Assembly: GCA_003161635.1 (NCBI GenBank) | Contig: PMOA01000065.1 | Location: forward strand, 159-39,845 | Origin: Limisphaerales bacterium | GTDB lineage: Bacteria; Verrucomicrobiota; Verrucomicrobiia; Limisphaerales; UBA11358 | Direction of reading: 5' to 3' | DNA length: 39,687 nt | Shown here: positions 1-39,687 of the stretch, piece by piece | How the letters are laid out: the number at the start of each line of letters is the position of its first letter | How positions within the stretch are numbered: the stretch's first letter is position 1 | Translations under genes and position numbers: made by a program | The notes under the pieces: generated by a model | The model's input: the letters and a program-made list of their open reading frames with translations, nothing else | What the model was told of the DNA's origin: nothing | Databases searched by the model: none

Positions 1-32
1 AAACCGTTGCTCTACCGCTGAGCTAAGCTGGC
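1..32 (-). tRNA. partial tRNA, 5' half (probably tRNA-Thr)
   Basis: Read on the minus strand the first 32 bases give GCCAGCT, TA, a D-arm GCTC-AGCGGTA-GAGC, A, then the 5' side of an anticodon stem ACGGT and the TT that starts the anticodon loop. The gene runs off the left edge before the anticodon. The GCCAGCTTAGCTC start resembles bacterial tRNA-Thr(UGU), but the identity is inference because the anticodon is outside the window. Confidence 0.8.
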
Positions 33-144
33 GCCTCCACATCCAACATCTTTTGCTTTGTCCGGTTTCCTGTCAAGCTTGCGGGAGCGGCGTTCGTCAA
101 CCGGGGTGCACCTTGACACTGCAATTATGCGGCATCACGGAAAG

Positions 145-219
145 CGGAGCGCCGATCTCCGAATCGGCGTGAACGGGCGATTCCCCGCGAATCTTGCCGA
201 ATCGGAGTTCGGCGCTCCG
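145..219. repeat. palindromic intergenic element
   Basis: CGGAGCGCCGA at 145-155 and TCGGCGCTCCG at 209-219 are a perfect 11-bp inverted pair. A nested hairpin CGCCGAT/ATCGGCG lies near the left arm. The element sits between the isomerase-like gene and the tRNA, downstream of both reading directions that matter, and belongs to the same class of compact palindromes found elsewhere in the window. Confidence 0.7.
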
Positions 220-267
220 TCGCAGTGCCCAGGTACGCTCCGCCAATTGCAAATCAGGAATTCAAAA

Positions 268-1182
268 TCACTCGTTGCCCCAGGTTGTTTTGATGTGGGC
301 GATGCCGCGTTTGACCGCTTCAACGGGCAATGCCGGATTGAGTTCAAGGACCTTGATGTGGCCCGGTTTCACGAATGGCTTGAGTGCGGCGAAGTTAACC
401 GTGCCGGAGCCGGGCGCGGCATGATCGTGCGCGGGAAACTGCACGTCGTGAATGTGAAATCCGGCCAGGCGCGCGGCGAGCGATTCGAGATGCTGTGTGT
501 GGTGAAGGAAGCCGAGGTTTTCCTTGATTTGCGCGTGGCCGGTGTCGTGCCAATAAACCACGTTCGGGCTGTCAAACTCGCGGAAGAAAAACTCGAAGTC
601 GCTTTCCAGCGGAATTTCCTCGAGCGCCTGCCGGTTTTCGATGCCGAGTTTGAGGCCGCACTTTTCGGCTTCGGGCAGAATTATGCGGAGCGTTTGGTAG
701 ACTCGTTCGACGGCTTTTCCCTTTTTGGCTTCGCGGTTGGCGGCGGCTTCGGCGCGGAGCTTTTCGTATTTGGGCGATTTTTCCCCGTCGCGTTCGAGCA
801 TTCCGGTCAGTTTGCCGGTGTAATCCTTCAAGTCCATGCTGCCGAGGTGCAGCACGACGGCCGGCGCCTTGACGCGCTGGGCGAATTCGAAGGTCTTGAG
901 CGTGTACTTGACCGCCAGTTCGCGCTGGCGCGCCCGCTCGTCGGAAAATTCGTAGAGGTTCGGCGAGGCATGATTCACGCCCAGCGGCAGCGGACAAAAA
1001 TTATGGAGGCTGGAAATTTTAATCTCGCCCGCGTCCACGGCTTCAAGGATGCCGGGCAGGAGACCGAGCCGGATGCCGTGGCTAAGTTCGGCGTATTCAA
1101 AGCCGAGGTCACGGATTTCGCGCAGCATGGCGCGACCGTCCGTGTGGCGTTTGGAATTCCAGCAGGTGGAAAGCGAATACAT
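268..1182 (-). CDS. sugar phosphate isomerase/epimerase (xylose isomerase-like TIM barrel)
   Basis: This 304-residue protein has the pattern of the AP-endonuclease-2/xylose isomerase-like TIM barrel family, whose members use a divalent metal and acidic or histidine ligands at the barrel mouth to isomerise sugars or related compounds. Visible motifs, in order, are VVLHLGS, KLGIENR, VVYWHDTGHA and AGFHIHDV followed by HDH, which supply the Glu, His and Asp ligands expected. There is no signal peptide, so it is probably cytosolic. It is transcribed alone, downstream of rpsU, from which a strong terminator separates it. The exact substrate cannot be read from the sequence. The ATG at 1182 gives the usual family length; no convincing Shine-Dalgarno sequence is visible. 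The 416-residue plus-strand ORF over it is a shadow. Confidence 0.85.
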   Translation of the reverse strand: MYSLSTCWNSKRHTDGRAMLREIRDLGFEYAELSHGIRLGLLPGILEAVDAGEIKISSLHNFCPLPLGVNHASPNLYEFSDERARQRELAVKYTLKTFEFAQRVKAPAVVLHLGSMDLKDYTGKLTGMLERDGEKSPKYEKLRAEAAANREAKKGKAVERVYQTLRIILPEAEKCGLKLGIENRQALEEIPLESDFEFFFREFDSPNVVYWHDTGHAQIKENLGFLHHTQHLESLAARLAGFHIHDVQFPAHDHAAPGSGTVNFAALKPFVKPGHIKVLELNPALPVEAVKRGIAHIKTTWGNE

Positions 1183-1208
1183 GGTTCCGATTGGGGTGTT
1201 GCAGTGAT

Positions 1209-1242
1209 GGAGTATTGGGAATCTGCATCACTCCAATACTCC
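1209..1242. repeat. short inverted repeat
   Basis: GGAGTATTGG (1209-1218) pairs perfectly with CCAATACTCC (1233-1242). A second overlapping pair AGTGAT/ATCACT is interleaved with it, so the two stems are mutually exclusive or form a pseudoknot. It lies just upstream of the isomerase-like gene and may be a small repeat or a leader structure; its function is unknown. Confidence 0.5.
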
Positions 1243-1245
1243 CTT

Positions 1246-1287
1246 GAAAAAGGCCGGGCGCGACAAAAATTCAGCCGCGACCGGCCT
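1246..1287 (-). terminator. rho-independent terminator of rpsU
   Basis: On the minus strand AGGCCGGtCGCG and CGCGcCCGGCCT form a 12-bp stem with one mismatch and a 13-nt loop, followed by TTTTTC. It starts about 15 bases after the rpsU stop codon and ends before the isomerase-like gene, so it should separate the two. Confidence 0.8.
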
Positions 1288-1302
1288 GACAAAACCATCC
1301 AA

Positions 1303-1500
1303 TTATAAATCCGCGTAGCGTTCTTTGAGCATCGCGGAAAAGCGCGCGGCTTTTTCCTTGCGGCGCCGCTTTTCACTCGGCTTTTCAAAATGCCGGTGAT
1401 TGCGCACGACCTTGAGGGTTCCTTCGCGGTCGACTTTTTTCTTCAGTCGCCGCAACGCACGTTCCACTGGTTCGCCTTTTTTTAATCTAATTTCGGTCAA
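1303..1500 (-). CDS. rpsU: 30S ribosomal protein bS21
   Basis: The 65-residue basic product, MTEIRLKKGEPVERALRRLKKKVDREGTLK..., matches bS21 in length and in the conserved RALRRLKKK and RRHFEKPSEKRRRK-like core (here NHRHFEKPSEKRRRK). bS21 binds the 30S subunit near the anti-Shine-Dalgarno region and affects initiation. The start is TTG, preceded by AGGAAG at a suitable distance; no ATG is available near the conserved N-terminus. It has its own sigma70-like promoter and a strong terminator, so it is a single-gene unit. Confidence 0.95.
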   Translation of the reverse strand: MTEIRLKKGEPVERALRRLKKKVDREGTLKVVRNHRHFEKPSEKRRRKEKAARFSAMLKERYADL

Positions 1501-1565
1501 CGCAACTCACTTCCTTTCCTGGTCGAGACAAGCCGTCTGAGGCTGGTTCTCGCAAATGGGCGCGT

Positions 1566-1593
1566 AGAATAGTTTTTCCGCCGCCGTTGTCAA
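1566..1593 (-). promoter_or_regulatory. sigma70-type promoter of rpsU
   Basis: On the minus strand TTGACA (1593-1588), a 16-bp spacer and TATTCT (1571-1566) lie about 65 bases upstream of the TTG start of rpsU. The -35 box is perfect and the -10 box has four of six consensus bases. The divergent LOG-family gene starts at 1645. Confidence 0.6.
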
Positions 1594-1644
1594 TGCGCAA
1601 AAGCGGGCGGTTGCTTTTACCCGCCGCAAAGTTATTCTGCCCGC

Positions 1645-2682
1645 ATGATTAAAGAAAAACAACCGGCCACACCCGCCGATTTGGAATTGCAACGCCGCAT
1701 CCAGGAACTCATCGCCTTCAAAGGCGGCGGCCACAATGAAGCCCAGGTCGCCGACATGATCGAAAACGCGCTCAAGCTGCTGGCCGACGTGAAGGACACC
1801 GGCGACGTGCGTGTGATCCAGACCGCTCTGCGCGAATTGCGTTATGCCTTCCGCCTTTTCGCGCCGTATGCGCGCGTCCGCAAGGTCACAATTTTCGGCT
1901 CGGCCCGGACGCAATCGGACAAAGTGGAATATCAACAGGCCGTGGATTTCGGGCGCAAGATTGTGAAAGCCGGCTTCATGGTCATCACCGGCGCCGGACC
2001 GGGCATCATGCAGGCCGGGCACGAAGGTGCCGGGACCGCAAACAGTTTCGGGGTGAACATCCGTTTGCCGTGGGAACAGTCCGCCAATCCCATCATTGCC
2101 GAGGACAAAAAACTCGTCACCTTCAAATATTTTTTCACGCGCAAACTGATTTTCATCCGCCACTCGGACGCCATCGTGCTGTTCCCCGGCGGCTTCGGCA
2201 CGCTCGACGAGGGTTACGAGGCGCTCACGCTCATGCAAACCGGCAAAGGCCTGCTCATGCCGCTCGTGCTCGTCGAACCTCCCGGCGGAACGTATTGGAA
2301 AGCCTGGGACAAATATATCCGCGAACATTTGCTCCGCGATGGGTTGATTTCACCCGAAGACCTGAATTTTTACCAGATCACCCATAACGCCGACGAGGCG
2401 GTAAAAATCATCACGCGCTTTTACCGGAATTACCAATCCACCCGTTTCGTGAAGGATTTGTTCATCATCCGGCTCAAAAACGCGCCGTCGGAATCCGCCA
2501 TTGCCGCGATGAACGAGGACTTCGCCGACATCATCAACGGCTCGCCCATCAAGTGCATCAAACCGACCCCAGAAGAGATTGAAGACAACGACAACCTGGA
2601 GCTGGCGCGAATCGCCTTTGGCTTCAACCGCCGCGATTACGGCCGCCTGCGGCAATTGATTGACGTGTTGAACGGGTTGTAA
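1645..2682 (+). CDS. LOG family protein (TIGR00730-like, possible nucleotide 5'-monophosphate phosphoribohydrolase)
   Basis: The 345-residue protein carries the Rossmann-like LOG/lysine-decarboxylase-like fold: KVTIFGSART, then VITGAGPGIMQAGHEGA, then FPGGFGTLDEGYEALTLMQTGK. The PGGxGTxxE motif is the signature of cytokinin-activating LOG enzymes and related bacterial nucleotide hydrolases, which cleave ribose 5-phosphate from nucleoside monophosphates. Here the core lies at residues ~70-245, with an N-terminal helical extension of ~70 residues and a C-terminal extension of ~100, making it longer than the ~190-residue LOG proteins. It is a cytosolic stand-alone gene, divergent from rpsU. The family assignment is firm; the substrate is inference. 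Confidence 0.88.
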   Translation: MIKEKQPATPADLELQRRIQELIAFKGGGHNEAQVADMIENALKLLADVKDTGDVRVIQTALRELRYAFRLFAPYARVRKVTIFGSARTQSDKVEYQQAVDFGRKIVKAGFMVITGAGPGIMQAGHEGAGTANSFGVNIRLPWEQSANPIIAEDKKLVTFKYFFTRKLIFIRHSDAIVLFPGGFGTLDEGYEALTLMQTGKGLLMPLVLVEPPGGTYWKAWDKYIREHLLRDGLISPEDLNFYQITHNADEAVKIITRFYRNYQSTRFVKDLFIIRLKNAPSESAIAAMNEDFADIINGSPIKCIKPTPEEIEDNDNLELARIAFGFNRRDYGRLRQLIDVLNGL

Positions 2683-2689
2683 AATTTAA

Positions 2690-2756
2690 CAACCAAGAAA
2701 CAAAGTAACGAAGGCTGAAGCAAAACCATCCTTAACAACCCTTTATTTCTTGGTTG
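2690..2756. repeat. inverted repeat after the LOG gene, possible terminator
   Basis: CAACCAAGAAA (2690-2700) pairs perfectly with TTTCTTGGTTG (2746-2756). It lies 8 bases after the LOG stop. The long loop and AT-rich stem make it a weak terminator candidate; it may be one of the 'aaccaagaaac' repeats common in this kind of genome. Confidence 0.4.
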
Positions 2757-2815
2757 CTTTGTTGTTCGTCAGTCCCGCACTCGACAGTTTACACTCCGGT
2801 TGCTAGCGTTTGGCC

Positions 2816-2869
2816 ATGAATTTTCTGGTCACCGGCGGCGCCGGGTTCATTGGTTCGCACGGTGGCTGA
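2816..2869 (+). pseudogene. 5' stub of a nucleotide-sugar epimerase gene (duplicate of the start of the gene at 3529)
   Basis: Reading from ATG 2816 gives MNFLVTGGAGFIGSH, identical over 15 residues to the intact epimerase, then GG and a stop. The two DNA copies differ at four third-codon positions (GCC/GCG, GGG/GGT, ATT/ATC, GGT/GGC) with no amino-acid change. About 50 bases upstream are also similar, including 'actcgacag' and 'tagcgtt..gccatg'. All-synonymous divergence means the two copies evolved as functional coding sequence before one was cut off. Confidence 0.85.
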
Positions 2870-2878
2870 AACATTTCC

Positions 2879-2919
2879 CCCTCTCCGCCAACGAAGTTGG
2901 GGGAGAGGGACGGGGAGAG
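2879..2919. repeat. left terminal inverted repeat of the DUF559 cassette
   Basis: CCCTCTCCgCCAAC-GAA-GTTGGgGGAGAGGG is a 14-bp hairpin with one mismatch, followed by 'acggggagag'. Its reverse complement, CTCTCCCCGTCCCTCTCCCCC..., has the same word order as the element at 3398-3443, so the two flank the DUF559 gene as inverted copies. Confidence 0.65.
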
Positions 2920-2928
2920 TGGCACGTT

Positions 2929-3363
2929 TCAAAGCGTCTCCGGTGGAGGCTGAATCAATACATCAGCCTTCGATGGAAGAAAGCGATGGTTTTGCACCTT
3001 CCGCATCACGGCAACGCAGCCGGTTCTCCGATGCAAGGCATTCCAGATCTCCAACAGGATGCCTTCGCGGTTCTCTCGCCATTGATGGTTCCAAAAGCGC
3101 AATTCCTCGACGCCCTCTGATGCCAGAAATTTTTCGTGTTCCTCGTCACGCTGGCGTTGCTCTGGCAACCCATGCTGGAACCCGTCCAGTTCGATGGATA
3201 ACTTTGCGGTGGGACAATAGAAATCGAGAAAGTATTTCCCCAACGGATGCTGACGGCGGAATTTGAATCCCGCAAAGCGTCCGGCCCGCAGGGAGCGCCA
3301 CAACTCCTTTTCCTCGTCGGTCTGTTCACGACGGAGACGGCGGGCATTGCTTGTGGGATTCAT
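2929..3363 (-). CDS. DUF559 / Vsr-like endonuclease domain protein
   Basis: The first ~110 residues match the DUF559 family: NARRLRREQTDEEKELWRSLR, FKFRRQHPLGKYFLDFYC, LSIELDGFQH and VEELRFWNHQWREN. The Asp in FLDFYC and the E-x-D in IELDG are the expected nuclease core residues of this PD-(D/E)XK/Vsr-like fold. The last ~35 residues (RRTGCVAVMRKVQ...PPPETL) are not family-like and may be read-through into flanking sequence. The gene points away from the epimerase it sits in front of, and is flanked by inverted repeats and by a duplicated epimerase 5' end, so it looks like recently moved cargo. Biochemical function of DUF559 proteins is not established; nicking or repair nuclease is inference. 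Confidence 0.85.
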   Translation of the reverse strand: MNPTSNARRLRREQTDEEKELWRSLRAGRFAGFKFRRQHPLGKYFLDFYCPTAKLSIELDGFQHGLPEQRQRDEEHEKFLASEGVEELRFWNHQWRENREGILLEIWNALHRRTGCVAVMRKVQNHRFLPSKADVLIQPPPETL

Positions 3364-3397
3364 AGGCGCAGCGTAAATGACAATTTTTTAAAGGCAA

Positions 3398-3443
3398 CCC
3401 CTCTCCCTGGCCCTCTTCCCCGCGCTGCGCTGCGGGGAGAGGG
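3398..3443. repeat. right terminal inverted repeat of the DUF559 cassette
   Basis: CCCTCTCCCTGGCCCTCTtCCCCGC-gctgcgct-GCGGGGAGAGGG. The right half folds as a 12-bp hairpin with one bulged base. It is the inverted counterpart of the element at 2879-2919 and lies 35 bases upstream of the DUF559 start codon. Translated, it gives the familiar 'TPLPGPLP...GEG' string of REP-like repeats. Confidence 0.65.
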
Positions 3444-3528
3444 AATGAAGCCGGCGGTTTGGTTTCCTCGTTACTTGGTTCATGTCCCCACACTCGACAG
3501 CCCGCTTTATCATTGTTAGCGTTCAGCC

Positions 3529-4548
3529 ATGAATTTTCTGGTCACCGGCGGCGCGGGTTTCATCGGCTCGCACGTTTGCGAACATCTCCTGCGCGATGGC
3601 CACGCCGTCTGGGCGTTTGATGACCTCAACCCGTTTTACGACCCGCACCTCAAACGCCGGAACCTCCGCGACATCCAGTCGCTCGCCCTGTGGAATAACT
3701 CGGCCAATGACCCCGCAACGGCAGGCAGCCCGGCCTATTCCACGGGGCGAGCCAAACCGTTCGAATTCATCCACGGCGATTTGTGCGACTGCATGGCGCT
3801 CGACGAATTGTTCGGCAGCGTGAAGTTTGACCAGGTCATCCACCTGGCCGCCCGCGCCGGTGTGCGGCCCAGCCTCGAAGAACCGGCGCTTTACCAGCGC
3901 GTCAACGTCGAAGGCACGGTCAACGTCCTTGAAGCCGCGCGAAAAAATCGTGTCAAAAAAATCATCATCGCCTCATCGTCGTCGGTTTACGGCGTGAATT
4001 CCAAGGTGCCATTCAGCGAGAGCGACCCGATTTTTTCCGCCATTTCGCCCTATGCCGCGAGCAAACTCGCTTGCGAAGCGCTCGGCCACGTTTATCATCA
4101 CATTTACGGCATGGATGTGGCGATGCTCCGGCTGTTCACCGTCTATGGTCCGCGCCAGCGGCCCGACCTGGCCATCCGCAAGTTTGCGACGCTCATTCAC
4201 GCCGGCAAACCGATTCCGGTCTTTGGCGATGGCAGCATGGAGCGCGATTACACCTACATCACCGACACGCTCGACGGCATCATCGCCTGCACGCAAAAGG
4301 AATTCGGCTTTGAAATTTTCAACCTCGGCGAATCACAAACCGTGAAGCTGAGCCGCGTCATCGAATTGCTCGAAGCCGCGCTCGGCAAAAAGGCCGTCAT
4401 TGACCGCCAGCCGCAGCAGCCCGGCGACGTGCCGGTTACGTTCGCCGACATTACGAAGGCGCGCGCCAAGCTTGGCTATAATCCGCAGGTCAAAATTGAG
4501 CCGGGCGTTAAATTATTTATAGATTGGTTTCGGAAACAAACTGGTTAG
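3529..4548 (+). CDS. NAD-dependent nucleotide-sugar epimerase (extended SDR, UDP-glucuronate 4-epimerase-like)
   Basis: The 339-residue protein has the complete extended-SDR layout: TGGAGFIGSH at residues 6-15 for NAD binding, the HLAARAGVRPS stretch, SSSSVYG, the catalytic Tyr and Lys in YAASK, and RLFTVYGPRQRPD. The last motif and the NPFYDPHLKRRNL loop resemble UDP-glucuronate 4-epimerases, which interconvert UDP-GlcA and UDP-GalA for surface polysaccharides. A stretch of about 25 residues around 'NNSANDPATAGSPAYSTGRAKPF' replaces a shorter loop in most relatives. The gene lies just after a duplicated copy of its own 5' end and the DUF559 cassette, and is followed by a hypothetical gene 9 bases later, probably co-transcribed. 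The specific substrate is inferred. Confidence 0.88.
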   Translation: MNFLVTGGAGFIGSHVCEHLLRDGHAVWAFDDLNPFYDPHLKRRNLRDIQSLALWNNSANDPATAGSPAYSTGRAKPFEFIHGDLCDCMALDELFGSVKFDQVIHLAARAGVRPSLEEPALYQRVNVEGTVNVLEAARKNRVKKIIIASSSSVYGVNSKVPFSESDPIFSAISPYAASKLACEALGHVYHHIYGMDVAMLRLFTVYGPRQRPDLAIRKFATLIHAGKPIPVFGDGSMERDYTYITDTLDGIIACTQKEFGFEIFNLGESQTVKLSRVIELLEAALGKKAVIDRQPQQPGDVPVTFADITKARAKLGYNPQVKIEPGVKLFIDWFRKQTG

Positions 4549-4557
4549 AATCCCGCC

Positions 4558-5142
4558 ATGAAATCGGAAGCGCCGTTTACACGCCCCTCATTGAAGGAAG
4601 CTCTCAACGCCTGGAAAAAGCTGCTCGCCGAACGCGGTTTCGCAACGGACATCATCTGGATTTTCGCGGAAAATCTTTGCGTTGAAAAATCGCGCGCCGG
4701 GCAAGGCGGCTTTCATTTTGGTTTTCAAACCCGGTTCACTCCGGCGCCCGAGGATGCGCTCGACATTGCGTTCGCCCATTTTTCTGAATCCAACAAACCG
4801 GTGGTTTTTTACCGGCTCGGCGAACGTCCGGGCAAGTCCGTCTGCACTTTGCTGTGCGATTCGTGGTTTGAGCACCGGAGCGATGCCGACGGATTTTTGC
4901 ACCGCGACGAATGGCGGGTTTTATTTTATCCCGGCCAAAAGGATGAAATCGAGGAAGTCACCGATCTGACCCGCTGGTTGCGGCGCGTCAAACGCGACCG
5001 CGCGTTTCATGATCTGGATTTTTGCATGGCGCTGGAGGCAATTGACGAAATCAAAATTTACGGTCGGGCGCTCGCGCCTTACGAGCGCCTGGCCGCAGCA
5101 ATGCTTGGCCGCCTCCGCCGGTTTTTGGGACAGCCTGTTTGA
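4558..5142 (+). CDS. conserved-looking hypothetical protein
   Basis: The 194-residue protein is not one I recognise. It is mixed alpha/beta, has no signal peptide or membrane segment, and contains DIIWIFAENLCVEK, GGFHFGFQTRF, PVVFYRLGE and LTRWLRRVKRDR. Codon usage is like that of the neighbours, so it is likely a real gene. It starts 9 bases after the epimerase stop and is probably translated from the same message. Its last codons, RRFLGQPV-stop, recur in diverged form 370 bases downstream (see 5489-5515). Confidence 0.75.
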   Translation: MKSEAPFTRPSLKEALNAWKKLLAERGFATDIIWIFAENLCVEKSRAGQGGFHFGFQTRFTPAPEDALDIAFAHFSESNKPVVFYRLGERPGKSVCTLLCDSWFEHRSDADGFLHRDEWRVLFYPGQKDEIEEVTDLTRWLRRVKRDRAFHDLDFCMALEAIDEIKIYGRALAPYERLAAAMLGRLRRFLGQPV

Positions 5143-5273
5143 ACCCTGCGCAAAATGGCGGTTCCGGTGTCAAATCCCGGGACAAAGGGTTTCAAAACAA
5201 GCCTTTTTAGCGCCTTTTTTTTGCTTCACCCACGCTCACTTAAGGTGGCCCGTGCCATGCTCAACATCATGGC

Positions 5274-5438
5274 ATGACCAAAATTGCTTACAACGTGAGC
5301 AGGAAGAGCCGTATTTTTAATACTACGCTCGTCCCGGCCAACCACTCGGAAGAGGCCCGGTTTGGCGCGATCGATGGCGCAGTCATTGTCTTCTTTCTCC
5401 TCTGCGTCGCGGGATTAATCTGTTTCCTCGTGGCCTGA
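5274..5438 (+). CDS. small single-pass membrane protein (54 residues), candidate
   Basis: This ORF is too short for the supplied track. It reads MTKIAYNVSRKSRIFNTTLVPANHSEEARFG and then GAIDGAVIVFFLLCVAGLICFLVA, a convincing C-terminal transmembrane helix that ends at the stop codon. The N-terminal part is basic, so the predicted topology is cytoplasmic N-terminus or tail-anchored. There is no good Shine-Dalgarno sequence. It sits as the only cargo between the gene at 4558 and a duplicate of that gene's 3' end. I know no family for it. It might be spurious, but the hydrophobic segment with an immediate stop favours a real gene. Confidence 0.45.
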   Translation: MTKIAYNVSRKSRIFNTTLVPANHSEEARFGAIDGAVIVFFLLCVAGLICFLVA

Positions 5439-5488
5439 GGGCTTTGGGCCAGGGGGTGCGACACGCGGTTTGAAAACCGGAGCATTGC

Positions 5489-5515
5489 CGCCGGTTTTTG
5501 GGGCAGTCTGCCTGA
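5489..5515 (+). pseudogene. 3'-end scar of the hypothetical gene at 4558
   Basis: CGC CGG TTT TTG GGG CAG TCT GCC TGA encodes RRFLGQSA-stop; the intact gene ends CGC CGG TTT TTG GGA CAG CCT GTT TGA, RRFLGQPV-stop. Twenty-three of 27 bases match, in the same frame and ending at the same stop. Upstream the similarity fades quickly. The fragment lies directly in front of the convergent MlaD-like gene. Confidence 0.6.
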
Positions 5516-5517
5516 CC

Positions 5518-6744
5518 TTACTTTTTATTTTTTGGCTTTGCTGGCGGCGCGTTGGTTTTGAACGCCGAGCGCAACAGCCAGTGCCGTTTCAGTCCCTGAA
5601 CCAGATCGTCCGCATCCGTGACGGCTTTTGAAATTCCACCCAGCAGGTTCGTATTCGCCTGAACCTGCGCGTTCAAATTGCTGGTGATGTCGGAAAGGTG
5701 GATGAGTATCGCTTCGAGATTTGTGTCCGTGTTCGCGAGGATCGAGTTGGCATTGGTCAAGGCGTTTTGCACCTGTTGTTCGCCGTTGGTGCCGAGCGCC
5801 CAAACGCCGAGGCCGCCCGGCTCGCGTAATTGCGCGCTCAAGACAACCAAGTTCGTCAGTGCGGGCCGGGCTTCGACGACGGCGGCGTTGAGGTTTGATG
5901 TGGCGTTTGCTGTGTTGTCCAACACGGTGGCGATTTGATTCGTCAGGGCCAAAATGTTCGGCAGCGCCTGCTGCACCTGGGCGACGACGGCTTGTAGTTG
6001 TTCGGTGACCGCGGGCGATTCGTCGGCGGGCAGCCAGATGGCGTCCCGTTCGGGGGTGAAATTTTCGTAACGGTGCAAACGCCGGCGCCACGACGCCACG
6101 ATGCGGTTGCGGTTGACGGTTTTGTTGAAGGCGTAAATGGAATTGGATTCGGGTTTCAATTCCGCGATGCGCCGCAGGTTGGATTCGGTCAACATCGTGT
6201 AAGCGCCGAAAACCAAGTTGGAATTTTCATCAAAGATGTCCTGGTAAAGCTGCCATTGGTCGGTTTCGGTGGCGACCAGTTGCTCCAGTTCGGGGATGGC
6301 TTTCACGAAAACCGGCTGCGTGACGCAGAGCGCGTAACCGTTCGTCGCGCGCGTGACTTCAAGCTGCCGCTGGTTAAGAAATCCGGCGGCGTTGATTTTC
6401 ACATACGACCCGCCGGTCCAGATGTAGCGGAAATACGGCTCGCGGACATCAAATACCACCTCGACGTCGTGGGGTTCGCGCGGCGGCATGGGATGGACCA
6501 CAAGAATCTGGCCGACTTGAAAACCCATCATATAAACCGGATCGCCCACGTTCAAACCGGCCGAGCTGTGAATGTAGGTGTGAAATTTCGCCTTGATGAC
6601 GAACCAGCCTTTGCGCTCCGCCGTGTGGTAAACGTAATAGCCAAAGCCGAACAGCAGCAGCGCCGTCGCCAGAAACACAAACCACCCCACCGCGCGTTCC
6701 ATGCGGCTGAGGCGCGTTCGCAATTGCGGAGTCAAATCTTGCAT
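5518..6744 (-). CDS. mlaD: MlaD-like MCE-domain protein, substrate-binding part of a lipid ABC transporter
   Basis: The 408-residue protein starts with a cytoplasmic basic stretch and one transmembrane helix (WFVFLATALLLFGFGYYVYH, about residues 21-40). It continues with an MCE domain recognisable from the SSAGLNVGDPVYMMGFQVGQI segment (about residues 64-84). The C-terminal third is a long Asn/Thr/Ala-rich helical region with repeated 'TNANSILANTDTNLEAIL...LSDITSNLNAQVQANTNLL' heptad character, as in MCE proteins that form periplasmic needles or barrels. It is anchored in the inner membrane and should collect or pass phospholipids between membranes. It is the last gene of the mlaE-mlaF-mlaD operon, 12 bases after the ATPase gene. 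It is much longer than E. coli MlaD (183 residues), nearer to LetB/PqiB-type lengths but with one MCE domain. Confidence 0.85.
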   Translation of the reverse strand: MQDLTPQLRTRLSRMERAVGWFVFLATALLLFGFGYYVYHTAERKGWFVIKAKFHTYIHSSAGLNVGDPVYMMGFQVGQILVVHPMPPREPHDVEVVFDVREPYFRYIWTGGSYVKINAAGFLNQRQLEVTRATNGYALCVTQPVFVKAIPELEQLVATETDQWQLYQDIFDENSNLVFGAYTMLTESNLRRIAELKPESNSIYAFNKTVNRNRIVASWRRRLHRYENFTPERDAIWLPADESPAVTEQLQAVVAQVQQALPNILALTNQIATVLDNTANATSNLNAAVVEARPALTNLVVLSAQLREPGGLGVWALGTNGEQQVQNALTNANSILANTDTNLEAILIHLSDITSNLNAQVQANTNLLGGISKAVTDADDLVQGLKRHWLLRSAFKTNAPPAKPKNKK

Positions 6745-6756
6745 GCCATGTTTTCC

Positions 6757-7551
6757 TCACATTGTCGCCGCCAGCGGGACCGCCAGCAATTCTTTTACCA
6801 CCGGATCATTCGACGTTTCAACCCTGCTCCACGAACCCAGCGCCGTGAACCGTTTGTCTTTCAACAGCGCGAATCGCCGCGCCTCGTCCCGCCATCCTGC
6901 CAGACGGGACAAATCGTCCGTCGTCATGACCATCGTCACCGGCTTGCCGCCCAGCCACTCATGTCCCCGCCACAACCGGTCGAGAAACCGCAGCGACCAT
7001 TGCAGGTGCCGCGCGCCCAGTCCGCTGAATGGATTGTCCAGCAGCAACACTTCCGGCTTGAGGACCAGCGCCCGCGCCAGCGCCGCGCGTTGAAGCCAGT
7101 CGGCGGCGACGTTCGCGGGTGTCACGTCGGCCAGCGGCGCCAGTTCCATCAAGTCCAGCAACGATTCCACTTCCTGCGCCGCCGCGGCGGCGGTCAGATT
7201 GTGACGATACTGCAACGGCAGCGCCACGTTTTCACCGAGGGTGAGGCGATTGAACAATTGTCCGCCTTCGAAAACAAATCCCAGCCGCAACCGCGAGGGC
7301 AGTTCCGCCTCGCCAAACGTCTGCGTTTCATTGCCGAAAAGCTTGTAGCTGCCCTTGACCGGCGCCATCAGCCCGGCCGTCATCTTCAAAAAATCGCTCT
7401 TGCCCGAATGTTGCTGCCCGGCGAGGACCCAGAATTCACCCGGCGCCACTGTCCAGTTCACGTCCTCAACCACCGTGAAACTGGTGTCGCGCATGGCGCC
7501 GACGCTTACATCGCGCATCTCAATTGCCGCCGGATTTTGGTTTTCGTTCAT
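6757..7551 (-). CDS. mlaF: MlaF-like ABC ATPase with degenerate catalytic motifs
   Basis: The 264-residue protein aligns by eye along its length with MlaF ATPases. Walker A is intact: GQQHSGKS at residues 45-52. The other motifs are altered: the Q-loop is FVFEGGQLF (Glu95 for Gln), the ABC signature LSGGx is VAADW (148-152), Walker B reads EVLLLDNPF (Asn173 for the catalytic Glu), the D-loop is SGLGA, and the switch region is MTTDD with no His. The RAALARAL helix after the signature is kept. It overlaps the mlaE stop by four bases (ATGA), so translation is coupled. ATP may still bind, but hydrolysis by the canonical mechanism looks impossible. It may work as a regulatory or structural subunit or pair with another ATPase; that is inference. 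Confidence 0.82.
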   Translation of the reverse strand: MNENQNPAAIEMRDVSVGAMRDTSFTVVEDVNWTVAPGEFWVLAGQQHSGKSDFLKMTAGLMAPVKGSYKLFGNETQTFGEAELPSRLRLGFVFEGGQLFNRLTLGENVALPLQYRHNLTAAAAAQEVESLLDLMELAPLADVTPANVAADWLQRAALARALVLKPEVLLLDNPFSGLGARHLQWSLRFLDRLWRGHEWLGGKPVTMVMTTDDLSRLAGWRDEARRFALLKDKRFTALGSWSRVETSNDPVVKELLAVPLAATM

Positions 7552-8408
7552 GCGACGAGGTAAAGGACGATGAACAACGCATCAATCAGGAGGCACACGA
7601 CGACGCCCTGCGTCACCGCGCGCACCGCCACGCGCGAAACCTCCTCGAGCCGCAGCGGCTGCGCCAGTCCGTGGTAACACGCCACAATCGCGATGAAAAA
7701 TCCGAACGCAACGGTCTTCAGCGCCAGCAGCGCGAAATCCAGCCAGCCCAGCGCCTCGGTCAGTTGTTTGAAATAGTCCCCCGGCGTCAGGGGCACGTCC
7801 TGCAAAAACGCCCACAAATACCCGCTCGCCAGCGCGCCGATGATCAAATAAACCGTCAGCGAAAAAATCCCCGCCATCATTCCCCACACGCGCGGCACGA
7901 TCAGGTAATGCACCGGGTCAATGCCCAATGCCTCCAGTGCCTCGACCTCGCCCATGGCGCGGGCCGTGCCCAGCTCGATCACGTGCGCCGTGCCCACGCG
8001 CGCCAGCACCAGTACCGCCGCCAGCAATGGCCCCAGTTCGCGCACCACCACAATCACCATCGTCGAGCCGAGATAATCCGTCGCGCCCACCCGCGCCAAG
8101 GCCGACACCGTCTGCCCGATGACGAGAAATCCCAGCGCGAACGCCACAAACATAAACATTGGCATCAACGCCACGCCCGCGCGGGCGATCTCCTGCCGGA
8201 TGCGTGGCCCCATCACGTTCCGCGCCACGCCGGTTTTTTTCAACATGACACCCAGCGTGATCAACGCAAACGCGCCCAGCCCCTGGATCGTGAGGAGCAA
8301 CAGGAACAATTTCCGGCCCAGAAGGTCGGTGTAGGATTTTGGCAGGGCGGCCCGGCGAAACACCTGCGTGTTCGTCAGTTCAAAGGCCTTTGCCGGATTC
8401 CCGCGCAT
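7548..8408 (-). CDS. mlaE: MlaE-like permease of the lipid ABC transporter
   Basis: The protein is a MlaE/permease-family integral membrane subunit with an amphipathic N-terminal helix and about five hydrophobic segments, including LFLLLLTIQGLGAFALITLGVML, ALMPMFMFVAFALGFLVIGQTV, STMVIVVVRELGPLLAAVLVLARVG and MMAGIFSLTVYLIIGALASGYLW. The RELGPLLAAVLVLARVGTAHVIELGTARAMGEVEALEALGI stretch is the family signature that contacts the ATPase. The ORF is open to 8567, but the first 53 residues there run through a palindromic repeat and overlap the divergent ligA start, so I use ATG 8408 (MRGNPAKAFELTN), giving 286 residues, nearer the ~260 of MlaE. It heads the operon and overlaps mlaF by four bases. 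Confidence 0.86.
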   Translation of the reverse strand: MRGNPAKAFELTNTQVFRRAALPKSYTDLLGRKLFLLLLTIQGLGAFALITLGVMLKKTGVARNVMGPRIRQEIARAGVALMPMFMFVAFALGFLVIGQTVSALARVGATDYLGSTMVIVVVRELGPLLAAVLVLARVGTAHVIELGTARAMGEVEALEALGIDPVHYLIVPRVWGMMAGIFSLTVYLIIGALASGYLWAFLQDVPLTPGDYFKQLTEALGWLDFALLALKTVAFGFFIAIVACYHGLAQPLRLEEVSRVAVRAVTQGVVVCLLIDALFIVLYLVA

Positions 8409-8462
8409 CTCGTCAGCGTAGGGTTGTACCGGCGTCGGGTCAAAAAGGTTTTTCCCTTTGTT

Positions 8463-8521
8463 GGTAGGGACGAGCTGCCGCTCGTCCTGAAATTTGGGCC
8501 GCGCGGCAACGCGGCCCCACC
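8463..8521. repeat. palindromic element, two 8-bp hairpins, in the mlaE-ligA gap
   Basis: GGACGAGC-TGCC-GCTCGTCC (8468-8487) and GGGCCGCG-CGGCAA-CGCGGCCC (8496-8517) are two perfect 8-bp hairpins, framed by an imperfect outer pair GGTAGGG/CCCCACC. The layout is that of the glmS and gmhB elements with different sequence in the stems. It lies between the divergent mlaE and ligA starts and could affect either leader. Confidence 0.7.
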
Positions 8522-8560
8522 ATTCTTTCCTTTTAATTCGGGTATCGTTAAACTTCTGGC

Positions 8561-12197
<3,637 letters not shown>

Positions 12198-12227
12198 CGG
12201 CGGCAGACGGAGCTGTAATTTACGCCG

Positions 12228-13424
12228 ATGTTTTTACATTCGCTGATGCAACGGCGACAGGGAGTTTTGATTTTGCTCATCGTGCTGGTTTTTTTGCCAC
12301 GCGTCTGGGCGGCGAGTTTTCTTTTTGACGCGACGAAGGCCGAGATGGCGGGCAACGCGGACTGGGTGATTGACGCGGACGTGCATAATCTCAAGGTGAG
12401 CGCGGCCAGTGACGGTTCGGGCACGCCGGGTTCAGGCAATGATTCCAATCCGCAGCGTTTTCCGACGCCCGACCAGATGAACGTGACGGCGAGCACGGCG
12501 GAAACTTACTGGGACGGCGCGCTTTCCGCGTGGGCGATTGATCTGGTCAAAAACGGGCATCACGTCGAAACACTACCTTACAACGGGCACATTACCTGGA
12601 ACGACGGGAGCAACGCGCAGGACCTGACGAATTACAATGTCTTTGTGACGGTCGAGCCGAACATCCTTTTCACCGCGACGGAAAAGGCGGCGCTCATCAA
12701 TTTCGTCAAAAATGGCGGTGGGCTTTTCATCGTCTCCGATCACGGCGGTTCCGACCGGAACAATGATGGCGCGGATTCCGTGCGGGTGTTGAACGACCTG
12801 ATGACGAATTCTGTCCAGAACAATCCGTTCGGCGTTCATTACAATGGCGACAACATCTCGCCCGACACTTTCAACGTGGACACGAACTCCACCGATCCGG
12901 TCACGCGCGGCCCAGCCGGAACGGTCGCAGATTTTTATTATAACAACGGGAGTTCCATCGCCATCAACACCAATCAAAATCCTTCCACGACCATCGCCAT
13001 CTGGAATGTTGGCACAACCCGCGCCACGAACAACGCAATCGTGGTCTATGGCACTTTCGGCGCAGGCAAGTTCGTCACCACCGGCGACAGCTCGCCGTTC
13101 GACGACGGCACGGGCGACCCGGGCGATGCGCTCTATTACGCCCAAGGCTATGCCGATCCGAGCACCAGCAACGGCAAGGTGATACTCAACGCTTCGCTCT
13201 GGCTGGCGCAGACTTCATCGCCGCCGGTTTTGAAGATGAGCGCGCTCAATAATAATCTTTTACAGCTCACCTGGCCGTTGGTGGCGGGAAATTATTCGCT
13301 GCAAACCAGCACCAACCTGTCCTCATGGAACACCATCTCCAACGGTATTCAAACTGCCGGCACGAACAGCGTCTTCACCAGTAATTTCTCCGGGCAGAAA
13401 CAATTCTTCCGGCTGAAGCAGTAG
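12228..13424 (+). CDS. secreted protein with a glutamine-amidotransferase-like (DUF4350/ThuA-type) fold and a verrucomicrobial C-terminal module
   Basis: The 398-residue protein begins with a signal peptide (LILLIVLVFLPRVWA, cleavage near residue 29). The central part, with WAIDLVKNGHHVETLP, LTNYNVFVTVEPN, FTATEKAALINFVKNGGGLFIVSDHGG and GTFGAGKFVTTGDSSPFDD, has the pattern of class-I glutamine-amidotransferase-like domains used in extracellular proteins without the catalytic Cys. The last ~65 residues (LKMSALNNNLLQLTWPLVAGNYSLQTSTNLSSWNTISN...KQFFRLKQ) are the short beta module that ends many exported Verrucomicrobiota proteins. It starts 30 bases after the BRCT gene. An enzymatic role is not evident. 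Confidence 0.75.
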   Translation: MFLHSLMQRRQGVLILLIVLVFLPRVWAASFLFDATKAEMAGNADWVIDADVHNLKVSAASDGSGTPGSGNDSNPQRFPTPDQMNVTASTAETYWDGALSAWAIDLVKNGHHVETLPYNGHITWNDGSNAQDLTNYNVFVTVEPNILFTATEKAALINFVKNGGGLFIVSDHGGSDRNNDGADSVRVLNDLMTNSVQNNPFGVHYNGDNISPDTFNVDTNSTDPVTRGPAGTVADFYYNNGSSIAINTNQNPSTTIAIWNVGTTRATNNAIVVYGTFGAGKFVTTGDSSPFDDGTGDPGDALYYAQGYADPSTSNGKVILNASLWLAQTSSPPVLKMSALNNNLLQLTWPLVAGNYSLQTSTNLSSWNTISNGIQTAGTNSVFTSNFSGQKQFFRLKQ

Positions 13425-13438
13425 GCTTTAATCCAAGA

Positions 13439-13490
13439 TCACTTCAGCTTGCGGCGAAATTCCGCGCAGGCTTTGGCCACATCCGGCGCG
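13439..13490 (-). pseudogene. 3'-end scar of thiE
   Basis: On the minus strand the sequence reads GCG CCG GAT GTG GCC AAA GCC TGC GCG GAA TTT CGC CGC AAG CTG AAG TGA, APDVAKACAEFRRKLK-stop. The intact thiE 940 bases upstream on the same strand ends APDVAKACAEFKQRLENIEH. Within APDVAKACAEF the three DNA differences (GAT/GAC, GCC/GCG, AAA/AAG) are all synonymous. The scar follows the PIN toxin gene directly. Confidence 0.85.
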
Positions 13491-13514
13491 TGAGAAGGAA
13501 ATTGAACCGCGCCA

Positions 13515-13924
13515 TTATTTTTCCAGCAACGCCACAAATTGCGCGGGGGTCAGCACCGGCACCTTGCCCGCAACGGATTTTGGGAAATGCCGGAGGTTGC
13601 CGGTGACCAGCGGGACGCCCGCCGTTCGGGCACATTCCAGAAACGGCGCGTCGTCCGGGTCCGGCAGTTCCCCCGCTCTCTGCCCGGCGGCGGCTTCAAC
13701 CCAAAATACCCGGGCGCGAATGGCCGCCAGCGCGATGTCCACTTCAATGGCGGGTAGTTGAAAGACCGGACGGGCCGGCACTTCGGCGTATTCGGCGGCA
13801 ATCCGGTCATCCAGCACCGCCTGCACGGCGCCCGACCGCAGCCATTCGACAATCCGGCCGGGCGCCCGGCGGGCGATAGAAAACCGGACACGATGACGTT
13901 GGTATCGAAGACCGCGCGGTTCAT
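13515..13924 (-). pseudogene. PIN-domain (VapC-type) toxin, frameshifted
   Basis: The gene starts at ATG 13924 with MNRAVFDTNVIVSGFLSPAGRP, the standard PIN N-terminus with its first metal-binding Asp. The frame is then lost in a G/C run near 13858-13868 and continues in another frame as GRIVEWLRSGAVQAVLDDRIAAEYAEV...LPDPDDAPFLECARTAGVPLVTGNLRHFP...LLEK, which carries the other acidic residues and the VTGNLRHF motif. One extra base would restore a single ~137-residue protein. It overlaps the antitoxin stop by ATGA. It is either a dead toxin or a sequencing error in a hard GC stretch. PIN toxins are Mg-dependent RNases. Confidence 0.85.
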
Positions 13925-14214
13925 CGGCGGATTTTGTGCGCCTTGCGCGTCGCGGCAATTTCGCGGTCAATCTGCTCCGGCGTGAACCGGGACACCCCGG
14001 TGCGCCGGGCCGTCTCCCGGATGCGGCTCAACGCCAGCCGGCTGCGCGAATCGCGGATGGACTGAAGGATGGTCTCCGGGTCCTCCGCGTTGTCCACGTT
14101 GATCAGCACGACCACCGGCCGTCCGTCGCAGGTCAGCAGCAATTCCTTTTCGGCCTGCAACCGCTGTTTCAACCGGCGCGGCTGTTTCAAATCTTTAATG
14201 GCTATCAGGTTCAC
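13921..14214 (-). CDS. antitoxin partner of the PIN toxin (Phd/YefM-like)
   Basis: From GTG 14214 the product is a 97-residue protein: VNLIAIKDLKQPRRLKQRLQAEKELLLTCDGRPVVVLINV, then a helical C-terminus TGVSRFTPEQIDREIAATRKAHKIRR. The N-terminal half fits a Phd/YefM-type fold that binds operator DNA; the charged tail should block the toxin. The track starts at a TTG 45 bases earlier; I prefer the GTG because AAGG lies 8 bases upstream and the family N-terminus begins there. Its stop overlaps the toxin start, so the pair is one operon. The operator was not identified. Confidence 0.7.
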   Translation of the reverse strand: MNLIAIKDLKQPRRLKQRLQAEKELLLTCDGRPVVVLINVDNAEDPETILQSIRDSRSRLALSRIRETARRTGVSRFTPEQIDREIAATRKAHKIRR

Positions 14215-14329
14215 AATAATAACCTTATAATCACCTTTTAAGATGATATCTAGGCGCAAAAAAACCGGTGGGAAGAGCAGTGACGAGACGGGGTTTCTGA
14301 AAATGGGCGGCTGATTTCATTCCGGCAAG

Positions 14330-14420
14330 AACATCGAACATCCAACGCTCAACATCCAACATCGAATTGATTCGCAGCCGCGCGGTTTGCTTCAGCGTTC
14401 GATGTTCAATGTTCGATGTT
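14330..14420. repeat. palindromic 'aacatcgaacat' element overlapping the thiE stop
   Basis: AACATCGAACAT (14330-14341) pairs perfectly with ATGTTCGATGTT (14409-14420), with further copies of the same words inside both halves. The right end supplies the last codons of thiE (ENIEH-stop). The element marks the border between thiE and the toxin-antitoxin cargo and belongs to a repeat family that I recognise from Pedosphaera-like genomes. Confidence 0.8.
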
Positions 14421-15110
14421 TTCCAACCTTTGCTTAAATTCCGCGCAGGCCTTCGCCACGTCCGGCGCGTTCAGAATCGCGGACACCACACAAACGCGCT
14501 TTGCGCCTGCCGTTAAAACATCATCGAGATTTCCCAAATTGATGCCGCCGATGGCGAACCACGGAAGGTTCACCCCGCTTTGCGGGGCCGCCGCCCACCG
14601 GATATATTCCAGTGTCACCGGTTTCGCCATCGGCTTCGTGCCCGTTGCATAGACCGGCCCGATGGCGATGTAATCCGGTCCGGCGGCCAGTGCCCGCTTG
14701 GCCTGCTCCGGCGAATGCGTCGAAAGCCCAATTCGCACTTCTGGCAGGGCGTGCTCTCCAAGCGCGCCGGGCGGACGCCGGAGCGCGGCGTCCCTGCCTT
14801 TGAGTTGAGAGACGTGGGTATTCCCCGCATCAAAAAAATCCTCCTGTCCCAGATGACACAATTCCGCGCCGGTTTCGCGCGCGATTTCCAGGTGGTCGTT
14901 GATGACCAGGCCGACGTTCGCGCGGCGGGTGACGGGCAGAATCGCCTCGGCCATGCGGCGGATTTCGTCGGGCGACGACTTTTTGGCGCGGAGCTGGATC
15001 AGGTCCGCGCCGCCGTCGCAAAGTTGTTGCGCGAAGACCTCCGGCGCGCGGCCATGGAAGTAGGCCGTGTCAATAAAAGCGTAGAGCCGGCAGTCCGCGA
15101 GCGGTTTCAT
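14406..15110 (-). CDS. thiE: thiamine phosphate synthase
   Basis: ThiE joins HMP-pyrophosphate and thiazole phosphate to thiamine phosphate in the cytosol. The 234-residue product shows the TIM-barrel motifs in order: DLIQLRAKK, VGLVINDH, AELCHLGQED, IGLSTHSPEQAKRAL, DYIAIGPVYATGTKP and PWFAIGGI. Between VSQL and VRIGLSTHS lies an extra segment, KGRDAALRRPPGALGEHALPE, encoded by a palindromic element (14743-14798). The natural C-terminus after AEFKQRL is replaced by ENIEH, which comes from another repeat. The gene is monocistronic as far as can be seen. A diverged copy of its 3' end lies beyond the PIN/antitoxin pair. Confidence 0.92.
   Translation of the reverse strand: MKPLADCRLYAFIDTAYFHGRAPEVFAQQLCDGGADLIQLRAKKSSPDEIRRMAEAILPVTRRANVGLVINDHLEIARETGAELCHLGQEDFFDAGNTHVSQLKGRDAALRRPPGALGEHALPEVRIGLSTHSPEQAKRALAAGPDYIAIGPVYATGTKPMAKPVTLEYIRWAAAPQSGVNLPWFAIGGINLGNLDDVLTAGAKRVCVVSAILNAPDVAKACAEFKQRLENIEH
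14743..14798. repeat. palindromic element inserted in frame in thiE
   Basis: Outer arms GGCAGGG (14743-14749) and CCCTGCC (14792-14798), and an inner perfect hairpin GGACGCCG-GAGCG-CGGCGTCC (14773-14793). It codes for about 20 residues absent from ordinary ThiE proteins without breaking the frame. It lies at a surface loop position before the GLSTHS motif, judged from motif order. Confidence 0.7.
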
Positions 15111-15139
15111 TCAGGATCGAATTTCATTTTTGTGCATCC

Positions 15140-15319
15140 CCTCGCGGAGCGAGGTTTTGATGGTAGCCGTGGGATTTTATCCCACGGATAGATCGGGTCA
15201 GAGAGCAGCGCGTCGCGGAGCGACGCTTGAAATTTCCGCGAACGCGCCCCATTTCAATTGTCGCTTCGCGACGGAGAGGGACTCGGGTTTCTAACCGTGG
15301 CTTGAAAGCCACGGCTACC
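15140..15319. repeat. composite palindromic repeat region
   Basis: The gap between thiE and the oxidoreductase gene is almost all repeat. An outer pair GGTAGCCGTGG (15162-15172) and CCACGGCTACC (15309-15319) encloses the hairpins CCGTGGGAT/ATCCCACGG, GCGTCGC-GGA-GCGACGC and CCGTGGCT-TGAA-AGCCACGG. CCTCGC-GGA-GCGAGG (15140-15154) lies outside on the left. Three hairpins share the loop word 'gga' or 'tgaa'. No gene is seen here. Confidence 0.75.
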
Positions 15320-15387
15320 CTCCCAAGGTCGCTCCGCGACCGGCTCAAAAATTGAAATGCGCCCTTCATTCTGCGAGTCTGGCAAAC

Positions 15388-16419
15388 TCACCGCGTCTTT
15401 TCAAACGCCATCCGCCAGAACCAGTCGCTGTGCGCAGCGAACCTGACCAGCACATTTTGGAGCGACGGCGTCAGCACGAACCGTTGCAGCCATTTTGCCC
15501 AGGTGAGCCGCCGGGCAAACGCGGCGTCGCAATGGCGGGCGATTCGCGGTTGGGTTTCGGCCCAGGAAATTTCCCCGCGACTCCACGCGACCAGCGGTTC
15601 GATGGCGAGTTCCGCCGATTCGAAGGCTATGGACATGCCGTTGCCGGTGACGGGCGGAATCATGGTGATGGCGTCGCCGATGCAGCAATCCACGTGCGCG
15701 ACCGCCCGGTATGGCCGCAACGAAAGGCCGGCGACGGCACAAAACGAGTTTTCATCAAATTCAGCCGAAGCCAGCCGCTGGTGCAAAGGCGAACCAGTTG
15801 GTCCGCGCAACAATTCGCGCCGGTTTTGCGGCCCGACACTTTCGCCGGCGCGCCGGTGGAACAATCCGCAGACGTTCACCCTGCCACCGTTGACACGGCA
15901 TAAGCCGACGTAGCCCCGGGGTGAAATGTGCATTTCGAGGTCCGCCGTGAGCGGAACGTTGCTTGCGTGCGCTTTCAATCCAAACCAGCGCGTGCCGTTT
16001 TCTTTCGCCTGCCCGCGGCGCCCGGTGGCGCGCACGATGCCTTCGCCAAAATTTTCAGCGAAGCGCCGGCCTTCGGACAATTCCCCGCCCAGTTCGCTAA
16101 AATTCTTTGCGAGCGCAGCATCCAAAGTGAAGCGCGAAAGACAGAGTGCACTGGAAGGCAAAGCGCGCGTCGGCGTTGATTTTGTTTCGGAAAAGAAGGC
16201 CGCCGTGTCCGCGCCCACCGCGCCCGCGCGTTTGAGCAAATCGCGCAAACCCAGCCGCGCCAGCGTTTCCTGGCCGCGGCCGCTGATGAATTCGCCGCAG
16301 ACGCGATGGCGCGGATAATGCCCGGCCTCCCACAAGGCCGCCGGCACACCGCGTTGACGCAGCCCGATGCCGAGCGTCAACCCCGCGAGTCCGCCACCGA
16401 CAATCGTAATGGATTTCAT
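15388..16419 (-). CDS. FAD-dependent oxidoreductase (geranylgeranyl-reductase-like)
   Basis: The protein of about 343 residues begins MKSITIVGGGLAGLTLGIGLRQRG, a dinucleotide-binding motif for FAD. It has HRVCGEFIS near residue 40, typical of the geranylgeranyl reductase/PHBH-type group, and the second flavin motif CCIGDAITMIPPVTGNGMSIAFESAEL at about residues 245-270. I use the ATG three codons into the ORF because the flavin motif starts there. It is third in a minus-strand cluster PKS-methyltransferase-oxidoreductase, the usual trio of small type III polyketide clusters, where it would oxidise or reduce the polyketide product. Since the PKS is broken, its present substrate is unclear. Confidence 0.85.
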   Translation of the reverse strand: MKSITIVGGGLAGLTLGIGLRQRGVPAALWEAGHYPRHRVCGEFISGRGQETLARLGLRDLLKRAGAVGADTAAFFSETKSTPTRALPSSALCLSRFTLDAALAKNFSELGGELSEGRRFAENFGEGIVRATGRRGQAKENGTRWFGLKAHASNVPLTADLEMHISPRGYVGLCRVNGGRVNVCGLFHRRAGESVGPQNRRELLRGPTGSPLHQRLASAEFDENSFCAVAGLSLRPYRAVAHVDCCIGDAITMIPPVTGNGMSIAFESAELAIEPLVAWSRGEISWAETQPRIARHCDAAFARRLTWAKWLQRFVLTPSLQNVLVRFAAHSDWFWRMAFEKTR

Positions 16420-16431
16420 GACCGCCATGTT

Positions 16432-17199
16432 CTATCCCGTCCGCCGCGCGATGAACAAATGGCTGAACCAACTGGCGCGCTGCTCGGTCAGTTGCCAATT
16501 TCTTTTGTCAGGCCAGAGCGCGGAAAGTTCTTCACGGACAAAACCCGCTCGCACGCTCACCGTCGCGTCGTGTCGCGTGACAGAATTGCAGCCAATCGCC
16601 CAAAGCAGCCGGCTGCAAAACAACGGCCAGGATGCGCGGCGCGGCTCGATGGCGATGAACAAGCGCGTGCGACCGGCAATCACGCGAAACAACCCGGCCA
16701 GACGCGCGTCGTCGAAATGGTGCAGAATTTCATTTGCAACAACGATTTCCGCCGGGGCCGAAGTTTGCGGCCAGTCAAAAACGTCCGCGACGACCGCTTC
16801 CGCGCGCCAGCCGAGCGATGCGAAAGCTGCCAGCGTTTGCGGCGTCACGACTTTTTGGCGGTCGAGCAGCGTCACGTTCACTTCATTCCACGGGCCCGTT
16901 GCCCGGAGTCCCGCCCCGCCCACTGCGGGACGGTTCGGGCCGTCCGGCGAAGTGCGGGACGGGACTCCAAACGATGAGAGCCGCCGCGCCACGCGCAGCA
17001 GGAAATCGCCGTCGCCCGCGCCGAGTTCGGTGATTTGTTTTGGCGTTTGGCCGTTCACGGCGGTTTGCAACGCGCGAACCATGATGGCGTGGTTGCGCAT
17101 CCAGGTGTTGAGCCGGCGCAAATCGCGGCGCGAGCCGGCGGCGCGCGGGTCGCCAGGCGGTAATCCATCGAGTAATTCCGGTTCGATGATGCGTTTCAC
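16432..17199 (-). CDS. class I SAM-dependent methyltransferase
   Basis: The protein shows motif I ELGAGDGDFLLRVA, an acidic residue at the end of strand 2 in VNVTLLD, EAVVADVFDWP and IVVANEILHHFDD, as in small-molecule O- or C-methyltransferases. The track ORF starts at 17244, but its first 15 codons overlap a palindromic repeat; I prefer GTG 17199 (VKRIIEPELLDGLPPGDPRAAGSRRDLRRLN), giving 255 residues. Between RRLSS and VNVTLLD lies FGVPSRTSPDGPNRPAVGGAGLRATGPWNE, a long Pro/Gly/Arg insert encoded by a palindromic element. The gene lies 12 bases before the oxidoreductase gene and probably shares its message. In intact clusters it methylates the PKS product. Confidence 0.83.
   Translation of the reverse strand: MKRIIEPELLDGLPPGDPRAAGSRRDLRRLNTWMRNHAIMVRALQTAVNGQTPKQITELGAGDGDFLLRVARRLSSFGVPSRTSPDGPNRPAVGGAGLRATGPWNEVNVTLLDRQKVVTPQTLAAFASLGWRAEAVVADVFDWPQTSAPAEIVVANEILHHFDDARLAGLFRVIAGRTRLFIAIEPRRASWPLFCSRLLWAIGCNSVTRHDATVSVRAGFVREELSALWPDKRNWQLTEQRASWFSHLFIARRTG
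16905..16968. repeat. palindromic element inserted in frame in the methyltransferase gene
   Basis: GGAGTCCCGCCCCGC (16905-16919) pairs with GCGGGACGGGACTCC (16954-16968) at 14 of 15 positions, around an inner hairpin GGACGG-TTCGGG-CCGTCC. The frame is kept and about 22 residues are added between strand 1 and strand 2 of the Rossmann fold, a loop where insertions are tolerated. Confidence 0.75.
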
Positions 17200-17217
17200 T
17201 TTGCTCTTTGTATTTCT

Positions 17218-17270
17218 GGTGGGGCGAGGCTGCTGATCCCGCAATGCGGGACGAGGACGCTCGCCCCACC
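17218..17270. repeat. palindromic element between PKS pseudogene and methyltransferase
   Basis: GGTGGGGCGAG (17218-17228) and CTCGCCCCACC (17260-17270) are a perfect 11-bp outer pair; CCCGCA-A-TGCGGG (17238-17250) is an inner hairpin. It lies in the translational leader of the methyltransferase if GTG 17199 is the start. Confidence 0.75.
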
Positions 17271-17286
17271 GGTTTAACCAAGTAAA

Positions 17287-17573
17287 TCAAGTTTCTTTCA
17301 CTTCCAGCAATGCACCGTGGCAACTGAATCTCGCGCCGAACGCCGACATCCACCAGAGGCTGTCGGGCACGATGTCATGCAACGCACGTACGAGCACGAA
17401 AAAACGGTCGGGCTGCTCAGGATGCCGTTGTCGCCGCAGAGCACTTTTTGGAGAATGGCGCGCGACCGCGGCGCGAGCCGGGCGAATGGCGCGGATTTTT
17501 GCAGCGCGTCCCAGCATTCGCGCTGGGTGTAGCGTTGGGGCGGGGCGGCGACTCCGAGTCCGGCAATAAACAT
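17287..17573 (-). pseudogene. type III polyketide synthase with internal deletion and frameshift
   Basis: From ATG 17573 the reading MFIAGLGVAAPPQRYTQRECWDALQ...LAPRSRAILQKVLCGDNGI is the N-terminus of a chalcone-synthase-like enzyme. It then passes directly into LSSPTV, and in the -1 frame FFVLVRALHDIVPDSLWWMSAFGARFSCHGALLEVKET-stop, the C-terminal end of the same family (the usual GNLSSPTV and FGxGFSxHGALLEV). About 250 central residues with the catalytic Cys and His are missing. A lost T in the run 'ccgttttttcg' explains the frameshift. The gene cannot be functional. A full-length relative would be ~350 residues and would make an alkylpyrone or resorcinol-type product. Confidence 0.85.
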
Positions 17574-17657
17574 ATTCCAGCTTAACGCGCCTTTTGTTGG
17601 CGCGTCATTTCCATGGTAGGATGCCGAAAAAAATGACTTGTTCCAAGTTGATTTAAC

Positions 17658-17695
17658 AAAACAAAAACGGCGGCGGGAAAATCTTCCCGCCGCCG
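17658..17695 (-). terminator. rho-independent terminator of the phosphofructokinase gene
   Basis: On the minus strand CGGCGGCGGGAA-GATT-TTCCCGCCGCCG is a perfect 12-bp stem followed by TTTTTGTTTTGTT. It begins 18 bases after the stop codon. Confidence 0.92.
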
Positions 17696-17712
17696 GGTGC
17701 GTTCGTAAAACC

Positions 17713-18999
17713 TTACTTCACGCCGACGAGATAACCGAAGCGTTCGCGGAACTGACCGGGTGTCATGGAAACGACGGCGGCGAGCCGGGAGAGCTGTTTC
17801 GCGTCCTCAAAATCGTCGCGTTCCAGCCGGATCATGTAGGCGCAAGCACATTCGTAAGCTTCGCCGTCCACGTTGACCTGGCGCGTTTGCATGCGGCCGG
17901 TCTGTGGATTGAGCATTTTGTCGAACGGCAGCGGAATCATTTTGCCGTCCACGAAGCTGATGATGGCGCCGTATTTTTCGGCTTCGGGCGAGAGCAGAAA
18001 TTTCACCGCGGCATAACCGAGGTCGCGCGTGTATTCGGCGTCGAACGGAATCGGGTCGGCGCAGCGGAGTTCGTAGCCGAGGTCCTTGTCAATGAAGCCC
18101 ATTTTAATGCCGAGCTTTTCGAGACGCGCGGTCAGCAGCTCTTTCATCAGGCGGCCAAATTCAATTTCACCGAGACGCAAATGGCCGTGCTCGTCGCGAA
18201 CGACTTTGCCGAAACGTTCCAAATGTCCGTCGGGCAGCGCCTTGACCAGTCCCTGCTCGCCCATCGCTTCGATGAGGCCTTCGGCGAGGATGGCAATGCC
18301 GTATTGCGAACCATCGGCGCGGCGCTTGATGATGGAGCCGATGATGATGTCGCACACCTCATCAATCGTGACCTGCCGTCCGCGAAATTCCTCCGGAATG
18401 ATGGCGAGCGTGGCCGCGGCGGCCTTGGCGATGCCGAGCGCGAGATGTCCCGCCGCGCGTCCCATGCTGATGATGATATACCAGCGCGAAGTGGTGCGCG
18501 CGTCCTCGGCGAGATTGCGGACAATGTGAACGCCGTAGTGCCGTGCCGTTTCAAATCCAAATGTCGGCGTCGAACCGGGCAGGGGCAGATCGTTGTCAAT
18601 CGTCTTCGGCACGTGAGCGACGCGGATTTTGCCTTTGCTTTGTTTGGCCACGACGCTGGCGGAAAACGCCGTGTCGTCGCCGCCAATCGTGACCAGCGCG
18701 GTGATGCCCAGCTTTTCAAAAACGCTGAAGACATTTTTCATCTGCGTTTCCGACTTCGTGGGATTCGTGCGGGCGGTTCCCAGGATGGAGCCGCCGCGCA
18801 GATGAATTTCCCTCACGTCACGAATCGCCAGCGGCCGGCAATACTGCACCTCGCCCTGCGCGAGCCACTTGAAGCCGTCCCGGAAGCCGATGACTTCGTA
18901 GCCCTGGTTGATGCCTTCGATGGTGGCCGCCGCGATGACGCCGTTGCTGCCCGGCGCCGGGCCGCCACCGACCAAAATTCCCAATCTGCCTTTGCTCAT
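17713..18999 (-). CDS. pfp: PPi-type 6-phosphofructokinase
   Basis: The 428-residue protein belongs to the phosphofructokinase family, which phosphorylates fructose 6-phosphate in glycolysis (reversibly with pyrophosphate). Motifs seen: GILVGGGPAPGSNGVI at the N-terminus, GGDDT at residues 106-110, PKTIDND at 131-137 and MGRAAGH. The second Asp in GGDD and the Lys in PKTIDND are the known markers of PPi rather than ATP use (ATP enzymes have GGDGS and PGTIDND). Length fits the long PPi-dependent clade. It has its own terminator and is divergent from gmhB. PPi use is inferred from motifs. Confidence 0.92.
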   Translation of the reverse strand: MSKGRLGILVGGGPAPGSNGVIAAATIEGINQGYEVIGFRDGFKWLAQGEVQYCRPLAIRDVREIHLRGGSILGTARTNPTKSETQMKNVFSVFEKLGITALVTIGGDDTAFSASVVAKQSKGKIRVAHVPKTIDNDLPLPGSTPTFGFETARHYGVHIVRNLAEDARTTSRWYIIISMGRAAGHLALGIAKAAAATLAIIPEEFRGRQVTIDEVCDIIIGSIIKRRADGSQYGIAILAEGLIEAMGEQGLVKALPDGHLERFGKVVRDEHGHLRLGEIEFGRLMKELLTARLEKLGIKMGFIDKDLGYELRCADPIPFDAEYTRDLGYAAVKFLLSPEAEKYGAIISFVDGKMIPLPFDKMLNPQTGRMQTRQVNVDGEAYECACAYMIRLERDDFEDAKQLSRLAAVVSMTPGQFRERFGYLVGVK

Positions 19000-19103
19000 T
19001 AAATTGGTTCGTTAATTGTTAAAATCGAAACTGGTTGAGGATGCGCAAGCGCCGGAAAGAATTCAATTCCATTCTTGCCATAATCAAACCACTATTTGCC
19101 AAA

Positions 19104-19658
19104 ATGAACCGGGCTGTTTTTCTCGACCGCGATGGGGTGTTGATTGCGGAAAGGAATTATCTGCACCGCGTCGAGGACGTGGTCTTCCTACCCGGGGTGG
19201 CGGCGGCGCTGAAGCGTCTCTCGGATGCCGGGTTCAAACTGTTCATCGTCTCAAACCAGTCCGGCGTCGGGCGCGGTTACTTCACGCTTGCGGACGTGGA
19301 GCGCGTGAACGAGCATCTTTGCTGCGAACTGGCCCGGGCCGGCGTGCGCTTTGAAAAAATTTACATTGCGCCCGAAGCGCCCGGCCAGCCCAGCCGCGAC
19401 CGCAAGCCGTCGCCGCAGTTTTTGTTCGACGCGCGCGATGAATTCGGCGTAGATCTGGCGCAAAGTTTCATGATCGGCGACAAGCTGATTGACTTGGAAT
19501 GCGGCTGGAACGCCGGAGTCAAAACGAGTATTCTGGTCCGCACCGGCTACGGCGCAAAACTTGAACGGAAATCGCCGGAACCACTCAAACTTGCGGTGAT
19601 GGTGGACGATTTGAACGGCGCGGCGGATTGGATTTTGAACTGTAGCGGCGGTCTATGA
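19104..19658 (+). CDS. gmhB: GmhB-like HAD phosphatase (heptose/histidinol-phosphate type)
   Basis: From ATG 19104 the product is 184 residues: MNRAVFLDRDGVLIAE with the HAD nucleophile Asp and acid Asp, then FIVSNQSGVGRGYF and SFMIGDKLIDLECGWNAG. This is the D,D-heptose 1,7-bisphosphate 7-phosphatase / histidinol-phosphatase subgroup, used for LPS heptose. The track ORF starts 23 codons earlier but those residues are not family-like. The zinc loop, normally C-x-H...C-x-C before RKP, reads IAPEAPGQPSRDRKPSP here, so all metal-binding residues are gone. The last codons (CSGGL-stop) come from a palindromic repeat. glmS starts 45 bases downstream, in line with an envelope-sugar operon. Confidence 0.82.
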   Translation: MNRAVFLDRDGVLIAERNYLHRVEDVVFLPGVAAALKRLSDAGFKLFIVSNQSGVGRGYFTLADVERVNEHLCCELARAGVRFEKIYIAPEAPGQPSRDRKPSPQFLFDARDEFGVDLAQSFMIGDKLIDLECGWNAGVKTSILVRTGYGAKLERKSPEPLKLAVMVDDLNGAADWILNCSGGL

Positions 19659-19698
19659 CCGTCGCGAAATAAACCGGCGCTCACAGAGCGCCGCTACA
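19641..19698. repeat. palindromic element spanning the gmhB stop and the gmhB-glmS gap
   Basis: TGTAGCGGCG (19641-19650) and CGCCGCTACA (19689-19698) form a perfect 10-bp outer stem. Inside are CGGTC-TAT-GACCG and GGCGCTC-ACA-GAGCGCC, giving a three-way structure. It supplies the end of gmhB and fills the leader of glmS, ending 5 bases before the glmS ATG, so it may also act as a leader structure. Confidence 0.85.
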
Positions 19699-19703
19699 AA
19701 TTC

Positions 19704-21605
19704 ATGTGCGGCATCATCGGATACGTTGGTAAAAAAGCGGCCACGCCCATCATCCTCGAAGGATTGCGGCGGCTGGAATATCGCGGCTACGACAGCGCAG
19801 GCATCGCCGTGTTGCACAACGGCAGGTTACTGGTTCGCAAGAAAAAGGGGAAAATCGGCGAAGGCCTCGCCCGCCTGCTGAAATCCGAACCGGTCGCGGG
19901 GAATCTCGGCATCGGCCACACGCGCTGGGCCACGCACGGGCCGCCGTCGGATATCAATTCCCATCCGCACCTCGACCAATCCGGCCGGATCGCCGTCGTC
20001 CATAACGGCGTCATCGAAAATTACGACGCGCTCAAGCAAAAGCTGCTCGCCACCGGCCATAAATTCAAATCCGGCACCGACACCGAGGTGCTCGCGCATT
20101 TGATCGGCGATTATTACGAAAAACGGCGTAGCCGCCGATGTGAATCGGCGGATGGTCCGCGCTTTGACAAGCGCGGCTACAAGATTAACGGGAACGACCT
20201 TATCCAGGCCGTCTGCGATGCGCTGCGCGAAGTCATCGGCACCTACGGCATTGCGGTGATTTGCGCCGACGAGCCTGACACCATTGTCGGTGCGCGGCGC
20301 GGTTCGCCACTCATCATCGGCATCGGCACGGATGAAAATTTCCTGGCCAGTGATGCCAATGCCATCGTCGCCCACACAAAAAAAGTCGTTTATCTCAACG
20401 ACTACGACGTTGCGACGATTAAGTCCGAACGCTTCGACGTTCTGAACCTCGGCGCGGACACCGCCAACGTCCAGATCAGCAATCTCGAATTCAGCCAAGA
20501 GGACGCCGCGCGCGGGGATTTCGAGCACTTCATGCTCAAGGAAATTTTCGAGCAGCCGCGCACGGTGGAAAACGCCTTGCGCGGTCGCGTGGACACCGAA
20601 GGTGCGACCGCCAAGTTTGGCGGCTTAAACATGACGCCCGCGCAACTGTGCTCAATCAAACGCATCATCATCGCTGCCAGCGGCACGAGCTGGCACGCGG
20701 CGCTCGTGGGCGAGTATTTGATTGAGGAACTCGCGCAAATTCCGGTCGAGGTTGAGTTCGCGCACGAATTTTGTTACCGCAACGCGCCGCTCGAACGCGA
20801 CACCGTGCTGCTCGTTCTCTCGCAATCAGGCGAGACGGCGGACACGCTCGCCGCGTTGCGTGAGGCCAAGCGCCGCGGCCACCGCGCGCTCGCCATCGTC
20901 AACGTCGTCGGCAGCACCATCGCGCGCGAATCCGACGGCGGCATTTACATGCACGCCGGACCGGAAATCGGCGTGGCGTCCACCAAGGCCTTTGTCTCCA
21001 CGCTCACGATCCTGGCGCTGCTGGCTGTGCATCTGGGCCGGATGCGGACGTTGTCCGCCCGCCGGGCCCTGGAAATTCTACACGCGTTGGAGGCTGTGCC
21101 CAAACAGCTCGAATCCATCCTCGCGCAAAACAACGCGCTCAAAAAGATAGCGAAGAAATATGCGAAGGCCGACGACTTCTTTTTCCTTGGTCGCGGTTAC
21201 ACGTTCCCCATTGCGCTCGAAGGCGCGCTCAAGCTGAAGGAAATTTCCTACATCCACGCCGAGGGCTATTCGGCGGCGGAAATGAAGCACGGCCCGATTG
21301 CGTTGATTGACCCGAAGACGCCGACGGTTTTCCTGGTGCCGCAGGATTCAATGTATGACAAGACGATGGCTAACCTGGCAATGATTCGTGCGCGCAAAGG
21401 CCCCATCATCGCGCTGGCCACCGAAGGCGACAAACAAATCGGGAAGGTGGCCAACGACGTGATTTACCTGCCGAAGGCGTTGGAACTGATTAATCCGATT
21501 CTGGCCACCGTGCCGCTGCAGTTGTTCGCCTATCACATCGCCGTCGTGCGCGGCTGCGACGTGGACAAGCCGAGGAATCTGGCCAAGAGCGTGACGGTGG
21601 AATAA
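19704..21605 (+). CDS. glmS: glutamine-fructose-6-phosphate aminotransferase (isomerizing)
   Basis: GlmS makes glucosamine 6-phosphate from fructose 6-phosphate and glutamine, the first step to UDP-GlcNAc. The 633-residue product has the N-terminal nucleophile Cys2 (MCGIIGYVG), HTRWATHG, HNGVIENYDALK and SGTDTEVLAHLIGDYY in the glutaminase domain. The two SIS domains follow, with AASGTSWHAALVGEYLIEELA, LVLSQSGETADTLAALREAK, EIGVASTKAFVSTL, and GRGYTFPIALEGALKLKEISYIHAEGYSAAEMKHGPIALI. The C-terminus CDVDKPRNLAKSVTVE is canonical and is the attTn7-type target. About 20 residues (RRSRRCESADGPRFDKRGYKIN, near 142-163) are encoded by a palindromic element at the domain border. A diverged copy of the last ~55 bp lies at 34041-34095. 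Confidence 0.96.
   Translation: MCGIIGYVGKKAATPIILEGLRRLEYRGYDSAGIAVLHNGRLLVRKKKGKIGEGLARLLKSEPVAGNLGIGHTRWATHGPPSDINSHPHLDQSGRIAVVHNGVIENYDALKQKLLATGHKFKSGTDTEVLAHLIGDYYEKRRSRRCESADGPRFDKRGYKINGNDLIQAVCDALREVIGTYGIAVICADEPDTIVGARRGSPLIIGIGTDENFLASDANAIVAHTKKVVYLNDYDVATIKSERFDVLNLGADTANVQISNLEFSQEDAARGDFEHFMLKEIFEQPRTVENALRGRVDTEGATAKFGGLNMTPAQLCSIKRIIIAASGTSWHAALVGEYLIEELAQIPVEVEFAHEFCYRNAPLERDTVLLVLSQSGETADTLAALREAKRRGHRALAIVNVVGSTIARESDGGIYMHAGPEIGVASTKAFVSTLTILALLAVHLGRMRTLSARRALEILHALEAVPKQLESILAQNNALKKIAKKYAKADDFFFLGRGYTFPIALEGALKLKEISYIHAEGYSAAEMKHGPIALIDPKTPTVFLVPQDSMYDKTMANLAMIRARKGPIIALATEGDKQIGKVANDVIYLPKALELINPILATVPLQLFAYHIAVVRGCDVDKPRNLAKSVTVE
20128..20180. repeat. palindromic element inserted in frame in glmS
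   Basis: GTAGCC (20128-20133) and GGCTAC (20175-20180) form the outer pair. Within are two perfect 8-bp hairpins with 4-base loops: CCGCCGAT-GTGA-ATCGGCGG (20132-20151) and CCGCGCTT-TGAC-AAGCGCGG (20157-20176). The frame is open through it. It has the same three-way layout as the elements at 8463 and 19641. Confidence 0.85.
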
Positions 21606-21964
21606 AAGAGTAACAATCGGGCATACAGGTGTAAGAACAATAAAGTCGGAAACTGGACCGAACTTGTCCGGCTGCAATTTCTCAACGGTTCTGAGCATCT
21701 TAGCGCGAGTTTTTTGTGCTGCGGATACATTTCCCACAACTGTAGATTCGCTATTCCGCAACTACATATGGGGCCTTTTATGGCTCTTGCACCAATTTGT
21801 TGCGTGAACCTGGCCCGCCCGTGATAAGGTCGACCCAGCGAAGAGAAGTGGGCTGATTCATCCAGGTTGGACAGCGGATGAAGCTTCATTTCGGGTATGT
21901 TTCCAAACGGCAGAATGAATTGTAATTGAACGCCGCCGACGAATAAGATAATATCGCCCATGAA
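21606..21964. other. intergenic region after glmS, no supported gene
   Basis: This 359-base gap separates glmS from the giant NHL protein. No ORF with family resemblance is seen. The minus-strand ORF of 263 residues over it gets its C-terminal YSTVTLLARFLG string from the reverse complement of the glmS end. A base composition lower in GC than glmS and the position just after a classical attTn7 target fit the left edge of an insertion. No Tn7-like end or 5-bp duplication was identified. Confidence 0.5.
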
Positions 21965-24900
21965 ATGAAAGAGATAGGAGTCAAGCGAGTCCAAAAGACG
22001 GATGCATTCGCAATAAACTATCACTTCTGCCGTCGCGTTTCCGGCGGTGTGTTCATCGCGCTGGTGTTGGCGATCTTCAGCGCCGCTCCGGCGCAGGCCA
22101 CCTCTGTGCTGGGCACAACCGCGCTTTTGGAAGGGCCGACGGCAGGCAGCGATAGCGTCGTTCTGGCTGTAGATCCTCCAGCCGCCTGGACGGCCACGGC
22201 CAATGACACCTGGCTGCACCTGAGTGTGGCCAACCAAAGCGGCACGGGCAGCACCAACGTGGTGTTCAGTTGCGACGCCAACCCGGGCGCCACGCGCGCG
22301 GGCACCCTCACCATCGCCGGCCACACGCTCACCGTAACCCAGGCTGCCCCGGGTTACGCCCCTGCGCCTTTAACGCCGACCGCGCTGGTGTCTTCAGGGC
22401 TGCACTATCCCGTTGGCGTTGTTGCGGACGGCGCGGGCAACGTTTACATCGCTGATACTATAAACAACGCCCTCAAACAATGGACGCCCGCAAGCAATAC
22501 CGTCACCGCGCTGGTTGCCTCCGGATTATCCTCTCCGTCGGGCATGGCCGTGGATGGCGCGGGCAATGTTTACGTCGCCGATCCCGGCAACAATGCGATT
22601 AAGGAATGGGTGGCGGCGAGCAACACTCTGAATACGTTGGTGGCCTCGGGATTGTCCTCCCCGTCCGGCGTCGCCATCGACGGCGCGGGGAATCTTTACA
22701 TTACCGAGACTGGCGGCAGCGCCGTAAAGAAATGGACGGCGACCAACAGCACCGTGAGCGTGCTGACGATATCGGGTTACGATGGCGGTCCAGCGGCGGT
22801 GGATTTGGTGGGCAATGTTTACTTTATCAATAACAACTTTGTCAATAACACTGCGCTCCAGAAGTGGACGGCCGCCAACGGCACGGTATTAACATTGGCT
22901 GTCTCGGGACCAATATATTCTCCGATTGGGATGGCCGTTGACGTATCCGGCAACGTTTACGTAGACGACCGGGACGCCATGATGATCAAGAAGTGGACGG
23001 CGGCCAGCAACACCTTGAGCACGCTGGTACAGTTCAGCCTGAACGCCATGTATGGTGGCGTGGCGGTCGATGGCGCGGGCAATATCTACTTCCCCTACTT
23101 CTCGGGCATCGATTACGCCATCTTGGAATTGCCGCATGCCTTCGTGGATGTAACGCCCAAATCGGAGACTGCCGACGCTGGCAGCGATGTCTTGTCCCAA
23201 GTGCTGCCCGCCACGGCCAATTTGCTTTCCCCGTTCGCGCCGACCAGCGATCGGTCCTGGCTGACCATCACGGGTACCACCAACGGTGTGGTGAGTTTTG
23301 CCTTTACCGCCACCATTTCCAATCGCACGGCTCATATCAATTTGCTGGGCCAAAACATTTCAATCAACCAGGGTCCCGTGTGTTCGCTGAGCCCAACTGC
23401 CCTCTCGGAAGGGCCAACTGCAGGAAGTGATAGTGTCGCTTTGACTGTGGTCCCTGAAACCGGTCTCTGGACGGCCACGGCCAATGCCAACTGGTTGCAT
23501 CTCAGCGCGACAAACCAAAGTGGCACCGGTAGCACCACGGTTGTCTTCAGTTACGATGCCAATCCCGGGGCCGCGCGCGTTGGCACCCTCACCATCGGCG
23601 GCCAGACGCTCACCGTGACGCAACAGGCCGCTCCAGCTTACCTGATTCCAACCGCGCTTTTGGAAGGGCCAACCGCGGGCAGTGATAGTGTCCTTCTCAC
23701 CGTGACTCCGGAAACCACTACGTGGACGGCTTCCGCCAATGATTCCTGGTTGCATCTCAGCGTGACGAACCAAAGCGGCACGGGTAGCACCACGATTGTC
23801 TTCAGTTACGATTCCAATCCCGGGGATACGCGCGTCGGCACCCTGACCATCGCCGGCCAGACGCTCACGGTGACACAACAAGGCCCTCCCTATGTCCTGG
23901 GCACAATTGCGCCTTTGGAAGGGCCGGCGGCGGGCACGGATAGTGTCGTTCTGGCCATCAGCCCTGAAAGCGACACCTGGACGGCTACGGCCAATGAGGC
24001 CTGGCTGCATTTGAGTGCGGCGAACCAAAGCGGCACGGGCAGCACCAACGTGGTGTTCAGTTACGACTCCAACCCGGGCGCCACGCGCGTGGGCACCCTC
24101 ACCGTCGCCGGTAAGACGCTCACCGTGACCCAAGCCGGCCCGACTTATGACGCCGTACCCCCATCATTGACCACGCTCGTTTCGACGGGTTTGTCCATGC
24201 CTTATGGCGTGGCGGTTGATAGCGCGGGGAATGTTTATATCGCTGACAGCTACCATAGCGCGATCAAGAAGTGGACGGCAGCCAGCAACACCGTGACCAC
24301 GCTGGTTTCCTCCGGATTGTCTTCTCCCCGAGGCGTGGCGATGGATAGCGTCGGCAATGTTTACATTGCTGATGCTTCTCTCAATGCGATCAGAAAGTGG
24401 ACGGCGGCCAGCAACACGGTAACCACGTTGGTCTCCTCGGGATTGTCCGCTCCCCAAGGAGTGGCGGTGGACGGCGGCGGCAATGTTTACATCGCCGACA
24501 CCTCGCACAACCTGATCAAAGAGTGGTCGGTGGCCAATAATAAAACGACTACACTGGTATCGTCGGGACTCAACGATCCCGAAGGCGTGGCAGTGGATGG
24601 CTCTGGCAATGTTTACATCGCCGATACCTACAACAACACGATCAAGAAGTGGACGGCGGCAAACAGCAACGTGACCACACTAGTCTCCTCGGGATTATAC
24701 TATCCTTCTGGCATCGCGGTCGATGGAGCGGGCAGTGTTTACATCGCTGACACCTATCACAGCATGATTAAGAAGTGGACGGCAGCCAGCAGCACCGTAA
24801 CCACGTTGGTCTCCTCGGGAGTCAGCTATCCGTGGGGTGTGGCGGTCGATGGCGCAGGCAACGTTTACATCGTCGACAACTACAGTAACTCGGTCAAAGA

Positions 24901-27895
24901 GCTGCCGCATGCCTTCGTGGACGCGACAACAAAATTCGAAGGTCCCGCCGCTGGGAGCGATGTATTGCCGGTGGTGCTGCCCGCCACGGCCAATTTGCTT
25001 CCGCCGTTCAGCCCGACCAATGACCAGGCATGGCTGACCATCAATGGAGTTACCAACGGCGTGCTGAGTTTCAGCTTCAGCGCCTCCGCCGCAACCAATC
25101 GCACCGCCCACCTGACTCTGCTGGGCCAATCCGTCCCGATTGTACAGCAGGGATCCAATTTCCTCGGCGCAACCGCGCTGCTGGAAGGGCCAGCGGCAGG
25201 CGCGGATAGCGTCGTTTTGCGCGTGATCCCGGAAACCTCTCCCTGGACGGCCAAAGCTAATGCCTCCTGGCTGCATCTGAGTGCGGCGAACCAAAGCGGT
25301 ACGGGCAGCACCAACGTGGTCTTCAGCTTCGATGCCAACCCGGACGTCACGCGCACGGGCACTCTCACTATCGCCGGCTGGACGCTGACCATTACCCAGG
25401 CCGGTTCAAGCTATATCGCGGCGCCTCAGCCACTGACAACGCTGGCCTCGGGGTTGAACCACCCGAATAGCGTGGCGATGGACGGCGCCGGGAATGTTTA
25501 CATCGCTGACACAGCCAATAACGCGATCAAAAAGTGGACGATGACGAGCAACGCGGTGACGACGCTGGTTGCCTCCGGGTTGAATGGTCCCGCCGGCGTG
25601 GCGGTTGATGGCGCGGGCAATGTTTACATTGCCGACCGCGGCAATAATGCGATCAAAAAGTGGATAGCGGCGAATAACGTCGTGGCCACGCTGGTCGCCT
25701 CGGAGCTGAACGCTCCCTCGGGTGTGGCGGTTGATGGCGTGGGCAATGTTTACGTTGCTGATACCGGCAATAACGCGGTCAGGAAATGGACGACGTCCAG
25801 CAACACGGTGACGACGCTGGTTGTCTCGGGGCTGAACGGTCCCGTCGGCGTGGCGGTGGACGGCGCGGGCAATGTTTACATTGCCGACACTGGCAATAAC
25901 ACGATCAAAAAGTGGACGGCGGCGAATAACTCCGTGACCACACTGATTGATTCGGCCTTGAATGGTCCCCAAGGGGTTGCGGTAGATGGCTCGGGCAATG
26001 TTTACATCGCTGACAGTGGCAATAACACGATCAAAAAGTGGACGGCGACTGACAACACTGTAACTACACTGGCTGCCTCGGGGTTGAACGGCGCCGCTGG
26101 CGTAGCGGTGGACGGCGCCCGCAATATTTACATTGCCGACACCGGCAACAACGCTGTTAAGGAACTGGTTTATGCCTTCGTCAACCCGATGCCCCGATAT
26201 GAAGGGGCTGATGCCGGCAGCGATGTGCCGATGGTGTTGCCGCTTACGGCAAATTTGCTCGCCCCGTTCACTCCGACCAGTGACCAGTCGTGGCTAACCG
26301 TCAACATCAGCACCAATGGCACGGTCAGTTTTACCTTCACCACCAACGTCGGCGACGTCCGCATAGCCCATGTCACTCTGCTCGGTCAAACCATCCTGTT
26401 CGTGCAGTCAGGTCTCTCATATGCCTTGGGCACAAGTTCCATTTTGGATGGTGCCACGGCCGGCACGGATAGCGTTGTTGTGGCCGTGAGTCCATCAATC
26501 GTTTCATGGACGGCCACGGCCAATGCCGGCTGGTTACACCTATCCACTGCAAGCCAAAGCGGAACGGGCAGCACCAACCTGGTGTTCAGCTACGATGCCA
26601 ACCCGGGCACCACCCGCACCGGCACCCTCACCATTGCCGGCCAGACGCTTGCTGTTGCTCAAGCTGGCTCAACCTATCTTGCGGCGCCAGCACCCGTTAC
26701 AACTCTGGTTTCTACGGGTTTGAACCAGCCTCTTAGCTTGGCAGTGGACGGCGCGGGCAATGTTTACATCGCTGATCGGGGCAATAACGCAATCAAGGAG
26801 TGGGTAGTGGCGAGCAATACCGTAACCACGCTTGTGGCTTCAGGATTGTCGTCGCCTTTTGGCGTAGCCGTGGATGGTGAGGGAAACGTTTACATCGCTG
26901 ACACTGGCAATAATGCGATCAAAAAGTGGGTGGCGGCGAGCAACAGCGTTATAATGCTGGTGGCCTCGGGTTTATCGTCCCCTTTTGAGTTGGCGGTGGA
27001 TGGCGCGGGCAACGTTTATATTGCAGATACTGGCGGGATCAAAAAATGGTCAGCCTTGAATAATACCGTGACCACGCAAGTGTCCATCTTCCAGCCCGCC
27101 GGGGTCGCGGTGGATGCAGCGGGTAACGTTTATATTGCTGACGACTATAGTGCGATCAAGAAATGGACGGCGGCTAAGAACATGCTGACCACGTTGGTTT
27201 CTGGGCTGAACGCGCCTGCCGGCGTCGCAGTGGATGGTGCCGGTAACGTTTACATCGCCGACACCTTCAATGGTGCAATCAAGAAATGGACAGCGGCGAA
27301 CAACACTGTGACCACTTTGGTCTTCACGGGATTAAATCGTCCGGAAAGCGTTGCGGTTGATAGCTCGGGCAATGTTTATATCGCTGATTCCAACAACAAC
27401 GCCGTCAAGGAACTGCCGCGCGCCTTCGTAGATCCGACTGGGAAGTTGGAAGCACCTGCGGCAGGCAACGATGTTTTGCCCGTAGTGCTGCCAGCCACGG
27501 TAAATTTGCTTCCCCCGTTCTCGCCGACGAGTGACCAACCATGGCTGGCCATCACCGGTTTCACCGATGGCGTCGTGAGCTTTACCTTTGGCGCCACCGT
27601 TTCCAACCGCAGCGCCAACATCACCTTGCTCGGCCAAACCATTTCCGTCACTCAAGCCGCTCCCCCGATCCTGGTTGACGCCCGGATGCTGACCAACGGC
27701 ATGTTTCAGTTTGCCTTCGCCTACGGCGACTCCAACGCCTCCTTTACCGTGCTGACGTCCACCAATCTTTCATTGCCGTTGGCCAACTGGATCGTGCTCG
27801 GCGTGGCCACCAATACCGCTCCCGGCCTGTTCCAGTTCGCCACTCCAGCCGCCACGAATGATCGGCAACGCTTCTACCGTGTCGCGTTGCCCTAG
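21965..27895 (+). CDS. giant secreted protein: four six-bladed NHL propellers with BACON-like domains
   Basis: The 1976-residue protein has a signal sequence (VFIALVLAIFSAAPAQA, cleavage near 46). It is built from four units. Each has a BACON-like beta domain (xLGTTALLEGPTAGSDSVVL...WLHLS..NQSGTGSTNVVFSYDANPGATRxGTLTIAGxTLTVTQA, at ~48, 642, 1065, 1485, with two extra copies at ~477 and ~560). This is followed by six NHL repeats (GVAVDGAGNVYIADTGNNAIKKWTAASNTVTTLVASGL) and a second beta domain beginning AFVDxTxKxEGxxAGSD (at ~390, 982, 1404, 1820). I count exactly six NVYIAD-type blades per block, 24 in all. The last ~75 residues are the verrucomicrobial C-terminal module. NHL propellers usually bind proteins or glycans, and BACON domains are thought to bind carbohydrate or mucin; cell-surface adhesion is inference. 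The DNA is highly repetitive, so assembly of copy number may be uncertain. Confidence 0.9.
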   Translation: MKEIGVKRVQKTDAFAINYHFCRRVSGGVFIALVLAIFSAAPAQATSVLGTTALLEGPTAGSDSVVLAVDPPAAWTATANDTWLHLSVANQSGTGSTNVVFSCDANPGATRAGTLTIAGHTLTVTQAAPGYAPAPLTPTALVSSGLHYPVGVVADGAGNVYIADTINNALKQWTPASNTVTALVASGLSSPSGMAVDGAGNVYVADPGNNAIKEWVAASNTLNTLVASGLSSPSGVAIDGAGNLYITETGGSAVKKWTATNSTVSVLTISGYDGGPAAVDLVGNVYFINNNFVNNTALQKWTAANGTVLTLAVSGPIYSPIGMAVDVSGNVYVDDRDAMMIKKWTAASNTLSTLVQFSLNAMYGGVAVDGAGNIYFPYFSGIDYAILELPHAFVDVTPKSETADAGSDVLSQVLPATANLLSPFAPTSDRSWLTITGTTNGVVSFAFTATISNRTAHINLLGQNISINQGPVCSLSPTALSEGPTAGSDSVALTVVPETGLWTATANANWLHLSATNQSGTGSTTVVFSYDANPGAARVGTLTIGGQTLTVTQQAAPAYLIPTALLEGPTAGSDSVLLTVTPETTTWTASANDSWLHLSVTNQSGTGSTTIVFSYDSNPGDTRVGTLTIAGQTLTVTQQGPPYVLGTIAPLEGPAAGTDSVVLAISPESDTWTATANEAWLHLSAANQSGTGSTNVVFSYDSNPGATRVGTLTVAGKTLTVTQAGPTYDAVPPSLTTLVSTGLSMPYGVAVDSAGNVYIADSYHSAIKKWTAASNTVTTLVSSGLSSPRGVAMDSVGNVYIADASLNAIRKWTAASNTVTTLVSSGLSAPQGVAVDGGGNVYIADTSHNLIKEWSVANNKTTTLVSSGLNDPEGVAVDGSGNVYIADTYNNTIKKWTAANSNVTTLVSSGLYYPSGIAVDGAGSVYIADTYHSMIKKWTAASSTVTTLVSSGVSYPWGVAVDGAGNVYIVDNYSNSVKELPHAFVDATTKFEGPAAGSDVLPVVLPATANLLPPFSPTNDQAWLTINGVTNGVLSFSFSASAATNRTAHLTLLGQSVPIVQQGSNFLGATALLEGPAAGADSVVLRVIPETSPWTAKANASWLHLSAANQSGTGSTNVVFSFDANPDVTRTGTLTIAGWTLTITQAGSSYIAAPQPLTTLASGLNHPNSVAMDGAGNVYIADTANNAIKKWTMTSNAVTTLVASGLNGPAGVAVDGAGNVYIADRGNNAIKKWIAANNVVATLVASELNAPSGVAVDGVGNVYVADTGNNAVRKWTTSSNTVTTLVVSGLNGPVGVAVDGAGNVYIADTGNNTIKKWTAANNSVTTLIDSALNGPQGVAVDGSGNVYIADSGNNTIKKWTATDNTVTTLAASGLNGAAGVAVDGARNIYIADTGNNAVKELVYAFVNPMPRYEGADAGSDVPMVLPLTANLLAPFTPTSDQSWLTVNISTNGTVSFTFTTNVGDVRIAHVTLLGQTILFVQSGLSYALGTSSILDGATAGTDSVVVAVSPSIVSWTATANAGWLHLSTASQSGTGSTNLVFSYDANPGTTRTGTLTIAGQTLAVAQAGSTYLAAPAPVTTLVSTGLNQPLSLAVDGAGNVYIADRGNNAIKEWVVASNTVTTLVASGLSSPFGVAVDGEGNVYIADTGNNAIKKWVAASNSVIMLVASGLSSPFELAVDGAGNVYIADTGGIKKWSALNNTVTTQVSIFQPAGVAVDAAGNVYIADDYSAIKKWTAAKNMLTTLVSGLNAPAGVAVDGAGNVYIADTFNGAIKKWTAANNTVTTLVFTGLNRPESVAVDSSGNVYIADSNNNAVKELPRAFVDPTGKLEAPAAGNDVLPVVLPATVNLLPPFSPTSDQPWLAITGFTDGVVSFTFGATVSNRSANITLLGQTISVTQAAPPILVDARMLTNGMFQFAFAYGDSNASFTVLTSTNLSLPLANWIVLGVATNTAPGLFQFATPAATNDRQRFYRVALP

Positions 27896-28213
27896 CGGAG
27901 ATTCCCTCGGGGCGTACCCTGATTTGATGGGTTCGGTCTTCGATGCCCGCTCGCTACGCCAGTCGATGTTGAAGTTTTCTCCTGCCCCCGTCGGGTTGTA
28001 GTAACGCGTTACACTTCCAGCGGAAGGTCTTGGGGAACGTGGCAGCCAGTTCCCAACTTCATTACCTGCGGTTCCGTCGAAAGCACGTGAAAACAGGCAT
28101 CAGTTCCGAACTCTATTCCCCACCAATTGGATATTTCCCCGCTGGAAATCAACAGCTTGACGCGGTTCCCAGTTCCCATCTTAATTCCCGGAGTACATGC
28201 CGACGCCAATGTA
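27896..28213. other. intergenic region with a 12-bp perfect palindrome
   Basis: About 320 bases between the giant gene and the acetyltransferase. GTAACGCGTTAC at 28001-28012 is a perfect palindrome and could be an operator. On the minus strand an open frame ending ...NWWGIEFGTDACFHVLSTEPQVMKLGTGCHVPQDLPLEV-stop (stop near 28009) looks protein-like but matches no family I know and overlaps the acetyltransferase; it may be a decayed gene end. Confidence 0.35.
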
Positions 28214-28663
28214 ATGGTCTTACGGTCTTTCCATATTGAAGATTTCGACGCGGTCATCGCCTTGTGGCGGCGCACTGAGGGCGTAGGATTGAACGAGTCC
28301 GACACGCGTCGCGCCATCGCCGCGTATCTGCGACGCAATCCGAATCTCAGTTTTGTTGCGGAAAAGGACGGTCGAATCATCGGCGCCGTGCTGTGCGGCC
28401 ACGATGGCCGGCGCGGTTACCTGCATCACCTGGCCGTGTCAAAACGCCACCGGCGTTGCGGCATAGGCCGGCAACTCGTGAGTGCCTGTCTGGCAAAACT
28501 CCGCAAGGCGGGTATCCCAAAATGTAACATCTTTATCTTTGCTGACAACAGGGCAGGGATGAAGTTCTGGGCGCACACCGGCTGGAGTCTGCGAACAGAA
28601 CTACGGCTAATGCAAATCCGCCTGGATGACGGAGGTGGAGCAAGAGGAGACTGCCAGTGCTGA
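28214..28663 (+). CDS. GNAT family N-acetyltransferase
   Basis: From ATG 28214 the product is 149 residues. It shows the GNAT core: MVLRSFHIEDFDAVIALWRRTEG, FVAEKDGRIIGAVLCGHDGRRGYLHHLAVSKRHRRCGIGRQLVSACLAKLRKAG (motif A, with the R/Q-x-x-G-x-G/A acetyl-CoA loop as RRCGIG), and NRAGMKFWAHTGWSLRTEL (motif B). It resembles the RimI/YpeA-type group that acetylates proteins or small amines. The track start at 28127 is a TTG in a region without family match, so I use the ATG. It is separate from its neighbours. Substrate unknown. Confidence 0.85.
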   Translation: MVLRSFHIEDFDAVIALWRRTEGVGLNESDTRRAIAAYLRRNPNLSFVAEKDGRIIGAVLCGHDGRRGYLHHLAVSKRHRRCGIGRQLVSACLAKLRKAGIPKCNIFIFADNRAGMKFWAHTGWSLRTELRLMQIRLDDGGGARGDCQC

Positions 28664-28792
28664 ACGGTTCTGGCTGCTGTCCGGCACGAAGGCCCCTGCG
28701 TCAGTTCAAAAACCTTTTTCAACTTTGGTTGTCATTGACACGGCCCGGCTAAAGCAGGAAATTTGAACTGTTAGTGATTACAGATTAAAATC

Positions 28793-29404
28793 ATGAAAGC
28801 CGTTGCCCTAAATGGAAGCCCGCGCAAGGGCGGGAACACTGAAATTCTTCTAAAAAAGGTGCTTGCGCCGCTGGCCGTATCTGGCTGGGAAACCGAGTTC
28901 ATCCAACTCGGCGGAACACCCATCCGCGGATGCCAGGCCTGTTACCAGTGTTTCAAGAAGAAAAATTCCCGGTGCAGCCAGAAGGGTGATGTTTTCAACC
29001 AGTGCATGGAGAAAATGGTCGCGGCCGACGCGATCATCCTCGGATCGCCGACGTACTTCACCGACGTGAGCGCTGAAATGAAGGCACTGTTGGATCGCGC
29101 CGGGCTGGTGGCGCTGGCCAACGGCGGATTGTTCCGCGGAAAAATCGGGGCCGCCGTGGTGGCGGTCAGACGCGGCGGCGGCACGCATGCCTTTGACACG
29201 ATGAACCACATGTTCCTCATGTCCGGCGCCATTGTGCCGGGATCCACGTATTGGAACCTCGGATTTGGCTTGGACAAGGGCGAGGTGGCCAAGGACGACG
29301 AGGCTTCGCGCAACATGAATGATCTGGGCCAAACCATCGCCTGGTTGGGCGCAGCGATCCATCAACACGCCGGGAGCCGCCCGCCCGCCGTGGTTCGCGA
29401 ATGA
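28793..29404 (+). CDS. iron-sulfur flavoprotein / NADPH-dependent FMN reductase family protein
   Basis: The 203-residue protein begins MKAVALNGSPRKGGNTEILLKKVL, the flavodoxin-like FMN phosphate loop. It continues with RGCQACYQCFKKKNSRCSQKGDVF, a Cys-x2-Cys-x2-Cys-x7-Cys cluster as in iron-sulfur flavoproteins, and DAIILGSPTYFTDVSAEMKALLDRAG. It should carry FMN and possibly a [4Fe-4S] cluster and work as a cytosolic electron carrier. It overlaps the aldo-keto reductase ORF by four bases (or lies 20 bases before its preferred ATG), which makes a redox operon likely, with the flavoprotein handing electrons to or from its neighbour. Confidence 0.87.
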   Translation: MKAVALNGSPRKGGNTEILLKKVLAPLAVSGWETEFIQLGGTPIRGCQACYQCFKKKNSRCSQKGDVFNQCMEKMVAADAIILGSPTYFTDVSAEMKALLDRAGLVALANGGLFRGKIGAAVVAVRRGGGTHAFDTMNHMFLMSGAIVPGSTYWNLGFGLDKGEVAKDDEASRNMNDLGQTIAWLGAAIHQHAGSRPPAVVRE

Positions 29405-29424
29405 ATTTCCTCGAACCCGTTGCC

Positions 29425-30570
29425 ATGCAATTTCGCAAATTCGGCAAACTGGATTGGAACGCTTCGGTCCTGGGCTTTGGTTGCATGCGCCTGCCTACCG
29501 TGGAGGGAAATTCCCACGGCCCCAATATCAACGAAGCGGAATCTGTGCGCATGATCCGCCACGCCCTGGATCGGGGCGTGAACTATTTCGACACCGCTTA
29601 CATCTATCACGACGGCAACAGCGAGACCGTTCTCGGCAAGGCGTTGCGCGGCCATAGAGACCAGGTGAAAATAGCCACAAAGTCCCCGGTATGGTTGATC
29701 CAAAAGGAAGCCGATTTTGACCGGATGTTGAACGAGCAACTGCGCAAGCTCCAGACCGATTGCATTGATTTTTATCTGCTCCACGCCCTGGATAAAAAGC
29801 GCTGGAACGAAATCGTCCCGAAATACAAACTCCTGGAACACGCCGACGCTGCGATTCGCGACGGACGCATCCGCCACCTGGGTTTTTCGTTCCACGACAA
29901 TTACGAGAGCTTCCCTGACATCATCAACGGTTACGATCGCTGGACGTTCTGCCAGATTCAATACAACTACATGGACACGGAGAACCAGGCGGGCACTCAG
30001 GGATTGAAGCTCGCCGCCGCCAAGGGCCTGGCCGTTGTGATCATGGAACCACTTCTCGGCGGCAGGCTGGCCCATCCGCCGTCGTCCATTCGCCAGGTGA
30101 TCGAGCGCTCCAGCGTGAAGCGCTCTGCGGCGGACTGGGCGTTGCAATGGCTTTGGAACCAGCCCGAAGTGTCGGTTGTGTTAAGCGGGATGAGCAACAT
30201 GGACCAGGTGAAAGCCAACCTGGATTCGGCGGGTCACGCTCGCAGCCATTCGTTTCAGGCGGCGGAACTGAAACTGATCGCAGAATTGCAGCAAAAGTAC
30301 CGGGAACGAACCGCCATTCCTTGCACCAAGTGCAACTATTGCATGCCCTGTCCAAACGGAGTGAACATCCCGGCCAATTTTGAAATCTACAACGAAGCGT
30401 TTCTCCACGAAGACATTCCCGGCGCGCGCTTCAAGTATCAGATTTTTATCACGGAAGCAGCGCGGGCCGGTGTTTGCGTTGCCTGCCACGACTGTGAAGA
30501 CCATTGTCCTCAGAAAATCCCGATCAGCGAATGGATGCCCAAGGTTCACGCGCTGCTCGGCGTGGCGTGA
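29425..30570 (+). CDS. aldo/keto reductase with C-terminal 4Fe-4S ferredoxin domain
   Basis: The protein of 381 residues has the AKR TIM barrel: ASVLGFGCMRLP, GVNYFDTAYIYHDGNSETVLGKAL with the catalytic Asp and Tyr, VKIATKSP with the Lys, and DFYLLHAL with the His. It ends with a ferredoxin-like part: CTKCNYCMPCPNGVNIP and CVACHDCEDHCPQKIPI, a pair of Cys motifs for two clusters. This fused type is common in anaerobes and in Verrucomicrobiota. MQFRKFG at 29425 is the family start, eight codons after the track ATG. It follows the iron-sulfur flavoprotein gene closely. Substrate unknown. Confidence 0.9.
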   Translation: MQFRKFGKLDWNASVLGFGCMRLPTVEGNSHGPNINEAESVRMIRHALDRGVNYFDTAYIYHDGNSETVLGKALRGHRDQVKIATKSPVWLIQKEADFDRMLNEQLRKLQTDCIDFYLLHALDKKRWNEIVPKYKLLEHADAAIRDGRIRHLGFSFHDNYESFPDIINGYDRWTFCQIQYNYMDTENQAGTQGLKLAAAKGLAVVIMEPLLGGRLAHPPSSIRQVIERSSVKRSAADWALQWLWNQPEVSVVLSGMSNMDQVKANLDSAGHARSHSFQAAELKLIAELQQKYRERTAIPCTKCNYCMPCPNGVNIPANFEIYNEAFLHEDIPGARFKYQIFITEAARAGVCVACHDCEDHCPQKIPISEWMPKVHALLGVA

Positions 30571-30702
30571 TTCATCGCAGCGGCGGAGATTACACCGCAA
30601 GCCCCGTTGGGCGAACAGCTCCTGGGCCGGAAGCAGGGCGATGTCCTGAAATTAAAACTCGCCGATGCGCAAAACCAATACCGGGTGACGGCAGTTGTCT
30701 GA
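30571..30702 (+). pseudogene. 3' end of a GreA/GreB/Rnk-like gene
   Basis: Directly after the aldo-keto reductase stop an open frame without a start reads FIAAAEITPQAPLGEQLLGRKQGDVLKLKLADAQNQYRVTAVV-stop. PLGxxLLGxxxGD followed by a short beta strand is the C-terminal FKBP-like domain of GreA-type elongation factors and Rnk. The rest of the gene is absent. The following ~150 bases to the OmpA-like gene hold no supported gene. Confidence 0.5.
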
Positions 30703-30852
30703 GCAAAGGGCGCCGGTATCCACGGGAAAGCCCGGCTGAAGCTCCTCGGAGCGAAAGATAATAGCCCAGGGCAAACGACCCACCGCGTCGAAGTGAAACG
30801 AAGACGGGAGTACAATCAGTGAATCGTTCTCCCTCAACCATCGGTCCAAGGG

Positions 30853-31701
30853 CTATTTCACGGGGGGTTCAGGCGTCTCAGTTCCAGAGGACTGCGGTGG
30901 GGAATTAGTGGACGTACCGGGCTTCACTGCCGGCACGGTGTCGGCTCCGGCGAGTTCATCCGGCAGAATGGTGATGGCAATGCGGCGGTTCCTGGCTCTT
31001 CCCTCGGCGGTCGCATTGTCGGCGAGGGGGCGATATTCACCGTAACCGATGGCCCCGACGCGGTGCGGGTCCACACCCGCCTTTTCGGTGAGAAAATGCA
31101 CGGCCGCAAGGGCGCGGGCGGTGGAAAGTTCCCAGTTGCTGGCGAACCGATTGCGGGCTTCGGGCCGGATGGGCACGTTGTCCGTGTGACCAATGACGTG
31201 AATCTTCAGTCGAGGATGTCCGGCGAGAATGGCTGCAATCTTGCGCATCACGGATTCTCCGGCCGGTTTCAAGATCGCCTCGCCGGAATCAAACATGACG
31301 CGGTCGAGGATGTTCACGGTGAGCTTGCCTTGCAGATTGGAGATGGTGACATCCTTGGATTCGAGGTCTGCGCGCATCTCATTTTCGAGGCCTTTTGCCA
31401 TCTGGGCGGCGGTGTCCTTTTCCTGTTCCAGATCGGCAACCTTGGATTGCAGGGCCGCAATCTGGTCTTTGTCCTTCTGGTTTTCGCCTTGTGCGCTGGC
31501 GAGACTGGCATTGGCATCATCCAGCCTGGTCCGGAGCGATTCCAGTCCACGCAGTTTACCCATGGCCGAGGCCCAGAGCAGCAATGACACAATCAACAGC
31601 ACGGCAAGGATGCCGGCGGCAATCCAGCCCCACCGGGAGGCATCCGGGCCGCGCCTGGCCTTGGTCACATATTCAGTAAATGGTTGTTTGCCTTCGCTCA
31701 T
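30853..31701 (-). CDS. OmpA-family peptidoglycan-binding protein with coiled coil
   Basis: From ATG 31701 (MSEGKQPFTEYVTKARRGPD) the product is 282 residues. A cytoplasmic basic stretch is followed by one membrane helix (WGWIAAGILAVLLIVSLLLWAS, ~24-45), a coiled coil (LESLRTRLDDANASLASAQGENQKDKDQIAALQSKVADLEQEKD, ~55-100), and an OmpA-like domain. That domain has FDSGEAILKPAG, IHVIGHTDNVPIRP, NWELSTARALAAVHFLTEKAGV, VGAIGYGEYRPLADNATAEGRARNRRIAI, matching the MotB/OmpA peptidoglycan-binding motif with its Asp and Arg. The tail is Pro/Ser/Thr-rich. It may be a periplasmic stator- or scaffold-like protein. The track start 45 codons earlier is not family-like. Confidence 0.87.
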   Translation of the reverse strand: MSEGKQPFTEYVTKARRGPDASRWGWIAAGILAVLLIVSLLLWASAMGKLRGLESLRTRLDDANASLASAQGENQKDKDQIAALQSKVADLEQEKDTAAQMAKGLENEMRADLESKDVTISNLQGKLTVNILDRVMFDSGEAILKPAGESVMRKIAAILAGHPRLKIHVIGHTDNVPIRPEARNRFASNWELSTARALAAVHFLTEKAGVDPHRVGAIGYGEYRPLADNATAEGRARNRRIAITILPDELAGADTVPAVKPGTSTNSPPQSSGTETPEPPVK

Positions 31702-31829
31702 GTTGTGTCGGGTGGATTTAATCAGACCGCTCAGGACCGTCCAAGCGAAGAATCTTCCTTTCCGATTCTTGCCTTTCAACTCACACCTAACAGCCCGTTC
31801 AAGACGTAACAGCCGACGCCTGCCGGGTC

Positions 31830-31915
31830 GTAGCACTGGTGAGGAGCCTCTGACTTTTCATAACTCTCAACCCTCAACCCTCAACCCGATCAGAGCCTCG
31901 TCACCTCGTCTCCTA
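31830..31915. repeat. palindromic element between helicase and OmpA-like genes
   Basis: GGTGAGGAGCCTCTGA (31838-31853) pairs with TCAGAGCCTCGTCACC (31890-31905) at 14 of 16 positions, with GTAG/CTAC (31830-31833, 31912-31915) outside. The loop holds 'ctcaaccctcaaccctcaaccc', a short tandem repeat. It lies just downstream of the helicase stop and may help end its transcript. Confidence 0.65.
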
Positions 31916-31922
31916 CCGTGAT

Positions 31923-33962
31923 TCAATTGATGGCGCTGCGAAGGACGTCGAACATTTTTTTGCCGGCGGCCGGATTCACCGGCTGTTTGTCCCTGACATC
32001 GGCGTCCTCCACCAGTTCGGGCGGCAGTTCCTTCAGAAATCGCGATGGATGACAGGGCATCAACTGGCCGTAGCGCATCCGGCCTGCGCAATGGCTGAGG
32101 GTGAGCGACTGCATCGCACGCGTCACCGCCACGTAAAACAGCCGCCGTTCCTCATCGAGCGTGCCTTCCGCCGCCGAACGTGCGTGCGGCAACAGGCCAT
32201 CCTCCAATCCCACGATATAGACGCGCGGAAATTCCAGCCCCTTGCAACTGTGCATGGTGATGAGCGTCACGGCATCGCCAGTCTCCGTTTCCTCCTCGCG
32301 TTCGCTGTCGAGGGTGATGTCCTCCAAAAAGGATTGCAGCCGGTCGGCCAACGGGTCGGCGGGCCGGCCAAAATTGTCGAGCGTGGCGGTCAATTCGCGC
32401 AAGTTGCAAATGCGGGCCTCGGCGTTTTCGGGATTTTTTTCCAACCGCTGGAGTTCTTTGAAATAGCCGGTTTCCTCCAGAAAATGTTCGCTCCAGGATT
32501 GCAACGGCCGCGGTGACGAGGCGGCGTGATGCAGTTGCACGCGGGTCTTTTCGATGAAGGCAACAAACGCCTCGATGCTGCCGCGCGCCTTGGTTTGGAA
32601 ATCCGCCTGCACCACCGGATTTTTCATCGCGGCGAACACGGAACCCTTCCGTTCGTGGCTCGCGCCGAGCAGACGTTCCATGGTCACATCGCTCAACCCC
32701 CGCGCCGGCACGTTGGCAATACGCAGCAGGCTGATGTCGTCGTGCGGATTGATGAAGACCTTCAGATAGGCGAGAAAATCGCGGATTTCCGACCGGTCGA
32801 AAAAACTCTGGCCGCCGATGAGATGATAACGGACGCCGGCCGAGCGGAACGCGGTTTCGAGCGGCCGCGACTGCATGTTCGTGCGGAACAAAACGGCGTG
32901 GTGCAACCAGGGGACCCCGTGTGCGCGCCGGGCAAATTCAATCTGTTCGACCAGGTTGCGCGCTTCATCGTCATCATTCGTGTAGGCGCGCAGGACGATC
33001 TTGTCGCCCCGGCCTTTGCCCGACCAGAGCTGTTTGGGGCGGCGGCGCACGTTGTTTTTTATGATGGCATTGGCGGCGTCAAGAATCGTGTTCGTCGAGC
33101 GGTAATTCTGTTCGAGCTTGATGATTTTCACCTCCGGAAAATGTTTTTCCAGGTCGAGCAGGTTGCCGATTTCGGCGCCACGCCAGCCGTAAATGCTCTG
33201 GTCGTCGTCGCCCACGACGCAGAAATTCCGATGTTTCACGGTCAGGGCGTGGACGAGCTGGAACTGTGTGGCGTTGGTATCCTGATATTCGTCCGCCATG
33301 ACGTAACGATATCTGGCGCGGCACGCTTCGAGCACGTCCGAATGTTCCTTGAACAGCCGCAGCGTGAGCAGAATCAAGTCGTCGAAATCCACGGCGTTGC
33401 AGGCGCGCAGGGCGGTTTCGTAGCGCGACCGGATGTGCTGGGCCAGCGCGCGGACGCTTTCATCGGCAAAGACGGCGGCGCGTTCGCCCCCGTTTTTGAA
33501 CCGGCTCAACAGCGCCAGAACCGCCGCCGGGTCCGTTTTTTCGCTCCCGCCGCGCGGGACGGAAATTTGCGCGAGGATTTTTTTAACGGCGCCGAGCTGT
33601 TCCGATTCGTTGTAGATGACGAAATTCCGTTTGTAACCGAGCCGTTCGATGTGCTGGCGCAAAATCCGGACGCAAAGGGAATGGAACGTGCAGATGGTCG
33701 GGCGATTCAATTTATCGCCGGCTTTGGCGGTCTGGCGCGGAATCAATTTTGCCACGCGCTCCTGCATTTCGCGCGCTGCCTTGTTGGTGAAGGTGACGGC
33801 GAGGATATTGGCGGGTGGCACGCCCTTGGCGATGAGGTGGGCGATGCGGAACGTGATGACGCGGGTCTTGCCGGTGCCGGCCCCGGCCAGGATCAGCAGC
33901 GGCCCCTTGAGGGTTTCGACCGCCTGGCGCTGCTGAGGATTGAGCGAATTCAGATTCAACAC
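31923..33962 (-). CDS. UvrD/Rep/PcrA-type superfamily 1 DNA helicase
   Basis: The 679-residue protein shows the full SF1A set: LNPQQRQAVE (Q motif), LILAGAGTGKTRVITFRIAHL (Walker A), FTNKAAREMQERV (Ia), FHSLCVRILR, VMADEYQDTNATQFQLV (II), VVGDDDQSIYGWRGAEIGN (III), KIIKLEQNYRST (IV), VTLITMHSCKGLEFPRVYIVGLEDGLLPH (V) and EERRLFYVAVTRAM (VI). This is a 3'-5' helicase for repair, restart or removal of bound proteins. The C-terminal region is shorter than in E. coli UvrD (720), closer to Rep. It is cytosolic and not clearly in an operon. Its 5' side borders the glmS-end scar. Confidence 0.92.
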   Translation of the reverse strand: MLNLNSLNPQQRQAVETLKGPLLILAGAGTGKTRVITFRIAHLIAKGVPPANILAVTFTNKAAREMQERVAKLIPRQTAKAGDKLNRPTICTFHSLCVRILRQHIERLGYKRNFVIYNESEQLGAVKKILAQISVPRGGSEKTDPAAVLALLSRFKNGGERAAVFADESVRALAQHIRSRYETALRACNAVDFDDLILLTLRLFKEHSDVLEACRARYRYVMADEYQDTNATQFQLVHALTVKHRNFCVVGDDDQSIYGWRGAEIGNLLDLEKHFPEVKIIKLEQNYRSTNTILDAANAIIKNNVRRRPKQLWSGKGRGDKIVLRAYTNDDDEARNLVEQIEFARRAHGVPWLHHAVLFRTNMQSRPLETAFRSAGVRYHLIGGQSFFDRSEIRDFLAYLKVFINPHDDISLLRIANVPARGLSDVTMERLLGASHERKGSVFAAMKNPVVQADFQTKARGSIEAFVAFIEKTRVQLHHAASSPRPLQSWSEHFLEETGYFKELQRLEKNPENAEARICNLRELTATLDNFGRPADPLADRLQSFLEDITLDSEREEETETGDAVTLITMHSCKGLEFPRVYIVGLEDGLLPHARSAAEGTLDEERRLFYVAVTRAMQSLTLSHCAGRMRYGQLMPCHPSRFLKELPPELVEDADVRDKQPVNPAAGKKMFDVLRSAIN

Positions 33963-34040
33963 GCGCGCGGAGTTTAATTTCCGTTCCGCTCAATGCAATG
34001 TTGTTGAGGTATTTTTTGCGCCGGTGAAATCGAAACGTCA

Positions 34041-34095
34041 CGGCTGCGACGTGGACAAGCCCTGCAACCTGGCCAAGGGCGTGACGGAGCAGTGA
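34041..34095 (+). pseudogene. 3'-end scar of glmS (attTn7-like remnant)
   Basis: cggctgcgacgtggacaagccctgcaacctggccaagggcgtgacggagcagtga encodes GCDVDKPCNLAKGVTEQ-stop; the intact glmS ends GCDVDKPRNLAKSVTVE. The similarity covers only the part of glmS that TnsD-type proteins bind in Tn7 relatives, and stops sharply upstream. It has the same orientation as glmS, 12.4 kb away, and lies antisense between two minus-strand genes. Confidence 0.8.
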
Positions 34096-34096
34096 T

Positions 34097-35338
34097 TTAC
34101 TGTTTCCGAAATTTCTCCAACTCGGCGATAAATGCTTGTGGGCCGCCGGACAAATAGCCGACTTGGCGGCCAATTTCTTTTCCGTCCGCGTTTAATGCAA
34201 CATAAGTTGGAAAACCATTCACTTTGAATTTTGTCTGAAGTTCTTCATTGTTTTTCTTGAGCGCATCGCTTTGATTTTTAGTATTTGGAAAATCCACCAG
34301 CACCAGTTCCAGGTTTGTCCTGGCGTAGGCGGCAAATTCAGGCTTGGACAAAATATCATCATCAAACTTCATGCACCACACGCACCAATCAGAGCCGGTG
34401 AAATCAAGCAGCACGATTTTGTTTGCGGCCCTGGCTTGCGCCAATGCTTTCGGCAAGTCGGTCGCCCAAGGCAATTCTGACACACGTTTTTCAGAAAGCA
34501 CCGCAGCCTGGCTCTTGCGAGTTTTGGCAAGCTTTGCCGCCCCTAATTCAGCCAAAATTTTCTGAAGCTCTTCGGAGGATTTGGCGATTTGTATGTCTCC
34601 TTTTGGCAGGGAAAATTCCTGGTCGGGTATTGGCTGGTTGATTTCTACTTTGTTATAAACCCAGTCCTCCAATTGTTCGCCAAGATGATTTCGTTCCGTA
34701 TGACCGATAATTACTGCGTCGCTTTTTCGCACGTAATAATCAGTTTCAGAACGAATGAATTTTCTAAAATCTCCGCCGAACGCTGCCTCTTCTTCTTTCG
34801 TACGGTCTTTGTAATAAACGGCTTTTATCGCGTCCAGGAACTTTGGCGTCATGCAACGGGCGATAACAATGCAGTCGTTTGTGCCAACCATCTCCGACTT
34901 GAGCACCTTGAATTCGTAAGGATGGTCGAATTTTGCAGCAATCGTTTTTTCCAAATCCTCTCCCGCTTCGTATTCCGTTTTGATTATCTGTCCATACGTG
35001 AAAGCGTAACCGCCACTTTTAAGTTTGTAACTCGTCCACTGAAAATTTCCATCCCGAATCGCTCTTTTGGTCTCCACAGATCCATCGGCGTTCCTTCTTT
35101 GAAAAAATTCTACGCGAGCGTCGTCATTGGTCTTGGCGAAAGGGTCTGTGATTTTTGAAGATGTGGAACCTGATTTTTCACCATGAAAAAAGGCCAGGCA
35201 CTGATTTGTTGATTGCGCCTTCTCCAAAACTTTTTCAGGCGAATCTTGCCGCCACCAGTTGTCCGCCAATGGTTGCGCTGCCAATCCGGCAACCGGCAAA
35301 AGCCAGGCCAAAAAAGCCGGCCAAAAAAGTTTTCTCAT
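34097..35338 (-). CDS. exported thioredoxin-like protein with an N-terminal uncharacterised domain
   Basis: From ATG 35338 (MRKLFWPAFLAWLLPVAGLAA, signal peptide) the product is 413 residues. Residues ~30-250 form a beta-rich domain (TSYKLKSGGYAFTYGQIIKTEYEAG, KVLKSEMVGTNDCIVIARC, ETDYYVRKSDAVIIGHTERNHLGEQLED), in outline like the LolA/MucB-type lipoprotein-carrier fold. The last ~130 residues are a thioredoxin domain: KIVLLDFTGSDWCVWCMKFDDDIL with the redox pair WCVWC, LVLVDFPNTK and VNGFPTYVALNADGKEIGRQVGY with the cis-Pro. It should act in the periplasm in disulfide exchange, substrate unknown. Its GC is visibly lower than that of many neighbours, and it follows the glmS scar by one base. 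Confidence 0.83.
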   Translation of the reverse strand: MRKLFWPAFLAWLLPVAGLAAQPLADNWWRQDSPEKVLEKAQSTNQCLAFFHGEKSGSTSSKITDPFAKTNDDARVEFFQRRNADGSVETKRAIRDGNFQWTSYKLKSGGYAFTYGQIIKTEYEAGEDLEKTIAAKFDHPYEFKVLKSEMVGTNDCIVIARCMTPKFLDAIKAVYYKDRTKEEEAAFGGDFRKFIRSETDYYVRKSDAVIIGHTERNHLGEQLEDWVYNKVEINQPIPDQEFSLPKGDIQIAKSSEELQKILAELGAAKLAKTRKSQAAVLSEKRVSELPWATDLPKALAQARAANKIVLLDFTGSDWCVWCMKFDDDILSKPEFAAYARTNLELVLVDFPNTKNQSDALKKNNEELQTKFKVNGFPTYVALNADGKEIGRQVGYLSGGPQAFIAELEKFRKQ

Positions 35339-35464
35339 GGGCAACGTCTAGCATTTGTAAGGCTCGCGTGCAAAAAATCAATTTGATTAAAATGTGTATC
35401 CCATCCGTGTTCAATCTGTGATGTATTGCCCCGCGTTTTGTCGCAAGCTGCTGATGGCTTCAAG

Positions 35465-35812
35465 TCATCCAAACGTGTCGCCGTTCCAGCCCCAATTGCC
35501 GGCGGGGACGTCGGTGAAGTTCAGGTAAATCCGGTCCGGCGGCACGCCGAGGGATTCTTTCAACAAACTGCCAACCTTTTGCGAGAGCTGACGGTTCACG
35601 TCTCCACCCAGGCCACCGATGCTGCGGATGTCCACAAACGCGGCCTCACCCGGTTTGCCGGACATGAGGATGGCCGCGGGGCTGACGACGACCATGACGT
35701 ATTGTTCCGGTTTGCCGATTGTCCCGGCCACGATTTTGGAGAGGGACGCGAGCAACGCCTGCTTCTTGTCATCCGAGAGCGCGACGGTGGTTTCAAGTTT
35801 CAACAATGGCAT
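35465..35812 (-). CDS. MIF/phenylpyruvate tautomerase-family protein
   Basis: The 115-residue protein has the MIF length and pattern: catalytic Pro2 in MPLLKLETTVALSDDKKQALLASLSKIVAGTIGKPEQYVMVVVSP, then SGKPGEAAFVDIRSIGGLGGDVNRQLSQKVGSLLKESLGVPPDRIYLNFTDVPAGNWGWNGDTFG. The NWGWNGxTF ending is typical of MIF proteins. Bacterial members show tautomerase activity on phenylpyruvate-like compounds; their role is unclear. The gene stands alone, with ~120 bases on its 3' side and ~180 on its 5' side without other genes. Confidence 0.92.
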   Translation of the reverse strand: MPLLKLETTVALSDDKKQALLASLSKIVAGTIGKPEQYVMVVVSPAAILMSGKPGEAAFVDIRSIGGLGGDVNRQLSQKVGSLLKESLGVPPDRIYLNFTDVPAGNWGWNGDTFG

Positions 35813-35993
35813 AATGGTTTTTGGTTCAGGTTCGGTGTTGTAATCCGGTGTTCAGTCTAACCCCACTCCAGGTGCTTTTTCAATCCGCAGTTGCATCTCA
35901 CCTGTTTTCCCGGCCAGCCGCTCGCGCTCATCGCAGGGCGGTCTTTGTTTTCACAGCTTGCGAGCACAGGCTTTTGGGGATAGAAGTAATTCC

Positions 35994-36227
35994 ATGAGCG
36001 CAATTACTTTCAAAGCTCACTATGACGGCAAACGGATTTGCCTGGACGAGCCTTACAAGCTTCAGCGCGACTCGAAGCTCATCGTAACGGTTGTGTCTGG
36101 CGACTCGTTGGAAGATGAGCGGCAGGCGTGGCTGGCTGCGTCTCAAGCCGGTCTCGCCCGCGCCTACGGTGAAGATGAGCCGGATTATTTCCACGCCGCG
36201 CTCCGCGAAACGCCGCCAAACAAATGA
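35994..36227 (+). CDS. MazE-type antitoxin (DUF104-like N-terminus)
   Basis: From ATG 35994 the product is 77 residues: MSAITFKAHYDGKRICLDEPYKLQRDSKLIVTVVSGD, a small beta-barrel-like N-terminus, followed by AWLAASQAGLARAYGEDEPDYFHAALRETPPNK, an acidic helical tail as in antitoxins of MazF-like toxins. The track start 12 codons earlier is not supported. Its last codon overlaps the toxin ATG by four bases (ATGA). Since the toxin is cut off after ~17 codons, the antitoxin has no partner here. Confidence 0.7.
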   Translation: MSAITFKAHYDGKRICLDEPYKLQRDSKLIVTVVSGDSLEDERQAWLAASQAGLARAYGEDEPDYFHAALRETPPNK

Positions 36228-36274
36228 AAGAGGGGGACGTAATTCTCGTCCCGCTGCCACAAGCGGATGGCCGA
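36224..36274 (+). pseudogene. 5' fragment of a MazF/PemK-type toxin
   Basis: MKEGDVILVPLPQADGR is the start of a MazF-like mRNA interferase (GDVxxVPLPQADG). After 'gcggatgg' the frame leaves the family and runs into the 3' end of another gene. About 90% of the toxin is missing. Confidence 0.75.
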
Positions 36275-36366
36275 CAAAGCCGTCCAAACCGGGCATCGGC
36301 GTGGAACTGGACTGGGACGCGATTGACCGTGCCTGTATGGAACATAAAATCACAAAAGTTTCTTAA
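36271..36366 (+). pseudogene. 3' end of an enolase-superfamily (mandelate racemase/sugar-acid dehydratase-like) gene
   Basis: The open frame [31 protein letters not shown]-stop has no start. The PxKPGxGVELDWDA string is how many mandelate-racemase/galactonate-dehydratase-like proteins end. It lies five bases upstream of an SDR dehydrogenase gene, a common partner of sugar-acid dehydratases, so the pair was probably one operon before the toxin-antitoxin piece replaced the upstream part. Confidence 0.55.
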
Positions 36367-36371
36367 GACAA

Positions 36372-37145
36372 ATGAACAAACAAACCTTCAATCCGGCTTT
36401 CAATCTCGCCGGACAAATCGCGCTCATCACCGGCGGGGGAACCGGACTCGGTTTGGGCATGGCGCGCTGCTTTGTCGCGGCGGGCGCAAAGGTCGTTCTG
36501 GTCGGCCGCCGCAAGGAAGAATTGGAAAAAGCCTGTGTGGCGCTGGGCAAAAACGCGTTTGCGCTCGCCGGCGACGTGACCAGGCTCGAATCCGCGCCGG
36601 CCTTGGTTGACCAGGCCGAAAAACTGGCCGGGCCGTTGACCATTCTCGTCAACAATGCCGGTGTGCATCTCAAAAAGTTCGCGACGGACACCAACGACGC
36701 GGAATTTGCGAACGTCATTCAAACGCATTTGTTCGGGGCGTTCGCGCTTTCCCGCGAGGCCGGACGCCGGATGATTGAACGGCGCAACGGCTCGGTTCTT
36801 TTCATCGCTTCGATGGCCTCGTTCCTGGGGGTTCCCCAGGTGGTGGCTTATTCCGCGGCCAAGTCGGCTTACCTCGGCCTGGTGCGGACGCTCGCCACGG
36901 AATGGGGGCCGCACGGCGTGCGTGTCAATGCCATCGCGCCCGGATGGATTGCGTCGGACATGCTGGACAAGGCCATGAGCGGCGACCCGGTGCGAAAGGC
37001 AAAAGTCCTTGGCCGCACGCCCATGGCGCGCTTCGGCGACCCGGACGACATCGGCTGGGCGGCGGTATATCTCGCATCACCCGCGGCGAAATTTATCACC
37101 GGCGTGGTATTGCCGGTGGACGGTGGAGCGGCGATTGGTTTCTAG
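36372..37145 (+). CDS. SDR-family oxidoreductase (gluconate 5-dehydrogenase-like)
   Basis: The 257-residue classical SDR has NAD(P)-binding [12 protein letters not shown] near residue 17, NNAG at about 94-97, the catalytic Ser in [18 protein letters not shown] with Tyr and Lys, and the closing [29 protein letters not shown] and the [31 protein letters not shown] ending are like gluconate 5-dehydrogenases and 2-deoxy-gluconate dehydrogenases. Residues after TGGGTG suggest neither cofactor strongly; an Arg after strand 2 ([10 protein letters not shown]) favours NADP. Together with the enolase-type gene end upstream it points to sugar-acid breakdown. Substrate is inference. Confidence 0.88.
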
Positions 37146-37203
37146 CAGGTTAACCAAGTTGAAGGTTGATTGCCAATTTGGATGTGGGAAAGTACGGTGA
37201 ATC

Positions 37204-38346
37204 ATGCCTGCTCCAAAATCTTTTCCCCGGCAATGGCTCTGCGCGGGACAGGAAATTTTCCCGGCCATGTTGAAGGCCATAGCAGCGGCGCAGAAATCCA
37301 TCCGGCTGGAAACTTATATTTATTCCGACGGGAAGCTGGGGCGGCAATTTTTGGTAGCATTGCTGGCGGCGGCGCAGCGCGGCGTGCAGGTCCAAATCCT
37401 GGTGGATGCGCTCGGTTCGTGGCTGTTGTTGGATGATTTTTTTGAGCCGCTTGTTGCCGGCGGTGCGGAAGTGCGCCGCTTCAATCCCCTCCATCTCTGG
37501 CGGTTCGGGGTGCGCAATCATCGCAAGCTGTTGATTTGCGATGACGCCACGATGTTCATTGGCGGATTCAATGTGGCCGATGAATACGATGGCGACGGCG
37601 TGACGCGCGGCTGGTGCGATGTCGGCGTCCGGATTGAAAATCCCACCCTGGCCGTGGAGCTGGCGGCATCCTTCGATGAATTGTTCGCGCTGTCGGATTT
37701 TCGCCGCAACCCGCTGATGCGATTGCGCGCATTCAAACGCAGACGCAAACCTCTCAAAAAACCGGCGGGGGAATTATTGCTGAGCCATCCCGGTCGTGGT
37801 GCGGGCCCTTTTCAAACCGCGTTGTATCAGGATTTGGCCAAAGCCCGCGAGGTGCGGATCGTGAGCGCGTATTTTCTGCCGACCCGGCGGGTGCGGCGGG
37901 ATTTGATGCGCGTGGCGCGGCGCGGCGGACGCGTGCAACTGATTCTGGCCGGCCAATCCGACATCCTGGTTTCGCAACTGGCGGCCAGAAGTTTGTATCA
38001 TCGCCTGTTGAAAGCCGGCGTGGAGATTTACGAGTATCAACCGCAGGTTCTGCATGCCAAACTGATTCTCAGCGACGGGGTGGTTTACGTCGGCTCTTCC
38101 AATCTCGACATTCGCAGCCTCAATCTGAATTACGAACTGATGCTGCGTCTCGACGACAAGACGGTTACCGTTGAAGCGCGGGAAATTTTTGAGCGCCTGC
38201 TAAAACACTCTCAAAGAATCGAGCCCCGCCAATGGCGGAAATCACAGACCTTCTGGCAGCGTTGGAAAAATCACTGGGCGCATTTTTTACTGACCCGAAT
38301 CGATCCCTTCGTCGCCTTGCGCCAGTTTCGCACGATGAAAGGATAA
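37204..38346 (+). CDS. phospholipase D-type cardiolipin synthase
   Basis: The 380-residue protein has two HKD motifs: NHRKLLICDDATMFIGGFN (about residues 115-133) and LHAKLILSDGVVYVGSSNLD (about residues 280-299). Both catalytic His/Lys/Asp sets are complete. It has no N-terminal membrane helices, unlike ClsA, and resembles ClsB-type enzymes that join phosphatidyl groups at the inner membrane face. The C-terminus is basic and Trp-rich (QRWKNHWAHFLLTRIDPFVAL) and may bind membrane. It starts about 58 bases after the SDR gene. ATG 37204 is followed by PAPKSFPRQWLCAGQEIFPAML, the usual start. Confidence 0.9.
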   Translation: MPAPKSFPRQWLCAGQEIFPAMLKAIAAAQKSIRLETYIYSDGKLGRQFLVALLAAAQRGVQVQILVDALGSWLLLDDFFEPLVAGGAEVRRFNPLHLWRFGVRNHRKLLICDDATMFIGGFNVADEYDGDGVTRGWCDVGVRIENPTLAVELAASFDELFALSDFRRNPLMRLRAFKRRRKPLKKPAGELLLSHPGRGAGPFQTALYQDLAKAREVRIVSAYFLPTRRVRRDLMRVARRGGRVQLILAGQSDILVSQLAARSLYHRLLKAGVEIYEYQPQVLHAKLILSDGVVYVGSSNLDIRSLNLNYELMLRLDDKTVTVEAREIFERLLKHSQRIEPRQWRKSQTFWQRWKNHWAHFLLTRIDPFVALRQFRTMKG

Positions 38347-38391
38347 ATCGCTTTCAATGATATCAAAGCCTTCAAATCCAGGCGTTGAATT

Positions 38392-38414
38392 TGGAGGCGC
38401 GGGTTGGAATTGAA
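38392..38414 (-). other. tRNA 3'-end fragment, att-site-like scar
   Basis: On the minus strand TTCAATTCCAACCCGCGCCTCCA reads as a T-loop (TTCAATT), the 3' T-stem CCAAC, the 3' acceptor strand CCGCGCC and TCCA. The 5' T-stem partner GTTGG is absent, so it is not a tRNA gene. Acceptor ending CGCGCC-TCCA resembles tRNA-Cys. Such fragments are left where integrases use tRNA 3' ends as attachment sites. Confidence 0.5.
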
Positions 38415-38634
38415 CGCACCCACCTTCCAAAAGTCACGACGGTCGCGGGGTGCGTCCAAATTGTGGCTGATTATCATCCGTTGTGTGGTTGATTATACTC
38501 CGTTTTGAGTGGCGCTGACGCTCCTAGTTTGCATCGGATTCGTTCGCGCTTGCGGCTGTGCAACACCAATCCAAGGCTGCCAGCTTTGATTCAGTTAAGT
38601 CGGATGCACCCATGGTTGAGTTCGCCCGTCGGCG

Positions 38635-38850
38635 TCACGGACTCAGCCTGTTGAAGAATTGCTCAATCACGGTGAAATGTTTCTCCATGTCCGGTTCGAG
38701 GCCGCATTCCGCCGCCATCTCCGCGAATAGCGTGGACCACGAGGCCTGGCCTCATCGTTTGCTCACCACGAGCAGTTCGTCAAACCACTTCGGAAATTGT
38801 CCCCGGCGGCGTAGTTCCGATATTACTCGAACGGTTACCCTCCTTAACTC
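38635..38850 (-). pseudogene. decayed gene end with in-frame stop
   Basis: A minus-strand frame reads VRVISELRRRGQFPKWFDELLVVSKR, stop, GQASWSTLFAEMAAECGLEPDMEKHFTVIEQFFNRLSP, stop. Both halves are in one frame separated only by TGA, and look protein-like. I do not recognise the family, and no good start is present. Confidence 0.3.
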
Positions 38851-39225
38851 GTTTGGTGTCCGTTTTGGTGTCCGCTCCGACCCAGGCACATTGCGCCTCG
38901 GTCTTGGCTCCAGCGAGAGCCCGTGTGGAAAGTGCTGACATGAAATTCGGTAACGATCAAATTTTTGGTGCGAGGCATTTTGCCGAAACGAACCGATGGA
39001 TTGCGACAAGACGCGCAATCTTGCCTCTGTCATGTTTCGAACAATACGCAACATAATCCATGCAAACTTTGAGCTTTTCGCTTTTATTTGGGCAAAAAAA
39101 ACAGAGTTGAATAGTGATAACGATGAAAATACATTGTTCTGCTATTATGAAGCTGCAAATGAAAGATAGAATCTAAAACGTGATCCAGAACGAAATTTAT
39201 GACAACCAATTCTCCCAATTCAATT

Positions 39226-39687
39226 ATGAAAAAATTGCACCTCTTCATCCTAGCCTTGTGTGTTGTGGCCTTGTTCCAAGGCTGCGACAACAAAAGCAGC
39301 GGGACAGCCAATGGCGCATCGCAAAAAAAATTGCGGCTGGCTTTTGTCGCCAACACTGCGGACGAATACTGGGCAATCGTGCACCTGGGTTGCGACTACG
39401 CAACGCGGTTACTCGGTGACGTGGATTTGGATTTCCGCTTTCCCGCCGAACACACGGCGAAGGCGCAGCAGGAAATATTGAGCGACCTCGTCGCGGGCGG
39501 CGTGGACGGCATCGCCATCAGTCCGATTGACGCCGAAAACCAGACGGATTTCCTGAACCACATCGCCGCCAAAACGCTTTTGGTCTGCGCGGACAGCGAC
39601 GCGGAAAAAAGCAAGCGCACTTGTTACATCGGCACGGACAATGTTGCCGCCGGAACGCAGGCGGCGGAATTGCTCAAAGCCGCGCTG
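39226..39687 (+). CDS. sugar-binding lipoprotein of an ABC transporter (RbsB-like), partial
   Basis: The gene runs off the right edge, so it is not in the ORF track. From ATG 39226 it reads MKKLHLFILALCVVALFQGCDNKSSG, a lipoprotein signal with lipobox FQGC, then KLRLAFVANTADEYWAIVHLGCDYATRLLGDVDLDFRFPAEHTAKAQQEILSDLVAGGVDGIAISPIDAENQTDFLNHIAAKTLLVCADSDAEKSKRTCYIGTDNVAAGTQAAELL. This is the periplasmic-binding-protein type 1 fold of ribose/xylose/galactose binders (GVDGIAISPID and YIGTDNVAAGTQAAELL are the hallmark stretches). An in-frame ATG at 39199 is possible but would extend the signal peptide. Permease and ATPase genes are expected downstream. Confidence 0.88.
   Translation, partial: MKKLHLFILALCVVALFQGCDNKSSGTANGASQKKLRLAFVANTADEYWAIVHLGCDYATRLLGDVDLDFRFPAEHTAKAQQEILSDLVAGGVDGIAISPIDAENQTDFLNHIAAKTLLVCADSDAEKSKRTCYIGTDNVAAGTQAAELLKAAL

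Follow-up and report, generated by a model that had tools for sequence, protein, structure and literature searches.

Loss of the type III polyketide synthase gene from a conserved Limisphaerales operon whose tailoring genes remain open

The locus described here raises the question of why two tailoring genes should remain open beside a type III polyketide synthase (PKS) gene that has been reduced to its two ends. The original prediction offered three readings, namely that the loss was very recent, that the two enzymes had found a new role or that another PKS served them; very recent loss and still useful enzymes both remain as explanations, and the other PKS was left without support. The locus lies in a window of 39,687 nucleotides, the whole stretch of DNA that was analysed, on contig C129 of a 4.31 Mb draft genome of a Limisphaerales bacterium (G000; 159 contigs, 94.6% complete). 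On the minus strand the gene order is pfkA, the PKS remnant, a methyltransferase gene (MT), an FAD oxidoreductase gene (FAD) and thiE (Table 1). The nearest relative compared, G003, which is also a member of the Limisphaerales and has an intact PKS gene, was used as the reference.

Table 1. Features of the operon and its surroundings, in window coordinates.
Feature	Position	Strand	Evidence
Type III PKS pseudogene	17287..17573	-	blastn against G003 and frame analysis
Deletion junction, GACAACGGCATC / CTGAGCAGC	17412..17432	-	Window against intact G003; catalytic Asn position gone
One-base deletion	17394..17405	-	GTTTTTTCGTGC against GTTTACTTCGTGC in G003
SAM methyltransferase (MT), second operon gene, intact, 255 aa	16432..17199	-	PF13649, 27.3 bits; genus orthologues
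FAD oxidoreductase/hydroxylase, third operon gene, intact, 346 aa	15388..16428	-	PF01494, 38.9 bits, above cut-off
pfkA-like gene, upstream neighbour	17713..18999	-	Synteny in G008, G009, G016, G021, G004, G035
thiE, downstream neighbour	14406..15110	-	Synteny in G003, G008, G009, G016, G020, G024, G022, G004, G035
Palindromic element between PKS remnant and MT gene	17218..17270	.	Inverted repeat I4, arms 26 nt, 81% complementary

Comparison of the window with the intact G003 gene by nucleotide blastn gave two collinear pieces, with identities of 92% over 175 nt (N-terminal; this stretch takes in the leader) and 83% over 130 nt (C-terminal). With E-values of 3e-71 and 6e-35, respectively, the match to G003 was not due to chance. 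When the intact G003 PKS was searched against the whole genome the remnant was found at G000:C129:17573-17731 and 17457-17618. The remnant consists of codons 1-51 joined to codons 311-351 of the 358-codon G003 gene, starts at the ATG at 17573 and has its frame-corrected stop at 17289-17287, in agreement with the predicted coordinates. The homologous residues that are left number 51 in the N-terminal piece and 41 in the C-terminal piece, and the predicted remnant of about 50 and about 45 residues was thus described accurately. Its identity as a type III PKS pseudogene was established by homology, since the G003 orthologue matches chalcone synthases in the PDB (E 2e-30) and PF00195; the 91-aa open reading frame (ORF) of the remnant and its two pieces, which are too short, had no Pfam match.

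The two matching pieces are separated by 777 nt (259 codons) that are present in G003 only, codons 52-310 being gone from the window. In intact G003 the sequence CGGCA is found at either end of this segment, which is the pattern that a short-repeat deletion should leave. The deleted segment takes with it Cys142, His277 and Asn310 (G003 numbering), which align with the catalytic triad of chalcone synthase. Since the whole triad lay within the deleted codons, the gene no longer encodes a working PKS, and the predicted removal of the active site was borne out. The deletion join keeps the reading frame, and the annotatable ORF is the one of 91 aa (17573-17298). It ends at 17298 because a single base is absent from the C-terminal piece (GTTTAYTTCGTG to GTTTTTTCGTG). 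This is the "lost T" of the original prediction, placed at about 17405-17394; the base falls in a T6 run, and its exact identity is ambiguous.

The leftover pieces of the PKS gene show further decay beyond the deletion, in the form of the frameshift and of altered invariant glycines. Two of 34 invariant residues in the remnant were changed (G to S and G to R), both of them glycines that are invariant across the 28 intact PKS homologues compared. In branch codon models (our own fit, GY94-type, F3x4, six taxa) the remnant had an omega of 0.38 on the G000 branch, compared to a background of 0.09 (LRT 4.2). The loss falls on the terminal G000 branch, after G000 and G003 had diverged, and represents gene decay of an ordinary and fairly recent kind.

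The two genes next to the remnant had been predicted to be open, and both frames are open across the whole length of their families, the MT length being counted from the homologous GTG start at about 17199. The GAGDG motif is present in the tailoring enzymes, which are of full length, and the FAD protein is 86% identical to its G003 counterpart. A GC-rich palindromic element (16905-16968; arms 29 nt, 79% complementary) lies inside the MT frame and adds about 28 residues past the SAM-binding motif; the same loop carries a shorter version of the element in G003 and different insertions in G009 and G023.

The arrangement pfkA–PKS–MT–FAD–thiE is the ancestral site and is conserved in the genus, with synteny on both flanks in the relatives that had sufficient contig (G008, G009, G016, G004 and G035). 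A PF00195 match was found in 35 of 49 genus genomes and a long FAD match in 37, and MT is present in a similar number of them to the FAD gene; as the original prediction had suggested, relatives were compared for an intact gene, and most members of the genus, G003 among them, proved to have a whole PKS. Where checked (28 relatives), PKS, MT and FAD are consecutive, run in the same direction and often overlap, and the window retains this order with a dead PKS. The family sample comprises this genus alone, so that a family-wide search added nothing; across the order the FAD gene was found in 122 of 320 genomes.

Operons of this general kind are known from other bacteria. The srsABC genes of Streptomyces griseus, which may involve different enzyme families than the Limisphaerales operon, encode a type III PKS, a methyltransferase and a flavoprotein hydroxylase that make modified phenolic lipids. 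By architecture and literature alone, rather than by comparison with the HidA, HidB, HidC and Gimesia maris proteins, the present operon would be placed with the hierridin-like or alkylresorcinol type. Two arrangements of the hierridin-like hidABC clusters have been described in cyanobacteria, one of which is hidC>hidA>hidB (PMC8086630). Like these clusters, the operon is a compact unit of type III PKS, methyltransferase and oxidoreductase with the PKS first; it differs in the phylum of its host and in that its PKS is a pseudogene, whereas the loss reported from cyanobacterial hid clusters is of the oxidoreductase (PMC8086630). The same three gene functions are found in the alkylresorcinol operon of Planctomycetota, in which the PKS makes pentadecyl- and heptadecylresorcinols and co-expression of the methyltransferase and oxidoreductase adds one methyl group; its gene order is MT-FAD-PKS, in contrast to PKS-MT-FAD with a dead PKS here (PMC10896814).

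An FAD gene without a whole PKS was found in only three of the 122 order genomes that have the gene, G000, G040 and G024, contig-edge cases aside, as counted by reading the FAD and PKS match lists against each other. With so few cases, the PKS-less state of MT and FAD is rare and confined to the tips of the tree. G040 and G024 are weaker cases than the window. Constraint is still seen in the 135 C-terminal PKS codons left in G040 (omega 0.068), and at about 2780-3250 of L048 (G040:C87) a single junction truncates both the PKS gene and a histidine-kinase-like reading. Either recombination took place there very recently or the contig is chimeric, and G040 was rejected as a clean second loss. In L043 (G024:C181, 1-560), as read by eye, the MT and FAD operon with about 12 C-terminal PKS codons adjoins an antisense GNAT-like reading; this loss is plausible as a real second PKS-less operon, in a genome that is 69% complete and on a contig that begins about 470 nt upstream.

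Other candidates were set aside. The contigs of G102, G156 and G277 end near the FAD gene, which accounts for the missing whole PKS, and an apparent FAD remnant in G041 was only a contig edge. G031, which has a PKS without MT and FAD, carries a different operon: in L050 (G031:C15, about 6400-8300), from the same genus, a UbiE-like methyltransferase gene and AMP-ligase-like genes, named by eye, come after a type III PKS gene. A possible frameshift was seen in the PKS of G157. In G077, a member of the order (L062/L063; C9, C43), the FAD gene is on a separate contig from the PKS and MT, and G048, like a few members of the order, has a second PKS copy (C313-type).

The selection acting on the tailoring genes was estimated with the branch codon models, which supplied the dN/dS check that the original prediction had proposed. 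For MT and FAD combined, omega on the G000 branch was 0.26, significantly below 1 (LRT 20.8), compared to a background of 0.17 (LRT 3.3). It was 0.36 in the PKS-bearing sister G003, and the neighbour thiE, as a control, gave 0.09 and 0.16. With open frames, conserved motifs and purifying selection, MT and FAD have the properties of functional tailoring enzymes. When the G000 branch was divided into a constrained and a neutral part, the neutral share came out at 0.3 in the PKS remnant (support interval about 0.01-1) and at 0.1 in MT and FAD (0-0.29), which brackets the age of the loss only loosely; since these intervals overlap, codon rates alone cannot tell ongoing selection apart from a young loss. 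Site conservation discriminated better. None of 120 residues that are invariant in PKS-bearing relatives was altered in MT and FAD, a borderline contrast to the two of 34 in the remnant (Fisher p about 0.05, hand-calculated). Had both genes been neutral since the PKS was lost, the probability that stops and invariant-site changes would both be absent is about 0.003 (flat prior on loss age, weighted by the age profile of the remnant), or 0.045 for a loss at 5% of the branch. These probabilities suggest that selection on MT and FAD probably outlived the PKS, with a very young loss as a possible alternative, and the evidence as a whole leans moderately towards continued selection.

The explanation that we favour, with modest confidence, is that an ancestral operon lost its PKS on the host's own branch and that MT and FAD most likely were still made and used afterwards. 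The ancestral operon would have been of the alkylresorcinol (hierridin-like) type, with the order PKS, MT, FAD, and it lost its PKS on the branch of the host species. Deletion between the two CGGCA copies removed the 777 nt in frame together with all three catalytic residues, accompanied by the one-base frameshift and probably by drift of the leftovers. The in-frame scar probably left transcription of the downstream MT and FAD genes undisturbed, and their retention, which has moderate support, suggests that both products would have stayed in use after the loss. A candidate substrate would be a resorcinol- or quinol-like phenolic lipid from outside this PKS, perhaps an endogenous compound of the quinol type or one acquired from neighbouring cells. 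It is conceivable, and on the doubtful side, that the MT and FAD pair has an independent role on a phenolic lipid or quinol that does not come from the operon PKS, such that cells can drop the PKS and keep the pair under selection; G024 would then be a second independent case.

The strongest competitor to continued use of MT and FAD is a young loss, in which the tailoring genes have not yet been damaged and the operon has been caught early in decay; we consider it quite possible, if not our preferred account. The codon data are compatible with a loss at 5-10% of the branch followed by neutrality of MT and FAD, and if these genes and the PKS remnant are made to share a neutral fraction of about 0.1, both are fitted at a cost of only 0.5 lnL units. 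The restriction of PKS-less operons to tree tips and the slight excess of the MT and FAD omega over background on the G000 branch point the same way. However, omega is equal or higher in the PKS-bearing sister, so the slight excess does not go with loss of the PKS. Furthermore, at a neutral fraction of about 0.1 MT and FAD should have accumulated about 5.6 changes to stops or at invariant sites, and none was seen (P about 0.004); at half that age the probability of an undamaged pair is still only the 0.045 given above.

That the cell has a different ketosynthase or PKS which supplies MT and FAD with their substrate is very unlikely in our judgement. The incompleteness of the draft would allow for it, as would the C313-type second copies and the separate FAD gene of G077 described above. 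In contrast, no match to PF00195 or PF02797 was found in the 94.6% complete G000 genome, and the intact G003 PKS, used as the query, retrieved the two remnants and a third, weaker match that is presumably FabH-like. Apart from the remnant, neither a type III PKS nor any clear PKS homologue was detectable in G000, of which about 5% may be missing. We give hardly any credence to an assembly or sequencing artefact that conceals an intact PKS gene in the living cell. The draft is fragmented, the lost base falls in a homopolymer run, and the G040 junction indicates that PKS-truncating joins in such drafts may be chimeric. Collapse of the assembly, which the original prediction had raised, is nevertheless unlikely here: the bounding repeat, at 5 nt, is too short to cause it, the sequence on each side of the remnant is collinear with that of relatives, and the remnant itself has the frameshift and independent substitutions at invariant glycines.

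The PKS, the type of operon and the mode of loss are all of known kinds, to which this locus adds one more instance, and the sole potentially surprising part is the moderately supported persistence of selection beyond the synthase. If the tailoring pair does outlive its PKS, this would point to phenolic lipids that are shared or scavenged in communities, the cell finishing what its neighbours make, or to a second substrate; otherwise the locus is a snapshot of a small biosynthetic operon decaying with its synthase first. Under either outcome, a hierridin-like three-gene operon, as classed above, is documented as a conserved feature of an uncultivated Limisphaerales genus, in which it occupies a single fixed position on the chromosome.

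Further repeat elements were observed in the window. An in-frame, palindrome-like insertion in thiE (about 14730-14800) is present in G000 and G003 and absent from the four other thiE genes compared, and glmS (20120-20182) apparently carries a similar in-frame insertion. In-gene, in-frame repeat elements of this kind recall the Rickettsia palindromic elements. Finally, a 1976-aa open frame at 21965-27895 was seen by eye to contain repeated beta-propeller-like (NHL-type) units that alternate with Ig-like segments.
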